Shown in pieces: positions 1 to 64,000 of a stretch of DNA of 64,000 nt. The DNA comes from Sulfuricurvum sp. GTDB taxonomy: Bacteria > Campylobacterota > Campylobacteria > Campylobacterales > Sulfurimonadaceae. A program made the position numbers and the translations under genes. Position 1 is the stretch's first letter, and each line of letters starts with the position of its first letter. Below the pieces are notes generated by a model. That model made no database searches, was not told the DNA's origin, and saw only the letters and a program-made list of their open reading frames with translations. The stretch lies in NCBI RefSeq assembly GCF_030691015.1, contig NZ_JAUYFF010000001.1:1-64000 (forward strand). The letters are read 5' to 3'.

Positions 1-120
1 ATTGTGTTGACATTAAAGGTCAACGTCTTCGAGAAAGTCTCGAACCGTTTAACCTACTTAGTTTTCAATGATCGCAAACTCAAACTCTAGGTCTTAACTC
101 AAGGCCTATCAGCGTTTGTG
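1..120 (-). other. Transcribed leader, probably of an rRNA operon off the left edge
   Basis: Reading leftward from the promoter at 128-156, this stretch has no convincing open frame but contains two compact hairpins: GTTGAC/GTCAAC at 6-11 and 19-24, and a perfect 7-bp stem TTCGAGA/TCTCGAA at 28-34 and 38-44 with a 3-nt loop. A long, structured, non-coding leader behind a near-consensus promoter is typical of rrn operons. The 16S gene itself is not in the window, so this identity is inference; a structured leader of another stable RNA or protein operon is the alternative. Confidence 0.45.
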
Positions 121-127
121 GACGGGA

Positions 128-156
128 ATTATAGGGGAAATCGACAAAGAAGTCAA
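128..156 (-). promoter_or_regulatory. Strong sigma70-type promoter reading off the left edge
   Basis: On the minus strand there is a -35 box TTGACT (151-156), a 17-nt spacer and a perfect -10 box TATAAT (128-133). Full -35 matches are uncommon in Campylobacterota, where most promoters have only a clear -10, so this should be a highly active promoter. It lies downstream of the pseudopilin stop codon and drives transcription leftward. Confidence 0.75.
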
Positions 157-200
157 GAGGTTTCGGGAAGAAATTTAAAGAAAGTGGAAAAAACCACTTT

Positions 201-818
201 TTAGTTGTAGCTAACCGATACATATCCGGTTTGAGGGCGTACCATAATCGTAGCATTTCCTTCATTTTCATGAACTAACGTGATATTGCAATCAGAGGTA
301 AGTAAATATTGATTCATATTTGTGACAGGTGGATTTGCACTTGTAATATAAAAATATGGTCGTCCTAATGCATCAAATGCTAATTCTTTGCCGGTACCGT
401 TACCTTTGCAGTTTGCGGAAAATATAACACTTTTAATTGCATATTTCTTTTTAAGATCAGTAATATCACTATTTCCATCTAACGAATCAGCTGTTAATGG
501 ATCTGTTGCAACCTCTTTATGAGTAACGCTATCTGAATTTCCATTATGATCAGTGTCACAGTAAATTTTATACCACACATTAGTTGCGGTTGATGTAAAT
601 TCAATCTGCCAATTTTCACGGAACCATAATTGATCAGTCGGATCAAACTTATCATCCGTCATAGCAAGGTGTTGTGTATATCGAATGTGACCAGCTACTT
701 GTTCAGATGCTTCTATTAAGGAATTACGGTTGAAGTTGGGCATAGCAAGAACAGCTAAAATACCTATTACTATAATAACAAAGACAAGTTCTAGCAAGGT
801 GAAAGCAAAACGTTTCAT
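201..818 (-). CDS. Type IV pilin-like / type II secretion pseudopilin
   Basis: The product (205 aa) starts with a class III prepilin signal: a short basic leader (MKRFA) followed by FTLLELVFVIIVIGILAV, with the conserved Glu at position 5 of the mature protein and a long hydrophobic N-terminal helix. Residue -1 is Ala instead of the usual Gly, which is tolerated in pseudopilins. The remainder is a soluble C-terminal domain of GspH/FimT-like size with cysteines that could form disulfides. The start at 818 is chosen over an upstream in-frame codon at 839 because AAAGG lies 7 nt before this ATG. A prepilin peptidase and assembly machinery would be needed elsewhere in the genome. It could serve secretion, DNA uptake or a pilus. 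Confidence 0.8.
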   Translation of the reverse strand: MKRFAFTLLELVFVIIVIGILAVLAMPNFNRNSLIEASEQVAGHIRYTQHLAMTDDKFDPTDQLWFRENWQIEFTSTATNVWYKIYCDTDHNGNSDSVTHKEVATDPLTADSLDGNSDITDLKKKYAIKSVIFSANCKGNGTGKELAFDALGRPYFYITSANPPVTNMNQYLLTSDCNITLVHENEGNATIMVRPQTGYVSVSYN

Positions 819-895
819 TATGAAACCTTTAGAAAACAAAATTCATTAAAAAACGATTATAACAAAAAAGGAGAAAGTTTGAAGCGAAAGAAGGG

Positions 896-919
896 TTCTT
901 CCCGCTTTCGCGGGAAGAA
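896..919 (-). terminator. Hairpin terminator of aclBA
   Basis: Perfect 10-bp stem TTCTTCCCGC / GCGGGAAGAA with a 4-nt loop (906-909), 11 nt beyond the aclA stop codon. The following minus-strand sequence is pyrimidine-rich (CCCTTCTTTC) without a pure U-tract. It lies between aclA and the pseudopilin gene. Confidence 0.65.
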
Positions 920-929
920 AAGGAAAGGT

Positions 930-2750
930 TTAGATTTCGTCTGCGAGTTCGACGTTGTAGAGGATATCGTCTGTCGGGTGGCGATACATCGGCATACCGA
1001 GACGTTTTTCATCAAGGATATGACCGATAAATCCGATAGAGCGACCGACAACGAAGAATGCGTTCAATGCACCCGCTTCGATGAATCCGTCAATCTCATC
1101 TTCTGAGTAACCAAGTGCACGCCACATATCGACCATCAAGATACCGATAGTACCGTCAACGTTTAAAATCAGGTTATCTTTTTTAGACGTCGTTAATTTC
1201 TCAACTTCAAGTGCAAAATCAAGCAACGGTGTGCTTGGGAAATGCTCAGCCGCGTATTTTTTCAATCCTGATACACGAAGATCCGGGTTACGAACCGATT
1301 TGATACGGTGACCGATACCGGAAATGGTTTTACCCTCTTTTTTCATATAATCGATAAATTCAGCAGGAGACATGCCACGGTCGTTTGCGTATTTGAAATA
1401 ACGAGCCGCATCATCAATCGCTCCACCGAAACGTGGTCCGATAGTCAACAAACCAGTTACCAATGAGCTGATAACATCTTTCCCTGCACGAGCGGTTACT
1501 TTTGCATTATGTGCACCCGAAACGGCTGGACCGTGATCGGCAACGGTTTTGATAACCGTCTCAAGATAATCTGTCGCCCATTTCGGATAACGTTTTTTGA
1601 ACCAAAGGAGTGAAATAACATCGCCGATACCGAAACCGGTTTCAGGAGTTGCAACCGAGCTGATCGGGTACCCTGCGTAGGTCGCTTCATCACCACGGTC
1701 ATCAGAGATCGTACAGATGAACTCTTTTTTACGGCGTACTTTTGGTACTTCACGTAATTCCGGTTCAACAATCTCGCCGATTATACCCTCAGAGCGAAGT
1801 TTTCCGTACACTTCCGCGATTGTCTGCGGAAGATCATTGAAGCTTGCCGGTACATAGATACCTGCTGCTGCCATCGCTTCATTTTTAGACGCTGCCGTCT
1901 CTGCATCCGCATTTGCCGAAGCACCCGCGTGACCGAATTGGACACCTGAGCTGAAATGCTTAGCAATGGTACCGATACACCATGCAATGATCGGTTTTTT
2001 GATCTTGCCGGATTTTACCGCTTCGATCACTTTGTACTCTTCAGTCCCCCCTACTTCACCGAGAAGAACCATGTATTTAACTTCAGGGTTTCTCTCCATA
2101 CGAAGAAGGTTATCAATAAATACTGATCCGACAAAACGGTCTCCGCCGATCGCAACACCCTCAGCAATACCGTCAGCATTGATACTGATGATGTTGGAAA
2201 GCTCATTGAACAAACCGCCTGAACGGGTTACCAATCCGCATGAACCCGCACGGTGCAATTTAGAGTTAATGATATTTTCGATAGTTCCGCCGACGTTTGC
2301 GATTTTGAATCCGCCCGGTGCGATACCGCCGACCGTTGCCGGTCCGATAACTACCACACCCGCATCGCGAGCCGCTTGGTTCATTTTACGCGCCAAACGC
2401 TCAGGGATACCTTCTGCGGTTACCATGACCGTTTTGAATTGTCCTTTGATCGCGATCGCTTCCATCGTAACGTCATACGCCGTACGGAAAGATCCGAAGT
2501 TCAAAAGAACATCGGCATTCGGGAATGCCGCTGCCGCTTCGGTAGTGTTACGAAATACCGGAACCATAATCTCATCCGGACCATAGAAAAACTTCTCGAA
2601 TTTATTACCTGAAGTCGGAGCAACGATTGCCGCAACCGAAGGTTTAACGCGATTGATTACATAGTCGTAATCCAACATACGTTGGATAGCGCTTGCGTTG
2701 TTGTTCCAAAAAATTGCTTGTGTATCTTTGGTAAATAAAGCACCCATCAT
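930..2750 (-). CDS. aclA: ATP-citrate lyase, alpha (large) subunit
   Basis: Large subunit (606 aa) of ATP-citrate lyase, which cleaves citrate with ATP and CoA to oxaloacetate and acetyl-CoA, the diagnostic step of the reductive TCA cycle. The N-terminal part has a succinyl-CoA-synthetase-alpha-like fold, including the stretch around FGHAGASANADAETAASKNEAM that contains the phospho-histidine (FGHAGA). The C-terminal third is citrate-synthase-like, with SGAHNAKVTARAG, GPRFGGAIDDAARYF and GIGHRIKSVRNPD carrying the active-site histidines and arginines. Length matches bacterial AclA (about 600 aa). It follows aclB by 7 nt and ends in a strong hairpin, so the two form an operon. An oxaloacetate/succinyl-CoA-synthetase-only reading is excluded by the C-terminal lyase domain. 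Confidence 0.96.
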   Translation of the reverse strand: MMGALFTKDTQAIFWNNNASAIQRMLDYDYVINRVKPSVAAIVAPTSGNKFEKFFYGPDEIMVPVFRNTTEAAAAFPNADVLLNFGSFRTAYDVTMEAIAIKGQFKTVMVTAEGIPERLARKMNQAARDAGVVVIGPATVGGIAPGGFKIANVGGTIENIINSKLHRAGSCGLVTRSGGLFNELSNIISINADGIAEGVAIGGDRFVGSVFIDNLLRMERNPEVKYMVLLGEVGGTEEYKVIEAVKSGKIKKPIIAWCIGTIAKHFSSGVQFGHAGASANADAETAASKNEAMAAAGIYVPASFNDLPQTIAEVYGKLRSEGIIGEIVEPELREVPKVRRKKEFICTISDDRGDEATYAGYPISSVATPETGFGIGDVISLLWFKKRYPKWATDYLETVIKTVADHGPAVSGAHNAKVTARAGKDVISSLVTGLLTIGPRFGGAIDDAARYFKYANDRGMSPAEFIDYMKKEGKTISGIGHRIKSVRNPDLRVSGLKKYAAEHFPSTPLLDFALEVEKLTTSKKDNLILNVDGTIGILMVDMWRALGYSEDEIDGFIEAGALNAFFVVGRSIGFIGHILDEKRLGMPMYRHPTDDILYNVELADEI

Positions 2751-2757
2751 TCTCTCC

Positions 2758-4074
2758 TTATTTCTCTAAAGCCATACGTACGATATCCGTTACGTGTGTT
2801 TCTGGCCCATAAACTTCGATATAGAGACCTAAACGGTCTGCCGCTTCTTTAATATCTTTGAGACCTTTTTCATAGTTCGGTCCGCCGCGACGTACATAAA
2901 TACGTGTGTTATGCTCTTTCATACGATCCGCATACGTTTCGAATGATTGGATAATCCCCGTAAAGGTTTTCGCTACATCGGTAAAGTTTGCAATCGCACC
3001 CCCGATGATAAGGATTTTATCGCGCCCTTTAGGATCTTTGTGACGTGTCATAAGATCAAGGACTGTATCCGCGTAAAACTTGGTTTCTCCCGTAGTCGGT
3101 CCGCCGGAGTACTCACCGTAGTTGGCAAGATCGGCAACGTTTCCTGAGAGGTCGGCAATAGTATCGGCATACACAACCGATGCTCCACCGCCCGCGACCA
3201 TAGTCCAGATACGTCCCATAGGATTAAGAATAGTAAGTTTCAATGAAGCACCCGATTTCGAGTCTGCTTCCGCGATCGCTTTTTCTTCAGGAGATTGATC
3301 TTCCATACCGAAAGCCGTCGGGAACTCAGCACCGCACCATGCATCACCCATCATAAATCCTGCCGTGTCATCAAGACGTGCAACAAGATCAAGAATGTGC
3401 ATATCGTTACCGATCATGACGATCGGATTGATTTCAAGATAAGCAAAATTTTGATCACGGTAGAATTTGTAAAACTGCTCGGCAAACGCAATAAAGCGCT
3501 CTTTGTTTTCAGCCGGAATGCCGGATGGAACATTGGCACGGATAAGATGCTCGATTGAAGCGTCATCCATAGTAATAGGAATGGTCACTTCGTTAACTTT
3601 TTCTTCCCATCCCTCTTCAACTTCCATACCCCCCTCAGCCGATAGGTAAAGAACATCATCTTCACCGACTGTAGTCGCTGAAATATAGTACTCTTGATCT
3701 TGAGAGTGCGGAGTGAACGGCTCAACAATAAAATGGGTCAATGTCCCTTTTTGTCCTGAAAGAAGTGTTACTTCATGCGCAATTTTTTCGTCAATCCATT
3801 TAGCGGCATCTTCAAGTGTGACATCACCCGGTTTGGCAGTTTTAAACAATACAAGATCGTTTTTCCCGCGTTTGCCGAATAGCATATCGGGTTTAGCAAC
3901 CAATGCCTCTTGTTTTAACCACTCAAAACCGTGTTTTTGTGCACATGCACGCAATTCATCACCATTGGTTACCAATACTGATTTAAAACCGTAATGAAAC
4001 CCACTGAAGTATTTTTCCCAATGTTTAGAGAAAATTGCTTTACCGTCGTATTCACGAATCGCTCTTTGAGCCAT
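2758..4074 (-). CDS. aclB: ATP-citrate lyase, beta (small) subunit
   Basis: Small subunit (438 aa) of ATP-citrate lyase, containing the ATP-grasp domain related to succinyl-CoA synthetase beta (YLEINPIVMIGNDMHILDLVARLDD) and a CoA-ligase-like C-terminal domain (GPTTGETKFYADTV, RIYVRRGGPNYEKGL). Together with AclA it forms the heteromeric enzyme found in autotrophic Campylobacterota and Chlorobi. The ATG at 4074 has AAGGAG five nt upstream, and a TATAAT lies about 33 nt before the start. It is the first gene of the aclBA operon, so the window encodes the key autotrophy marker completely. Confidence 0.96.
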   Translation of the reverse strand: MAQRAIREYDGKAIFSKHWEKYFSGFHYGFKSVLVTNGDELRACAQKHGFEWLKQEALVAKPDMLFGKRGKNDLVLFKTAKPGDVTLEDAAKWIDEKIAHEVTLLSGQKGTLTHFIVEPFTPHSQDQEYYISATTVGEDDVLYLSAEGGMEVEEGWEEKVNEVTIPITMDDASIEHLIRANVPSGIPAENKERFIAFAEQFYKFYRDQNFAYLEINPIVMIGNDMHILDLVARLDDTAGFMMGDAWCGAEFPTAFGMEDQSPEEKAIAEADSKSGASLKLTILNPMGRIWTMVAGGGASVVYADTIADLSGNVADLANYGEYSGGPTTGETKFYADTVLDLMTRHKDPKGRDKILIIGGAIANFTDVAKTFTGIIQSFETYADRMKEHNTRIYVRRGGPNYEKGLKDIKEAADRLGLYIEVYGPETHVTDIVRMALEK

Positions 4075-4106
4075 TGCAACTCCTTCGAATAATCTATTTA
4101 ACGAAA

Positions 4107-4112
4107 ATTATA
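4107..4112 (-). promoter_or_regulatory. -10 element of the aclBA promoter
   Basis: Perfect TATAAT on the minus strand in the 93-nt gap upstream of aclB. There is no recognisable -35 box at the expected distance, as is common in Campylobacterota. Confidence 0.5.
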
Positions 4113-4167
4113 TCATCTATAGGGAATTTGAGGGACATCTGAGATGTTTTTCAGGAGAATAAGATCA

Positions 4168-5352
4168 CTATTTGTTTACTTTGGTAACATACGTCTCATA
4201 AATTGGTGTATTTATGTAACTTATTGTAACCTTTTTGCCATATGGATTCAACTTGCTCTCCAAGCGGTTCTCATTGCACTGGGTGATTTCGTAAAAACGA
4301 AGCCGTAATTGCAGTTTCACATCCCCCGCATCAACACACTGAATATTTTCATGATGCAATACACCCGACAGTTCTTTGGCAACATGCATCGGATAGGAAA
4401 AATGGCGAGTCGGATTGCTCAAAAAACGGTAAAAATAGTGGTTAAAGAAAACAGCTAAAACATTGATGACTAGGAGTGCAAATGCACTGTAAAAAAGGAT
4501 TCGGTAACGTCCGCGAAATTCACGCAGTCTAATACGATAGGTATGGAAAAAGGTTTGTGCCGCGAGTGGTAACGCCAAAAGTAAAAAAGGGGCGAAGGTT
4601 TGTACTTCCACTTTTTGCCGAAATGAAAGGAGTAAAGAGATCATAAACGCACTCATAGCGATCATCCAAATTAAATCCCACTCTTTGGCGATCATACGGC
4701 GATAAAGGACATAAAAGAGATAGAGAAAAACAATCGGAGAAAAAATAGCGGTATAAACACCTAATGCATCCAGAAAACGGCTTTCAGGAGAACCGCCGAT
4801 ATGAATTCCGTAGAAACTCAGAGATACTACGAGAGCGACAGTGCCCGTAACAATATATAGATACTCTTTTCGGTAAGCTCCATATAAGGCGATTGCGAAA
4901 AAAAGATAGGCAAATGCGGGGTCAACAGCGATCAAAAAAGGGAGTAATCCTAATGCGTATCGCCCATAATTCAGATGAAGGTACCCAAATAGAAAAAGGG
5001 AGACGATCACCAATCCGGCATTATCAACGACCAATGCGGCACTCGTAACCCCTGGAAGAAGGGTATAAATCAATACAATCCATAAACGATCGCCCTCACG
5101 CGAAACATAGTGTTTTGAAATAGCATACAGGAGAACTACCGAAAACAGATGCAACACAATCATCGGTACTCTAAGTGCGTAGTCATTCTGTCCGAAAAAA
5201 TGGAGAGAAGAAGAGATTAAAAATTGTAGAGGGGAAAAGTCACCGTATAAAATCTGTGCTTCGTGATAGCCGATAGAGAGCCCTTGAATCTGTAACAGCA
5301 GGATTAAAAAATTAATCCCTATTATTATAGAAAAAAGGGCTTTTTCTCTCAT
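4168..5352 (-). CDS. Polytopic membrane protein, GT-C / GT39-like glycosyltransferase candidate
   Basis: A 394-aa integral membrane protein with about nine to eleven hydrophobic segments. The N-terminal layout (a first helix, then a loop with HEAQILYGDF, then a short amphipathic region and NDYALRVPMIVLHLFSVVLLYAI) resembles the PMT_2/GT39 and ArnT-like families that use polyprenyl-phosphate sugars, where a DE/EA motif sits in the first external loop. The C-terminus is a soluble tail after the last helix at roughly residue 300. Its start overlaps the stop of the preceding amidotransferase gene by 4 nt, so they are co-transcribed, although no functional link is apparent. The substrate cannot be inferred. 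A generic membrane protein of unknown function is the fallback. Confidence 0.55.
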   Translation of the reverse strand: MREKALFSIIIGINFLILLLQIQGLSIGYHEAQILYGDFSPLQFLISSSLHFFGQNDYALRVPMIVLHLFSVVLLYAISKHYVSREGDRLWIVLIYTLLPGVTSAALVVDNAGLVIVSLFLFGYLHLNYGRYALGLLPFLIAVDPAFAYLFFAIALYGAYRKEYLYIVTGTVALVVSLSFYGIHIGGSPESRFLDALGVYTAIFSPIVFLYLFYVLYRRMIAKEWDLIWMIAMSAFMISLLLSFRQKVEVQTFAPFLLLALPLAAQTFFHTYRIRLREFRGRYRILFYSAFALLVINVLAVFFNHYFYRFLSNPTRHFSYPMHVAKELSGVLHHENIQCVDAGDVKLQLRLRFYEITQCNENRLESKLNPYGKKVTISYINTPIYETYVTKVNK

Positions 5353-5918
5353 AGTTTTAGAAAATTGTTGAGTATCTCATGCCCGAATTCACTCATAATC
5401 GATTCGGGGTGAAACTGTACGCCGTAAATCGGTTTGTTTTTGATCTCCAACGCCATAATTTCATGATCGTCTTCGCTGTACGCTGTCGGAATAATCACAT
5501 CGGGGAGATTCTCCTGCTCAACAATCAATGAGTGATAACGAGTAGCGGTAAACATCTCCGGCAATTTATTAAAAATAGGCGTTTCTCCCGTTCGTACCAT
5601 TGTAGAGGTTTTCCCGTGCATCATCCGATTTGCCCGCACGACATTGCCACCGAATACTTGAGCAATACTTTGATGACCCAAACAAATTCCTAAAATAGGC
5701 ACTTTATCGGCAAAATGACGAATGACATCAAGGGTTACCCCTGCATCATCGGGAGTTGCAGGTCCCGGAGAGATGATGATCTTTTCCGGATGAAGCGCTT
5801 CGATCTCTTCGACCGTGAGTTCATCGTTACGGATAATTTTCAAATCAGCCCCAAGTTCCAAGCAATACTGAACAATGTTGTAGGTAAAACTGTCATAGTT
5901 ATCAATCATTAAAATCAT
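5349..5918 (-). CDS. Aminodeoxychorismate / anthranilate synthase glutamine amidotransferase subunit
   Basis: A 189-aa class I glutamine amidotransferase (PabA/TrpG family). All catalytic landmarks are present: DNYDSFTYN at the N-terminus, the oxyanion SPGPATPDDAG, the nucleophile elbow GICLGHQ, the MHGKTS segment, and the FHPES motif carrying the His-Glu of the triad. It supplies ammonia from glutamine to a chorismate-using partner (PabB or TrpE), which is not in the window, so whether it serves folate or tryptophan or both is open. Its closest neighbours are mqnE upstream (9-nt gap) and the membrane protein downstream (overlap), suggesting one transcript. Confidence 0.88.
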   Translation of the reverse strand: MILMIDNYDSFTYNIVQYCLELGADLKIIRNDELTVEEIEALHPEKIIISPGPATPDDAGVTLDVIRHFADKVPILGICLGHQSIAQVFGGNVVRANRMMHGKTSTMVRTGETPIFNKLPEMFTATRYHSLIVEQENLPDVIIPTAYSEDDHEIMALEIKNKPIYGVQFHPESIMSEFGHEILNNFLKL

Positions 5919-5927
5919 TGCTTTTCC

Positions 5928-6989
5928 TTACCAAGCTTTAATTGTATTATACAAGCTATCACGTTCGATCGGCTCAAAGCCGCTGTTCTTTATTAGGGCA
6001 ACGAACTCTTCAAGATTGACACCGTGCGCACTTGCCGCCCCTGCAGCAGAGTTGATCGACTCTTTTTCAATCGTACCGTCAAGATCGTTTGCTCCGAATT
6101 CTTGAGCAACAAGGGCGAGATTGACCGTAGAGGTAACCCAATAAGCCTTGAGGTTCGGGACATTATCGAGAACGATACGGCTAATTGCCATAGTTTTGAG
6201 AATTTCATGTGCTGTTATCGACTCTTTGACGTTCAAAAAGTTGTTTTCGCTCTGATACACCAGAGGGATAAAGCAGTTAAACCCCCCTGTTGCATCTTGC
6301 AAATCACGTATTCGCATCATATGATCGATCCGATGAGCGCGCTCTTCGACGTGACCAAAAAGCATAGTTACATTGGACTTCATCCCACGTTCATGCCATT
6401 TACGGTGGATTTCCAACCATTGAGCAGAATTAACTTTCCCTTTACAGATGTAATCGCGCACTTTCTCGTCAAAAATCTCCGCACCGCCTCCCGGCATCGA
6501 ATCAACCCCGTTGGCTATCATCAGCTCAATAATCTCATCGTAACTTTTGCCGTACTCTTCGGCGAGAAAATGAACTTCTGCCGCCGTGAGGGCTTTGATA
6601 TGGAGGTTGGGATGACGTGCTTTTATTTTACTGAAGACTTCGAGATACCACTCTAACCCCGTATCAGGGTTGTGCGCAGAGACGATATGCACTTCCGAAA
6701 TACCGCGTGCAACGATATCGTCGGTGATCGCCAAAATCTCTTCATGACTCATGGTATAAGGATTGGGATTTTTACGGCTTGCACTGTACGCACAAAATTT
6801 ACAGATATCTTTACATACATTGGTCGGATTGATATGACGGTTGATATTAAAATAAGTTCGTTTACCGTGCAATGCTTTACGACGCTCATCGGCAAGTTCG
6901 CCGAGGCTAAAGAGGTCTAAATCGTACAATGCGACCGCTTCGTCTGCGTTCAAACGCTCATTGTTTTTTACTTTTGATATCAAATCCAT
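5928..6989 (-). CDS. mqnE: Aminofutalosine synthase (radical SAM, menaquinone biosynthesis)
   Basis: MqnE condenses 3-[(1-carboxyvinyl)oxy]benzoate with S-adenosylmethionine to aminofutalosine in the futalosine pathway of menaquinone synthesis. The radical-SAM signature CKDICKFCAYS appears as CxxxCxxC near residue 60, preceded by NINRHINPTNVC typical of MqnE, and followed by the VHIVSAHNP and MPGGGAEIF segments. Length (353 aa) fits the family. MqnC is the main alternative but has a different motif context. The ATG at 6989 is preferred to an in-frame TTG at 6995, although neither has a strong ribosome site. Menaquinone is the only respiratory quinone in most Campylobacterota, which ties this gene to the molybdoenzyme complex further right. 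Confidence 0.9.
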   Translation of the reverse strand: MDLISKVKNNERLNADEAVALYDLDLFSLGELADERRKALHGKRTYFNINRHINPTNVCKDICKFCAYSASRKNPNPYTMSHEEILAITDDIVARGISEVHIVSAHNPDTGLEWYLEVFSKIKARHPNLHIKALTAAEVHFLAEEYGKSYDEIIELMIANGVDSMPGGGAEIFDEKVRDYICKGKVNSAQWLEIHRKWHERGMKSNVTMLFGHVEERAHRIDHMMRIRDLQDATGGFNCFIPLVYQSENNFLNVKESITAHEILKTMAISRIVLDNVPNLKAYWVTSTVNLALVAQEFGANDLDGTIEKESINSAAGAASAHGVNLEEFVALIKNSGFEPIERDSLYNTIKAW

Positions 6990-7071
6990 ATTCAATCTTT
7001 ATTACTATATTTGACGCGCATTATAGCAAAAGAAAAAACGCTCTTCTTTAACTGCACCACATTTTTTAAAC

Positions 7072-8010
7072 TTACCAATCAAATAATACCGTGCAGTTTT
7101 TATTCGATTTTTTCGCACAATAGAGTGCTTTATCGGCACGACTGATAAGATCTTCCAAAGTATCTCCCTGTTGATGGATCGTAACACCGGCACTGATGGT
7201 GACGTGAACACTCTTCCCCGCATAGAGGAGATTGCTTTTCTCTATTTTTTCGCGAATTTTATCGGCAATCATTTGTGCCTGTGTCACATCACAGCGGTTA
7301 AGGACGACGGCAAACTCTTCTCCTCCATAACGGTACACTTTATCTGCCGTTCGGATCATCCCTTTGATCGTTTGCGCAATGAAATAAAGTACTTTATCCC
7401 CTGCTACATACCCGAATTCATCATTGAGAAATTTAAAGTTGTCTATATCGATCATCATTAAGACCAAAGAGAGTTTTTTGTTAATACCCGCTTCGATTAA
7501 GGGCTCGATATCTTCACTAAATCCTTGGCGGTTTCCAACTTTGGTCAACGGATCGGTGGTGAGTTCCGAGCGGGCTACCTGAAGTTCTTGGTTGAGGGCA
7601 TTAATTTTCGATTGCGATTTTTCAAGCTCTTCATACATCGTTTGATTAAGGGCGCTTAACCCTTCAATAAAAGTGACAAATTTTTCCAACGAACCGGAGG
7701 GGGCGTTATCGATGTATTGACGCTGAAGCTCTGCAACCGATGCGATACCCGAATGTGACTCAATAAAAGAGACGACAGAGTGTTCTACCATATCGAGATA
7801 TTTGGTTACATCCTCTTTGGAATCGCTGAGGGCTTTATGATCTACGTTTTCTTGATCTTTACGAAGCTCTTCATCGGCCGTTTCTGCAAAAAGCTGGTCA
7901 AAAAACTTTTTATACTGCGAAGGATACGGGGGAAGCTTCATTGAACGTAAAAGACCCATCACGTGATCATGAATATCTAATATTTTTTGATTAATGATAC
8001 TGCTATCCAT
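7072..8010 (-). CDS. Diguanylate cyclase (cytoplasmic, GGEEF)
   Basis: A 312-aa soluble protein with an N-terminal helical region (about 1-140), a coiled coil (residues about 130-155) and a C-terminal GGDEF domain. The active motif is RYGGEEFAVVL, preceded by the inhibitory-site motif RTAD five residues before it, so it should make c-di-GMP and be product-inhibited. No membrane segment or signal peptide is visible. The start at 8010 has GGAG about 9 nt upstream, making it better than an in-frame codon at 8046. It is divergent from glnD. The N-terminal domain is not one I recognise, so the input signal is unknown. Confidence 0.88.
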   Translation of the reverse strand: MDSSIINQKILDIHDHVMGLLRSMKLPPYPSQYKKFFDQLFAETADEELRKDQENVDHKALSDSKEDVTKYLDMVEHSVVSFIESHSGIASVAELQRQYIDNAPSGSLEKFVTFIEGLSALNQTMYEELEKSQSKINALNQELQVARSELTTDPLTKVGNRQGFSEDIEPLIEAGINKKLSLVLMMIDIDNFKFLNDEFGYVAGDKVLYFIAQTIKGMIRTADKVYRYGGEEFAVVLNRCDVTQAQMIADKIREKIEKSNLLYAGKSVHVTISAGVTIHQQGDTLEDLISRADKALYCAKKSNKNCTVLFDW

Positions 8011-8144
8011 TTTCCGTTTCTCCTCGCTTTGTGAAGATTGTATCATTTTTGTGTCAACACTATTTTAATTTTGCCTCTTTTTTAGCCGTTCTCTTTTCTC
8101 CAAAAAAAATATTATGCGCTACAATAAAATAAAAAGTGATCCCA

Positions 8145-10652
8145 ATGAGTATTACCGAACGAATCGAAGACCTAATCGACCATAATGCCAGTGATTTTGA
8201 GATATCCAAACTTTTTAAAACTCATATATCCGATTATAAAAACTCTCTGTCTGAACTTTTCGAGCGTAATCAGGGGAAAGATTTCCTCGTCATCCACACC
8301 AAAACTCTCGATTCGATTATCTCGCTTATGTATAAAACAGTTCTACGACGGATGTTTGGAAACTATCTTCCGATGCGCAGTTCTATCCCCATCGCTTTTA
8401 TTGCCCTCGGGAGCTACGGACGTGAACAGCTGTGTGTCCACAGCGATATTGATCTTATGATCGTGTATGAGAAGAACGATGGATACAATACTGCCGCCAT
8501 TATCGAGAAATTTCTCTATTTAGCATGGGATGCAGGGCTAAAACTCGGGCATCGCGTCCATGAAATCAATGATCTACTCAATGCATCACGCGAAGATATC
8601 ACCATTAAAACGGCCATGATGGAGTCACGTCTCATCATCGGCTCCCCTTTTACGTGGAGTGTCACACAAAACTGTTTGACGGCTATCCGCAACGATGACC
8701 CGAAATCATTTATTATGGCCAAAATTGAAGAAGCCGATATTCGTCGCACTAAATTCCCTTTTTCGATGCAACCCCATATCAAAGAGGGGGTGGGCGGTTT
8801 GCGTGATTCGCAGTTGCTCTATTGGATCGCCAAAACGATTTACGGCGTCAATAGCCTCAAAGAACTCAGCGGCGAACTCTTCAGCGATGATCACTATCGT
8901 GAATATCGGATTGCTCTTGAACTGCTCTTCCGCGTCCGTAGTGCGCTCCATCTCCTCAGCGGAAAACAGCAAGATCAACTTGTCCTTGACTATATGCCTC
9001 GTATTGCGCAAATGTTAGGATTCAGTGATGAAAAACGTCTTGTCAGCCGTCTCTTGGAAGCCCAATGGCGCATCAACAACTTCACCCAGATTTATGTGAA
9101 GAAAATGGCACGTCATTATCTTGTTGATCCAGCGCAACTCTCAGCACTCCGCTCAGGAAGAATTCATAAAGGGTTTTATTGTGTCGAAGGGACACTCTAC
9201 GCTTCGTATAACACACCGACACCTCCGATCGACACGCTGTTGGAACTATTGGCAGGGTTGGAAGATCGTGAATGGGTATTTGATTCAAGTGTTCTCTTTC
9301 ATTTTACCTATGCCCACATCAAACATCCGCTAAGAGCTAAAACGTATACCTTATTACGCAAGCTATTTGAACGCCAACATTTCTATGTCATTGTAAAACT
9401 TTTTTACGATGCGGGTATCTTGCATCATCTCATAGGAGCGTTCAAAAAAGTACTGCATCTGCCGCAGTTTGACGGCTATCACCATTACCCTGTCGATTTG
9501 CATTCTATCAAATGTATTGAAGCTCTTGAATCGATAAAAGATCCTTATGTAGAAGCCCTTTATCAACCGCTGTCCGCATCAGATAAACTCCTCCTCAAAG
9601 CGGTCATTCTCCTTCACGATACCGGTAAAGGTCGTAAACAAGATCACTCGGAAGTAGGTGCCAAACTCATCGTCCCGTTCTTGAAAAATTTCAAGCTCCC
9701 TACTCAGCAGTTAGAGCGTGGAGCACTTCTCATACGCCACCATGTATTGATGAGTAATGTCGCCTATCGTGAAAATCTTTATAATGAAAAAACGCTCTAC
9801 CAATTTATGTCCAAAATCAAGACACCGGAAAATTTAACTCTGCTGTATATCCTGACATATGCGGACATCAACGGCGTAGGAAATGGAACCTACACGAGCT
9901 TCGGAGCCAACTTACTCCATGAACTCTACGAAGCATCTCTCGAAATCGCTTCCCAAAACGATCGGATCACCGATGCGATTAAGCGTGTCAACAAAGAAAA
10001 ACGGCTCAATCACGATCCTGAGTTCCTGCAACTCTCTAAAATTGAGCAAAAAAAGATTCTCGCAATCGAATCGAATCTTTTCTTTTTCAAACACACCCCC
10101 GCTGATATCGTCACCCTTTCCAAAGAGGCGTTTAAATGCCAAAGTTTCACCTATCAGCTTGAAATCGAAAGAGGACTGGTTATCCATATTTTTCGCCGCA
10201 TACCGCTCAATCTCGGCTATCTGCTCGGAAAACTCAGTTATCTAGATGTCGCTTCTATGGATATTTTTACCCTATTTGACGGTATCAAATATTTTAAAAT
10301 CGAATTTTTACAACGTCCGTTAGAGGGGACTATGGAGCAGATTCAGATTATCGTCGAAGAGGCATTCGATATGTCTAAAAAGCTCGCCCTTCCCAAACCG
10401 ATTATCAAAGCAAGCGAAATCACCCTCGATTGTGACCACTCTATCCATTACGCCCAGCTCAATCTCAATACGACAAATCAGCGGGGATTATTGGCTTATT
10501 TTGTCCAATGTTTCGATGAAGCAGAGATTAATATCGCTACCGCAAAAATCCATACCAATAAAAATATGGCCAGAGATCATTTCTTAATCGAAAAACAAAA
10601 CAGGATGTGCGATAATGCGCGCGAAATAATTGATAAATTAATAGGAGAATAG
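8145..10652 (+). CDS. glnD: [Protein-PII] uridylyltransferase / uridylyl-removing enzyme
   Basis: An 835-aa GlnD-type bifunctional enzyme that reversibly uridylylates PII proteins in response to glutamine. The nucleotidyltransferase core GSYGREQLCVHSDIDL holds the metal-binding Asp101 and Asp103. The HD phosphohydrolase domain follows with His491-Asp492 (HDTGKG) and a later RHHVLMS segment, and the C-terminal roughly 130 residues form ACT-like regulatory repeats (NTTNQRGLLAYFVQCFDEAEINIATAKI). Length is close to the usual 850-900 aa. An upstream in-frame GTG at 8136 exists, but the ATG at 8145 has a better-placed though weak AAGTGA. It ends 3 nt before glmS, so nitrogen sensing and amino-sugar synthesis (both glutamine-linked) are co-transcribed. 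Confidence 0.92.
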   Translation: MSITERIEDLIDHNASDFEISKLFKTHISDYKNSLSELFERNQGKDFLVIHTKTLDSIISLMYKTVLRRMFGNYLPMRSSIPIAFIALGSYGREQLCVHSDIDLMIVYEKNDGYNTAAIIEKFLYLAWDAGLKLGHRVHEINDLLNASREDITIKTAMMESRLIIGSPFTWSVTQNCLTAIRNDDPKSFIMAKIEEADIRRTKFPFSMQPHIKEGVGGLRDSQLLYWIAKTIYGVNSLKELSGELFSDDHYREYRIALELLFRVRSALHLLSGKQQDQLVLDYMPRIAQMLGFSDEKRLVSRLLEAQWRINNFTQIYVKKMARHYLVDPAQLSALRSGRIHKGFYCVEGTLYASYNTPTPPIDTLLELLAGLEDREWVFDSSVLFHFTYAHIKHPLRAKTYTLLRKLFERQHFYVIVKLFYDAGILHHLIGAFKKVLHLPQFDGYHHYPVDLHSIKCIEALESIKDPYVEALYQPLSASDKLLLKAVILLHDTGKGRKQDHSEVGAKLIVPFLKNFKLPTQQLERGALLIRHHVLMSNVAYRENLYNEKTLYQFMSKIKTPENLTLLYILTYADINGVGNGTYTSFGANLLHELYEASLEIASQNDRITDAIKRVNKEKRLNHDPEFLQLSKIEQKKILAIESNLFFFKHTPADIVTLSKEAFKCQSFTYQLEIERGLVIHIFRRIPLNLGYLLGKLSYLDVASMDIFTLFDGIKYFKIEFLQRPLEGTMEQIQIIVEEAFDMSKKLALPKPIIKASEITLDCDHSIHYAQLNLNTTNQRGLLAYFVQCFDEAEINIATAKIHTNKNMARDHFLIEKQNRMCDNAREIIDKLIGE

Positions 10653-10655
10653 CTT

Positions 10656-12470
10656 ATGTGCGGTATTGTAGGGTACATCGGAGTCAAACCGGTTAAAAAA
10701 ATCTTGATCGACGGGCTTCGTGAACTTGAATATCGCGGATATGATTCCGCCGGCATCGCCGTTTTGCAAGACGGCAACTTCTCCTTGTTCAAAGCAGTGG
10801 GGAAACTTATCAACCTCGAAGAAAAAGCCCAAAATTACGAGAGTACCGGGTTTTCCGTCGGTATCGGTCATACCCGCTGGGCAACACACGGTAAACCGAC
10901 CGAGCTCAATGCCCATCCCCATCTGGGACAAAACTCGTATGTTGTCCACAACGGTATCATCGAAAACTATCAAGAACTCAAGACCATGCTCACGGCGCAC
11001 GGGGTACAGTTTTTAAGCCAAACCGATACCGAAGTAATCGTCCATCTTTTCGAATACCAGCTCAAAAGTGCTTCCACCCCGTTTGAAGCATTTCAGCAAA
11101 CCCTCGCACAGCTTCAAGGAGCGTATGCGATATTGCTCGTCAACGCCGATGCTGAGGGGACAATATTCTTTGCCAAACACGGCTCTCCGATGATTATCGG
11201 GCGTAACCGTGAAAATGAAACACTCTTTGGCTCTTCCGATGCCGCATTGATCGGAAAATGCCATGAAGTGATCTATCTCGAAGACGGTCATTACGGCTAC
11301 GCATCCGCAAAAACAATCGAGATGTTTGATGAGCATAACAATCCGGTAACACTCCGTTTCACTCCTCTCTCTGAAAACAAACTCTCCGCCCAAAAAGAGG
11401 GGTTCCGATTTTTCATGGAAAAAGAGATTTATGAGCAAAGCCGTGTTTTGGCCGATACCCTTCTCGGGCGCTTACGCGATGAGAGCGTCTATTTTGAAGA
11501 ACTTGAAAGTGACCTTTTTGAAGGGATTAACGAAATCAAATTCTGTGCCTGCGGTACCAGCTACCATGCCGCGCTCGTAGCCAGTTATCTATTCGAACGC
11601 CACGCCAAAATTAAAACCTCGGTTGAAATCGCCAGTGAATTTCGTTACCGTGAACCGTTTCTCACCCAGGGTACCCTTTTCGTCGTTATAAGCCAAAGCG
11701 GTGAAACGGCCGATACGTTAGAGAGCCTAAAAATGGCGAAACGCAATAATCTCAAGACTATGGTTATTTGTAACGTTGACAACTCTTCAATGGTACGGTT
11801 AGCCGATGCATCTATCCTCACCCGTGCAGGGATCGAAAAAGGGGTCGCTTCCACCAAAGCGTTTGCAACCCAAGTATGTGTATTATGGATGCTTAGCCTC
11901 TATCTGGGAGACGTGCGCAAAACACTCCCGATTGATGAGATCAAACGCCAGATTAAACTTTTACGTACTCTGCCTGTGACCGTTACTGTTGAGAGTGCTT
12001 TGCATGAGCAGCTTCGCCGCTTAAGTAAACGCTACCTGCACGGTCACGGCTTCTTTTTCATCGGAAGGGATGTCTTTTTCCCTCTTGCGCTCGAGGGAGC
12101 ATTGAAACTCAAAGAGATCACCTACCTGCACGCTGAGGGTTACCCGAGTGGAGAGATGAAACACGGGCCTATCGCACTCGCCGATCCTGAGCTCTTTACC
12201 ATTGCCCTCCTTCCACAGCACAAACTGTACGACAAAACCAAAAGCAATATCGAAGAACTCAGCGCACGCGACTCCACTATCTGTTCTATCAGTCCCCTTG
12301 ATTTTGATAAAGCTGACGATCATATTCGCACTGCACATAGGGAAGATTATATGCTCGAATTTTTTGAGATGATGGTTGTTTTACAACTTCTCTCCATGGA
12401 AATCGCTATCCGATTAGGAAATGATGTCGATATGCCGCGCAATCTCGCAAAAAGTGTTACGGTCGAATAG
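10656..12470 (+). CDS. glmS: Glutamine--fructose-6-phosphate aminotransferase (isomerising)
   Basis: GlmS (604 aa) makes glucosamine-6-phosphate from fructose-6-phosphate and glutamine, the first step to UDP-GlcNAc. It begins MCGIVGYIG, giving Cys2 as the N-terminal nucleophile after Met removal, with RWATHG and HNGIIENY of the class II amidotransferase domain. Two SIS domains follow (CGTSYHAALVASYLFE, SQSGETADTLESL, GRDVFFPLALEGALKLKE), and the end DMPRNLAKSVTVE is the standard GlmS C-terminus. Length is standard. It sits 3 nt after glnD, and no glmS ribozyme is seen in that tiny gap, as expected outside Firmicutes. Confidence 0.97.
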   Translation: MCGIVGYIGVKPVKKILIDGLRELEYRGYDSAGIAVLQDGNFSLFKAVGKLINLEEKAQNYESTGFSVGIGHTRWATHGKPTELNAHPHLGQNSYVVHNGIIENYQELKTMLTAHGVQFLSQTDTEVIVHLFEYQLKSASTPFEAFQQTLAQLQGAYAILLVNADAEGTIFFAKHGSPMIIGRNRENETLFGSSDAALIGKCHEVIYLEDGHYGYASAKTIEMFDEHNNPVTLRFTPLSENKLSAQKEGFRFFMEKEIYEQSRVLADTLLGRLRDESVYFEELESDLFEGINEIKFCACGTSYHAALVASYLFERHAKIKTSVEIASEFRYREPFLTQGTLFVVISQSGETADTLESLKMAKRNNLKTMVICNVDNSSMVRLADASILTRAGIEKGVASTKAFATQVCVLWMLSLYLGDVRKTLPIDEIKRQIKLLRTLPVTVTVESALHEQLRRLSKRYLHGHGFFFIGRDVFFPLALEGALKLKEITYLHAEGYPSGEMKHGPIALADPELFTIALLPQHKLYDKTKSNIEELSARDSTICSISPLDFDKADDHIRTAHREDYMLEFFEMMVVLQLLSMEIAIRLGNDVDMPRNLAKSVTVE

Positions 12471-12519
12471 CCGTTCCACTTTCTTCCACTTTCATCTAAC
12501 TTTAAAAATAATTTAGATA

Positions 12520-12548
12520 TTGTCAGTACTTAAATAATTCTCTATTTT
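12520..12548 (+). promoter_or_regulatory. Promoter of the heme-motif diguanylate cyclase
   Basis: TTGTCA (12520-12525), a 17-nt spacer and TATTTT (12543-12548) upstream of the gene beginning at 12577. AAGG at 12564-12567 serves as ribosome site 9 nt before the ATG. Confidence 0.5.
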
Positions 12549-12576
12549 TAACTCTCAAAATATAAGGTAATACAAT

Positions 12577-14415
12577 ATGAATGCAAACCGGAAAATATTA
12601 TTCATCGTTGCTTTGATGCTCATCGGGCTTGCTGTAGCTACTATCACCAACGTTGCCCTCAACTTTCGTGATTACGGGTACAACAATGCGATTGAAAAAT
12701 CAAAAATGACTGCTGAAATCGTGCGTGACGGATTAACGGCGCACATGGTAAACGGCATCATGGACAAACGGGAGTTTTTTCTCGGTAATATCGCCAATAT
12801 CAAAGACGTCCAAGCGCTTTGGATTGTTCGAGCCGATAGCGTTATCAAACAATACGGCGAGGGGATGCAAAATGAGAAACCCCGAGATGCCATGGATCGG
12901 AAAGTTCTCAAAGAGGGGATCACGGTTAGAGAGATCCGTGAAGACCCGAAAAATGCAGTTTTACGGGTAACGATTCCCTACACCGCGACAGCGTATGGAA
13001 ATCCGAACTGTCTCACCTGTCATAATGTTCAAGAGGGTGATGTTCTAGGTGCCATCAGTATGGAGTTCAATATCAACGAAATTCGTCAGACGGGTGCTAT
13101 GACTATTGCTAAGATTTTTGCTATCAATGTCATCTTTATTATTATCGCGCTGTGGGTCACCAACCACTATTTTAAACCTTATATGAAACTTTTTGATAAT
13201 CTTCAAAACGGTATCAAGCGAGCTCGTACCGGAGATTTCAGTTTCCGATTCACCACCTCCCTTAAAGATGCGGGAAGTGAAGTTGCCGAACAAATGAATA
13301 CCCTATTCCAAAAAATGGAAGACACCTTCGGCGGGATCAAACATAATCTTAACACTTTTGCGTCACGCTCCAATATCTGTAGCAGTGACCCCCTCAGTAC
13401 AGCCGGAGTCATTATCCAAGAGCTTTCCGATGTTTATAAATTTAAAAAGACCATTGAGCATGATGCGAATAAAGATGCCGTATATGACCGATTTATTTAT
13501 ATCTTAAAAGAGAAATTTCATTTTCACCATTTTGCACTTTATGAAGTGGACAAAACAACCAAAGAACGCAAACTGATCCACATTACCGATCACAAAAGTT
13601 TTTGCCTTCCAAGCGCCGATAAAGATACCTTAGAGTGTCGAGCTTTCCGAACAGCCAGTGATGTCTATTCGACTGATTTCCCAAATATCTGCGCCAATTG
13701 TGCCGAAGACAAAGAGTACTCGTGTATTCCGTTTAACATCAATGATGATTTAGCGCTCATCCTCTCCTATTCTGCAAAAGACACGGAAACGATTGAAATG
13801 ATGAATCTTGCGTTACCGAGCATCAAAAACTATTTTGAAGCAGCTAAAGCAGTCATCGAAAGTCGTACGTTGATGGATAAACTTCGCGACTCTTCTCTGC
13901 GAGACGGAGCCACCGGCCTTTATAACCGCCGCTTTTTAGAAGAGTTTATCGATAAAAGTTCAGAGCAGGCGGCTCGTTCAAATATGTCTTACGCCGTACT
14001 TATGATTGACATCGATTACTTTAAAATGATAAATGATACCTATGGGCACGATGCCGGAGATATCGTCATTAAATCATTATCCGAAATTTTAGTCCACGCA
14101 ATCCGAAAAGCAGACCTTCCTGTCCGTTACGGCGGAGAAGAATTCCTGGTACTGCTTCATAACACAACACCTGAGGGGGCATTGTCCGTAGCTGAGAAAA
14201 TACGAACTGCTTTCAATGAGAAGAAATTTCAATTTGGAAATGATACGGTTCAAAAAACCTTGAGTATCGGGATTGCCCACTTCCCATCTCAGGCTGACTC
14301 TATCTGGAAAGTGATCAAATTTGCAGACATTGCCCTCTACGAGGGGAAACATACGGGACGTAACCGTGTCATCGAATTCGAAGCGCGCATGTTTAGCGGC
14401 GGAGACCAGTTCTAA
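12577..14415 (+). CDS. Membrane diguanylate cyclase with periplasmic c-type heme motif
   Basis: A 612-aa sensor. It has a transmembrane helix at about 5-27, a periplasmic domain ending in a CLTCH heme-attachment motif (Cys145, Cys148, His149) followed by GDVLGAISMEF, a second transmembrane helix at about 175-197, a HAMP-like linker, a cytoplasmic GAF-like region rich in cysteines (including ECRAFRT, NICANC, YSC between roughly 340 and 385) and a GGDEF domain with RYGGEEF and an RKAD inhibitory site. The periplasmic part resembles the DUF3365/Tll0287-like heme sensor family, suggesting redox or gas control of c-di-GMP synthesis; that function is inferred. It has its own promoter and faces a paralogue of the same layout at 14589-16382. 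Confidence 0.85.
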   Translation: MNANRKILFIVALMLIGLAVATITNVALNFRDYGYNNAIEKSKMTAEIVRDGLTAHMVNGIMDKREFFLGNIANIKDVQALWIVRADSVIKQYGEGMQNEKPRDAMDRKVLKEGITVREIREDPKNAVLRVTIPYTATAYGNPNCLTCHNVQEGDVLGAISMEFNINEIRQTGAMTIAKIFAINVIFIIIALWVTNHYFKPYMKLFDNLQNGIKRARTGDFSFRFTTSLKDAGSEVAEQMNTLFQKMEDTFGGIKHNLNTFASRSNICSSDPLSTAGVIIQELSDVYKFKKTIEHDANKDAVYDRFIYILKEKFHFHHFALYEVDKTTKERKLIHITDHKSFCLPSADKDTLECRAFRTASDVYSTDFPNICANCAEDKEYSCIPFNINDDLALILSYSAKDTETIEMMNLALPSIKNYFEAAKAVIESRTLMDKLRDSSLRDGATGLYNRRFLEEFIDKSSEQAARSNMSYAVLMIDIDYFKMINDTYGHDAGDIVIKSLSEILVHAIRKADLPVRYGGEEFLVLLHNTTPEGALSVAEKIRTAFNEKKFQFGNDTVQKTLSIGIAHFPSQADSIWKVIKFADIALYEGKHTGRNRVIEFEARMFSGGDQF

Positions 14416-14430
14416 GCTATCCTACGAGGT

Positions 14431-14461
14431 AGAACCTTCCTCTGTGTCAGGGGAAGGTTCT
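14431..14461 (+). terminator. Hairpin between convergent diguanylate cyclase genes
   Basis: Stem AGAACCTTCC (14431-14440) / GGAAGGTTCT (14452-14461), 10 bp, 11-nt loop, followed by CTTTATC. It lies 15 nt after the upstream stop codon and before the convergent gene. Confidence 0.65.
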
Positions 14462-14588
14462 CTTTATCACTAGACCTACTCTTTGCTCATCTCTCTAAAC
14501 GATCTAACGATATTCACCTAAATCAGCACTATCCCCATTGTATATAGAAGATTCTCTTCTCTAAATGAGATACTTATACACAGAAGTT

Positions 14589-16382
14589 TTAAACCGGCAT
14601 CAACTTACTATCGTACACTAAAGAGGCATTCCCTCCCTGATGTTTTGCTTCTAATAATGCCCGCTTAGCGTATTCGATCCCCTCAAGCATATCAGGTGTT
14701 TGCGCAGGGAAAAGAGATATACCGATGCTCACTGTTTTCAATATAGCATAGGTATTGATTCTAATCTTTTTCTTAAATGCGTTGCGAATAGTATCCGCAA
14801 CCTCATTAACCTCATCCGCTTCGTAATCGTATAGAATAACGGCGAGTGTATCACCGCCGTAGCGGATAAGGATATCCCCTTGTCGAAGATTCTCGTGAAT
14901 CGTGTGCGCCATTGCTTTTATCACTTCATCTCCCACCACAGACCCATAGGACTGATTGATAAGATGAAACTGATCCATGTCGATCATTAAAATACCGTAA
15001 GGGATCATTGTTCGTGTTGATTGCGCCACAATGAGCTTCGTCAGCTCTTCGAGATAGGCACGATTATAGAGCTGTGTCAGAGGATCAATCCGAACCGTCT
15101 GTTGCAATTTTTTATTGATAATCTGAAGTTTTGAGGCATTGATGTAATTGCCCAATTGCTCAAGTGCTAATCGTATTGCACCCACTTCTCGGATTTCATA
15201 GGTTACTAATGAGACAACAATATCCAGATCATCAACGATCGGATAGCTTTGGCATACATAATGAGCATCAGGGTCAATCATTTTCGGACACGCCACTTCA
15301 CATTGGGTCGAATCGACCATTCCGCTCGTTCTATCAGCGCGACAGCCGCTTATCGCATCACATAAAAGTGTTTTTTCGGTATGGACAATATGGGTGGTTT
15401 TATCAAGAGGATTGAGCTCTAAAATATTGAAATTACTCAAATTCCAACGCGTACGAAGCAGTGCTATAATCCGTGCGTATACCTCTTCGAGATTTTGATC
15501 TTTTTCTATTTCCGTTCTAAAGCGCTCCACTTCATACAGTTGATGAACCCCCATCTGAAGGGTATAGAGTGGATCGCTGTTTTGTTGATCGAGTCGGATA
15601 AGGGAACCCATCTTTTTACCGCTTTCAGTAAGGGTAGAATCGAGTTTTTCCATGACTGCATTGGTCCACATCGCGGCGTTATAGCCATCCAGTGTCTCAG
15701 AGGGTTCGATACGATGCGTATAATCACCCCCTTCTGCTTTTTCCATTGTTAATGCAACCGCATCAAGGGTCTCTTTATACGAAGCAATAAAACGACGAAT
15801 AGTTTTAAGTAGATAATAGGTTAACGTCATCAAAACAATAATCGCTACCGCAACCGCTATCAGTCCTGTTACTTTGAGATCATTTATCTCCATCTCAATG
15901 GATACAGCCCCTAAAACAACCCCTGCTTTACTATCATGGCAACTGAGGCAATCAATTTTTCCCTTTTCCGTTGCAATGTAGGGAATTGTGAGGCGATAAA
16001 GGGTATCAGAGAACAACGAGCCTGAAACATTTTCAATGGCCTTCCCCTCACGCAATACGGCGCGGTCTATATCATCAACAGGATCTTGTGGATATATCCC
16101 TCTTCCATATTGTCTGTTTAGCGCTTCAGAGCGGATAACCCACGTACGCTTCATCCCCTCTAACGTATCGATTTGTTTTAGCAATTCGTTTTGATAATCG
16201 CTACTGCCGGTAATCATATGCGACGTTAAGGACTCTTGGACGATATGTGCCGCAAGATTTGCCTTACTCTCCGCCGATTGAAGCCCCATATATCGAAAAG
16301 TCACTGCTAATACGACAACAAACAGAGCCGTTATCCCTGCTATACTGAGAATGAGGGTAAAAAATGTTTTCTCTTTTTTCAT
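14589..16382 (-). CDS. Membrane GGDEF protein with c-type heme motif and degenerate active site
   Basis: A 597-aa paralogue of the 12577 protein: transmembrane helix near 10-30, periplasmic domain with CLSCH (Cys145, Cys148, His149, the same positions as in the paralogue), second helix around 175-195, a cytoplasmic cysteine-rich region (LCDAISGCRADRT, QCEVAC, YVCQSYP) and a GGDEF domain. The signature reads GGDTL (residues 509-513) instead of GGDEF: the Glu needed for catalysis is replaced by Thr. The inhibitory-site motif RQGD is still present five residues upstream. It is therefore probably not a working cyclase but a c-di-GMP or GTP-binding effector, possibly modulating its neighbour. That role is inference. 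Confidence 0.82.
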   Translation of the reverse strand: MKKEKTFFTLILSIAGITALFVVVLAVTFRYMGLQSAESKANLAAHIVQESLTSHMITGSSDYQNELLKQIDTLEGMKRTWVIRSEALNRQYGRGIYPQDPVDDIDRAVLREGKAIENVSGSLFSDTLYRLTIPYIATEKGKIDCLSCHDSKAGVVLGAVSIEMEINDLKVTGLIAVAVAIIVLMTLTYYLLKTIRRFIASYKETLDAVALTMEKAEGGDYTHRIEPSETLDGYNAAMWTNAVMEKLDSTLTESGKKMGSLIRLDQQNSDPLYTLQMGVHQLYEVERFRTEIEKDQNLEEVYARIIALLRTRWNLSNFNILELNPLDKTTHIVHTEKTLLCDAISGCRADRTSGMVDSTQCEVACPKMIDPDAHYVCQSYPIVDDLDIVVSLVTYEIREVGAIRLALEQLGNYINASKLQIINKKLQQTVRIDPLTQLYNRAYLEELTKLIVAQSTRTMIPYGILMIDMDQFHLINQSYGSVVGDEVIKAMAHTIHENLRQGDILIRYGGDTLAVILYDYEADEVNEVADTIRNAFKKKIRINTYAILKTVSIGISLFPAQTPDMLEGIEYAKRALLEAKHQGGNASLVYDSKLMPV

Positions 16383-16454
16383 TATTCCTGACTTAATTAA
16401 CGTAAATAGATCGATTATACTGAAAAAAAGATTAGAGTTATTAAAAAGGGATCA

Positions 16455-16477
16455 TTTCCCCCAAGAAACGGGGGAAA
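16455..16477 (-). terminator. Hairpin terminator after mrp
   Basis: Perfect 8-bp stem TTTCCCCC / GGGGGAAA with a 7-nt loop, 11 nt beyond the mrp stop codon; a CCCTTTTTAA stretch follows on the minus strand. Confidence 0.6.
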
Positions 16478-16488
16478 AGGAGGTTGTT

Positions 16489-17661
16489 TTAGTGACAGCC
16501 GCAGCCGGTGCCGCAACTTCCGCTTGAAGCAGGTGTTTCTTGTTTTGGTGCTGCGGCAGTGGAGCATGCAGAAACACCCGGAGGAGTATTCGGCTGGATA
16601 GCTTGGTTATCGACACCGCCATCTGCATTGATTTTCTCGATGGTTGCCCACAAATCTTCCGCTGCCTTCATATAACGCTTTGCTGTCTCCGAAGTCGGTG
16701 CATAATAGGTCACCGGTTTTCCCTCATCCCCGCCGGTTCGGATAGAAGGCTCGATAGGAATCTCGGCAAGGATGCACGTATCAAATTGATCTGCCATCGC
16801 TTTGGATGTCCCTTTACCGAAAATATCGTATTCGACACCGGTATCGGGAGCGATAAATCCGCTCATGTTTTCAACAACACCCGCGATCGGAATATGAAGT
16901 TTTTTAAACATATCTAAACTACGGCGTGAATCATCGAGTGACACCATTTGAGGAGTCGTAACGGTAACACCGACCGTGACCGGAACACTTTGTGCCAACG
17001 TGAGTTGTGCATCACCGGTACCCGGAGGCATATCAATAACGAGACAATCAAGATCCGACCACACTATATCGCGCAAGAACTGCTCGATCGCTTTCATGAT
17101 CATCGCACCGCGCCAAATGAGCGACTGCCCCTCTTCCATAAGTGAACCCATCGACATCACTTCAACACCGTACGCTTTTAATGGGAGGACTTTATTTCCG
17201 ACCACTTCAGGTTTTTGACCATCAAGTCCCATCATACGAGGGATATTCGGCCCATAAATATCGGCATCCAAAAGACCCACTTTTTTCCCCTGCATCGCAA
17301 GAGCCACCGCAAGATTAACCGAAGTGGTCGATTTACCGACGCCCCCTTTACCCGAACTTACCATAATAAAGTTTTTCACCTGAGGGGCGATATTTTTACC
17401 TTTAGATGAACTTTCACGTGGCATTTTAGGAGCCTGAATGTTAATAACCACCTCAGCCGCACCGGCACGTTTTAACTCATCGGTCGCTTCCGTCGTAATT
17501 TGGTGCGCCACTTCAGGGGCACTTGAAGTAATATCGACTACCACATTCACGTTAGAACCATCAATCTTAATCTCTTTAACGAATCCGAATGTCACGATAT
17601 CTTTCGTGAATCCCGGATAGGTAACTTTCGATAATGCCGATTTTACAATTTCTTCTGTCAT
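16489..17661 (-). CDS. Mrp/ApbC-type iron-sulfur cluster carrier ATPase
   Basis: A 390-aa Mrp-family P-loop NTPase that carries and transfers Fe-S clusters. An N-terminal DUF59/MIP18 domain (about 1-85) precedes the ATPase, with deviant Walker A GKGGVGKST, GLLDADIYGPNIPRM and DMPPGTGDAQLTL. The C-terminal tail is low-complexity and ends in a cysteine cluster CGTGCGCH, with a further Cys about 25 residues earlier, beyond the usual CxxC of the core. Start 17661 has AAGGAG 9 nt upstream; an open frame extends 5' to 17913 but overlaps thiC and is not needed. It lies 22 nt downstream of thiC, whose product is itself an Fe-S enzyme. Confidence 0.9.
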   Translation of the reverse strand: MTEEIVKSALSKVTYPGFTKDIVTFGFVKEIKIDGSNVNVVVDITSSAPEVAHQITTEATDELKRAGAAEVVINIQAPKMPRESSSKGKNIAPQVKNFIMVSSGKGGVGKSTTSVNLAVALAMQGKKVGLLDADIYGPNIPRMMGLDGQKPEVVGNKVLPLKAYGVEVMSMGSLMEEGQSLIWRGAMIMKAIEQFLRDIVWSDLDCLVIDMPPGTGDAQLTLAQSVPVTVGVTVTTPQMVSLDDSRRSLDMFKKLHIPIAGVVENMSGFIAPDTGVEYDIFGKGTSKAMADQFDTCILAEIPIEPSIRTGGDEGKPVTYYAPTSETAKRYMKAAEDLWATIEKINADGGVDNQAIQPNTPPGVSACSTAAAPKQETPASSGSCGTGCGCH

Positions 17662-17683
17662 AAAAATATTCTCCTTAGTGGTT

Positions 17684-19072
<1,389 letters not shown>

Positions 19073-19106
19073 TTAAATTCCGAAAGCTATTTGGACTTAT
19101 AAATAA

Positions 19107-19123
19107 GACCCCCTAAAAGGGTC
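19107..19123 (-). promoter_or_regulatory. Short hairpin in the thiC leader
   Basis: GACCC / GGGTC stem with a 7-nt loop on the minus strand, followed by TTATTTAT about 45 nt before the thiC start. The hairpin plus U-rich tail looks like a weak intrinsic terminator or attenuator, but no aptamer was recognised. Confidence 0.35.
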
Positions 19124-19240
19124 GTATCTCTTTTAATGTAGATTAAAAACTTCAAGAGGATTTAGGTAAAGAATCTCTCTTTCCTCTTGATATACTCTTA
19201 TAATTTATCGCAAACAAGATAAAAAAAAGCTTTTTGAGTG

Positions 19241-19246
19241 TATAAT
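19241..19246 (+). promoter_or_regulatory. -10 element of the ispDF operon promoter
   Basis: TATAAT 31 nt before the TTG start of ispDF, with an A-rich upstream run but no clear -35. It would transcribe ispDF, the HP1021-like regulator, the sulfurylase homologue and pgpA. Confidence 0.5.
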
Positions 19247-19276
19247 TTCGTAACAGTTTACAAAATAGGATACATT

Positions 19277-20398
19277 TTGTCTGATTTAACCCTTGTTTTA
19301 CTTGCCGCAGGTCACTCAACCCGTTTTAAAGTACCTGTTAAAAAACAATGGCTCCGTATAGGGCATGATCCGTTGTGGGTTTATGTTACTAACCGTATCA
19401 AAGAATCTCTCCCCGAAGCTACCGTTATTCTCTCCGCTCATGCAGATGAAATCCCCTTTATGACTTCAATGTGCGATTTTACCGTTGTAGCCGGAGGCAA
19501 TACCCGTCAACAATCGCTCAAAAATGCCCTCAAAGAGGTCAAAACCCCTTACGTTATGGTCACCGACATCGCCCGTGCCTGTATCGATCCTGCTCTCATC
19601 ACTCGTTTGTTAGAACACAAGGAATTTGCCGATACCATCGTCCCTGCTCTGAACGTTCATGACACCGTTGTCTATGGTGATGAAACGATAGAACGCGAAC
19701 GGGTCAAGCGGATTCAAACTCCTCAACTTTCCCGTACCGAGGTCTTACGTCGCGCCCTCGAGAGCGATATCGAATACACGGATGAGAGCAGCGCCGTCGT
19801 CGCCATGGGGGGAACCCGCTATTTTGTAGAGGGGGACGAGCGTGCCGCAAAAATAACGCATGCCGGTGATACTGCGGCACTCGAATGCCTCGCACCCCCT
19901 TCAAACGTTATTTTTACAGGTAACGGATTTGACGTTCACCCCTTTGAGGAGGGCAAAGTGATGATGCTCGGCGGGGTAGAAATCGACAGCCCCTATGGGT
20001 TTAAAGCCCATAGCGACGGGGACGTTGCCATCCATGCCCTCATCGATGCACTTCTAGGAGCTGCCTGTCTAGGAGATATCGGGATGCTGTTTCCCGATAC
20101 CGACGCATCCTATAAAAATATCGACTCAAAATATCTCTTGGCACGATGTGTCGAAAAACTCCACCATTTCGGATTTGTCATACTCCATGCCGATATTACT
20201 ATTATCGCCCAAACACCGAAAATCGCCCCTTATAAAGATCGTATGCGCTCTATCCTTGCTTCATTGCTCCATATCCCTCCTGCTCGAGTGAATGTCAAAG
20301 CGACAACAACCGAGCATCTCGGATTTATAGGCCGCAAAGAGGGCTTAGGGGTGATTGCAACCGCATCAGTACACTATTTTGATTGGAAAAACGGATGA
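19277..20398 (+). CDS. ispDF: Bifunctional IspD/IspF (MEP isoprenoid pathway)
   Basis: Fused enzyme (373 aa) combining 2-C-methyl-D-erythritol 4-phosphate cytidylyltransferase (N-terminal, LLAAGHSTRF nucleotide-binding loop, DIARACIDP, RIQTPQ) with 2-C-methyl-D-erythritol 2,4-cyclodiphosphate synthase (C-terminal, GNGFDVHPFEEG, GGVEIDSPYGFKAHSDGDV, GDIGMLFPD, KATTTEHLGFIGR). The fusion is usual in Campylobacterota and alphaproteobacteria. A TTG at 19277 is taken as the start because AGGA lies 7 nt upstream and the IspD domain begins immediately after; a GTG at 19238 would overlap the -10 box. The last codons overlap the next gene by 4 nt. Confidence 0.94.
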   Translation: MSDLTLVLLAAGHSTRFKVPVKKQWLRIGHDPLWVYVTNRIKESLPEATVILSAHADEIPFMTSMCDFTVVAGGNTRQQSLKNALKEVKTPYVMVTDIARACIDPALITRLLEHKEFADTIVPALNVHDTVVYGDETIERERVKRIQTPQLSRTEVLRRALESDIEYTDESSAVVAMGGTRYFVEGDERAAKITHAGDTAALECLAPPSNVIFTGNGFDVHPFEEGKVMMLGGVEIDSPYGFKAHSDGDVAIHALIDALLGAACLGDIGMLFPDTDASYKNIDSKYLLARCVEKLHHFGFVILHADITIIAQTPKIAPYKDRMRSILASLLHIPPARVNVKATTTEHLGFIGRKEGLGVIATASVHYFDWKNG

Positions 20399-21282
20399 AC
20401 ATACTCATTATCGAAAATGAAATCTATCTTGCACAAAGTATCGCATCTAAACTTAGTGATTTAAGTCATAACTGCGATATCTCAAGCTCTACCAAAGAGG
20501 GACTCCGCGGAACACCGTATGATGTAGTCCTCCTCTCTACCAACATCAGCGGACAAGACATCTATCCCGTCATCGAAGCGTATAAAAATGCGGTTGTTAT
20601 TTTGATGGTCAGCTACGTGAGCAACGATACCGTCTCGAAGCCTCTTGCAGCGGGAGCCAAAGATTATATCCTCAAACCGTTTATGATTGAAGAGCTGATC
20701 CGTAAAATCCAACACTTCCAAAATCATGAACGCCTGCGCCGTCAAAACCAAACGTATGAGCGTTATCTTACCCATACGTTTAACTCAATCAATGTGGATG
20801 AAGATTTAGATAAAACAGAGCTTCCTCTCTTCATTTGCAGCGGGTACCAAAAATATGCCGACGCCTTTGCCTTTCGCTATGCGGCACATCATGATAAAAC
20901 ACTCCAATTTATCTCTCTCTCTTCCGCAAAAGCTTTTAGCGATATCGCGGCACAAAGTGAAGATTCAATCTTGTTTATCACCGATTTTCAAAACCTCAAA
21001 AAAAGTGAACACAAACCGTTTTATGAGTTGATCACCGGAAAAAAATGTATTGTGGCCAGTACAGAACCCATCGATAGTCCCCCTTTCAAATTAATCGAAA
21101 TCGAAAGTGAAAATCACCTTTTTGATCAAGGCGAGATTTTACCGATCGAAGATTATGTTAAATACATAATGATCCATTTCCAAAACCGATTTCCGGATAC
21201 GGAACTCTCTAAAAAACTCGGTATTTCACGCAAAAGTTTATGGGAAAAGAGAAAGAAATATGGCATCGTCAAGAAAAAATAG
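20395..21282 (+). CDS. HP1021-type atypical response regulator
   Basis: A 295-aa regulator with an N-terminal receiver-like domain (about 1-120) and a C-terminal Fis-type helix-turn-helix (ELSKKLGISRKSLWEKRKKYG). The receiver lacks the phosphoacceptor: the expected LLD reads LLS (Ser48), and the acidic pair is EN rather than DD, while the Lys of LKPF remains. Helicobacter HP1021 and its Campylobacter homologue have the same defect and the same place right after ispDF; they act phosphorylation-independently on oriC and on redox and metabolic genes. By homology and synteny this is their orthologue. The ATG overlaps the ispDF stop (ATGA), and its own end overlaps the next start by 23 nt. Confidence 0.85.
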   Translation: MNILIIENEIYLAQSIASKLSDLSHNCDISSSTKEGLRGTPYDVVLLSTNISGQDIYPVIEAYKNAVVILMVSYVSNDTVSKPLAAGAKDYILKPFMIEELIRKIQHFQNHERLRRQNQTYERYLTHTFNSINVDEDLDKTELPLFICSGYQKYADAFAFRYAAHHDKTLQFISLSSAKAFSDIAAQSEDSILFITDFQNLKKSEHKPFYELITGKKCIVASTEPIDSPPFKLIEIESENHLFDQGEILPIEDYVKYIMIHFQNRFPDTELSKKLGISRKSLWEKRKKYGIVKKK

Positions 21283-22450
21283 AGCCCTCTATATTGACCA
21301 AGAGGCCGTCTCAGCCCTTACCTTACTGAAATCGGGCATGCTCAGCCCCGTCACCGCATTGATGAATGAAAAACAAAGCAAAGAGGTTCTCAGCAGCGGG
21401 ATGTTTCTCGGAAAAACCTTCCCTTTTCCTCTCATCCTCTCCCCCAGCGGAAAAGTCAATGAGACGATACTCACAAGCGCGCATCAAGGTGAAATCCTTG
21501 ACCTGATCTGTGATAACGTTATTGTAGGGGAGCTTTGTGTCGATGAAGTTTATCCTATTGATCCGCGCGAACGGCTTCATCAAATCTACGGAACGGAAGA
21601 TCTATCCCATCCCGGAGTAAGTGCCACTCATAAGCGATTGGGAAAATATGCTATCTGCGGTGATTACTCTATTGATCTCTCCAGTGTCCAAGCTATTCAG
21701 GAAATGATTACGCAAGCCAAAGAACAAATCGGTGCACAACGGACTACCGCGTTATTTATGGCTGCCAATCCGCTTCATCGTGCCCATGAACGCCTTATAC
21801 GTCAGAGTTTGGAGCATACCGACTTAATTATTATTTTTCTTCTCAAGCCTTACAACAATGCTGATTTAAAATATGATCTTCGCTTTGAAACCTTGAAATT
21901 TTTTGTCGATAACTATCTCCCTCGCAACCGTGTCATAATTGTTCCACTGGAGAGCAGTTATATTTTTGCCGGAAGCAATGAGGTCATACTGGACGCGATC
22001 GTAGCGAAAAATTATGGATGTGACCGCCTCATGATCGGTCAAAATCATGCCGGAATCGGTATGTATTACGATCATAATGCCAATAAATCGATTATCGATC
22101 GTCTTGTCGGTATCGATATCGAAGTGGGCATTGCGAGTGAATACGTCTACTGCAATCAATGCAAAACGCTTGTCAGTGTCCAAACGTGTCCGCACGGTCA
22201 TCACCACCACATCTCGTATCATTCCGAATCGATTCTAGAGCTGATGCGACAAGGGCTTCTCCCACCTGCCGTTTTGGTGCGTAAAGAGATATCCGCCATG
22301 ATCGTCGCATCGTTGTATCCTAATCGGTTCAAAAATCTTGCCAAACTCTATTACGACATTATGCCGGTTAACGGTCTGCTCGAAGAGCACACGGAAAAAG
22401 ATTTCTATGTTGCCCTCATGCGCCTTTATCAGACGACGTCATTAACATAA
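21260..22450 (+). CDS. ATP-sulfurylase homologue lacking sulfate-binding residues
   Basis: A 396-aa protein with the fold markers of sulfate adenylyltransferase: PUA-like N-terminal domain (SGMLSPVTALMNEKQ), an HxxH nucleotide motif in NPLHRAHE, a GQNHAGIG loop, a Cys/His cluster (YCNQCK, TCPHGHHHH) and the C-terminal GLLPP segment. However, the normal sulfate-binding QTRNP reads MAANP, so both the Gln and the Arg are missing, and GRDHAG reads GQNHAG. Campylobacter jejuni, to my recollection, has a homologue in the same ispDF-regulator-pgpA order although it does not assimilate sulfate. Canonical sulfurylase activity is therefore doubtful; an adenylyl/nucleotidyl transfer on another anion is possible. 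Confidence 0.75.
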   Translation: MASSRKNRALYIDQEAVSALTLLKSGMLSPVTALMNEKQSKEVLSSGMFLGKTFPFPLILSPSGKVNETILTSAHQGEILDLICDNVIVGELCVDEVYPIDPRERLHQIYGTEDLSHPGVSATHKRLGKYAICGDYSIDLSSVQAIQEMITQAKEQIGAQRTTALFMAANPLHRAHERLIRQSLEHTDLIIIFLLKPYNNADLKYDLRFETLKFFVDNYLPRNRVIIVPLESSYIFAGSNEVILDAIVAKNYGCDRLMIGQNHAGIGMYYDHNANKSIIDRLVGIDIEVGIASEYVYCNQCKTLVSVQTCPHGHHHHISYHSESILELMRQGLLPPAVLVRKEISAMIVASLYPNRFKNLAKLYYDIMPVNGLLEEHTEKDFYVALMRLYQTTSLT

Positions 22451-22460
22451 GGAATAAAAA

Positions 22461-22967
22461 TTGAATTGGTTTTTTCTGACCGTCGGTTACAGCGGCCTCT
22501 CACCTAAAGCACCCGGAACGATGGGAACACTCGCTTCATTGCCTCTTGGCGTCGCGATACTCCTCTATTTCGGGCCTCAAACCCTTTTCTTGAGCGCTTT
22601 GCTTATCACGCTGATTGCTATTAAAAGAATCAATGTATATGAAGCCACATCTGGAAATCATGATGACCAAAGAATCGTTATCGATGAACTCGTCGGATTA
22701 TGGTTTGCCCTCTCTATAGCACCGGGAATCGGATTTGATATGGCGGCACTGATGCAATGGAATAACGGAATCGCGCTCCAAATAGCCCTTAGCTTTATCT
22801 TTTTTCGTATTTACGACATCAAAAAACCCTCTATCATCGGTCGAATTGACCGTGAAGCCAAGGGTGGTCTTGGGGTTATGGGGGATGATATCATTGCGGG
22901 ATTTGCCGCCGGAATCTCTGCTGCAATCCTTTGGCAAATTATCGTAAAAAGCGGACTAATTAGTTAA
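22461..22967 (+). CDS. pgpA: Phosphatidylglycerophosphatase A
   Basis: PgpA (168 aa) dephosphorylates phosphatidylglycerol phosphate in the inner membrane. Characteristic motifs are KAPGTMGTLASLP, VIDELVGLWFAL, RIYDIKKPSIIGRID and GGLGVMGDDIIAG, where acidic residues bind the metal. Three hydrophobic segments are visible, including a C-terminal helix. Translation starts at TTG 22461, with AAGGAA 8 nt upstream and no ATG nearby. It is the last gene of the ispDF operon, 10 nt after the sulfurylase homologue. Confidence 0.9.
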   Translation: MNWFFLTVGYSGLSPKAPGTMGTLASLPLGVAILLYFGPQTLFLSALLITLIAIKRINVYEATSGNHDDQRIVIDELVGLWFALSIAPGIGFDMAALMQWNNGIALQIALSFIFFRIYDIKKPSIIGRIDREAKGGLGVMGDDIIAGFAAGISAAILWQIIVKSGLIS

Positions 22968-23026
22968 TTACCTCATAAATTCACATCTTGATACTTTCCT
23001 GAGACGATCTGCGCTACACTTTCCAC

Positions 23027-25090
23027 ATGAAAAAGACTCTTTTAATCTATGTGGCACTGATCCTTTTCTTCGGGATCGCCATTGCGGGAATCCTCCACTA
23101 CGGAACACTTTTAGAGAATCCTCTATTCTCTGAAGTCATTGCCCCTGCGGCTTCACTCCCGACAACGATTGGCGACACGTTTCTCAAACAGCTCCATCAT
23201 CCGCTCCCCTTGTTGCTGATCCAGTTTATCGTCATCATGATCGTCACGCGACTATTTGGCTATCTGGTCTCCTTTGTCGCTCAACCCACCGTCGTGGGTG
23301 AGATTGTTGCGGGAATTATCCTCGGCCCCTCACTCATGGGCGCATTGTTTCCCGATATGTTTATCACCCTCTTTCCGAAAGAGTCCCTCGGCAATCTCCA
23401 TCTCATCAGTCAGCTCGGGTTGATCTTTTTTATGTTTGTCGTGGGGATGGAGCTGGATTTTGACAAAATAAAAAAACAATCGAGCGCTTCGGTGTTTATC
23501 AGTCATGTCAGTATCATCTTTCCCTTTTTCTTGGGGGTGGCGTTAGCCTATTGGCTCTATCCGATCTTCGCCTCTAAAAACATCACCTTTATCCCTTTTG
23601 CCCTTTTCATCGGTATCGCGATGAGTATCACCGCGTTTCCCGTACTGGCTCGGATTATCAAAGAGAAAAATATCAGTGATACCCGTTATGGCTCCATGGC
23701 AATCACCTGTGCCGCCGCCGATGATATTACGGCATGGTATATTTTGGCGTTGATTATAGCCTTCTCCATTTCAGGATCGCTCAGTTCCTCCATCGTTTTA
23801 TTGCTCTTTATTGCCTTATATGTCGTCACTATGTTTTACGTCATACGCCCCCTTTTCGCCCGAATCGGACAGGCTCAAAGTGAACGGCTCAGTATGAACG
23901 GGATGTCGTTTATTATCGTCTTGCTCCTTCTCTCTTCACTTGCTACTGAAGCGATTGGGGTACATGCACTGTTCGGAGCCTTTATGGCAGGGGCGATGAT
24001 GCCCTCATCGGCAGTGTCGAGACTCAAAGAACTCATTGCGCCGCGTTTGGAATACGTCAGCCTTTTAGTACTATTGCCCCTCTTTTTCGCCCTAACGGGA
24101 TTACGCAGTGAAATCGGTTTGCTCAACAGTGTAGATGCGTGGCTGATCTGCGGAGGAATCATCGTGATTGCGGTGTTCGGAAAACTCTTTGGAAGCGCCC
24201 TTGCCTCCAAATACATGGGATTTAGCTGGCGTGATTCGTTTGCTCTGGGGATACTCATGAACACGCGCGGATTGATGGAATTGGTGGTTCTTAATATCGG
24301 GTATGAGATGGGGATACTCTCCACAGAACTTTTCACGATGTTTGTCGTCATGGCACTGGCAACAACCATTATGACTGGACCGTTTCTGAATCTCATTACC
24401 CGTGGATTCAAAGAGAACAAAGTCGTCGAAACGATGCAAAAGAGTTTGATCGATCTCCTCTCTCACGAACTGCGGACTCCGCTCACCCTGATACGGGGAG
24501 CCGCCGGTAATTTATCCAATCCACACTTCACCCTTGCCGACAAGGATAAAGAGGAGATGGTTCAAACCATCGTCGAGGGATCACGCCGCATGGAAAAAGT
24601 GATCGATAATTTGCTGGTCAATGCGCGGTTTCGCGAAGGAAAAACCCCTCTGAATAAAACGATGCTTAGAGTGGATGATGTCGTATCTTCTGCACTCTCC
24701 ATAGCTGAGAGTGACTGGAAACGACAGGCTAAACTCTCATTTTCCCCCGATATCCCCCCCCTCAATGCCGATATTGCACTGATTCATCTCGCTATTGGCA
24801 ATCTGCTCGATAACGCCTTTAAATACGGTGACAAGGTGAGTGTCGAAATCACCTCCGCATTTAATGAAATTACTTTGCTTATCTGCAATAACGGCGATCT
24901 CCCCTCTGCCGATACGATAGCAACACTTGGAAATACTCCCGGTCGGCTCGATAATGCGATGGGAAAACCGGGCTCAGGAATCGGTTTACGCCTCTCACAA
25001 AACATCATCGAAGTGCATGGCGGAACATTAGCTATCACATTGGAAAATGACCGTTTTTGCGTTCGGGTAACACTTCGGAGTGAGTCATGA
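23027..25090 (+). CDS. CPA2 cation/proton antiporter fused to a histidine kinase
   Basis: A 687-aa fusion. Residues about 55-440 form a complete CPA2 (Kef/Nap-like) Na+/H+ exchanger domain with PTVVGEIVAGIILGPSLMG and the ion-binding pair Asp232-Asp233 in AAADDITAW. After the last helix comes a HisKA domain with phospho-acceptor His480 (LLSHELRTPLTLIRG) and a HATPase domain with N box NLLDNAFKYG and G box GSGIGLRLSQNIIEVHGG. There is no separate sensor domain, so the antiporter itself is probably the sensor, by analogy with CbrA, which couples a solute symporter domain to a kinase. It overlaps the following regulator gene by 4 nt (ATGA). The signal (Na+, K+, pH or membrane potential) is unknown. 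Confidence 0.9.
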   Translation: MKKTLLIYVALILFFGIAIAGILHYGTLLENPLFSEVIAPAASLPTTIGDTFLKQLHHPLPLLLIQFIVIMIVTRLFGYLVSFVAQPTVVGEIVAGIILGPSLMGALFPDMFITLFPKESLGNLHLISQLGLIFFMFVVGMELDFDKIKKQSSASVFISHVSIIFPFFLGVALAYWLYPIFASKNITFIPFALFIGIAMSITAFPVLARIIKEKNISDTRYGSMAITCAAADDITAWYILALIIAFSISGSLSSSIVLLLFIALYVVTMFYVIRPLFARIGQAQSERLSMNGMSFIIVLLLLSSLATEAIGVHALFGAFMAGAMMPSSAVSRLKELIAPRLEYVSLLVLLPLFFALTGLRSEIGLLNSVDAWLICGGIIVIAVFGKLFGSALASKYMGFSWRDSFALGILMNTRGLMELVVLNIGYEMGILSTELFTMFVVMALATTIMTGPFLNLITRGFKENKVVETMQKSLIDLLSHELRTPLTLIRGAAGNLSNPHFTLADKDKEEMVQTIVEGSRRMEKVIDNLLVNARFREGKTPLNKTMLRVDDVVSSALSIAESDWKRQAKLSFSPDIPPLNADIALIHLAIGNLLDNAFKYGDKVSVEITSAFNEITLLICNNGDLPSADTIATLGNTPGRLDNAMGKPGSGIGLRLSQNIIEVHGGTLAITLENDRFCVRVTLRSES

Positions 25091-25767
25091 CCCCGCGCAT
25101 TTTAATTGTGGATGATGACCCCTCTATACGTCGATTGTTGGCAATGACCTTAGCATTTGCAGGCTTTTTAACAGAGAGTGCTTCAACGGCAAAAGAGGGA
25201 TTGAAAAAAGGTTCCGATGAGCATTTTCATTTGATTTTGCTCGATTTGGGATTGCCGGACATGAGCGGAGTAAAATTTTTAGAGCGCTATAGAGCGGATG
25301 AACAGACTCCCGTCATTGTCGTATCGGCCATCCATGATGAATCGGATAAAATAGCCGCCCTCAATGCAGGAGCGGATGACTATGTCACCAAACCGTTCAA
25401 CACCGATGAACTGATCGCCCGCATTAATGCCAACCTACGCCGAGTCCCTCCAGCACAAGCGACATCTCCGATTTTAATAGTCGAAAATATGCGTATGGAC
25501 ATTACCAATCGGATTGTGAGTATAGAGGATGAATTAATTAAATTGACGCCCAAAGAGTTTAAGCTACTGCGCGTTTTTATGGAGAATCAGGGTAAAGCCT
25601 TAACTCACGCATGGCTACTCAAAGCGATATGGGGAATCGGGTATCAACATGAGACCCACTATCTACGCGTTTTTATCAATCAACTACGTCAAAAGATCGA
25701 AACCGATCCTGCCCGACCGAAATGGATTGTCACAGAGTCGGGGATCGGCTATCGCTTTGTCGGATAG
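25087..25767 (+). CDS. KdpE-like OmpR-family response regulator
   Basis: A 226-aa regulator with receiver (acidic DDD near residue 9, phosphoacceptor Asp53 in LLDLGLPD, Lys in TKPF) and winged-helix DNA-binding domain. The C-terminal sequence around THYLRVFINQLRQKIE, DPARP and VTESGIGYRF is the pattern seen in KdpE. It is translationally coupled to the antiporter-kinase fusion, making a complete two-component pair. No kdpFABC or other target operon is in the window. KdpE relatives control K+ uptake, so a K+/Na+ homeostasis regulon is a reasonable guess; the true targets are unknown. Confidence 0.9.
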   Translation: MTPRILIVDDDPSIRRLLAMTLAFAGFLTESASTAKEGLKKGSDEHFHLILLDLGLPDMSGVKFLERYRADEQTPVIVVSAIHDESDKIAALNAGADDYVTKPFNTDELIARINANLRRVPPAQATSPILIVENMRMDITNRIVSIEDELIKLTPKEFKLLRVFMENQGKALTHAWLLKAIWGIGYQHETHYLRVFINQLRQKIETDPARPKWIVTESGIGYRFVG

Positions 25768-25782
25768 TGCATTGTCAGATTC

Positions 25783-27591
25783 TTAAGCAATAACCCGATT
25801 TCGTCCGCTGTGTTTTGCCTTGTAGAGCTTCTCGTCGGCTCGATGTAACAAATCATCCGCTCGCTCAATCGTATTGAATTCTGCCACACCGATGGAACAG
25901 GTGATGGTTCCGACGGTATCAAAAGGATTTACTTCAATCCGTTGACGCAGTGCATCCGCCATTTTAATAGCGGATGCCAATGAGGTATCCGGAAGGAGAA
26001 TAATAAACTCCTCCCCTCCCCAGCGAGCCACTACATCACTTTGGCGAATCTGTTTACGCAACAGCTCACTGAACGTTTTAAGAACTTCATCCCCTACCAA
26101 ATGTCCGAATTGGTCATTAACCGATTTAAAGTGGTCGATATCCAGCAAAAGGATAGAAAAAGATCTATTATAGCGACGGGCAACCTCTATCGAATGTCCT
26201 AATATTTTGTCAAATTCAAAACGATTTGCAATTTGTGTCAATCTGTCTAACGTCGCCAAATTATTTAGATTCGTAATATCATTGAAAATGACCACATAAC
26301 GGAGCGCATCTTCATACTCAAGCATCTGCACATCCACGGTAAAGGTAGATATTTTTCCGTTAATAGTTATTTTAACTCTGTGCTCACGCTCTTTATGCGC
26401 CAAAATATACTCTGTCCAAACGACACCATCCGTCTGGGGTTGCAAATAATTTTCTGTTTCTGCCGATTCAAACAGTTCACAAATACAGCGGTGATTCTGA
26501 TGAAATTCATCCAATGAGCGATACTTAAAATACTTGTAAAAAGCGGTATTGGCGTAAATGATTTCTCCGTTATCCATAACGACAATAATATTTTTTTGAG
26601 AATTAAGTATCGTAGACGTATAGGCCTCTTGATAGATTATTTTCTTCGTCATACGGCTAAATACGTATTCAACAATCCCTAAAAGTATGATTATAATGAC
26701 GAGGGTCACCATCAAGCTCTCTAAAATAATCTCCAAAGCTTCTTGATATCCTTGTGTAACGTCATTGAAGCACAAGAACATCCCGATCGGATTCCCGTCA
26801 TTGCCTGCTAGATGGATGGGAATGACATCATAATCTTTACCTTGTATATGGATAATACGCTGATTTAGCGCCGGATTATCTTTTGCGAACGCTTCTATCA
26901 ACGGTTTTTGAAAAGGGCTCAAATGAGGAAAACGGTATCCGCTGTATTGCAGTTGATATTTTTGATCGTCCGCCGCTGCCATACGGCTCTCATGCAACAT
27001 AAACAGCGTTTCCATTTTTGTTGATTTAATGAGTTTGCTGATAATAGCATCCGGATCAATTCCAAATTCCAATGCGCCGATATAGATATTTTTATCGGTA
27101 AACGGGACGACAATCCGATACGCGATCCCCTCAATTCCCCCCTCGAATCCGGTGTGTACGCTCTGGGTTCGGTGGGTTTTCTTTATCATGGGGCGACGTG
27201 CCGCGATATCGTCTCCAAACACCTCTTTCCGATGCATACGAAGAATCGATTTTCCATCCGGTGCATGAAACTGCATCACGATAAGATGCGGATTTTCTTC
27301 CCGAAGGGTGTTGTAGCGCGTCAGGGTAAGTTCATACAATTTATTTGAGTCACGCGCAACCATTGCTTCTTTGATTCCGGGTGAGCGGAGATTTGCATAG
27401 GCACGATAAATATAAAAAGATTCCAAATCTTTCTGGATAAAATCATATACTCTTTTAATATTTTGAGACGATGTAAATGCTTTTTCTGATGCGATTTGTT
27501 TTTCATGATACAAAAAATAGGTTGTTAGAATCGTTGAAACAACAAAAATAAGCAAGGTAATGGATAACTGTACGCGCCGCTTAAAACTCAT
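25783..27591 (-). CDS. Cache-PAS diguanylate cyclase (copy 1)
   Basis: A 602-aa membrane sensor: transmembrane helix at about 9-28, a periplasmic Cache-like domain (about 30-290, with FHAPDGKSILRMH and GFEGGIEGIAYRIVVP), a second helix near 295-315, a PAS domain (about 330-440) and a GGDEF domain with RWGGEEFIILL and the RQSD inhibitory site, hence predicted active and product-regulated. AAGGGG lies 4 nt before the ATG. It is a tandem paralogue of the gene at 27689-29500 with the same length and domain order. A 97-nt gap holding a long palindrome separates them. Confidence 0.9.
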   Translation of the reverse strand: MSFKRRVQLSITLLIFVVSTILTTYFLYHEKQIASEKAFTSSQNIKRVYDFIQKDLESFYIYRAYANLRSPGIKEAMVARDSNKLYELTLTRYNTLREENPHLIVMQFHAPDGKSILRMHRKEVFGDDIAARRPMIKKTHRTQSVHTGFEGGIEGIAYRIVVPFTDKNIYIGALEFGIDPDAIISKLIKSTKMETLFMLHESRMAAADDQKYQLQYSGYRFPHLSPFQKPLIEAFAKDNPALNQRIIHIQGKDYDVIPIHLAGNDGNPIGMFLCFNDVTQGYQEALEIILESLMVTLVIIIILLGIVEYVFSRMTKKIIYQEAYTSTILNSQKNIIVVMDNGEIIYANTAFYKYFKYRSLDEFHQNHRCICELFESAETENYLQPQTDGVVWTEYILAHKEREHRVKITINGKISTFTVDVQMLEYEDALRYVVIFNDITNLNNLATLDRLTQIANRFEFDKILGHSIEVARRYNRSFSILLLDIDHFKSVNDQFGHLVGDEVLKTFSELLRKQIRQSDVVARWGGEEFIILLPDTSLASAIKMADALRQRIEVNPFDTVGTITCSIGVAEFNTIERADDLLHRADEKLYKAKHSGRNRVIA

Positions 27592-27640
27592 AAATCCCCT
27601 TATTTACAATACGCTTCTATTCTCAAAATGGCTTGCTTTT

Positions 27641-27668
27641 AAATGTAATATAACGTTATATTACATTT
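27641..27668. repeat. 28-bp perfect palindrome between tandem diguanylate cyclase genes
   Basis: Each half is AAATGTAATATAAC followed by its exact reverse complement, centred on ACGT at 27653-27656. It sits 20 nt after the stop of the upstream gene and 50 nt before the start of the downstream gene. It could be an operator or an mRNA hairpin; a U-tract is absent, so a classical terminator is less likely. Confidence 0.6.
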
Positions 27669-27688
27669 TATCCTATAATAACTTTTTC

Positions 27689-29500
27689 TTAACTAACGAC
27701 CCTGTTTCTACCATTCTCTTTTGCGACATAGAGTTTCTCATCAACACGATTAAGAAGTTGATCCGGAGTCTCCCCCTCATTCCATCGAACCACACCAATC
27801 GAGCATGTCATTGTATTGACGGGAGAAAAATTGCTTTCAGCCACTTTTATACGCAAAGTTTCAGCTAACTTTACAGCAGAAGAGAGTTCGCTATCGGGAA
27901 GTAAAATTATAAATTCCTCTCCACCCCAACGTGCGATGAGATCACTCTTCCGTATTCCGTCGCTCAAAATTTTGGCTAATTTTTTCAATACTTCATCACC
28001 GACTAAATGGCCGTATGTGTCATTAACCGCTTTAAAATGATCCACGTCAATGATCATAATCGAAAGAGCACGATCGTAGCGCTGAGACATAGCAATCGAG
28101 TACTCTAATACTTGATCAAACTTAAAACGATTCGCTAGTTGTGTCAGACCATCCTGCGTCGCCAGCTGATTTAGTCTCGTAATGTCGGTAAAAACAACCA
28201 CATGACGCATTTTATTTTCATACTCTATTTTCTGAGTATGTACGGTAAAAATAGAGGTATTACCCCCAACCGTCATTTTTACTTTATGCTCTTTTGTATT
28301 GTATTGCGTCAAATAATCGATCCATAGCAATCCCTCTGTTTTCGGTTGCAGGTATTCATCCGATTCCACAGACTCAAAAAAATCAGAGATGCAAGAATAG
28401 TCAAGTTGAAATTTTTCCAATGATTCACAGCCAAAATAATCATAAAAGGCTTGATTGGCAAAAATAATTTCTTTCCCATCGGTTACAACAACAATATTTT
28501 TTTGTGAGTCAAGTATCGTTTTAATGTAACGCTCTTGAAGATTTAATTTTTGAATCAGTGTTCCGAACGCATATTCAAACAGACCCAGAAATAAAAGGAG
28601 TAAAGCAGCTGTTAAGAGAATGCTTCCGATAGCGGTTTCAACCTTATTTTGATACCCCCCCGTCACATCATTAATGCACAGGATCACTCCGGCACTTTTT
28701 TCCTCGGAATCTTCCAAGTAGAGAGGATTTATTTCATAATCTTTCTCTTCAATGCGGATATTTTTAGGTCTCATTGCGGGATTCTGATCACTAAATGCAT
28801 CCATATACGCTTCTTGCTCTTTAGAGATAGCGGTAGTGTAACGGTATGCTCCCATCCCCGCTTTGTACAACGATTTATCGGCTGCACCCAAATAATTTTC
28901 ATGAATCATCAAAATACTTGTTGATCCCGTCAACTGTTTAATTTTATTGATGAAATAGTTTGTATCGATTCCGAATTCCAACGCACCGATATACAGATCG
29001 TTATCAAAAATCGGGATAACAATACGATACGCCATCCCTCCTACACCGCCCTCAAATCCTGTTACCATTTTATGGCCTGCATGGGCAGAGCGAAGCATCG
29101 GACGACGCGACGCGATATCATCCCCAAACTTCTCTTTTAAATGCATCCGCAAAATGGAGTGTCCATCAGCCGCGTGATATTGCATGATCATTAGATGAGG
29201 ATTTTCTTCCGTAAATACTCTATAGCGGGGAAGGGTCAGAGCATACAGTTTTTCCGTATCTCTCTTTTTGATCGCATCTATCACACCCTCTAAATGCAAA
29301 GTAGTGTAGGCACGATAAATATAAAAATGTTCAATATCATCTGTCATAGAGTTAAATGCCATTTTGACATTTTCAGAGGAGCGAAGCGAGCGTTCTTTGG
29401 CGTATCGACTTTCATTCGAAATGTGAAAAAATGTAAATATAAGGGAAACGGCAAGAATAATCAGGACAATGACTAATTGTGCACGGAGTTTAAAACTCAT
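27689..29500 (-). CDS. Cache-PAS diguanylate cyclase (copy 2)
   Basis: A 603-aa paralogue of the 25783 protein: N-terminal helix, periplasmic Cache-like domain (YHAADGHSILRMHLKEKFGDD, GFEGGVGGMAYRIVIP), second helix near 295-318, PAS domain and GGDEF domain (RWGGEEFIILL, RKSD inhibitory site). The strong resemblance of the periplasmic domains suggests related ligands. Its start is 24 nt after the stop of the last accessory gene of the molybdoenzyme operon, and no terminator is evident in between, so it may be co-expressed with that respiratory complex. AAGGG lies 5 nt upstream of the ATG. Confidence 0.9.
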   Translation of the reverse strand: MSFKLRAQLVIVLIILAVSLIFTFFHISNESRYAKERSLRSSENVKMAFNSMTDDIEHFYIYRAYTTLHLEGVIDAIKKRDTEKLYALTLPRYRVFTEENPHLMIMQYHAADGHSILRMHLKEKFGDDIASRRPMLRSAHAGHKMVTGFEGGVGGMAYRIVIPIFDNDLYIGALEFGIDTNYFINKIKQLTGSTSILMIHENYLGAADKSLYKAGMGAYRYTTAISKEQEAYMDAFSDQNPAMRPKNIRIEEKDYEINPLYLEDSEEKSAGVILCINDVTGGYQNKVETAIGSILLTAALLLLFLGLFEYAFGTLIQKLNLQERYIKTILDSQKNIVVVTDGKEIIFANQAFYDYFGCESLEKFQLDYSCISDFFESVESDEYLQPKTEGLLWIDYLTQYNTKEHKVKMTVGGNTSIFTVHTQKIEYENKMRHVVVFTDITRLNQLATQDGLTQLANRFKFDQVLEYSIAMSQRYDRALSIMIIDVDHFKAVNDTYGHLVGDEVLKKLAKILSDGIRKSDLIARWGGEEFIILLPDSELSSAVKLAETLRIKVAESNFSPVNTMTCSIGVVRWNEGETPDQLLNRVDEKLYVAKENGRNRVVS

Positions 29501-29524
29501 CTTTGCCCTTCTTCTCGAGATTGG

Positions 29525-30019
29525 TTACACCATCATCGGCTCATCAGTCGGTTCAATCTCTTCAAAATCGATAACAATCTGATCTAACATTTTCTGTGTT
29601 CTTTTTATTTTATCTATATTTTCGTCAAATAGTGCTTTTGACGCCGGAAACGCTTCCGACAATTCTTGATAAATGAGGACACGTCCTCCGAAATGGCGAT
29701 TGAATTCATCAAATGCCGATCGCAAGTACTCTTTAGAGGTCGTATGACGGAAAAGTGCTTTTACCATTTTCTTCCGCTCTTTAATCGGGATAGATTCCCC
29801 TATCGCTTCAGCGACACGTTTGATATCAAGACGCGAAAAATAGACACCGCTATGATAAGGGGCTAACAGTTTATCGGCTAATTCATCCACAAAACTCGGA
29901 ACCGGTTCGTTATCCGGATCATTGTCATTACTTTCGGTTTCACAACTTTCACTGTCACATTTTTCCCGAACAAACTGGTCAAACTCAGCCTTAAGATCGC
30001 TAAAATCGTTCGATTTCAT
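29525..30019 (-). CDS. Uncharacterised accessory protein of the molybdoenzyme operon
   Basis: A 164-aa acidic, soluble protein that I do not recognise. It has an acidic linker between about residues 20 and 45 (rich in D, E, N) with two cysteines (CDSESC), then a helical domain (about 45-160) containing FSRLDIKRVAEAIG and a basic stretch KERKKMVKALFRHT. No signal peptide or membrane segment. Its start overlaps the previous stop by 4 nt, so it is translated as part of the operon encoding TorD-like chaperone and ferredoxin. A role in assembly or regulation of the molybdoenzyme is inferred from location only. Confidence 0.7.
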   Translation of the reverse strand: MKSNDFSDLKAEFDQFVREKCDSESCETESNDNDPDNEPVPSFVDELADKLLAPYHSGVYFSRLDIKRVAEAIGESIPIKERKKMVKALFRHTTSKEYLRSAFDEFNRHFGGRVLIYQELSEAFPASKALFDENIDKIKRTQKMLDQIVIDFEEIEPTDEPMMV

Positions 30020-30459
30020 CTTTTTTCTCCTGTAGTTAAATCATAAAAATAGTGACACATTGAACGCAAGGCTATCTCATCCTCAAAATCGTCTCGATTC
30101 GCATACAACGCCAATGCACGATCCATGATCAAGTCGCCTCTGAGTTGTCCCTCTTCGATCCATATACAATCGCAATAGCCGCTCTCTTGTGCCTGTGCAG
30201 TGAGGTGATCGACTAACGTGAGTGCTTCCTCTTGGTATTCACTCCCTATCACGGCTCCGCTGAGCTTTGAACTGCGCATTTGTGAAATCGTAAAGGCGAC
30301 ATCATCACACCGAATATTCATCGGTATTATCATCGCGTCACACCCGTTCTCCTTGTAGAGCTTATTCAAAGTAACCGAAAAACGGCTGCTGTGCGCATTT
30401 TCGGCAATATAGCCATAAAGCTTGGTTAGCGCAGTTATGGTGTTATCGTTATTCATCAT
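30016..30459 (-). CDS. Protein resembling the substrate domain of shikimate dehydrogenase
   Basis: A 147-aa soluble protein. Its sequence LYGYIAENAHSSRFSVTLNK, followed by GCDAMIIPMNI, RSSKLSGAVIG and EGQLRGD, follows the order of motifs in the N-terminal substrate-binding domain of shikimate dehydrogenases (GxIxxPxxHSxSPxxHN, DxxYxPF, GxNVTxPxK, DGxLxGxNTD), but the Ser pair and catalytic Lys of the normal motifs are changed and the entire NAD(P)-binding domain is missing. This is pattern resemblance only. It overlaps both neighbours by 4 nt inside the molybdoenzyme operon, so an accessory role there is likely; shikimate metabolism is not implied. Confidence 0.5.
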   Translation of the reverse strand: MMNNDNTITALTKLYGYIAENAHSSRFSVTLNKLYKENGCDAMIIPMNIRCDDVAFTISQMRSSKLSGAVIGSEYQEEALTLVDHLTAQAQESGYCDCIWIEEGQLRGDLIMDRALALYANRDDFEDEIALRSMCHYFYDLTTGEKR

Positions 30460-31553
30460 TTATTTAATCCCCACAATTCCAGAGCTTCCTCTTCTTCCAT
30501 CTGACAGCGGCGGCATATTTTTTCGCCCCCTACCGAGCTGAACAGCCCATCGCATTCATCACATCGGCGTACTGAAAAAGTGATCAAATTTTGTACTTTC
30601 GGTTCAAACCACTCTTTCAGATTATACGACGTTGAAACACGAATTGCATCACTCTCGCAAACATCGTGACACAGGTGGCATTTTACACATAAAAACGGAT
30701 CGAAATCGATTTTAGAATTACGCATATCCGACGTGAGTGCCGCTGTCGGACAGACACGGTAACACATCTGACACGCGGTACATTTTGCCTCATCCATAAT
30801 CTTCTGTGAGGTAAATCCTATCATAGACGCATCGACGATATGAAACTGCAATGGTTTCTCTACCCGTTTCAATGCCGTAAAAAAGAGTTTACGCCGATCG
30901 GTAATTTTTTTAGCTCTCAGCTCTTGATTATGGGAACTGTCTAGCTTTACTTCGACAAACTCATCCGTTGTGCTTTGAACCTCTTTTTCAAAATCATGCT
31001 TAGCTTTTGCGATCCCGCGCAGATGAAAAGTTTTAAAAAAATCTCTCCTATCTTTAGGTTCCTCCGCCTCAGTGTTGCTGTAGCCTATTTTTTCACACAC
31101 AACACTCTTCTCAGCCTCTATCGCTTCGAGGAGATAATTTGCACTTTGAATTCTCTCTTCCATCACTGCAAGCACTTTATCACCGATGTCGCAACTACTA
31201 CAATGTCCGATATCGAGAACCAATCCATTTTTAAGACTGCACAACGAGATTAAGTGCTCGACGGAGAGAGCGGCGATACAAGGGATATTTTTTTGGCACG
31301 AAACAACCGCTTCGTCATCTGAAATAAATGAAAAGAAAAACTCGGTTGGAGTGAAATCATCCAAAGCAAGTGCTTCACTCGGGCATACGCTCACACAACC
31401 CGCACATCCGACACAAAGCGATTGATTGATCGAAGGGAGGCGTCCAAGTAGTGTTATTGCACTCGTCGGACAGCTATCACTACATAGTGAACAACTGGAG
31501 TTGACACTGAGTGCACGAACGCATCGTGCGGGTGATAGCTCTAAAAGACTCAC
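30456..31553 (-). CDS. Polyferredoxin with four [4Fe-4S] motifs
   Basis: A 365-aa cytoplasmic protein with two ferredoxin pairs: N-terminal CSLCSDSCP and CVGCAGCVSVCP (residues about 20-60) and C-terminal CTACQMCYRVCP and CVKCHLCHDVCE (about 255-310). A zinc-ribbon-like CDECD ... CRRC follows near the end. Between the pairs is a variable domain with extra cysteines (CSSCD). No signal peptide is seen. It overlaps the torD-like gene by 4 nt, and such NapF/NapG-like ferredoxins often accompany molybdoenzymes, acting in cofactor insertion or electron supply before export. The exact role is unproven. Confidence 0.8.
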   Translation of the reverse strand: MSLLELSPARCVRALSVNSSCSLCSDSCPTSAITLLGRLPSINQSLCVGCAGCVSVCPSEALALDDFTPTEFFFSFISDDEAVVSCQKNIPCIAALSVEHLISLCSLKNGLVLDIGHCSSCDIGDKVLAVMEERIQSANYLLEAIEAEKSVVCEKIGYSNTEAEEPKDRRDFFKTFHLRGIAKAKHDFEKEVQSTTDEFVEVKLDSSHNQELRAKKITDRRKLFFTALKRVEKPLQFHIVDASMIGFTSQKIMDEAKCTACQMCYRVCPTAALTSDMRNSKIDFDPFLCVKCHLCHDVCESDAIRVSTSYNLKEWFEPKVQNLITFSVRRCDECDGLFSSVGGEKICRRCQMEEEEALELWGLNK

Positions 31554-32167
31554 GCCTGAACCAGTCCGCTCAAGGTTTCATTATCAGAGAGGATGAATTC
31601 CAGTGCCATCTCCGCCGTATCGTAATACAAAGGGGTACGTGATTCGTATTTCATGTTAATGAGATACATCGGCGCCCAACGGAGCAGATGGGTATTCAAA
31701 AACTCATACTGCACACGGATCAGCTCTTGTACCGCTTCCTGATCGCCCTCTTCCGTTGCCTTCAGTTGTGCCTCGCACAAATGGTGCATAAACTCCATCT
31801 CGATACCGATATGATCCGAAGAGACAACGCGTGCCACTTCGTAATCGACGAGAAAATCATACGCACTGTAAATATCGGTAACCGGATTAGCTCCCCCCGT
31901 TTCGATCATTTGGTCGCTTCGTGTGTAAAATGTCTCATACGGTACCAAATGAAGCAGTGAGAGATTCGTAAAATCAGGATTCAAATACTCTTCCAAAAGT
32001 TTTTGTGCATCTGTATCCTCTCGTAGTTCCCAATCACGCCAATGAGGCATAAATTCCAAAACAATCGCATCACTGCGGAGAATTTCTAAACGTTCAACAT
32101 CCAACTCTTGGAGCAATATTCGTGACAACAACGCATATAAATTACTGCGTGCGATAATTTCATCCAT
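31550..32167 (-). CDS. TorD/DmsD-family molybdoenzyme chaperone
   Basis: A 205-aa all-helical protein of the TorD family. Landmarks are the N-terminal ARSNLYALLSRILLQE, LVPYETFYTRSD (the YxxxY/F–D region common in NarJ/TorD proteins), and DHIGIEMEFMHHLC (the ExxFMxxL/C signature). Such chaperones bind the Tat signal of the catalytic subunit and hold it until the molybdopterin is inserted. It lies directly downstream of the Tat-dependent molybdoenzyme gene, consistent with a dedicated partner. Confidence 0.88.
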   Translation of the reverse strand: MDEIIARSNLYALLSRILLQELDVERLEILRSDAIVLEFMPHWRDWELREDTDAQKLLEEYLNPDFTNLSLLHLVPYETFYTRSDQMIETGGANPVTDIYSAYDFLVDYEVARVVSSDHIGIEMEFMHHLCEAQLKATEEGDQEAVQELIRVQYEFLNTHLLRWAPMYLINMKYESRTPLYYDTAEMALEFILSDNETLSGLVQA

Positions 32168-32246
32168 TCGTAAAAACCTTTAATAAAGTAGCGTGATTGT
32201 AGCTTATGTGACTGAAACGCGCATAAGAGGTGTAGGTTATACGGGC

Positions 32247-32270
32247 ATATCAAGTCTTATGACTTGATAT
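32247..32270 (-). other. Hairpin overlapping the stop codon of the molybdoenzyme gene
   Basis: A perfect 10-bp stem ATATCAAGTC / GACTTGATAT with a 4-nt loop. The loop contains the catalytic subunit's TAA stop (32257-32259). No U-tract follows. It may be a processing or mRNA-stability element that makes the structural genes more abundant than the downstream accessory genes. Confidence 0.5.
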
Positions 32271-35200
32271 TGACCTCGTAAACCGATGGATCGAGGTTGA
32301 CCCAAGGGCGTTTGATATGGCGAGGACGTCGAAGGGTTGAATTTGAATCCAAACCGCGAGTTAATGTATCTCTCCAAGCTTGATACACTTTAAGGTTATT
32401 GTCGTAGTTCACGAAAATATCCCCGATTTTATCACCTGCTTGCGCCGGCTCTAAAAGAACCTTATGGTGCCAGCAGTGCATACCTGAAACCGGATCCGGA
32501 TGAGGAGCCGCAACGGCATTTTGCCATGAACCGCTCAACCCGTCCCACCAAATATTACCGGAATCACGGTTGTAGTCAGCGAAACGCTCTGTGTGGAAAG
32601 GTTTGATCCCCTCGACATATTTGAGCTTACCGACTTTTCCGTCCATTTGAATCTCAGCAACCGGAACTCCAAAACTGTTAAGTCCCGTAGTACCTTCATA
32701 ATCGTCAATAATACTTTGACCACCCACTTTACCGACATTCGCCGGAGATTCTGCAAGGAACTCTTTGTTTCCTAAATCACGAGGGGCTACACCCGGAGCT
32801 ACTTTACCGTCCGTTACCCCGTTAGGGATTGTAACCGCATTGGTAAGTTTCCAACGTCCGCCATGGTGAGAACACGCCAATGTTCCCGGAAGAACACCCT
32901 CTGTCGGAACCGCCATCGCTACGAAATGACCGCTCTCAAGTCCTGAAACGGTATCGACGATGCGAACACGAATCGCATCACCGCGTTTAAAGCCGAGACG
33001 TTTAGCATCGCCGGTACTGATCCAAATCGGATCATGGTTTTGAGAGATCTCCATAAGGTGTTTCGAGTTTGCCGAACGGGTATGAATATTATACGGCAAA
33101 CGGAATACCGTATTGAGAGCAAAGGAGTTCTCTTCCGTCATATATTTATGGTTAACATGAGAAACCAAGTGAACATATTGGTTTTTCTCATCCTCATTAC
33201 GTGGATAGAACGGCATTGCGTACTCTCTCCACTTCCAATCGGTAGCCCACTGTGTATAGAATTCTAGCTTTTTAGAAAGCGTTGCAAATCCTTCCATTTT
33301 CTTACCGTCGATCTCGACACCAATACTCTTTTCTTTACCATTATGATCGAGAGCTTTGATAATTCCACCCGCACCGACACTCATAGACCCCGCGTCGAAT
33401 TTATGGCCGTGAGAGATCACTTCACCATCTTCCATTTTGAGTTCACGTTCCATCGCATGGTAGATTTTATCTTCTTCCATCCAGAAACCGTATTCACGAA
33501 GATACGAATAAACCGGAAACTCTTCATTCATAAAGCGTGGATCATTCGTGGCTGTCTCTTTGAGTTTTGGTAAATTATCCCCAAATGCTGCATCATACCA
33601 TTCAGCAATGGTAACGGTTTTACCCGGATGACGCTTGGATTCCCACATTTTTTTGATTCCGAGAGACCCGTCTGGATCGATGAAATCAGTACAGAGTTGG
33701 AACCAAAATTCATTCTCTTCCCATACTTCTCCAAGACCCGCTTTGATGTGCGCTTCGAGAGTTGCACGAGCTGGATTTTTAGGTTTCCAACCCGATTTTT
33801 CCAACGCTACACGTAAAACCGGTTGACGGAACGTTGACCAACGTGCTGGAAAAGTTGCCTCGGAGTGTTGGTCATGGCGCTCACCTGCAAGACCGACAGG
33901 GAGAACATAGTCCATATACCAGTTCGTCTCTGACCAAACCGGAGAGAGGTTCATGGTAAGTTCCATTTTTGACTCATCTTTGAGCACTTCAATCCAACGG
34001 AATCCGTCCGGATTGATCCAGACCGGATTGTACATACGAGGAATCCATACCGCAAGTTTGCTCGGTACCGTCAATCCGCGATCATTCCATTTTTTCTGCC
34101 ACGCTGTATCGCTCAAAAGATGCGGAAGAAGATACGACATCTCATAGGTTGATAACGGCCACTCAGGAGGCCATGTCAATTCATTCCATGCTTGTACTTT
34201 CGGTACATCGGCACCAGAGATCCCTTGACCTACCGTTGCACTTCCCCCTTTACCGGATACGGAAATAACGTGCCAGTGGTGGAAGAATGTCCCCCCCTCG
34301 GTACCGATAGCTCCACGAAGACCGATACAGAAATACGCCGCACGTCCACCCATCCATGCACCACGGTTACCCGCAGCCGCTGCACGCCAGATATAGGTAG
34401 AAATCGCATCTCCTGCCCAAATAAACATCTCATAAAGTTTTTCGAGTTTATACGCCGGAACATGGGTCTCTTTAACTGCATAATCCAATGTATACGGAGC
34501 ATACATATCTTTGAGAAGTTCGATATAACTCTCAAAACTACGATCTGCTGGAAGTTTGGTAATTTGACCTTTTTCAAGCATAAAATTCAAATGCTCAGAA
34601 TCGTTCATCAACGTTTCCCAGTTGAACCATTTTTTGACAAATTTTTTATCAGTCATATTTTCATTCAAAATACGATTAGCGAGATAAAGATAGATCGCCG
34701 CTTCTGTCCCCGGCCATGCCGCAATCCAAAGATCAGACATCCCTGCAGAGTTAGACATACGAGGGTCCATTACGACCATCTTCGCACCTTTTTTACGAGC
34801 ATCGGCAATGAACGCCGCCGATTGGGCAAAATAGTGCCCCGCATCGGCGGCATGAGATGAATTCAAGAAAATGAGTTTTGCATTTGCCCAGTCCGGACTG
34901 GTACGGTCATCGTTCGCTGTCCAAATCGTCGGAGTACGACCGTTGGATGAACAGATATTGGTATGGGAGTTGTACGAGTCAAGACCTAATGTTTCCCATA
35001 CTTGCGGAACGAAACCGTTTTCATTCGGACGACCGACATGGTACATGACCGATTTACGAGAAAGGAGATCCCCTTTACGAATCGTATCAGCCATTTTTTT
35101 ACCGATGGTAGTCATTGCTTCATCCCAGGTAGTACGAATCCATTTACCTTCACCCCGTTTTGAACCCGGAGCACGTTTCAATGGAAACGGGATACGATCC

Positions 35201-35649
35201 GGATCGTACATTTGCGATTGAACCGCATACCCTTTGGCACAATTGCGTCCGCGTGAACCGGTATGAAATGGATTACCCATGTACTTTTTAACGGTAAAGG
35301 TTTTTTTATCGATCCATGCCGTCAATCCGCATGAGGCTTCACAGTTAGAACACGCCGTCGGAACGATCATGTAATCGTTAACGTAGATACCGTCAGGGTT
35401 GTTTTCACTTTGAACACCGTGACGATCGATACCGCCACGTTTCCAGTCAACACCGTCAAGCTCTTGGAAATGGTTCCATTGATCTTGAGGAGGATAGAAA
35501 GATAAGCTATCAGGAGTATTAGTGAATTTACTCTCTTTTACCGATTCTGCTGCTGCATCTACGGTAAAAACTCCTTTAGCGATTGCGGCACCCGCTACGG
35601 TGAGCGCGGTCCCTTTTAAAAATGTTCTTCTGCTTTCTAAATACATCAT
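32257..35649 (-). CDS. Periplasmic molybdopterin oxidoreductase, catalytic subunit
   Basis: An 1130-aa DMSO-reductase-superfamily enzyme. A twin-arginine signal (SRRTFLKG then a hydrophobic core, AAIAKGVF) directs export. A [4Fe-4S] site CSNCEASCG has Cys100, Cys103, Cys107 and a fourth Cys near residue 136 (RGRNCAKG). The likely Mo/W ligand is Cys233 in SHTNICSSNG, which places it with the Cys-ligated polysulfide, thiosulfate, tetrathionate, arsenate and sulfite enzymes, not with Asp- or Ser-ligated nitrate or DMSO reductases. It is larger than PsrA/PhsA (about 750 aa) and closer to TtrA/SoeA size. Substrate and direction cannot be settled from sequence. GAGG lies 7 nt before the ATG; the FeS and membrane subunits are encoded upstream. 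Confidence 0.88.
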   Translation of the reverse strand: MMYLESRRTFLKGTALTVAGAAIAKGVFTVDAAAESVKESKFTNTPDSLSFYPPQDQWNHFQELDGVDWKRGGIDRHGVQSENNPDGIYVNDYMIVPTACSNCEASCGLTAWIDKKTFTVKKYMGNPFHTGSRGRNCAKGYAVQSQMYDPDRIPFPLKRAPGSKRGEGKWIRTTWDEAMTTIGKKMADTIRKGDLLSRKSVMYHVGRPNENGFVPQVWETLGLDSYNSHTNICSSNGRTPTIWTANDDRTSPDWANAKLIFLNSSHAADAGHYFAQSAAFIADARKKGAKMVVMDPRMSNSAGMSDLWIAAWPGTEAAIYLYLANRILNENMTDKKFVKKWFNWETLMNDSEHLNFMLEKGQITKLPADRSFESYIELLKDMYAPYTLDYAVKETHVPAYKLEKLYEMFIWAGDAISTYIWRAAAAGNRGAWMGGRAAYFCIGLRGAIGTEGGTFFHHWHVISVSGKGGSATVGQGISGADVPKVQAWNELTWPPEWPLSTYEMSYLLPHLLSDTAWQKKWNDRGLTVPSKLAVWIPRMYNPVWINPDGFRWIEVLKDESKMELTMNLSPVWSETNWYMDYVLPVGLAGERHDQHSEATFPARWSTFRQPVLRVALEKSGWKPKNPARATLEAHIKAGLGEVWEENEFWFQLCTDFIDPDGSLGIKKMWESKRHPGKTVTIAEWYDAAFGDNLPKLKETATNDPRFMNEEFPVYSYLREYGFWMEEDKIYHAMERELKMEDGEVISHGHKFDAGSMSVGAGGIIKALDHNGKEKSIGVEIDGKKMEGFATLSKKLEFYTQWATDWKWREYAMPFYPRNEDEKNQYVHLVSHVNHKYMTEENSFALNTVFRLPYNIHTRSANSKHLMEISQNHDPIWISTGDAKRLGFKRGDAIRVRIVDTVSGLESGHFVAMAVPTEGVLPGTLACSHHGGRWKLTNAVTIPNGVTDGKVAPGVAPRDLGNKEFLAESPANVGKVGGQSIIDDYEGTTGLNSFGVPVAEIQMDGKVGKLKYVEGIKPFHTERFADYNRDSGNIWWDGLSGSWQNAVAAPHPDPVSGMHCWHHKVLLEPAQAGDKIGDIFVNYDNNLKVYQAWRDTLTRGLDSNSTLRRPRHIKRPWVNLDPSVYEVNIKS

Positions 35650-35661
35650 AGTTAATCCTCT

Positions 35662-36561
35662 TTAGCTCATTGGTAACAATTGTGGAATAACGAGCCAAAC
35701 GTGTTTGCTCACCCACAAGCCGATCAATGCTGATACCGCAGCAATTTTCAGCAAATAATACGATTGATTTTTGAGGCTTAGACACACCAAAACCATTGGA
35801 ACTATGAATGCCATAACTTGACCGATCCAGAACATAACGGTGTATTCGCCGCCTTTAATGTAATGGAGAACCGCTGCAACCTCTTCAGCTTTCATCGGAC
35901 CAAAAATAATCTCTGCCATATAGAGGATAAATGCTGCCGCTGCCGCAAGTCCCAAAACAACTGCCAAATCTTTTTTGACCGCATCGGAGAATTTGTTTCC
36001 ACCGAGGAGAATCATCGTAGCAGACCCTGCTAGCAATGCTGCCAAAATCATTTGAGCCGATTCAGTCGGCATTTGCCATAACTCACGCGCCGTTGATTGC
36101 GCCATAAGACCAGCCGTATACAAGGTCACCGGAACTGCAAGAAGGACAGTCCATCCGAGGAGTTTGTCGTACATCGCTTCATCTTTTTTCATATAGATGA
36201 AGTACGCCATTGCAAGGAGCAATCCTACGAAACCAGTTGCCATCCATGCACCGATCGTAATCGCCGATGTCAAATGTGGATAGAAGAAAATGTGCCAAAA
36301 GCGGAACATTTGGTGCAAATCTATGACCGTAAAGAACAAGAAAATATGGATAAATACGATCGAAATCGCCACTACCGGAAAACGGATAAATCCAGTTTGT
36401 TCAGGATGTTTTTTAAGCAAATAAAAACCGAGGAAGATAATCCCCGTACCAATACTTTTTGCCCACATGTTCATCGTAATAATCCAACCCCAAACGATAC
36501 CCGGAAGAGCAACGTCAAGAACTACAACCGCGTTTGTTGCCGCTATTGTTTCATGTACCAT
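35662..36561 (-). CDS. NrfD/PsrC-type membrane subunit
   Basis: A 299-aa integral membrane protein with eight or nine hydrophobic helices and no heme-ligating pattern, of the NrfD/PsrC family that exchanges electrons with the menaquinone pool and anchors the periplasmic FeS and Mo subunits. Conserved-looking acidic and His residues appear in TVIDLHQMFRFWHIFFYP. Its start overlaps the FeS subunit's stop by 1 nt and it ends 12 nt before the catalytic gene, so the three structural genes form one unit. Confidence 0.88.
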   Translation of the reverse strand: MVHETIAATNAVVVLDVALPGIVWGWIITMNMWAKSIGTGIIFLGFYLLKKHPEQTGFIRFPVVAISIVFIHIFLFFTVIDLHQMFRFWHIFFYPHLTSAITIGAWMATGFVGLLLAMAYFIYMKKDEAMYDKLLGWTVLLAVPVTLYTAGLMAQSTARELWQMPTESAQMILAALLAGSATMILLGGNKFSDAVKKDLAVVLGLAAAAAFILYMAEIIFGPMKAEEVAAVLHYIKGGEYTVMFWIGQVMAFIVPMVLVCLSLKNQSYYLLKIAAVSALIGLWVSKHVWLVIPQLLPMS

Positions 36562-37196
36562 TAGTGCCCTCCTATCGGGAGATGTTTAAGATTATTGAAG
36601 AGGTTATGCCCCTCGCCTCGGAACGATGCCAATGGATTCAATGTTACGTTACCGCCACCCACATAATAGTGGTGAGGGAATGTCCCTTTTTCCGGCTTAC
36701 GCACTTGTACGTTACCTTGATGAGATTGGATGTATTTACTGATGCTTGACATCGGATCATCCAAATCACCAAAAATATTTGCCTCAACCGGACATGCGAC
36801 AACACACGATGGCATCATAGCACTCGCGATACGGTGTGCACAGTAGGTACATTTATCGGCCGTTTGTGTTTGAGGGTCGATATAAATCGCTCCGTAAGGA
36901 CATGCCATAACACACCCTGCACATCCGATACAACGCTCTTTATCGATATTTACGATGCCGTTTTCAAGATAGTGCAACGCACTAACCGGACAAATACGTT
37001 CACACGGTGCATTGGCACAATGGTTACAGCGAAGCGGGGTAAATGTCCGCTTCGTCTCCGGGAATGTTCCCACATCAACATATTTGACACGTAGACGCCA
37101 AGTACTAAGCGGAACTTCATTCTCCACTTTACAGGCGATCTCACAGCCCTTACACCCCATACATAGGCGAAGGTCTACCAAGAAACCTAATTGCAT
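36561..37196 (-). CDS. Four-cluster FeS electron-transfer subunit (PsrB/DmsB type)
   Basis: A 211-aa protein with four [4Fe-4S] motifs in the standard order: CMGCKGCEIAC (residues 12-22), CNHCANAPCERICP (about 57-70), CIGCAGCVMACP (about 88-99) and CTYCAHRIASAMMPSCVVACP region (about 115-135). It wires the molybdopterin subunit to the NrfD-like quinone subunit. It has no signal peptide of its own and would be co-exported with the Tat-dependent catalytic subunit. AAGGAG lies a few nt upstream of the ATG. It is the first gene of the operon. Confidence 0.92.
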   Translation of the reverse strand: MQLGFLVDLRLCMGCKGCEIACKVENEVPLSTWRLRVKYVDVGTFPETKRTFTPLRCNHCANAPCERICPVSALHYLENGIVNIDKERCIGCAGCVMACPYGAIYIDPQTQTADKCTYCAHRIASAMMPSCVVACPVEANIFGDLDDPMSSISKYIQSHQGNVQVRKPEKGTFPHHYYVGGGNVTLNPLASFRGEGHNLFNNLKHLPIGGH

Positions 37197-37215
37197 ATAT
37201 TCTCCTTATTCCTGA

Positions 37216-37253
37216 TTCACGTGAACGCCATTCATGTCCATAAGCTACATGAA
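37216..37253. promoter_or_regulatory. Inverted repeats upstream of the molybdoenzyme operon
   Basis: Two elements within 60 nt of the first start codon: a 10-bp palindrome TTCACGTGAA (37216-37225) and an inverted repeat TTCATGT / ACATGAA with a 9-nt spacer (37231-37253). Either could be an operator of the operon. No consensus sigma70 promoter is clear in the 239-nt gap. Confidence 0.4.
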
Positions 37254-37391
37254 TAATCTTTATTTGATGCCGTGATTACAGGCATTTGACGGCATTACTG
37301 CTGGGTTGATATTAGCCAAATTAGGTTTAACCAAAACTAAAAAGGAATACCGTTTTGCTATAACTTTTTGATATGTAACCGTTTGAAAGTT

Positions 37392-37414
37392 TTTTCCCTC
37401 TAAAAAAGGGAAAA
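37392..37414 (-). terminator. Hairpin terminator of the aroK-trx-hisD operon
   Basis: Stem TTTTCCCT / AGGGAAAA (8 bp, 7-nt loop), 22 nt beyond the hisD stop codon, giving an A-tract/U-tract-rich structure usable as an intrinsic terminator. Confidence 0.55.
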
Positions 37415-37435
37415 GTATAAGAAAAGAGGAGTAAG

Positions 37436-38728
37436 TTAAGAGTCCAGTCTGCAACGCACCGATGCTTCGTGCGCTCCAAGCCCTTCGGTCTGGGCAATAA
37501 GGGCACACGCTTCACCGATTTCATTGATCGCTTGGCGCGAAAAAGAGATAATAGACGATTTTTTCATAAAATTTTCAACTCCGAGAGGCGAATAGAACTT
37601 CGCTGTTCCTCCGGTCGGGAGTGTATGATTCGGCCCTGCAACATAATCACCAATCGCTTCGGGAGTATAATGACCTAAAAAGATCGCCCCTGCGTGTTTA
37701 ATAGACGGCAAGAGAGCAAAAGGGTTGTCGGTAGCGACTTCAAGGTGTTCAGGGGCAATCTCGTTCATCAGACGTACTGCCTCTTCCATCGACTCTGTCA
37801 CGATAATAGCGGCACGTTCCTCAATCGATTTACGGGCAATGACTTCACGCGGAAGTTTTTTGAGCCAATTTTCGATTTCAACCGCACACGCATCCGCAAA
37901 TTTCTGCGACGGGGTGATCAAAATGGAACTTGCCATCTCATCGTGTTCCGCCTGAGAGAGCAAATCGATCGCAATATGTACCGGATTAGCCGAATCATCT
38001 GCCAATACGCCGATCTCACTCGGCCCTGCGATCATATCGATATTCACCTCACCGAACACCATTTTTTTCGCCGTTGCGACAAAAATATTTCCCGGTCCGG
38101 TGATGACATCGACTTTAGGGATCGTCGCTGTACCGTATGCCATAGCCGCAATTGCGCTGGCACCGCCTACTTTAAACACTTCACTAACGCCGCACAAATG
38201 GCATGCCGCCAAAAGAAGCTCATTGGGTTCATTATCCGGTGTCGGTGTCGTTACGATGATACGCTCAACTCCCGCTACTTGTGCCGGTATAACGTTCATA
38301 AGCAATGAACTCGGATAGGCTGCTTTTCCCCCCGGAATATAAAGCCCCGCTCGATCGACCGGAGTCACTTTTTGCCCCAAAATTGTCCCGTTGGCTTCCG
38401 TATCAAACCAGCTTTTAGGGAGCTGTTTTTCATGGTAGCTGCGTATGCGGTCATACGCTAAATGCAAGGACGCCTTAAGCGTCGGGTTCAACGCTTCATA
38501 GGCTCTTTTCATATCGGCCGTATCAATGCGCAGCTCAGCTCCGCACGAGGGATTCCAGCGATCGAATTTTGAAATATGACGAAGCAATGCCGCATCATCT
38601 TCCGAGCGAATCTCGTCAATAAGTCCTTTAACGATCGAGGATACATGTTCCATATCCATCTTTCCACGTCCTAAAAGTTCGCCGAATACGGTATCAAATT
38701 GTGCATCATTGGTATGAATAAGGGTCAT
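37436..38728 (-). CDS. hisD: Histidinol dehydrogenase
   Basis: HisD (430 aa) oxidises L-histidinol to L-histidine in two NAD-dependent steps. Signatures include RAGLYIPGGKAAYPSSLLMNVIPA, VDVITGPGNIFVATAKK, DMIAGPSEIGVLAD, LLSQAEHDEMA (Zn-binding Gln-His), and the late HTLPTGGTAKFYSPLGVENFMK. Length is normal. It follows a small thioredoxin-like gene by 17 nt and carries AAGGA before its ATG. It is the only his gene in the window, so the pathway is dispersed in this genome. Confidence 0.97.
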   Translation of the reverse strand: MTLIHTNDAQFDTVFGELLGRGKMDMEHVSSIVKGLIDEIRSEDDAALLRHISKFDRWNPSCGAELRIDTADMKRAYEALNPTLKASLHLAYDRIRSYHEKQLPKSWFDTEANGTILGQKVTPVDRAGLYIPGGKAAYPSSLLMNVIPAQVAGVERIIVTTPTPDNEPNELLLAACHLCGVSEVFKVGGASAIAAMAYGTATIPKVDVITGPGNIFVATAKKMVFGEVNIDMIAGPSEIGVLADDSANPVHIAIDLLSQAEHDEMASSILITPSQKFADACAVEIENWLKKLPREVIARKSIEERAAIIVTESMEEAVRLMNEIAPEHLEVATDNPFALLPSIKHAGAIFLGHYTPEAIGDYVAGPNHTLPTGGTAKFYSPLGVENFMKKSSIISFSRQAINEIGEACALIAQTEGLGAHEASVRCRLDS

Positions 38729-38745
38729 AAATTATCCTTTTTTAC

Positions 38746-39159
38746 TTACTTCGTCGTACTTTTTTTGTACTCTTGTTTGACAATATCAAGCGCTTTTAGA
38801 AAATCTGCACTCTCAACAGCCCCCATAATCGGTTCGAACATCGGCGATTTTCCTTTGATAAACCATGTTGCGGGTGTCCCTTGTGTCATCAGAGACGGCG
38901 GTACCGTCCCCTCATCAACAACACCCTCATACGCGACAAAATCACGATTTAGTATTGCAACGATTTTCGGGTTTTTCAACGTATTTTGTTTTAGAACATC
39001 ACACCATCGGCACCCGTTTTTAGTCACAAGAACCATCAAAGGTTTTTGCTCTTTTATCCCCCGTTCAACCGCTGAGCCAATATCTTTCTCCCACTTAATA
39101 TCCGCTGCAGATAATGTGACTGCTGACAATAGCATTATTAAGAATAATTTCATCATCAT
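38746..39159 (-). CDS. Exported thioredoxin-like protein
   Basis: A 137-aa protein with an N-terminal signal peptide (MKLFLIMLLSAVTLSAA) and a thioredoxin fold containing CRWC (near residues 50-53) and the cis-Pro loop TPATWFI. It resembles the periplasmic thioredoxin/DUF255-type proteins (SoxW-like) that reduce or protect periplasmic thiols. The first of three consecutive Met codons is chosen because GGTGA lies just upstream; its ATG overlaps the aroK stop (TAATG). A partner such as a DsbD/CcdA reductase is not in the window. Its placement between aroK and hisD suggests operon convenience, not pathway sharing. Confidence 0.8.
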   Translation of the reverse strand: MMMKLFLIMLLSAVTLSAADIKWEKDIGSAVERGIKEQKPLMVLVTKNGCRWCDVLKQNTLKNPKIVAILNRDFVAYEGVVDEGTVPPSLMTQGTPATWFIKGKSPMFEPIMGAVESADFLKALDIVKQEYKKSTTK

Positions 39160-39665
39160 TATTTCACCTTTTTCAAAATCTCTTTCGCAATATCCGAAAG
39201 CTCTTTATTGCTGACATCGATAACAATATCGGCCACTTTTTTGTAAAGAGCTGAACGCTCATCATAAAGTTTTATAGCTTTATCGACATCTTGGAACAGA
39301 GGACGTTTACGTAATTTTTTTTCTGCATCCGGATGCTCAAGGATACGGCTATGAATCGTCTCAAACGGTGCCGACAAATAGACTACCGTCCCGATCTTTT
39401 TTAGATTCGGTACTTTAAAAAAACCGCCTCCCGTAGAGATCAGTGTTCCCCGTACCTCTTTTTGGAGCCACAGTGCCACCTTCCGCTCTAAGGTGCGAAA
39501 ATACTCCTCACCCTCTTTAGCAAAAATCTTTTTGATACTGCGATTTTCCATACTCTCGATAATATCGTCAGTATCCAGTGCCACTAAATCAGACTGCTTT
39601 ACTATTTCACGTGCTACAGAGCCTTTACCGACTCCCATAAAACCGATTAAAACGACATTTTTCAT
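39159..39665 (-). CDS. aroK: Shikimate kinase
   Basis: AroK (168 aa) phosphorylates shikimate in the chorismate pathway. It has the Walker A loop GFMGVGKGSVA, the DTDDIIE motif (Asp residues contacting shikimate and Mg), FRTLERKV and the ISTGGGFF loop, and the RKRPLF lid. It heads the aroK-trx-hisD operon and is divergent from the cupin gene at 39728. Confidence 0.95.
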   Translation of the reverse strand: MKNVVLIGFMGVGKGSVAREIVKQSDLVALDTDDIIESMENRSIKKIFAKEGEEYFRTLERKVALWLQKEVRGTLISTGGGFFKVPNLKKIGTVVYLSAPFETIHSRILEHPDAEKKLRKRPLFQDVDKAIKLYDERSALYKKVADIVIDVSNKELSDIAKEILKKVK

Positions 39666-39727
39666 AAATTCTCTACTGTTAGTTTATAATGGTGTAATCA
39701 TATCACGCATTTACTTAGGAGTGCTTC

Positions 39728-40036
39728 TTGACTCAAATTCACACTATTTACACTAAAGAACAACCCACTGAAAATTCAGAAATTTTTTCAACACTTTTTC
39801 AGAACGACTCGATCAAAATCGAATCGATAAAGTCATGGCTAAAAACACCGGGAGAATTCTATAACCAAGATCACGATGAATGGGTACTACTTTTAAGCGG
39901 AGAAGCCCGGCTCGAAATTGAAAATAACTCTTTCAATCTGAAAGCCGGAGACTATTGTTTTATTTCTCGTAACACGCTCCATCGGGTACTCTCTACCTCT
40001 AAAGGTGCCTTATGGATTGGGATTTTCAGCTCTTAA
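39728..40036 (+). CDS. Small cupin-domain protein
   Basis: A 102-aa single-domain cupin. The two cupin motifs are visible: [22 protein letters not shown] (His and Glu metal ligands, Gly of the turn) and [15 protein letters not shown] (second His). Translation starts at TTG, with AGGAG 6 nt upstream; there is no ATG alternative. The substrate is unknown. Its last 11 nt overlap the end of the convergent chemoreceptor gene. Confidence 0.85.
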
Positions 40037-41612
40037 ACTCATTAATACGAGCAGAGAGAGACTGTGCTACCTGAACCAATTGTTTGGAATCATTTTGAAT
40101 CTGATCAACACTTTTTTGGTTGGCTTCAGAAACCGTATTGATTTCCGAAATTTTCTCAATGATCCATTCGATATGTCCTACCACCTCAACCGAATCATTG
40201 TAAGAGCGTTCCGCAACAGCTACCGAGCGTTCCATCTCCGCTGATGTTGCGGAAATTTTATCCTCGACTTCATTCGAAATAGCCGTCAGTTCATTCATAC
40301 TTTTAGCGTTCTCACCCATTTTATCACTGACATCATTGATCGCTTGAACAATCGTGCCGACACTGATCTCAATTTCGGTCAAGCTCTTTTGGGTTCGCTC
40401 TGCCAATTTTCGGACTTCATCGGCAACAACGGCAAATCCTCGTCCATGTTCTCCTGCGCGTGCCGCTTCAATGGCTGCATTCAACGCTAGAAGATTTGTT
40501 TGATCGGCGATATCTTTAATGACACCCAGAACGCTTTTAACTTGATCCGCATCATGCTGTAATGAAACAAGCCGTGAAGACATCTCATGCTCTGTTTCAA
40601 TATAACCTTCAACCTCTTCTACCAATTTAGACAACGCATCTTTTGCTGTTACCAGTTCACCGTTTGCATTGGCGACATTCCGTTGTGTTTGTTCCGAGAC
40701 CGAAATCGCTCCGGAGAGTATCTCTTTAATAGAATGACTTTTTTGTGTTGTCGCTTCAACTATTTGTCTCTCTTGTTCTACGCCATCTGAAATCGTCCGT
40801 GTTGCTTCGGTAATAGTCGTCGCAATCATCGAATTTTGACGTCCTAAGTCTTTAACTTCATTCACCGTCTCTTGTACCATCGATACAAAATTATTGACTG
40901 CTAATGCCGCCGCCGAGAATTCATCTTTTTTATTCGCGTCAAGACGTTTGGTCAAATCTTTATCACCGCTTACCAATTCACCGATACGGTTACGTAACCC
41001 CTCAAGCGGAGTCAATACCTCTTTTCCGAAGAAAAGGTTCAATACCGAAACGAAAACGATAACTACAATACTTAATGCGATGAGAAGTATCGTTTCCGTT
41101 TTACTGATCTCAGCATCATTTTTCTCCAGTGAGATCACCAAGTCCATAACCCCGAGGACATCACCCGTCTGAATATTCGTATGACATGCCAGACATCTCT
41201 CTTCCGCGATAAGCGGTTGCAATAGACGAATCGTATGGGTACCGTTCGTCTTTTCAGCAATATACGGTTTTTTCGATTTAAAAACTTCTTGGATTAACGG
41301 CTCATCGGTAAATTTCGAATCCGGTGCCAGTAGTTCAATAACGGCTTTTGATTTTTCCACTTTCAATGCTTCAATACCGTCAATTTTTTGGGCATTGGCT
41401 ATCGCTTCGGCAACAATGGCCGGATCACCGGCTAACATACTCCCCGTGAGCGTTTGAAAAATAGACTCACTCAACATATTAAGAGAACGTTTCGCCGTGT
41501 CATTTGAAAAGTCATGAAACGTTGTCGTTAAATACCAATAAATTGTTCCCAGTCCTAAAAAGCTGAAGAGCAATGTTGTAAAAATTATTTTGGATTTGAC
41601 TGTATCAAACAT
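40026..41612 (-). CDS. Methyl-accepting chemotaxis protein with periplasmic c-type heme motif
   Basis: A 528-aa chemoreceptor: transmembrane helix at about 7-27, a periplasmic domain with CLACH (Cys140, Cys143, His144) followed by [11 protein letters not shown], second helix around 170-190, HAMP domain, and a long MCP signalling helical bundle with the hairpin [38 protein letters not shown]. The same heme motif and flanking GDVLG pattern occur in two diguanylate cyclases at 12577 and 14589, so the same kind of redox or gas signal may feed both taxis and c-di-GMP. GAGG lies 7 nt before the ATG at 41612; an upstream in-frame codon at 41624 has no such site. Confidence 0.9.
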
Positions 41613-41641
41613 ACAAGACCTCATTGTTATTAATTGTGCGA

Positions 41642-43045
41642 TTATTGTACCGTATATCGATCGCCTTTGCGCGGTAAATTTACAATTCCTTGTGCAGTTT
41701 CCATTTTAATCGGTAAATTCATCGGTCGGCGCATAGATATAGGATCCACTTTACTCACACTGAAATGAAGATGGGGGCCGCTGCTGTATCCCGTATTACC
41801 GGAATAGCCTATCAAATCCCCTTTAAAAACTTTCTGACCGATCACCGCAATCGCGCCCCCTTGTTTCAAATGATAGTAATTCCCCATCGTTCCGTCACGG
41901 TGTTCTACAATAACGTAATTGGCATATTGTCGATACTCAGGAGTCGCACCGCCTTGATTACTCCCCCCTTCCGCTCCCACAACGATCCCCTCACGCGCAG
42001 CATAAATCGGTGTTCCGACCGGAACCGGAAAATCAACCGCATACGCCGAGAGCCCTTTATGAGACGTCTCTCCGTGATATCCTTGGGATACATGGACATT
42101 TGAGCCTTTGAGGAATGGAAGTTTATAGATATAGTCATTTTGATGAACCGCAAATGCAGACCCTCTCACCCAGCCATAGGATGAGCGGTAATCTGCGCCC
42201 AAAGCGTGAGAAATACGGGAAAGTTCCAATACTCTTTTTTTACTTCGCCCCGGAATCTCAATAAAAAGGGGAAGTTTGCTAAGGGTTTGAAGATTGTTGA
42301 GAGATTCAAAATCGATACTCATCGTTACCGTGTAGGGATTTAGATTTTCAGCCTCAAATTCATATCCCCCTACCCCATTGGACTCCGCACTCAATATAAC
42401 ACTGTTACGGGAACCGATTTGAGCCGTTTTTTTAACGCCTGAGACTTCAGAGCGCTTTAGAATGCGTAGATGTTCTTCGTATGCTTGTTCTTGCTCGATG
42501 GCAATTTGGATACTTTTTTGCTCCAGAGCTTGCTCATCACATAACGCTTCAATCGATTTGATCGAATGGTGCGGGTAGTTTTTTCGATAAAATTCAATCA
42601 CTTCAGATCGGATTCTGGGATGATGCAGAGGATCTAAGGCCACCGTTACCAAATCTTCAAAGCTTTTTTTATCAGACTGCGTCATAGCCGCATTTAATGA
42701 TTTTCGGTACAGTACATCAATAGATTCTTTGGTTCGTGCTAACTCACGAAGCTCTTTTAGATAGGCGCCCAGTATCTCTTTATCGATCTCTTTTGTAGAG
42801 GAAAGTTCCCGCCCCACACTCAAAGTTGCATCAACCCCGTTCAAAAAATTCCGTAATAGATTTTTATTGGGTTCCATCACCGGTTTCTGACTCAGTTTTT
42901 CAATGGAAGCGGTACTTTTTTGAAGCGGTTCGGCAAGAGTATCAAATACAAGGGGAGCGGGTGCGGCAAAAAGGGCAAAAAAACAGCTAAAAAGTACAAT
43001 ACTGATACGTACCAAAACCGACTCCACTTTTTTTAATTCTAACAT
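41642..43045 (-). CDS. Exported M23-family peptidoglycan metallopeptidase
   Basis: A 467-aa protein with an N-terminal hydrophobic export segment (about 12-30), a helical coiled-coil-rich middle and a C-terminal LytM/M23 domain. Zn-ligand motifs are [12 protein letters not shown] (His, Asp) and GPHLHFSVS (His), with [16 protein letters not shown] between. All ligands are present, so it should be an active endopeptidase and not an EnvC-like degenerate activator. In Campylobacterota M23 proteins shape the helical cell; a specific orthologue (such as Csd/Pgp) is not assigned. GAGGAA lies 3-8 nt upstream of the ATG. Divergent from fba. Confidence 0.87.
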
Positions 43046-43060
43046 TATTCCTCTAAGGCT

Positions 43061-43066
43061 ATAATA
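43061..43066 (+). promoter_or_regulatory. -10 element of the fba promoter
   Basis: TATAAT 30 nt before the fba start in the 50-nt divergent gap; no good -35. Confidence 0.45.
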
Positions 43067-43095
43067 TCGTCAATTTTAAGTGTGGGGTAAACGCA

Positions 43096-44178
43096 ATGTC
43101 CGTAAAAATTTTAGATGTGATGAAACCGGGAGTGATTTTCGGTGACGATGTTCAAAAACTCTTTGAAATTGCAAAACAAGAGGGATTTGCACTCCCTGCG
43201 GTCAATGTAGTCAATACCGACTCGATCAACGGTGTCCTTGAAGCGGCTAAAGTAGTTAATTCTCCCGTTATCATCCAATTCTCCAATGGCGGAGCGAGCT
43301 ATTACGCCGGAAAAGGGATCAGTAACGAGAATGAAAAAGCGGCCATCGCAGGAGCCATTGCCGGAGCCATGCACGTTCATGCCATGGCGGAACTGTACGG
43401 TATCCCCGTCATCTTACACACCGACCACGCGGCACGCAAACTTCTCCCGTGGATCGATGCTCTACTGGATGCGGGTGAAAAACATTTTGCCCAATACGGC
43501 AAACCACTTTTTAGCTCCCACATGCTCGACCTCTCCGAAGAGTCTTTAGAAGAGAATGTCGCGACATGCGTAGAGTATATGAAGCGTATGGACAAAATCG
43601 GGATGACGTTGGAGATCGAACTCGGCGTTACCGGAGGAGAAGAAGACGGAGTGGACAACAGCAGTATCGACAACGCCCTCCTCTATACTCAGCCTGAAGA
43701 TGTCGCCTATGCGTATGAGAGACTCAGTGCCGTGAGTGAGCGTTTCACCATCGCCGCATCATTCGGAAACGTCCACGGTGTCTACAAACCGGGTAACGTC
43801 GTTCTCACTCCGATCATCCTCAACAACTCCCAAAAATACATCAAAGAGAAATTCGCTACCGCTTCCGATAAACCGGTAAACTTTGTATTCCACGGCGGTT
43901 CAGGTTCTACCCACGAAGAAATCCGTGAAGCGATCGGCTACGGTGTTATCAAAATGAACATCGATACCGATACTCAATGGGCAACATGGGAAGGGGTCAA
44001 AGATTATTATGAGAAATACAAAGCTTATCTCCAAGGGCAAATCGGAAACCCGGAGGGTGAAGAAAAACCGAATAAAAAATACTACGACCCTCGTAAATGG
44101 CTACGTGACGGACAAGTGACGTTGATCAACCGTGTTAAAGCGGCATTTGATGATTTGAATGCGATCGGTCGAAATTAA
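43096..44178 (+). CDS. fba: Class II fructose-bisphosphate aldolase
   Basis: FbaA-type enzyme (360 aa, class IIA length) that interconverts fructose-1,6-bisphosphate and the triose phosphates, here probably in the gluconeogenic direction given rTCA autotrophy. Zn-binding motif HTDHAA, LELGVTGGEEDGVD and the VFHGGSGSTHEEI phosphate-binding loop are present, along with NIDTDTQWATW. The adjacent, convergent peb4-like gene matches the neighbourhood I recall from Campylobacter jejuni. Confidence 0.96.
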   Translation: MSVKILDVMKPGVIFGDDVQKLFEIAKQEGFALPAVNVVNTDSINGVLEAAKVVNSPVIIQFSNGGASYYAGKGISNENEKAAIAGAIAGAMHVHAMAELYGIPVILHTDHAARKLLPWIDALLDAGEKHFAQYGKPLFSSHMLDLSEESLEENVATCVEYMKRMDKIGMTLEIELGVTGGEEDGVDNSSIDNALLYTQPEDVAYAYERLSAVSERFTIAASFGNVHGVYKPGNVVLTPIILNNSQKYIKEKFATASDKPVNFVFHGGSGSTHEEIREAIGYGVIKMNIDTDTQWATWEGVKDYYEKYKAYLQGQIGNPEGEEKPNKKYYDPRKWLRDGQVTLINRVKAAFDDLNAIGRN

Positions 44179-44191
44179 TTAGAAGAAACTC

Positions 44192-44207
44192 TCCCGCTCA
44201 AGCGGGA
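44192..44207 (-). terminator. Bidirectional hairpin between fba and the PpiC gene
   Basis: TCCCGC / GCGGGA stem with TCAA loop in the 41-nt convergent gap. On the minus strand it is followed by GAGTTTCTTCT, so it fits best as terminator of the PpiC gene. Confidence 0.6.
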
Positions 44208-44219
44208 AAGTAAAGAAAA

Positions 44220-45062
44220 CTATTTCGTGTAGGTAATTTTCGCTTTTTCGCGAAGCGAACCCATTTTATTCTCCATCGCTTCTTTAAACTTATCCATTTT
44301 TATCCGTTGTTCTATAAAGCTTTTGACACTCTCAAATCCCAATTTTTTAGCCGGTTTTTTCTCTTCGATATAAATGATGTGATAACCGAATTGACTTTGT
44401 ACCGGCACAGAGGAGATGGACCCTTTTTTCATTGCAAATGCCGCATCATTAAAAGAGGGAACCATCTGTCCGCGAGGGAAATAACCCAAATCTCCCCCTT
44501 TTGCCGCACTCGCTCCTATCGATTTTATTTTGGCTTGTACTATAAATTCCTGTTTAAGTTTTTCACCGCGTAATGGTCTCAGCGTTGCGATGATTGCCTG
44601 CGCTTCTGCTCTGCTTCTTAGTAAAATATGACGGGCATGAATTTTCTCTTTATCGATAAACTCATTCGGATTTGCATCAAAATAGGTTTTGACCTCTTTG
44701 GCATCCACTTTAATCGCCTCGAACTGCTCTTGTTCCCATATTTTTGTAGCAAGTTGTACTTTTAAACGAGCTACCAATGCTTCAAGTTCTTGTTTATACT
44801 CTTTAGAATCAAGAATTCCGATCCGTTGCGCATCATCATACACCAGCTCTTGGGCAATCATACCCTCAATGATCCGATGACGCAATTCGTTTTGTTTATC
44901 GCCGGAAAGAGAGTCAAAACGCCCCTGAGTTCCCTCAATCAAAACTTTGTTCACCTCAGACGAGGTAATGTGATTGCCGTTAACGCTGACCAATACAGCC
45001 CCCGATGCAGTGTGAGCAATGAGAAATAAACTCAGAGTCAATGCGGCATAATAGCGTTTCAT
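44220..45062 (-). CDS. PEB4/Cbf2-type periplasmic peptidyl-prolyl isomerase (copy 1)
   Basis: A 280-aa exported parvulin-type chaperone: signal peptide (MKRYYAALTLSLFLIAHTASG), SurA-like N-terminal helical domain (about 25-130) and PpiC rotamase domain (KIHARHILLRSRAEA, GGDLGYFPRGQMVPSFNDAAFAM, QSQFGYHIIYIEE). It would assist outer-membrane protein folding, as PEB4 does in Campylobacter. The start at 45062 has AAGGA upstream; the open frame continues 5' but overlaps the next gene. Very similar to the product of 50751-51593. Confidence 0.92.
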   Translation of the reverse strand: MKRYYAALTLSLFLIAHTASGAVLVSVNGNHITSSEVNKVLIEGTQGRFDSLSGDKQNELRHRIIEGMIAQELVYDDAQRIGILDSKEYKQELEALVARLKVQLATKIWEQEQFEAIKVDAKEVKTYFDANPNEFIDKEKIHARHILLRSRAEAQAIIATLRPLRGEKLKQEFIVQAKIKSIGASAAKGGDLGYFPRGQMVPSFNDAAFAMKKGSISSVPVQSQFGYHIIYIEEKKPAKKLGFESVKSFIEQRIKMDKFKEAMENKMGSLREKAKITYTK

Positions 45063-45079
45063 CCTCTTTCCTTTTCCCT

Positions 45080-45376
45080 TTAAGGGGTATCGTATGAAAG
45101 TGCCATATTGCTGCATCCAAGTGCGACATGGGCACGACATGCTTCGGCGTAGAGGGTTGATGCTTTGTATTTGTTTTGTGCTATCACTTCTCCTTTTTCA
45201 TACATGACACCGAGGATATAACACCCCTCACCGTTTCCGCCCTCGCATGCTTTCCTAAATACCTCAGCGGCATCAAAATACCGTTTGTGTTCAAGCGCCA
45301 TTTTCCCCTCATCGATCGCATCGGCAAAACACACTGATGCAACTGCTGCTATGACAAGTCCCATACTCTTTTTCAT
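45080..45376 (-). CDS. Small exported Sel1-repeat, Hcp-like protein
   Basis: A 98-aa protein with a signal peptide (about 1-18, VCFA cleavage region) and roughly one and a half Sel1-like repeats of about 36 residues, with paired cysteines (FRKACEGGNGEGCYILGVMYEKG and AEACRAHVALGCSNMALSY). This cysteine spacing is that of Helicobacter cysteine-rich proteins. It is far shorter than typical Hcp proteins. It lies 17 nt upstream of the PpiC gene and is probably co-transcribed. Confidence 0.8.
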   Translation of the reverse strand: MKKSMGLVIAAVASVCFADAIDEGKMALEHKRYFDAAEVFRKACEGGNGEGCYILGVMYEKGEVIAQNKYKASTLYAEACRAHVALGCSNMALSYDTP

Positions 45377-45430
45377 AATTCCATTTCCTTGTTTTTTGAT
45401 GTTTTAATACTAACTTTGACCCTATAAGTA

Positions 45431-46336
45431 TTATTGTTTATGGGCACTCCTTTGATCGGATTTATTCGGAATAATCGTTACGGAACAGGTCATCCCGGCA
45501 GAGAGGGTTAGCCCTTGGGGGACTTCATCAATACGAATCCGTACGGGAATCCGCTGTGCCAGACGAACCCAGGTAAAGATCGGATTGACATTCGCCAAAA
45601 GGCGGCCGTCCGTCACATTGTCACGATCCGAAATTCCTCGTGCGATACTCTCCACATGCCCTTTCAGAATATATTTCGTCCCCAACATCTTCATCTCAGC
45701 TTTATCTCCGATATGGATCAGGGAGAGTTTATGCTCCTCAAAATAGCCATAAACCCAAAACGAACCGCCCGTAATAAGAGCCATATGCTTTTCCCCGGCA
45801 TCCAGATAGTCCCCTCGACGCAACAGCAGATTGGATACCCACCCATCGGTAGGGGCACGGACGGAAGAGCGCTCAAGATCGAGTTTCGCCGTTTCTACCT
45901 GTGTCAATGCCTCTTCATACCGCGCATGCGCCATTTGAGTATCAAAATGGGCGTTATCACGGCTTTCGGCCGATACGACCTCATTATCCGCACCATTGCG
46001 TCGCGCAGACTGGTGTTTTTTCATCTCATACTCGGCTTTTCGGGTTTGGGCGATTGCCTTGGCTTCATGCAACGCATGTAAAAACCGCTCTTCATCGATT
46101 TGATAGAGCAGTTCCCCTTTTTTAACAAACTGATTATCGACAACGGCGACACGACTTACCAGCCCCCCGACATCGGGTGCGATCATAACGACATCAGCGC
46201 GAACACGGCCGTCTCGTGTCCATGCACTGTTCATATAGTTGTCCCACAGCATCAGCCCTAAAAATACGGCCAAAGAAAGGACCGAAAAAGTGATGGCAAA
46301 GCGTAAAAACTTTGATAATTTATTATTTTTATTCAT
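45431..46336 (-). CDS. HlyD/AaeA-type membrane fusion protein
   Basis: A 301-aa periplasmic adaptor: one N-terminal transmembrane helix (about 10-32), then the split lipoyl/barrel-sandwich halves (DVGGLVSRVAVVDNQFVKKGE and SVRAPTDGWVSNLLLRRGDYLDAG) around an alpha-helical hairpin (about 90-150), and a beta-barrel domain. It links an inner-membrane pump to an outer-membrane channel. It is the last gene of a marR-nodT-aaeB-aaeX-aaeA-like operon, and resembles the p-hydroxybenzoic acid efflux adaptor AaeA. Confidence 0.88.
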   Translation of the reverse strand: MNKNNKLSKFLRFAITFSVLSLAVFLGLMLWDNYMNSAWTRDGRVRADVVMIAPDVGGLVSRVAVVDNQFVKKGELLYQIDEERFLHALHEAKAIAQTRKAEYEMKKHQSARRNGADNEVVSAESRDNAHFDTQMAHARYEEALTQVETAKLDLERSSVRAPTDGWVSNLLLRRGDYLDAGEKHMALITGGSFWVYGYFEEHKLSLIHIGDKAEMKMLGTKYILKGHVESIARGISDRDNVTDGRLLANVNPIFTWVRLAQRIPVRIRIDEVPQGLTLSAGMTCSVTIIPNKSDQRSAHKQ

Positions 46337-46345
46337 TTCAGTTCC

Positions 46346-46546
46346 TTAACGATAAATAAGTAAACAAGGTGCTGTAAACAAGCAAACAAACACCGCTGTC
46401 CGAAAAAGGCCAGGATGCCAAACATGATTGTAGATACCCCCATCCGACATCACACGATCCAGTAAAATCTGAACAACGGCACTCACCACGAAAATAGGGA
46501 GAAGAGTCGGCATTTGAATCCCGAACAGTGTTATATCTAATGGCAT
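46346..46546 (-). CDS. DUF1656 small membrane protein (AaeX-like)
   Basis: A 66-aa protein with two transmembrane helices (about 12-30 and 47-64) and the start MPLDITLFGIQMPTLLP typical of DUF1656/AaeX. Such proteins sit between FUSC-type pumps and their adaptors; the function is unknown. Strong GGAGG ribosome site 4 nt upstream; its start overlaps the pump gene's end by 10 nt. Confidence 0.85.
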   Translation of the reverse strand: MPLDITLFGIQMPTLLPIFVVSAVVQILLDRVMSDGGIYNHVWHPGLFRTAVFVCLFTAPCLLIYR

Positions 46547-48684
46547 GAATCCTCCGTAACAACTGGAAATGTTGCTGAATTTAGCAAGACCGTACGGATA
46601 AGTCCCAATTCGACAATGAGTCTCTGTATCCGCTTCCTTTGTCCTTTTTGGCTAGGCAGTTGAAATGAATGAAGTTCTTGAAGACTTTTTTCTAATATAC
46701 TGAGCAGTTCATTGCGCCCTAACGGTGACGGAGACTCAAAATACTCTTTGATCGACTCTAAGGCGGTGTCGATACTGCTGTGATGATACTGTCTATAAAG
46801 GCGCTGAAGGCTTCGTCGAATTGCTAAAATCGCTCGGCCGATCTCAAGCGTAGAGAGGAGCCATTCGTAAACGAGACGGCTGGAACGCATGTTAAGACGC
46901 CCCTGCGTCGAAAACTGCTGAACAAGATCGCGTCCGGTACTCTCCAAGGCGCTTCGTTCAATATTCAACGGACCGACACACACCTCTACGATTTGGCGGC
47001 GTAATACCTTCGCAACTCTGTATTGCGTCAGCGAGCATGACCAAAAATTGACCAGCAGATAGGCAAGACCGCCGAAAAGTATGCCGATCAATGCGGCCAG
47101 CGAACTTTCCATAAATTTGGTCGGTTCGATTTTATAATAGGGATCGAGAGCGCATTGACTCATAAACATAAATACGAATCCAAATGTAAAAACAGGGAGT
47201 TTCGGCTTGGTTGTCATCCATCCTATGAATGCTAACGTCGGTGCAAGGAGGAGAGCCAGGGTTAAAAAATCGGAGGTATAGGCCGGTATCAGATAAAAAT
47301 CGTAGACGGCGGCAAGTATGAGTGCAATAAGCGCTCCTTTGAAAAAATCTTTGACCCCATCAAGAGGGCTCGGAAGTGTCCCGAGCAACAATCCGATAAC
47401 AACCGCCATAGTAATACTCAGCGTAGCGTAAGGCCATGCCGTCCAAATCCAAAACAGCATGGTTAGAAGTAATACGCCGCTTCCGCGTAACGCAGCAAGC
47501 GCTACGAGTACATTGTCGGTATGCGTCGAAAACCGTATTGAGCGACTGAGCTCGAACGAAGTATTACCCGATAAACGGTGTTTAAGCAAAGAGAGATACG
47601 TAGCACAATGATGGTGTAACTCGCTTACGAGACGTCCAATCAAATACGCCGCCGATATAAAATCATCGTCCCCTTCTTTAAGACTCTTATGCTCCGATTC
47701 CGAACGTTCTTGGATCGTATTTTTCACCTCTAAAAGTTTTCGAATAACACTCTCTAAATCTTCCGGATTCAGGAGTGTTTCGGGGAGTGTTTTTAATGCG
47801 GATGCAATGGGATCGTACAGACGTTCCAACGCACTCAGCACCTCCGTTTTTTCATGATTTTTTATCGCGGCAATGATGCTTTTGAGCGAATGGAACGTCG
47901 TTGATAGGTTCATATACTCATGGTTAAGATGCTGATAATGCTGCCGCCCTTTCCGATCGCTTCCGCTCTCAAAACTGCTGTTAATCCGAACCGCATTTAG
48001 TCCGACAACCCCGTTTGAAAATCGACTGACAGCAGGATTGGCATCATCAAATGCGGCAAAAACCGATTGGGGATCGGACAAGGTAGAGAGGATATTATAA
48101 AACCGCTCCTGCTCACTCGTAATCAATGAATCCAAGAGACGACGGGGGAAAATAATATCGCTCACCACAGTTGCACACATGATACCGATGATGACTTCAG
48201 AAAAGCGTGAAACAGCGATGTCAAAGACATCAAGCGGTGTCTCGATGACCGGAAGGGCAACGATACACAACGTGTATCCGGCCAAAACAAACCCGTAAAA
48301 TTGAAAATTGCGATATTTGAACCCCGCCGCAGTAGTCAAACCGATCCAGAGGGCAAAAAAAGCGATGAACCAGAGGGGATCTTGTGAAAACATCCCGATA
48401 ATTACAAGCGATATTCCGACTCCGGCAATCGTTCCCAACACCCGATAATAGCTTTTGGCGAATACGAGTCCGCTTTGAGGCTGCATTACGATAAAGACGG
48501 TAAAAATAGCCGTTCGCGGATCGGGCATATTCAGTTTCATCGCAATCCATAGGGCTAATAGCGCAGCAATGAGGGTTTTGGCCATATAGATGAGAACCGG
48601 GGCATCGATTGTGAGCCACTCCTGCAGTGTCCGTTGCCATGGAAACGATTTCAAGGATACAAAAAATGGGCTATAGGCTCCCAT
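46537..48684 (-). CDS. FUSC-family (AaeB-like) inner-membrane efflux protein
   Basis: A 715-aa FUSC/ArAE-family transporter: an N-terminal membrane block of about six helices (30-170), a long cytoplasmic helical region (about 190-400), a second membrane block (405-560) and a C-terminal cytoplasmic domain. This duplicated layout is that of AaeB, which exports hydroxylated aromatic acids with AaeA. Its start overlaps the outer-membrane factor gene by 14 nt. Substrates are unknown; aromatic acids or similar weak acids are plausible. Confidence 0.88.
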   Translation of the reverse strand: MGAYSPFFVSLKSFPWQRTLQEWLTIDAPVLIYMAKTLIAALLALWIAMKLNMPDPRTAIFTVFIVMQPQSGLVFAKSYYRVLGTIAGVGISLVIIGMFSQDPLWFIAFFALWIGLTTAAGFKYRNFQFYGFVLAGYTLCIVALPVIETPLDVFDIAVSRFSEVIIGIMCATVVSDIIFPRRLLDSLITSEQERFYNILSTLSDPQSVFAAFDDANPAVSRFSNGVVGLNAVRINSSFESGSDRKGRQHYQHLNHEYMNLSTTFHSLKSIIAAIKNHEKTEVLSALERLYDPIASALKTLPETLLNPEDLESVIRKLLEVKNTIQERSESEHKSLKEGDDDFISAAYLIGRLVSELHHHCATYLSLLKHRLSGNTSFELSRSIRFSTHTDNVLVALAALRGSGVLLLTMLFWIWTAWPYATLSITMAVVIGLLLGTLPSPLDGVKDFFKGALIALILAAVYDFYLIPAYTSDFLTLALLLAPTLAFIGWMTTKPKLPVFTFGFVFMFMSQCALDPYYKIEPTKFMESSLAALIGILFGGLAYLLVNFWSCSLTQYRVAKVLRRQIVEVCVGPLNIERSALESTGRDLVQQFSTQGRLNMRSSRLVYEWLLSTLEIGRAILAIRRSLQRLYRQYHHSSIDTALESIKEYFESPSPLGRNELLSILEKSLQELHSFQLPSQKGQRKRIQRLIVELGLIRTVLLNSATFPVVTEDSCH

Positions 48685-50107
48685 TGGTATCCTCTTTTAG
48701 GGCATATCCGCCCCCTAATGCTTTGATTAGATTAATTTGGATCAACGCTTTTGTTTCATCTAAAGAGAGTCTCTCTATTTCCCCCTCAAAAACGATTTTT
48801 TCTGCCGAGAGGTAAGGGAGTTTAGTGCTCAACCCCTGTAAAAGCTGTTTACGGGCAATTTCCCTGTTCGCTTTTTTAGCCTCCATTTCGTCCTCATGAA
48901 GTTGCCGCTGCGATTCGAGATGTTTCGATTGTTTGAGTAACACAACCACCTCATTGGCCGCTTTGATGAGGGCCTGATTGTAGTCATAAACGGAAGCGTT
49001 GTAATCGCTGACGCTGTTTTGCAAATGGGACTTTCGCTCTCCCCAATCCAAAAGCGGAAGGGATAACGCAATCCCGGCGGATGGGGTGAGCGAAGAGTGA
49101 TCGAGAAGTTTGCTCCAGCTAAACGAGGTAAAGCCGATAAGTCCGGAGAGGCTGATGTTGGGATAGAACTCGGCTTTCCTCTCCTCTATGGTATGGCTTT
49201 TACTCAAAGCCGTATAGAGTGCGACGGCAACGTCAGGACGGTGGGCTACGAGGTTCAGCATCACCTCTTTTGGCAACGGAGCGGCAAACGCTTCATTAAT
49301 CCGTGGAGCCCTTAGGGACTGTGCGTATGAGGGGAGAAATCCCCCCAGAACACAGAGCGCCTCTTTTTTCCCTTCGATAGAGCGTTTCAATCCCTCCATC
49401 CGTTGTGCTATCTGCAACCGTGAACTTTTTTTGTCGTTGATGGCAACAGCATCGATTAATCCCAACCGATATTGCTTTTCAACAATTCTGAGTTCCTCAC
49501 GATTCGTTTGCTCCATCGCAGCTAATACACTTAGCTTTTTCTCATCGATATTCCATGAGAGGTAGGTTTCACACATGGCACTCGATAAAGCAATTTTGGC
49601 TGCTTCCAAGAATGCTCTTTGCGCTAAAGCCCCATTTTTAGCGGCCATTATGCGTGAACTTCGAGCGTTCCAAAAGTCAAAATCATACTCCAATGTTAAT
49701 GCCGGCTGATATTGATTGTTCGTACTTCCTCCCAGCGGCGGCGGAAAAATATGATGTTCACTAAAACGTTCCCGAATCACACTTGCATTGGCCGAGATAT
49801 GAGGTAAATTACGCGATTGAACCGATTCGATAATCGCGTTTGCTTGCGCATAGCGTGCTTCGAGACTTTTAAGTGAGGGCGCATGGGAGAGGGTTTGATC
49901 TAAAATTAGATTGAGTTGCTCATCACCATAGCCTCTCCACCATTCCCGTATCAGAGGGGTATCGTTATGTTCAAAAAAAGGAAGATTTTTTTCCGTATCA
50001 CGACTAAGAGTTGTTTCTTCAATCGGCGTTGCTTTTTGAATTGCAGGGACACACCCCACCATAAAAAATGCCGATACTAAAGCAATCAGAAACCTTCGGT
50101 AGTCCAT
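48671..50107 (-). CDS. NodT-type outer-membrane efflux lipoprotein
   Basis: A 478-aa TolC-superfamily channel with a lipoprotein signal (lipobox FMVGC, Cys near residue 19) and two OEP repeats; typical features include PLIREWWRGYGDEQLNLILDQTL, SLKSLEARYAQANA and HRPDVAVALYTALSKSHTIEERKAEFYPNISLSG. It supplies the outer-membrane exit for the AaeAB-like pump. It starts on the MarR stop (TAATGG, 1-nt overlap). Confidence 0.9.
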   Translation of the reverse strand: MDYRRFLIALVSAFFMVGCVPAIQKATPIEETTLSRDTEKNLPFFEHNDTPLIREWWRGYGDEQLNLILDQTLSHAPSLKSLEARYAQANAIIESVQSRNLPHISANASVIRERFSEHHIFPPPLGGSTNNQYQPALTLEYDFDFWNARSSRIMAAKNGALAQRAFLEAAKIALSSAMCETYLSWNIDEKKLSVLAAMEQTNREELRIVEKQYRLGLIDAVAINDKKSSRLQIAQRMEGLKRSIEGKKEALCVLGGFLPSYAQSLRAPRINEAFAAPLPKEVMLNLVAHRPDVAVALYTALSKSHTIEERKAEFYPNISLSGLIGFTSFSWSKLLDHSSLTPSAGIALSLPLLDWGERKSHLQNSVSDYNASVYDYNQALIKAANEVVVLLKQSKHLESQRQLHEDEMEAKKANREIARKQLLQGLSTKLPYLSAEKIVFEGEIERLSLDETKALIQINLIKALGGGYALKEDTNGSL

Positions 50108-50541
50108 TATTTTGTGCTTTTTAGGTTCTTATAAATCAATTGAAGCATATGTGAAAGCTCCTCTTTTTGAGCATTTGACAGCCCGTGTAAAGCTTTATCC
50201 ATAACATCTTCACCCATCTGTACGAGCAATTTTTGTAGTTTTTCCCCCTCAGGAGTGATGGTTACAAGGTAAGCTCTTCGATCGTTCTCTTTTGCCGTCC
50301 GCTTTACCAAACCCTTGAGCTCCAGTTTATCCAGCATAAGGGTGAGATTGGATTGTTCAAAGTACGTATCCTGCGCCAGCTCTTTTTGAGTTAGCCCGTC
50401 TTTTTCACACAAACGGACCAAGATAACACGATGGGCATAGGAGAGTCCATAGGGTTTAAGTTCTTTTTCAAACTCGTTCTTGAGTACATTGCGTGCTTTT
50501 GCGATGAGAAATCCTATCGACTTATCGGATTCAAAACTCAT
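50107..50541 (-). CDS. MarR-family transcriptional regulator
   Basis: A 144-aa winged-helix regulator: dimerisation helices at both ends, DNA-binding helix-turn-helix LTQKELAQDTYFEQSNLTLMLDKLE and wing KRTAKENDRRAYLVTITPEG. It heads the efflux operon and presumably represses it until a phenolic or other ligand binds. The ATG at 50541 has AAGGG 6 nt upstream, better than an in-frame codon at 50580. A 22-bp palindrome 49 nt upstream is the obvious operator candidate. Confidence 0.92.
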   Translation of the reverse strand: MSFESDKSIGFLIAKARNVLKNEFEKELKPYGLSYAHRVILVRLCEKDGLTQKELAQDTYFEQSNLTLMLDKLELKGLVKRTAKENDRRAYLVTITPEGEKLQKLLVQMGEDVMDKALHGLSNAQKEELSHMLQLIYKNLKSTK

Positions 50542-50589
50542 ACTAATCCCTTTTGTAAAATTTTCGGGATTGTAAAGCAATAGAGCTTA

Positions 50590-50611
50590 AATAGTTATTA
50601 TAATAACTATT
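50590..50611. promoter_or_regulatory. Candidate MarR operator, 22-bp perfect palindrome
   Basis: The half-site AATAGTTATTA is followed immediately by its reverse complement, upstream of marR and overlapping an AT-rich stretch that could hold its promoter. MarR-family operators are 16-20 bp palindromes in the regulator's own promoter, which fits position, length and symmetry. Confidence 0.65.
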
Positions 50612-50712
50612 ATATTAATAATAAAATAAATACAACGACGAACAACCCTAGGAAAAAATGCTAAAAACTAAAAAGAAGTGTTTATGAAATAGAATGGTAA
50701 AAGGGATAAAAG

Positions 50713-50736
50713 TGTTCCCGCGTAGGTGCGGGAACA
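50713..50736 (-). terminator. Hairpin terminator of the second PpiC gene
   Basis: 9-bp stem TGTTCCCGC / GCGGGAACA with a 6-nt loop, 15 nt beyond the PpiC stop codon and upstream of the MarR promoter region. Confidence 0.65.
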
Positions 50737-50750
50737 TATAAGAATGAAGA

Positions 50751-51593
50751 TTATTTGGTATAGGTGATTTTTGCTTTTTCGCGAAGTGAAGACATTTTTT
50801 TCTCCATGGTCGCTTTAAACTTATCCATTTTCAAACGTTGCTCAATGAAATTTTTAACCTCATCAAAGCCCAATTTTTTTGCCGCTTTTTTATCTTCGAC
50901 ATAGATAACGTGATAACCGAATTGACTTTGTACCGGAGCAGACGACATTGTCCCCTCTTTCATAGCGAATACGGCATCATTAAACGAAGGGACCATTTGC
51001 CCGCGTGGAAAGTAACCTAGATCACCACCCTTCGCTGCGCTTGGTCCTGTTGATTTGGATTTAGCCTGTGCAATAAACTCATTTTTGAGTTTCTCGCCGC
51101 TAAGAGCTTTCATACTTTTAATAACCGCTTGCGCTTCCGCTGCAGTTTTAACCAAAATATGACGGGCACGGATTTTCTCTTTATCAACGAACTCGTCAGG
51201 ATTGGCATCAAAATAGGCTTTGACCTCTTTGCTATCTACTTTAATCGCTTCGAACTGCTCTTGTTCCCACACTTTTGCGGCAAGTTGAATTTTTAATCGG
51301 CTCACCAATGCTTCCAACTCTTGCTTATACTCTTTGGATTCAAGGACACCCGTACGCTTTGCATCGTCATACACTAACTCTTGGGCAATCATCCCCTCGA
51401 TAATACGCTGACGCAATTCATTTTGTTTATCGGCAGGAAGAGAATCAAAACGACCCTGAGTTCCTTCCATCAATACTTTATTTACTTCTTCAGAGGTAAT
51501 TTCATCTCCGTTAACAGTCGCTAAAACAGCAGCAGAACCACTTGTAGCGCTCAACAATAAACCCAAAATCCAAGCGGCATAATATCGCTTCAT
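50751..51593 (-). CDS. PEB4/Cbf2-type periplasmic peptidyl-prolyl isomerase (copy 2)
   Basis: A 280-aa exported parvulin chaperone with the same architecture and length as the product of 44220-45062: signal peptide, SurA-like helical domain and PpiC domain (KIRARHILVKTAAEA, GGDLGYFPRGQMVPSFNDAVFAM). The two are near-identical over long stretches, pointing to a recent duplication about 5.7 kb apart with the efflux operon between them. It is monocistronic, ending in its own hairpin. Confidence 0.92.
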   Translation of the reverse strand: MKRYYAAWILGLLLSATSGSAAVLATVNGDEITSEEVNKVLMEGTQGRFDSLPADKQNELRQRIIEGMIAQELVYDDAKRTGVLESKEYKQELEALVSRLKIQLAAKVWEQEQFEAIKVDSKEVKAYFDANPDEFVDKEKIRARHILVKTAAEAQAVIKSMKALSGEKLKNEFIAQAKSKSTGPSAAKGGDLGYFPRGQMVPSFNDAVFAMKEGTMSSAPVQSQFGYHVIYVEDKKAAKKLGFDEVKNFIEQRLKMDKFKATMEKKMSSLREKAKITYTK

Positions 51594-51686
51594 TGCTATC
51601 CTTGTAATTGTCCCCTCTATTCAAGGGGGATTTGATTTCGGCATTATAATACATTTGTCAGTATAGTACGCAAAAAACAATCAATA

Positions 51687-53603
51687 TTAAACGACATTGC
51701 CTTCACGTTTTTGTTGGGCTATTTTTAAATAGCGATCGATCGTTTGTAAAAGGAAATGTTTATCAATCGGTTTTGCCAAATGCGCATCCAATCCTCCCGC
51801 CACAATCCTCTCGCGGTCTCCGATTAAGGCGTGTGCCGTTAAGGCAATCACCGGAACAAAGCCGCGTGAGTCACGTTTATCAATCTCTTTAATCAATCTG
51901 TTTGCCGTCAATCCGTCCATAACCGGCATGTCAATATCCATAAGAACCAAATGAAAATGTTCTTTGAGATACGCATCCACCGCTTTTTGTCCATTCTCTA
52001 CCGTTACTACACGGAAATGTTCTTGAAGTAATATAGTTTCAAGAAGTTTAAGGTTGATAAGGTTGTCTTCAGCAACTAATATCTTGACATTCTCGGCTTT
52101 AGGGATAATCTGTACTTCAGGAGAGCGTGAAATATACTCTTTGGGCATCGTATTCCAAATGACGGCCAATGTTTTATGTAATGAACTCGGTAAGATAGGT
52201 AACGTCACGATAGAGGCAACCGAATCGATAAGGGCATCGGCTTTCTCCCCGTAATCAAGCTTCATTATCGGAACCATCTGAAGCATTGGATACGTCGATT
52301 GCAATGCATCGATTTGTACTTTTGATATATGTTCTACATCTAAAAAGAGGACATCACTTTCATGCAATGTTGCATTAACCAAATCATGAACAACCTTCGT
52401 CTGTACATGAAAAAGTTCTAGATATTTATAGAGCAAGGCTCCTTGCTCGCTCAGTTGGTGTTCTTGCGTATAGATAGTTGCCCGAGTCCCCTCAATAAAA
52501 TCAAAAGAGCCCTCTTCATTTACTTGATGGGTGATTCGAAAAGAAAACCGTGACCCTTTACCGCTTTGGGATGCAAGCATTAGATGCGAATCCATCATGT
52601 CGACATATTTATGACTCAAACTGAGTCCGATCCCAAGACCATCTTTCCCTTTGCGTTGATTGTCCCATGCTGAAGCGAAAGGGCGAAGAAGAGTTTTAAT
52701 ACGTTCATTGTCGATTCCGATACCGGTATCACTCACCGCATATTCAACTTCGACAAAATGGCCTTCTTCTTTGACTATAAGGATTTCAACAAGGACACTC
52801 CCCCCCTCATCGGTGAATTTAATACCGTTTTGAATGAGATTACGCATAATGGCTAGAATTTTGTCCTGATCACCGATCATCGTTTTAGGCAAATGGGGAT
52901 CCATCAAAAACATGAGTCCAATCTCTTTGGAGAGGGCGAGATCACCAAACTGCATGGAAAAATTTTCATACACTTCCAGAGGATTAAAGAGTGCCAAATT
53001 AGTATGGATACTGCCGCTTTCGACTTGCATGAGTTCCAAAAGATTTTCGATATTTCGCATCATCGACTGAGCACTGCGGCTGCTCATCTGAACATATTCT
53101 TGCTGCCATGAACTCAGAGGAGAGCTTTTCAGCAAATCGGTAAATCCGATAATAGCGTTCATGGGTGTACGGAATTCATGAGAAATGTTGGTTAAAAATT
53201 TCTTTTTAAAATGTTCAAAATAGCGTTCAGCCGCACGTGCACGCTCAATGATCGAGACATCTCTAAATACGACTCCGACTATAGGCTGATTGTCTACAAT
53301 AAATACTTCTGATTTAACCGCCACGTCGTAATCAGCGGCCTCGGAGTGAATTTTTCCCCGATACTCTCCCGATTTTGAGAGAAGATACGGCAAATCCACC
53401 CCTTGCGGATCAAACCAAACATTGAGAGTTGCAATGTCTTCTAAATTTTCACCATTTAAAAGTTCGATTAACGCTCTATTGCAACCGGAGATATTCCCGG
53501 CTAAATCAGTATAAACCAAAGGGTCTGAATGCAAATGGGCACACGAAGTCATCACCTCTAACAAATGGGAATAATTTTCTTCAAAACTTTTGGTATAAAA
53601 CAT
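51687..53603 (-). CDS. Hybrid histidine kinase, PAS-HisKA-HATPase-REC (copy 1)
   Basis: A 638-aa soluble hybrid kinase: PAS domain (about 20-130), HisKA with phospho-acceptor His in NISHEFRTPMNAIIGF, HATPase (NLIQNGIKFTDEGG, DTGIGI, GLGIGLSLSHKYV), a degenerate receiver-like spacer (about 375-490) and a C-terminal receiver (VAEDNLINLKLLE, phosphoacceptor Asp in LVLMDIDMPVMDG, AKPI). No transmembrane helix is seen, so it senses a cytoplasmic cue. AGGGAG lies 6 nt before the ATG. Tandem paralogue of the next gene upstream (9-nt gap). Output partner not in the window. Confidence 0.92.
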   Translation of the reverse strand: MFYTKSFEENYSHLLEVMTSCAHLHSDPLVYTDLAGNISGCNRALIELLNGENLEDIATLNVWFDPQGVDLPYLLSKSGEYRGKIHSEAADYDVAVKSEVFIVDNQPIVGVVFRDVSIIERARAAERYFEHFKKKFLTNISHEFRTPMNAIIGFTDLLKSSPLSSWQQEYVQMSSRSAQSMMRNIENLLELMQVESGSIHTNLALFNPLEVYENFSMQFGDLALSKEIGLMFLMDPHLPKTMIGDQDKILAIMRNLIQNGIKFTDEGGSVLVEILIVKEEGHFVEVEYAVSDTGIGIDNERIKTLLRPFASAWDNQRKGKDGLGIGLSLSHKYVDMMDSHLMLASQSGKGSRFSFRITHQVNEEGSFDFIEGTRATIYTQEHQLSEQGALLYKYLELFHVQTKVVHDLVNATLHESDVLFLDVEHISKVQIDALQSTYPMLQMVPIMKLDYGEKADALIDSVASIVTLPILPSSLHKTLAVIWNTMPKEYISRSPEVQIIPKAENVKILVAEDNLINLKLLETILLQEHFRVVTVENGQKAVDAYLKEHFHLVLMDIDMPVMDGLTANRLIKEIDKRDSRGFVPVIALTAHALIGDRERIVAGGLDAHLAKPIDKHFLLQTIDRYLKIAQQKREGNVV

Positions 53604-53612
53604 TTTTTCTCC

Positions 53613-55559
53613 CTATACTTTTACGTGCAAGTATTTCTGAAGTACATATTCAAGTTTCTCACGGGTCAGCGGCTTGGAGAGGTAATCATCCAACCCTCGT
53701 CCTAAAATATATTCCCGATCACCCTCCATGGCCAATGCGGTCAACGCGATAATCGGCATACGGCCTACTTTCGCATATCGCTCTTCCGCTTTAATCTCCT
53801 GTGTTGCCAAAATACCGTCTTTTATCGGCATATCAATGTCCATAAAGACAATATCAAAGGTCGTCTCTCGACATATTTCAACCGCTTCATCTCCATTGGA
53901 AACAGCGACGACAGAGATACCGTACTCTCTGAGGAGCAATTTGATCAAACGCTGATTAATAAGATTGTCTTCAACCACCAAAGCACTGACACCACGCTGA
54001 ATTTGGGGAGCAGCTACCGGAGCAGATTGTGGGATATTTAATACATTTGAAAGATGTTCCAGCAACGAAGTCGGCAACAGCGGCTTGTAAAGGGAGATAT
54101 CGACTAGATGGAGCATTTTAGCCTGAAGGCGTTCATTCTGTTCGAGCAATAAAACCGTTTTACAGGAGCGTTTTATCTCTGAAAGATTCATGGCCCAATC
54201 ACTTTTTTCTTGTGAGCCGATTAAATAGACGACTTCAACATCATTAAAAATAGTCTCGTCAATCAGTTGGGTTTTCGTTACACTCACTCCAAAACTGCGC
54301 AGATAGTTGGTCAGATGATTCGCATCTTCAACCCTTTTTTCATCAATGAGGACAACTTTCACACTGCGTCCGTTAATCATACTCATAGCGTGATCCGATG
54401 AGCCTTCCAAGGTTAAGGCAAAACTGAAAGAGGAACCTTTCCCCTCATCGCTCGTAATTTTGAGTTCTCCCCCCATTAACGATATCAACCCGTGCGAAAG
54501 ACTGAGCCCGACCCCAAGACGATTATCGGCATGATCTCCCGATACAAATGGGCGTGTAATATTGCTAAGCTCCGATTTACTGATCCCTTTTCCGGTATCT
54601 TTAACCGTAAACCCTATATTGCACGTTCCCGACGTATTACGTTTAAGCAACTTGACCTCAACCGTTATACGACCGCCGCTCTGGGTGAATTTGAGGGCAT
54701 TGTTGTAGAGGTTGTTAATCACCTGTTTGATTTTACGGACATCACCGGTGATATAGGTAGGAAGTTTCGGATCAATGAAAAACAAAATGCCGACCCCTTT
54801 ATCGGTAGCAGTCGAAATACAACCTCGAGCCAATTCCTCCATTTCGGCAACAATATTAAATTCGCTTTTACTGACATTTAAACGACCGTTTTGCATTTGT
54901 GCCAAATCAAGAAGATTTTCAATATTTGACATCAGATTTCGGGCAGAGCCTTGTACGGAGTGGATGTATTCGAGCTGAGTCTCATTGGGTGAGGTTTTTG
55001 AGAGGAGCTCGACAAATCCTAAAATCCCGTTCATCGGAGTACGAAATTCATGGCCGATATTGGCCAAAAACTTGCTTTTAAGCTGTTCGACTTTTACCAC
55101 TTCGGCTTGAAGATCGACCAGTTTGCTTTGATCTTCGAGACGAAGAAGATACAAATCTTCTCCCCCTTCTTGTATCAGAGTCGAAGTAGCCAGCATCGTG
55201 TGCATTTTTCCGGAGGGATCCACCATTCCCAGCCCGTAACCGTTCGGACAATGGGTTCGGATATAGTCCAGCCAGCTTTTGTCATACTCAGTAAAAACTT
55301 CTTCGTCTTCATGGTCGAAAAGATCACGAATACTTTCATATTTGTTACGCAGTTGTTCTATGTTTTGAAGGGGAACCAGATCAAAAAAGGCTTTATTCGC
55401 CCCGATCCACCCGTTTTCTTTTGTAAAAAAAAGTAAAGGATCGGTGTCCGTATCTAAAACTTTATAGAAAAATTCTTTGTTTATCGTTTCATCATTACCA
55501 GCTGAAAAATGGTGTTTATTATTTCCGAAAATTTCTTGAATAAAACGTAATAATCCCAA
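53613..55559 (-). CDS. Hybrid histidine kinase, PAS-HisKA-HATPase-REC (copy 2)
   Basis: A 648-aa paralogue of the 51687 protein with identical domain order: PAS-like region with a long insert (about 25-155), HisKA (NIGHEFRTPMNGILGF), HATPase (NLYNNALKFTQSGG, DTGKGI, RLGVGLSLSHGLI), pseudo-receiver spacer (about 400-500) and receiver (VVEDNLINQRLIK, IVFMDIDMPIKDG, SKPL). Start: a TTG at 55559 has AAGGGG exactly 6 nt upstream; the open frame runs 15 nt further to another TTG without a ribosome site. Soluble. Confidence 0.9.
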   Translation of the reverse strand: MGLLRFIQEIFGNNKHHFSAGNDETINKEFFYKVLDTDTDPLLFFTKENGWIGANKAFFDLVPLQNIEQLRNKYESIRDLFDHEDEEVFTEYDKSWLDYIRTHCPNGYGLGMVDPSGKMHTMLATSTLIQEGGEDLYLLRLEDQSKLVDLQAEVVKVEQLKSKFLANIGHEFRTPMNGILGFVELLSKTSPNETQLEYIHSVQGSARNLMSNIENLLDLAQMQNGRLNVSKSEFNIVAEMEELARGCISTATDKGVGILFFIDPKLPTYITGDVRKIKQVINNLYNNALKFTQSGGRITVEVKLLKRNTSGTCNIGFTVKDTGKGISKSELSNITRPFVSGDHADNRLGVGLSLSHGLISLMGGELKITSDEGKGSSFSFALTLEGSSDHAMSMINGRSVKVVLIDEKRVEDANHLTNYLRSFGVSVTKTQLIDETIFNDVEVVYLIGSQEKSDWAMNLSEIKRSCKTVLLLEQNERLQAKMLHLVDISLYKPLLPTSLLEHLSNVLNIPQSAPVAAPQIQRGVSALVVEDNLINQRLIKLLLREYGISVVAVSNGDEAVEICRETTFDIVFMDIDMPIKDGILATQEIKAEERYAKVGRMPIIALTALAMEGDREYILGRGLDDYLSKPLTREKLEYVLQKYLHVKV

Positions 55560-55669
55560 AATTTTCCCCTTCAAATAACGATTTTGTACAGAAATCGCTT
55601 ATTGTAACACAAAAAATATCTGATCTCTTTTTAAATGCTACAATACGGGTAAAAAACGGATATTTTGGG

Positions 55670-56317
55670 ATGAAAAAAGCAACAAAAAAAGAGATAGAGG
55701 GGCTGAAAACGGCTCTTTTGGAGCGCTATAGCGATGCCGTAACGGAGCTTAGCTATCTCAATGCCTTTGAGCTGGTCATCGCCGTAGCCCTCTCCGCCCA
55801 ATGTACCGACAAACGGGTCAACCTCATTACACCCGCTTTATTTAAAGCCTACCCTACCGCTGAAGCTTTGGCAGGTGCTGATATCGAAGAGGTTAAGCGC
55901 CTCATACAAAGCTGTTCTTTTTTTAATAACAAAGCACTTAACCTCATCGCTATGGCAAAAAGGGTTGTTGAGGTTTACGGCGGGGAAATACCGCTGGATG
56001 AGAAAGAGTTGGTGACACTCGCCGGAGTGGGACAAAAAACGGCGCACGTCGTTCTCATTGAATACACACAGGCCAATCTGATGGCGGTAGATACCCATGT
56101 TTTTCGGGTAAGTCACCGATTGGGGCTCAGTGATGATGTGAGTGCCACGGCTACCGAAGAGACACTGGTAAAAAAATTTAAAACCAATCTCCATCAACTC
56201 CATCAGGGGCTCGTACTCTTTGGTCGCTATATCTGCACCGCTAAAAACCCAAAATGTGACACGGAATGTTTTTTAAATGAGTTCTGTAAAAGTAAGGATG
56301 GGTTTAAACCCAGATAA
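55670..56317 (+). CDS. nth: Endonuclease III (DNA glycosylase/AP lyase)
   Basis: Nth (215 aa) removes oxidised pyrimidines and cleaves AP sites. The helix-hairpin-helix LAGVGQKTAHVVL with catalytic Lys and the AVDTHVFRVSHRLGL segment with catalytic Asp are intact. The C-terminal [4Fe-4S] motif reads C-x6-C-x3-C-x5-C (CTAKNPKCDTECFLNEFC), one residue longer in the second gap than the common x2 spacing. Monocistronic or followed by the lipoprotein gene 14 nt later. Confidence 0.94.
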   Translation: MKKATKKEIEGLKTALLERYSDAVTELSYLNAFELVIAVALSAQCTDKRVNLITPALFKAYPTAEALAGADIEEVKRLIQSCSFFNNKALNLIAMAKRVVEVYGGEIPLDEKELVTLAGVGQKTAHVVLIEYTQANLMAVDTHVFRVSHRLGLSDDVSATATEETLVKKFKTNLHQLHQGLVLFGRYICTAKNPKCDTECFLNEFCKSKDGFKPR

Positions 56318-56331
56318 GATACAATATCCGC

Positions 56332-56547
56332 ATGAAGAAACACTATTTATTATTTTTACTGCCAATTTTTTTCGTGGGATGTTTTAATGAGCGGGGTGTA
56401 ACTCTACGCTACTATAGCGACTGTGAAGAGTATTATGATCTTCAAGGGTATTATCATAAACAATGCGACAAAAACATAGTCGATTATTCTGATATCAAAG
56501 ATGCGTTAGAATCCAACCAAAATCCTAATCGCGGAAGCGTCCGATAA
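56332..56547 (+). CDS. Small lipoprotein of unknown function
   Basis: A 71-aa protein with a lipoprotein signal peptide (MKKHYLLFLLPIFFVGC; lipobox FVGC with Cys17). The mature part is short and polar with two more cysteines (DCEEYYDLQGYYHKQC) that could pair. I do not recognise a family. It follows nth by 14 nt and faces cmoA, with only 3 nt between stop codons. Confidence 0.75.
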   Translation: MKKHYLLFLLPIFFVGCFNERGVTLRYYSDCEEYYDLQGYYHKQCDKNIVDYSDIKDALESNQNPNRGSVR

Positions 56548-56550
56548 CTT

Positions 56551-57267
56551 TTATTTGATAGCGATAAAAGTGGCAAAATTTGCCCATCGGAAAAGAACTT
56601 CGCACGTTTTAAATCCGTTATTCTTTGCCATTTGAATATTTTCGTTCATTGTGTAGGGGATAAGAACATTTTCGAGTGCTTCACGTTTTTGGACAATCTC
56701 GTATTCACTGTATCCCTGTACTTTTTTGAAATCGTAATAGCAATCAATCAACTCTTTATTCAACTTTGGATCTTCACTCACTACTTTTTCGCTGAAGATA
56801 AAAACGCCACCCTCATTCAGCGTATCACTAATCGTCCGAACCAGAGCATCTCGTACCATCGGACGGATAAATTGCAGCGTATAATTACTGATAATCACTT
56901 GTGCTTTCTCATACGGGAAAGTGAGGATATCTCCCTCGTAAAGTTCAATTGCCGAACCGTATGCTTCACGTTTTTTTCGTGCATGCTCAATCATTGCCGG
57001 AGAGTTATCGATGCCGACCAAGCGGACATTTCCCTCTTTATCGATCGAACGTTCAATTTCAAGCAACAACGATGCGGTTGAGCATCCCAAATCGTATACG
57101 ATTCCCCCATTTGAGAGGGCATTGAGTGCGAATCGTCGGGTAAGTGATTGTGATTCTTTGTAAAACGGTACGGAGCGTAAAAGCATATCATCAAATACTG
57201 CCGCCACATCGGCATCGAATTCAAACTGTTTTGAAATGGGTTTGGTAAATAAAGTATCGGTTTTCAT
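56551..57267 (-). CDS. cmoA: Carboxy-S-adenosyl-L-methionine synthase
   Basis: CmoA (238 aa) makes carboxy-SAM from SAM and prephenate for cmo5U34 tRNA modification. Match to the family runs from DTLFTKPI through [20 protein letters not shown], the SAM loop [28 protein letters not shown] and ISNYTLQFI. The start at 57267 aligns with known CmoA N-termini (M-x2-DTLF); an upstream in-frame codon at 57309 would add a hydrophobic extension with no support. Confidence 0.9.
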
Positions 57268-57369
57268 AAAAGTAATTGTAGCGTAAAGGAGAGAGGTTTT
57301 GAGGGGCATACTTAGTGACGAAACAATTGTTTATGCCCCTCGCACTTCAAAAAGCAATTTTTAGTCCAC

Positions 57370-58866
57370 TTAAAATAATGTGGGAACCGCATTATCGTCT
57401 GCTTTTTTACTTTTGCCTGGGTTTGACTTCGTCTCTCCGAAAAAAGTGATCTCATTTTCCCGCAAAATTCGGATAATGTTCGTCGTTCCGGGAGTACCGA
57501 TCGGATATCCGGCCGTAAAAATATAGGTGTTGTTTTTATCGATAATACCCCGTTTCAAACCGCTTTGGATGATATCACCCAACATATCTTCAATACGCCC
57601 TTTTTTAATCAGATAGGCGGGAACGACGCCCCACACTATGGTTAGCAAACGTGCGATCCTCTCTTCATGCGTCGCCGCATAAATAGTCATTTTCGGTCGA
57701 TAACGGGAGAGTTTTTTTGCCGATTGCCCCGATGCACTCATCGCAATTATCCCCTCCGCGTTCAGTGAATCTCCCAAACGTACCGCCGATTCATTCACCA
57801 TATCCATCGCATCGTCATATCCGAAATTGAATTTTTCGTAGGGATAAATCTCTTCAATAGCCTGAATCGTATTGACCATCGTCTCTACTACCAACACCGG
57901 ATTATGCCCGACGGCACTCTCTTCTGAGAGCATCACGGCATCCGTTCCATCCAACACTGCATTAGCGACATCACTGATCTCCGCCCGTGTAGCGGACTCT
58001 TTTTCGGTCATCGACAACAGCATCTGTGTTGCCGTAATAACCGGTTTGGAGTGAGCATTGGCTTTATCGATCAACATTTTTTGAATGGTCGGAACACGAT
58101 AATAGGGAACTTCAATCCCCAAATCACCGCGCGCTACCATCAGCCCGTCCGAATGGCGCAAAATTTCATCTATGTTTTCCACCGCATCAAACTTCTCTAT
58201 TTTCGCGATAAGCTGTACCTCTCCGCCGTATGAGCGGACGACTTCACGTGCATTGATCATATCCTGAGCATTCTGGACAAAGGATATCGCCATAAAATCA
58301 ACACCGTTTGCTACCCCCCATCCGATATCAATTCTGTCTTTCTCGGTCAAAATGTCGATACCGAGTCTCGTATTGGGAAAGTTAATCCCTTTATTCGATG
58401 TAAGTTTCCCTTTATTCTCAATCATAGCTTGGACATATTCATGACCGATTTCTACAATGCGGGCGCGGATAAGACCGTCGTACAAATAGACGAAATCACC
58501 GATTTTCAGCATACGAAGGACACTGCTTTCACTGATTGAGAGGCGGTAATGCCCCTCTTCTATCTTTTCTCCCAAACACGCTTCATAATGGAAGTCAAGC
58601 CGATCACCGCTCTCCAAACAGAATTCTTCGCTCAGTTTTCCGACACGGATTTTAGGCCCGCTGATATCCTGCATCACCCCGACAATCAATCCCGTTTCAC
58701 ACATTGCCAAGCGAATATTGGCGAGAACCTGTGCATGGTACTCATGAGTACCGTGAGAAAAATTGAGACGAAAAACATTGACGCCGGCTTTGATGAGGGA
58801 GGCAAGGGTCTCTACGTTATCCGAAGCGGGACCAACCGTTGCTAAAATCTTGGTTCGTTTTTGCAT
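57370..58866 (-). CDS. pyk: Pyruvate kinase
   Basis: Pyk (498 aa) interconverts PEP and ADP with pyruvate and ATP. Signatures: TKILATVGPASDN, VFRLNFSHG, DISGPKIRVG, MVARGDLGIEVPYYRVPTIQKMLI (active-site region), TATQMLLSM and DGTDAVMLSEESAVG. The C-terminal allosteric domain carries AMSASGQSAKKLSRYRP and ends in a lysine-rich tail. In an rTCA autotroph its presence allows use of stored or fixed carbon. Confidence 0.96.
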   Translation of the reverse strand: MQKRTKILATVGPASDNVETLASLIKAGVNVFRLNFSHGTHEYHAQVLANIRLAMCETGLIVGVMQDISGPKIRVGKLSEEFCLESGDRLDFHYEACLGEKIEEGHYRLSISESSVLRMLKIGDFVYLYDGLIRARIVEIGHEYVQAMIENKGKLTSNKGINFPNTRLGIDILTEKDRIDIGWGVANGVDFMAISFVQNAQDMINAREVVRSYGGEVQLIAKIEKFDAVENIDEILRHSDGLMVARGDLGIEVPYYRVPTIQKMLIDKANAHSKPVITATQMLLSMTEKESATRAEISDVANAVLDGTDAVMLSEESAVGHNPVLVVETMVNTIQAIEEIYPYEKFNFGYDDAMDMVNESAVRLGDSLNAEGIIAMSASGQSAKKLSRYRPKMTIYAATHEERIARLLTIVWGVVPAYLIKKGRIEDMLGDIIQSGLKRGIIDKNNTYIFTAGYPIGTPGTTNIIRILRENEITFFGETKSNPGKSKKADDNAVPTLF

Positions 58867-59003
58867 AAGGCCAACCTAAATAGATATTTTCGGATATAGT
58901 AACACACTTTGGTACCATTCATAAAACCGATTCGATCATGTTTTAGCCAATCTCAGCAATTTTTGAATACAATTGAAATAATTCTAGTTTTACAGGTTTG
59001 AGT

Positions 59004-59657
59004 ATGAGCAAAAGAGCAATCACTACCGATATTGTCCTCATCGATATTATCGATTTCTCTCGTCTGCGGATGGATGAGCAGCTTGAAATAATCTCATACC
59101 TCTCTCTGACCTATAAAAAAATGATCCTAAAAATGCTAAAGGCATCCGGTATCCCGATGGATAAAATGCTTCAAGGGATGATCCCGACGGGAGATGGTTT
59201 TTATTGTATCCTTCACCCCTCACTACGGGGATTCGGACCGATCTTAGGCCTTTCATTTATCCATTTTTCCGATTATATCGCCAAAGAGTACCCTTATTTC
59301 AAAGGGATTCGCGTCGCGGTGCATACGGGAAAAGTACACCATTTTGAAGATATTTTAGGAAATGAAAATTTCATCGGAGACGGTTTAAATGAATGCGCAC
59401 GATACGTCGAAATCAAAAATCTCGTCGTCAGCACCGTCATCATCTCCGATTCAGCGTATGAATCGCTGCAAGCGTTTTTAGAGATTCACAAAGATTTTCA
59501 TCACCTTTTGGAACAATGTGAGTTCCGCCACAGTTCACTGCACACTTTTCAGGATAAACACAACATCACCCATAAAGGCTATCTCATTTGGATGAGAAAA
59601 GGGGGGATTATCCCTCCACCAAAACCCTCTTGGCTAGCTTCACCTAAGAAACCATAA
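59004..59657 (+). CDS. Stand-alone class III nucleotide cyclase-like protein
   Basis: A 217-aa soluble protein made of little more than one class III adenylyl/guanylyl cyclase-like domain. It retains the two metal-binding aspartates (Asp14 in VLIDIIDFSRL, Asp64 in PTGDGF) and the transition-state pair Asn129 and Arg133 in GDGLNECARYVE, with IRVAVHTGKV between. The usual adenine-selecting Lys before GDG is not evident (MIPTGDG), so base specificity is open. No sensor domain is attached. An inactive cyclase-like or DUF-type regulator remains possible. The ATG at 59004 has AGGT upstream. The C-terminal tail is proline- and lysine-rich. Confidence 0.7.
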   Translation: MSKRAITTDIVLIDIIDFSRLRMDEQLEIISYLSLTYKKMILKMLKASGIPMDKMLQGMIPTGDGFYCILHPSLRGFGPILGLSFIHFSDYIAKEYPYFKGIRVAVHTGKVHHFEDILGNENFIGDGLNECARYVEIKNLVVSTVIISDSAYESLQAFLEIHKDFHHLLEQCEFRHSSLHTFQDKHNITHKGYLIWMRKGGIIPPPKPSWLASPKKP

Positions 59658-59713
59658 TCGGAGAGACTCTTTTTTGGGTAATATAACACTCATAATATCC
59701 TTAAGGAGGATGT

Positions 59714-60373
59714 ATGCGTTTTACCGTCGATGAATATGCCAAAACCTTTAAAATGTCCAAAGAGATGATCCAAAATAAGCTCAGGACAAAACGACTCAAC
59801 TATATTATCGAGGGGGGCGTTACCTATATTATCGTTCCCAGAAGCTCCTTGGATGAAGAAAAACGTCAAGAGCTTGCCCAACACGCCAAACCCTCAGCAG
59901 CGGCACCTGCTCCTCAGAAAACAACTGTCGGAATGATTATTGCCCTCTATCAAAAAGAGAATCAACATCTCAAACTCAAGATTAAAGAGCTCGAAACCAA
60001 AATCGATCGCTTAGTCAACGACAAGGAGCAAATGCTTATTGCGGAACGTGAACGGATTGAAGAGATCTATACCGCGAAAGATGAACAGCTCAAAAATCTC
60101 CTTGAAGTAATCAACACAAAACTGCTTCTCTCCCGTGACAACAGTGTTCACGATGTGGACATCACCGAATCAGCACCTGTTGCCCCCTCACTCTCCAGCG
60201 GAATTATCGAACTTAAACGTTATCTCAAGTTTATCGGAATGGGCTCAGATGAGCGTAAGGCTGTCAAACGCCGTTTTGAACTCGCCTACGGAAGTGATAT
60301 ACGTATTATCCAAAAAGAGGGGGAATTCTACGTCGACCTCTCCAAATACGATTACACCGATTTTCTCTCATAA
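59714..60373 (+). CDS. Coiled-coil protein with HTH-like N-terminus (possibly DUF3972)
   Basis: A 219-aa protein: an N-terminal domain that looks like a small DNA-binding/excisionase-type HTH (VDEYAKTFKMSKEMIQNKLRTKRL, then a beta segment YIIEGGVTYIIVPRSSL), an Ala/Pro linker (about 60-72), a coiled coil (about 75-140, LKLKIKELETKIDRL) and a C-terminal domain (about 160-219, FIGMGSDERKAVKRRFELAYG). I think this is the Campylobacterota DUF3972-type protein, from memory only. AAGGAGG four nt before the ATG predicts strong translation. A terminator hairpin follows at once. Confidence 0.7.
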   Translation: MRFTVDEYAKTFKMSKEMIQNKLRTKRLNYIIEGGVTYIIVPRSSLDEEKRQELAQHAKPSAAAPAPQKTTVGMIIALYQKENQHLKLKIKELETKIDRLVNDKEQMLIAERERIEEIYTAKDEQLKNLLEVINTKLLLSRDNSVHDVDITESAPVAPSLSSGIIELKRYLKFIGMGSDERKAVKRRFELAYGSDIRIIQKEGEFYVDLSKYDYTDFLS

Positions 60374-60390
60374 GGGGTAATCCCCCTTTC
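60372..60390 (+). terminator. Hairpin terminator after the coiled-coil gene
   Basis: AAGGGG / CCCCTT stem (6 bp, 5-nt loop) beginning at the stop codon and followed by TCTT. Confidence 0.55.
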
Positions 60391-60481
60391 TTAAACCAAA
60401 CACGTTCTCCCCTCTCTTAAATCCCTATAGTTTCCACTCGTTTTTTTATCGCCTCTTTACCTTCCTATTTTTTAGCGTCAC

Positions 60482-60501
60482 TATAATACGGTTTCCCGTA
60501 T
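60482..60501 (+). promoter_or_regulatory. Promoter and inverted repeat ahead of the XRE gene
   Basis: TATAAT at 60482-60487 overlaps an inverted repeat ATACGG / CCGTAT with a 4-nt loop (60486-60501), which would straddle the transcription start. This suits autoregulation by the XRE protein encoded 163 nt downstream. The remaining A/T-rich leader (60502-60650) shows no other feature. Confidence 0.4.
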
Positions 60502-60663
60502 GTTTACTACGTTTTATATCTTTTAATACTTGGAATAGTTTGTGCTATGTATGTTTTATTGTTACTTATGTACTATTTTAAAGTATAAAAGTGTAGTTTT
60601 AATTATATTTCATACAGTTTAATGTTTATTTTAAGAAAAGGATATTACAATGGAGCAATGGAA

Positions 60664-60903
60664 ATGAGTGATCTCTTTAATCTTCTTCATAATGCCGTTG
60701 AGGCTGGGCGTAACGGGAAGAAGATATCCCAAAAAGAGATGGCATCAGAGCTTGGCATTTCTATGCGAACGTATCAAGATTGGCGATTGGGAAACGCCAA
60801 ACCTCAAGCCGCCAAAGCAGTTCTTGAAATGTTGGGGATGCTTGAGGATGATGAGATCATTCGGGTTGTACGAAAAATTAATAAGTTAGGACATACATCA
60901 TGA
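60664..60903 (+). CDS. XRE-family helix-turn-helix protein
   Basis: A 79-aa protein dominated by a Cro/C1-type HTH: ISQKEMASELGISMRTYQDWRLGNAKPQAAKAVLEML. It resembles phage-type or antitoxin-type regulators. GGAG 8 nt before this ATG supports the start; in-frame ATGs also exist at 60658 and 60622. A five-codon mini-ORF (60650-60667) with its own AAAGGA overlaps this start in ATGA fashion. It overlaps the next gene by 4 nt, so the two act as a pair. Confidence 0.75.
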   Translation: MSDLFNLLHNAVEAGRNGKKISQKEMASELGISMRTYQDWRLGNAKPQAAKAVLEMLGMLEDDEIIRVVRKINKLGHTS

Positions 60904-61145
60904 GCAGTTTAAGTGAACAAGAGCGTATCGGATTGGAAGAGGTTTTTTTATCGATCTCATCGTCACAAAATTTCCTACAAAAATGGTCTATATGGAGTAA
61001 AAATTTCTCCGTCGATTTCGATACTAAAAAGCTTGTGTCACCCCTCATGTTTGCCCAACATTCAAAAAATTGGCTAAAAAATGGCCTTAAAAACCACAAA
61101 ATAACAAAACTATTCAATAAAATACAAAAAAGAAGAAAATTTTAA
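60900..61145 (+). CDS. Small basic protein paired with the XRE regulator
   Basis: An 81-aa protein of unknown function, translationally coupled to the XRE gene (ATGA overlap). It begins with an acidic segment and ends strongly basic (KNHKITKLFNKIQKRRKF), with several Trp and Phe residues in the middle (FLQKWSIWSKNFSVDF). No signal peptide or membrane helix is visible. The small-pair arrangement resembles a toxin-antitoxin or repressor-effector module, but nothing in the sequence proves this. Confidence 0.6.
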   Translation: MSSLSEQERIGLEEVFLSISSSQNFLQKWSIWSKNFSVDFDTKKLVSPLMFAQHSKNWLKNGLKNHKITKLFNKIQKRRKF

Positions 61146-61184
61146 GGTAAGAGATATTAAAGTATTCGCGGCTAAAACATTTTT

Positions 61185-61217
61185 CCCCCTTACGTGCTCG
61201 TGGGTAGGGGGTGTTTT
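61185..61217 (+). terminator. Hairpin with U-run between the XRE pair and HU
   Basis: CCCCCTTAC (61185-61193) pairs with GTAGGGGG (61204-61211) with one bulged base, then TGTTTT. It lies 40 nt after the upstream stop codon and 36 nt before the HU start. Confidence 0.6.
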
Positions 61218-61252
61218 AAGTGTTATTCGCATATCTAAATTAAGGGCAATAA

Positions 61253-61537
61253 ATGAATAAAGCGCAATTCGTAGAATTGGTTCAAAAAAGCGGTAGTTAC
61301 AAAACTAAAGTTGAAGCTGAAACAGCTATCAAAGCATTCACTGAAGCGGTAACTGCAGCACTCGTTGCAAAAGAAGAGGTTTCCTTGGTAGGATTCGGAA
61401 GCTTTACATCTACTCTTCAAAAAGGGAAAAGCGGTAAAGTTCCAGGAACTAGCAAAACTTACAGCACAAAAGATAAAATGGTTCCTAAATTCAAACCGGG
61501 CAAAAGTCTTAAAGATTCAGTGGAATTAGGTAAATAA
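61253..61537 (+). CDS. hup: HU-family DNA-binding protein
   Basis: A 94-aa histone-like protein of normal HU length. Landmarks: MNKAQFVELV N-terminal helix, VSLVGFGSFTS (the GFGxF signature), a beta-arm with KVPGTSKTYSTKDKMVPKFKPGKSLKD where the usual RNPxTG is replaced by VPGTSKT, and a short C-terminal helix. The altered arm tip (no RNP) is typical of divergent HU copies. AAGGG is upstream of the ATG. It borders the transposon module. Confidence 0.92.
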   Translation: MNKAQFVELVQKSGSYKTKVEAETAIKAFTEAVTAALVAKEEVSLVGFGSFTSTLQKGKSGKVPGTSKTYSTKDKMVPKFKPGKSLKDSVELGK

Positions 61538-61569
61538 TACCTCATTAAAGACCCTATATGCAGGAAGTG

Positions 61570-61594
61570 AATTGTACTATCAAATAGTACAATT
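61570..61594. terminator. Hairpin between HU and the transposon module
   Basis: 11-bp stem AATTGTACTAT / ATAGTACAATT with a 3-nt loop, followed on the plus strand by TATTTCTGTAATTTTT. It can end the HU transcript and, on the other strand, the tnpABC transcript. It may also mark the border of the inserted element. Confidence 0.6.
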
Positions 61595-61614
61595 TATTTC
61601 TGTAATTTTTCTCT

Positions 61615-62103
61615 CTAAATTTTGTTATTTGCAACCTTAAATGGGTTACTAATTCTAAACTTCATTTCGACTTCGTACATCGCAGTTCTCAATTCTTCAT
61701 TCTCTATAAATAATACATTAATCTTTTCGTTCAGTTGCTTCTTGTTCTGCTTAAGCTTCTTGATCTCTTTATCCTTTTTTTCAAGCTCTTTCTTAGCCTG
61801 TAATAATTGATCAGCAATATCAGTATCTTTTTCAGCAGTAGCAACCGATAAGCCTTCATATTTACCTATTCGTAATTCGAGCATGAGCGACTGAATATGT
61901 TCAAGTTCTTTGTTCCTGAATGAAGCTTCACTGAGGCCCTTGCCAGCAGGATCAAGTTCTTTGGTCTTAGCACTGACTGCGGGAATACTCTTTATCTCAT
62001 GGTTTTGTTCCAATGACTTCACAGCCTGTCGAATCAGGCTTGTGGCTCTTTCTTTTTTCTGTTCTGCATCTTTGTTTAAATTAGGATTGCCTCGCTTCCC
62101 CAT
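61615..62103 (-). CDS. TnpC-like coiled-coil protein of a Tn554-type element
   Basis: A 162-aa basic, coiled-coil protein: low-complexity N-terminus (GKRGNPNLNKDAEQKKERA), and a heptad-rich helix from about 90 to 150 (LLQAKKELEKKDKEIKKLKQNK). No catalytic motif. Tn554 encodes a small TnpC after TnpA and TnpB that affects transposition frequency and orientation; the gene order, short length and coiled coil match. Its ATG overlaps the preceding stop codon (TAATG) with AAAGGAG upstream. Confidence 0.65.
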   Translation of the reverse strand: MGKRGNPNLNKDAEQKKERATSLIRQAVKSLEQNHEIKSIPAVSAKTKELDPAGKGLSEASFRNKELEHIQSLMLELRIGKYEGLSVATAEKDTDIADQLLQAKKELEKKDKEIKKLKQNKKQLNEKINVLFIENEELRTAMYEVEMKFRISNPFKVANNKI

Positions 62104-63638
62104 TATTTCTCCTTTCTAATTTGAACTTTGTTGTATAAGGATGCGAAGAGAGCCGCCCTATGATGCGAATCCCTCGCATTCGTCTCTTCTCCAATCTCAA
62201 CCTGTTTTTCCGCTATCGTCAAGTACCTATCTACTTGTTCAAGATAGTAGCCTTCAAGATCCGCATCAGGAATCAGGTCATCACAGTCCAAACATTCCAA
62301 ATGGTTTCCACAACTAGCAACATCGGGGCAATAACCAAGATCGGCTATCTTATGGGCTCTTGGATTTGCTAATAAGTTCTCTTCATACTTGTCACCTATA
62401 CCATTAACTATAGATCCTTTCCAGTAATAGCGGGATTTTATATCGCCTTTTGCTTCCAAAAGCCTCTTTTGCTCAAATATCATAAAGCTGTCTGATGGAG
62501 CTGAATAAGCATCCAATGAACCATAGGAGCGATGATTGGCAAATTGTTTTAATTGAGGACTTGTCCAGCCGGACTCCATCCGCAGTGTAATACCAGTTTT
62601 TTTGAAGTCTCTTGGCACTGCACGTCTAGCTTCTGAAATTTTTAGGTCCATCTGTACTGAACGTATATATCTAGAATAGCTTAGTGAGGATAATGTGCAA
62701 ATTGATTTATCGACGACATGTCGATACGTCAACAGAAAGTCTTTTTTATCTGAAGCAACCTGAAGTTCGTATGCAATGCCTTGCTGTGTTCCAATAAGCT
62801 CAAACAGAATTTTCTGCATCGGTTCCTGAAGGTTTAAAAAACCCATCTTGTACTCAATTTCCCCTTTATTAGCGGAGTTTTTTACAACAGCATGTTTAAT
62901 CGTCGCCATCTCATCTGTGAGCCTTTTCACACAATCCAATGGGTAGTTAAGTGTATCCTCTGGTCTTGTGGCATACAATCTCATAATCCAATAGGCTACT
63001 CTGATATGAAGAGGTGCTACATCTGTATTGAAATGTGCATCCAATTTTTCTAGAACATCTTGATCAATCACTTTATACTTGCTATCTTTAGATTTTCGGT
63101 CATATGGGTTTTCAATAGCCTCGATACCCTCAATATATGCCATAAAAGAGTGTCCATTCATCACTGAATGAAACTTCATGGCAATATAGAACAGTTTATG
63201 TTTATACACCTCGGATATCAACTTTGCACTTCGTTCATCGACCTTGGCGTCAAGCCATACTGTGTAATGTGCTAACGTATCTTTTTGAACCTGATGTAGA
63301 TTGAGTTTCTTTTCGGAGAGAAACTGATAATAGTTAATCAAGTGCGTTTGGAGATCTCTACCGCTTCCCCGATTCAACCCAGCTACAACAAACAGTTTAG
63401 CTAGATATTTTCCTCTGTTGCCAAGCTTTCCAAGATCTCTGAAAGAAATCGTGTCTGGATGAGACTTATTGGAGCGCTTATCCAGCACCCATGACTCATT
63501 CTCAAATAATGAAGTCGAATACCTCCCTAATGTAACGATAAGCTCTTGCTCAGCCTTCTTTTCATCATTGAATTGCTCATTGAGAAGCTTTTGAAATGTG
63601 ACCTTCCAGACAAACGCTGGTTTTTTTAATGCTGGCAT
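62103..63638 (-). CDS. TnpB-like tyrosine recombinase of a Tn554-type element
   Basis: A 511-aa protein with a phage-integrase-like catalytic domain (about 190-410) and a C-terminal cysteine cluster (CPDVASCGNHLECLDCDD) like the one in Tn554 TnpB-type recombinases. A conserved Arg is in YATRPEDTL, a late His in FANHRS and the presumed Tyr nucleophile in SLDAYS. The central HxxR box, however, reads PRDFKKT, with His replaced by Arg and Arg by Lys, so catalysis may be weak or lost. It overlaps tnpA by 13 nt and tnpC by 1 nt. Confidence 0.7.
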   Translation of the reverse strand: MPALKKPAFVWKVTFQKLLNEQFNDEKKAEQELIVTLGRYSTSLFENESWVLDKRSNKSHPDTISFRDLGKLGNRGKYLAKLFVVAGLNRGSGRDLQTHLINYYQFLSEKKLNLHQVQKDTLAHYTVWLDAKVDERSAKLISEVYKHKLFYIAMKFHSVMNGHSFMAYIEGIEAIENPYDRKSKDSKYKVIDQDVLEKLDAHFNTDVAPLHIRVAYWIMRLYATRPEDTLNYPLDCVKRLTDEMATIKHAVVKNSANKGEIEYKMGFLNLQEPMQKILFELIGTQQGIAYELQVASDKKDFLLTYRHVVDKSICTLSSLSYSRYIRSVQMDLKISEARRAVPRDFKKTGITLRMESGWTSPQLKQFANHRSYGSLDAYSAPSDSFMIFEQKRLLEAKGDIKSRYYWKGSIVNGIGDKYEENLLANPRAHKIADLGYCPDVASCGNHLECLDCDDLIPDADLEGYYLEQVDRYLTIAEKQVEIGEETNARDSHHRAALFASLYNKVQIRKEK

Positions 63639-64000
63639 CTTCTTTCCTTCTCTACTTCAAGTTCATCAACCACACTCTGGTACGATTCGAGTCGATGCTG
63701 CTGGATAATATATTCAGCCCATGTAGCATACTCACGACTGGAAATCCCTTCTGCTTCCATTTCGATCACTATCGAATCCAAGATATTTTTTTGGTTATCT
63801 CTAAATTCGATCCATGTTTTCAGATATGGAACATCCGTGATCATACGAGCACAGCTTGCGCAACTCTCAACAGCCTGAAGTTTTCCGCATTCCCCCATAA
63901 TCGGATGCCGGACGCATTCCCCATATTCCATCTTTCGCTTGTGAACATACAACTCAATAAACAGTTGCTCTTTCTCCTCCCTGGTGTAGGCTTGAAGGCG
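63626..64000 (-). CDS. TnpA-like recombinase, C-terminal part (runs off right edge)
   Basis: The frame is open from its stop at 63626 to the end of the window, so only the last 124 codons or so are visible. They hold a cysteine-rich segment (YGECVRHPIMGECG, ESCASCARM) similar in style to the Cys cluster at the end of Tn554-type recombinases, then a helical tail. No catalytic motif is in view. Assignment as tnpA is by order (upstream of tnpB, 13-nt overlap). Confidence 0.55.
   Translation of the reverse strand, partial: RLQAYTREEKEQLFIELYVHKRKMEYGECVRHPIMGECGKLQAVESCASCARMITDVPYLKTWIEFRDNQKNILDSIVIEMEAEGISSREYATWAEYIIQQHRLESYQSVVDELEVEKERRCQH

Follow-up and report, generated by a model that had tools for sequence, protein, structure and literature searches.

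What KdpD-type histidine kinases sense is a long-standing question, and the locus described here asks whether an ion antiporter can supply the input of such a kinase. In a 64,000-nucleotide stretch of Sulfuricurvum DNA (the window), an open reading frame with an ATG start at 23027..25090 (plus strand, as for all features of the window below unless marked otherwise) encodes a 687-aa protein in which a CPA2 antiporter continues into a histidine kinase. Pfam placed a Na_H_Exchanger domain at residues 73-455 (23243..24391; PF00999, E 4e-56, model positions 2-370 of 375), a HisKA/DHp domain at residues 473-536 (24443..24634) with the phospho-acceptor His480 at 24464-24466, and a HATPase_c domain at residues 582-684 (24770..25078), each above its cut-off. 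The CPA2 model TIGR00932 of NCBIfam matched at E 6e-44, with 150.7 bits against a cut-off of 238.3. The Pfam scan found no PAS, HAMP, STAC, DUF4118, KdpD N-terminal (PF02702) or Usp domain in the protein, and a spacer of ~17 residues (456-472, 24392..24442) leads from the predicted last transmembrane (TM) helix to the DHp helix. The stop of the fusion overlaps, in an ATGA, the start of a 226-aa OmpR/PhoB-type response regulator (25087..25767). An earlier note on this DNA had described a full CPA2 exchanger joined to HisKA and HATPase domains with no other sensor, and had singled out Asp232, Asp233 and His480; no further domain was recognised, and all three residues lie where it had placed them.

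To examine the integrity of the gene, which the earlier note had advised checking in relatives, we searched the genus. Of 41 Sulfuricurvum genomes, 11 carry the fusion intact and free of internal stops, at 72-93% identity (in two of these, G020 and G025, the gene is split across contig ends), and D232/D233 and H480 are invariant in all fusions. A frameshift or misassembly joining two genes might be suspected, since the family also has stand-alone members, but 11 genomes of separate assemblies read through this junction without interruption and the fusion has its own conserved promoter, and we regard such an artefact as excluded for practical purposes. The dN/dS of the transmembrane part was ~0.03-0.08 between species, indicating that the gene is maintained, and was below that of the kinase part in six of seven comparable pairs. 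One pair behaved differently in identity: between the window and the G007 fusion (L030) the antiporter part is 82.5% and the kinase part 86.5% identical, the reverse of other pairs, and recombination at the domain border of the G007 fusion is possible.

We aligned the antiporter part with the structurally characterised NapA and KefC, whose residue roles are described (PMC11150392). Asp232-Asp233 (23720..23725) aligned with NapA D156/D157 at the ion site and Lys386 (24182..24184) with NapA K305, and all three residues are invariant in 28 aligned homologues, including non-fused ones. The protein thus has the NapA-type D-D-K set, the set behind the term electrogenic-type in the earlier note, whereas K+-selective KefC has Q-D at this site (PMC11150392). 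The AlphaFold model of the fusion (mean pLDDT 66; ~75 in the TM part) superposed on inward-facing NapA (5bz2) with Z 31.6 and on KefC (9emb) with Z 24.2, and suggests 14 TM helices, the N-terminal one being additional to those of NapA. A motif and the architecture, rather than a tree, suggest the CHX type as a possible affiliation of the domain. CHX-type CPA2 proteins exchange K+ (PMC7573149). With D-D-K invariant and dN/dS low, the antiporter looks functional by sequence. It could instead be transport-dead, either a binding sensor like Ks-Amt5, which is reported to bind ammonium and not to translocate it (PMC5764959), or a membrane anchor or dimeriser. We consider this improbable: the transport residues are all invariant, and a mere anchor should drift, whereas the dN/dS of this part is mostly below that of the kinase part.

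How widely the architecture occurs was examined in several collections. Among 397 genomes of the class, no genus other than Sulfuricurvum carried the fusion, and outside it only stand-alone antiporters were found. The stand-alone orthologues, from three other families of the order, are 464-475 aa long, share 57-62% identity with the antiporter part and terminate at the residue where the fusion runs on into the kinase. The fused kinases form one clade (support 100/100). Since the stand-alone orthologues end at the junction, the fusion looks, from these sequences, like a one-time joining of an antiporter gene to a kinase gene. A GTDB scan seeded on two antiporter peptides, which unrelated CPA2-kinase fusions would escape, found fusions in Sulfuricurvum-like contigs and in one 6.8-kb contig labelled Methylotenera (93%), which is probably misbinned. 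Homologues from Bacteroidota (~756 aa) have a different C-terminal tail in the kinase slot, with a weak Usp match at best (E 0.008). The sole plasmid match covering >80%, from Rhizobium, was rejected as a fusion: it is an antiporter whose tail has no visible kinase motif. Searching phages with the junction, we obtained no match that covered it.

In the tree, the kinase core of the fusion groups with the kup-linked DUF4118 kinases of the genus (99/99) and not with KdpD itself. It retains His480 and intact N and G2 boxes, and the Asp of its G1 box (residues 612-632 region) is replaced by Asn. A kinase dead through a degenerate G1 box was considered and weakened, as this Asn also occurs in the kup, trk and kdp kinases of Sulfuricurvum. 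The G1 boxes of the kinases of this K+ clade (L026-L041, L134-L144) read CNNG, CNTG or SNPS, unlike that of E. coli KdpD. Residues 461-547 have pLDDT <50, with a break in the model near 459-461, and the AlphaFold prediction of kinase part and junction is too poor to judge whether the TM helix continues into the DHp helix.

The regulator was identified as a member of the clade that controls K+ uptake. Its best NCBIfam model is KdpE, at 220.5 bits and below the equivalog cut-off of 325, and it is 44% identical to E. coli KdpE, so that the overlapping gene is KdpE-like, as the earlier note had it. D53 and K102 are present, and His480/D53 is by sequence a candidate phosphotransfer pair. R194, R201 and T216 are the conserved counterparts of R193, R200 and T215, which KdpE needs for DNA binding (PMC3264566). 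In a tree with 22 other OmpR-type regulators, it falls among the kup, kdp and trk regulators, which form a clade with it at 97/97, and pairs with the kup regulators at 91/88. When five genomes were searched whole and the hits ordered by score, its identity was 58-61% to kup regulators, 48% to KdpE, 46% to the Trk regulator and at most 37% to other full-length OmpR-type regulators. A duplication of the kinase-regulator pair as one unit, in which the DUF4118 sensor would have been swapped for the antiporter, is consistent with both trees.

We then looked at the genes next to the fusions, another check that the earlier note had proposed; kup or kdpABCDE stands beside some of them. A common arrangement in the genus is kup, then a 329-358-aa kinase with DUF4118, the membrane domain of KdpD, and then a regulator; trkH/trkA are preceded by a similar kinase-regulator pair. 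The order is kup-HK-RR-[fusion-RR] at L027 and L037, whereas at L030 and L035 [fusion-RR] directly follows kup in the order kdp...kup-[fusion-RR], with kdpBCDE at L030; at L026, kdpABCDE lies near the fusion-RR pair. The locus of the window lies between pgpA and GGDEF/torD genes. This pgpA locus holds kup-HK-RR at L038 and L141 (and, towards pgpA, at L140), the fusion in the window, L028 and L032, and both in tandem at L027. In total, the fusion is linked to K+ genes in 5 of 11 fusion genomes, which partly share ancestry and are not independent. A search of the window's own genome found no kup, kdpA or KdpD; this genome carries Trk, whose TrkH adjoins a DUF4118 kinase-regulator pair. The PF02702, Usp and DUF4118 domains are present in the KdpD of neighbouring species.

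To look for regulatory sites, we used an operator matrix trained on kup, kdp and trk upstream regions only, with no fusion sequence. The best match in the 64-kb window is at 22987 and scores 17.5 bits, followed by one of 12.5; the E. coli KdpE site (TTTATA-CTTTT-TTTACA; PMC3264566) scores 17.0 bits on the same matrix. The predicted KdpE-type operator (22988..23004) consists of TTGATA (22988-22993), the spacer CTTTC and CTGAGA (22999-23004); 10 bp separate the second half-site from the -10-like hexamer TACACT (23015..23020), which itself stands 6 bp ahead of the ATG. A score as high turned up somewhere in one of 20 random windows, and the weight therefore rests on position: the box lies 39-40 bp before the ATG, its location being shared by 12 of 12 fusions, while their DNA further upstream differs. 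The kup and trk operons have an upstream direct repeat of the 6-bp half-site with a 5-bp spacer, the kup box TTTATA-CTTTC-TTTATA being near-identical to the E. coli site. The second half-site of the fusion is CTGAGA, not TTKAYA; CTGAGA recurs in kup promoters. An expression composed after seeing the sites (half-site-N5-half-site-N10-TANNNT) matched 12 of 12 fusions, 14 of 17 kup and 7 of 8 trk upstreams, against 0.4% of shuffles. In the 2.33-Mb genome of the window, the exact pattern has two matches, the fusion and the Trk operon; these have zero mismatches by construction, having supplied the pattern, so what counts is that there is no further exact match. Matches with one mismatch were at control level. 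The second kup of G016 (L152), without a linked kinase-regulator pair, has no box. None of the 12 fusions has a Shine-Dalgarno sequence before its ATG and, with the -10-like hexamer only 6 bp away, the mRNA is probably leaderless.

The likely direction of signal flow can be weighed against these results. The kinase could be a regulatory tail controlling the antiporter, like the RCK domain of KefC, and the regulator would then act as a modulator. C-terminal regulatory domains do gate CPA2 proteins such as KefC (PMC11150392), and in the Bacteroidota homologues the place of the kinase is taken by another C-terminal domain. However, the co-inherited DNA-binding regulator and the operator point to a transcriptional output, and the kinase keeps His480 and its N and G2 boxes, which makes the reverse flow quite unlikely. 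In KdpD, both outputs are reported to coexist (PMC11018627).

Signalling from antiporter to gene fits the locus better than the reverse flow: a K+-control circuit seems to have recruited the antiporter as its input. The proposal of the earlier note that the transporter itself is probably the sensor stands in so far as the protein offers no candidate input domain other than the antiporter, and its open list of Na+, K+ or pH is narrowed to a link with K+ by the gene neighbourhood, the phylogeny of kinase and regulator and the KdpE-type operator. We think it fairly probable that the fusion is a transceptor in the K+-control circuit of part of Sulfuricurvum, the state of the antiporter gating a KdpE-type regulator. 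Architecture, conservation, phylogeny, K+ gene linkage and operator can be read from the DNA. In the proposed mechanism, a NapA-type CPA2 cation/H+ antiporter would stand where a KdpD-like kinase once had its small DUF4118 membrane sensor, and binding or exchange of K+ (or Na+) and H+ would shift the core domain relative to the dimer scaffold. TM12 and TM13 of KefC, which has been superposed on NapA, are in the moving core domain (PMC11150392); since the last helices of both belong to this core, its movement would shift the DHp helices. The last TM helix would reach the DHp helix with His480 within ~17 residues, so that the antiporter state could set the kinase/phosphatase balance, and the phosphorylated regulator would act on KdpE-type boxes of its own operon and of the K+-uptake operons (kup, kdp, trk). 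We infer the ion, the coupling, the direction of signalling, the phosphotransfer and the regulon. The specific version, in which an elevator-type antiporter cycle drives the kinase through the last core helix with no linker domain, the antiporter having supplanted the KdpD membrane sensor in a regulon for K+ uptake and K+/H+ flux or occupancy being the signal, is put forward tentatively.

The same fusion could also respond primarily to Na+, pH or membrane energisation, with the K+-uptake genes as the response. Cells usually answer salt and pH stress by taking up K+, and Na+/H+ antiporters like NapA have this D-D-K set, whereas KefC has Q-D. Every regulatory and genomic link points to K+ uptake, however, and CHX-type CPA2 proteins, a possible affiliation of the domain, exchange K+ (PMC7573149). 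We therefore regard a primary Na+, pH or energisation signal as rather unlikely.

Compared with the transceptor proposed here, the SLC5-STAC kinases CbrA, CrbS and RpuS likewise have a complete secondary transporter as the N-terminal kinase input, which may combine transport with a receptor role (PMC13022988, PMC7096432, PMC9100948). Their transporter is an SLC5 symporter and not a CPA2 antiporter, CbrA has STAC and PAS linkers where the fusion has neither, nor any SLC5, and CbrA and CrbS control carbon and amino-acid use whereas the fusion is tied to K+. Ks-Amt5 also joins a transporter fold to a kinase and uses it as a sensor (PMC5764959), but has an Amt channel fold that is reported to have lost transport and senses ammonium, whereas the fusion is of the monovalent cation/H+ type. 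KdpD/KdpE share with the fusion-RR pair the regulator clade, the predicted operator and, in some relatives, kdp neighbours, and the kinase cores may be related; KdpD has the KdpD N-terminal, Usp and DUF4118 inputs, and the fusion has an antiporter instead. Closest in kinase core and regulator is the kup-linked cassette of Sulfuricurvum (DUF4118-HisKA-HATPase kinase and regulator), which occupies the same chromosomal locus in several species and has the same promoter architecture, but whose kinase has a small DUF4118 sensor and directly follows kup. NapA and KefC share the fold, and NapA also the D-D-K site; both lack a kinase, and in KefC the tail is an RCK domain and the site reads Q-D. The CHX-type exchangers of plants and bacteria are likewise CPA2 proteins with an extra N-terminal TM helix and no kinase; CHX17 has a Usp-like tail (PMC7573149), and the weak Usp match lies in the tail of one Bacteroidota homologue of the antiporter domain. 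By sequence, the fusion belongs to neither the SLC5-STAC nor the Amt kinase family, nor is it KdpD, since all KdpD input domains are absent. Transporter kinases are known, the CbrA type being named in the earlier note, and in the open-access literature we found no CPA2-kinase fusion described. Evolution seems to have left the kinase core, regulator clade and operator in place and swapped the input for a protein understood through NapA and KefC; with an input whose ion site and motion are understood, sensing would become testable. If the reading is right, antiporters would join the short list of transporters (SLC5, Amt) that act as kinase inputs.

Other genes near these loci were also recorded. 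Two tandem homologous GGDEF proteins adjoin the fusion in the window (25783-27591 and 27689-29500, minus strand); a homologue at L029 (8918-10726) has dCache_3, PAS and GGDEF domains. A ~975-aa MutS-like protein stands beside K+ regulator cassettes of several species, at L031 (3104-6046), L036, L040, L137, L139 and L143; the L031 copy, the one scanned, has an HNH_2 domain. A conserved ORF of ~30-35 codons, encoding a predicted single-TM peptide (e.g. MHLADNIWVVVSEGVVLFALVIVILVKIASTINK), occurs at L134 (about 7870-7990, minus strand) and upstream in L144, L145, L146, L147, L148 and L150. The KdpE-type box lies on one side of it and the Trk-linked DUF4118 kinase on the other, a KdpF-like position.
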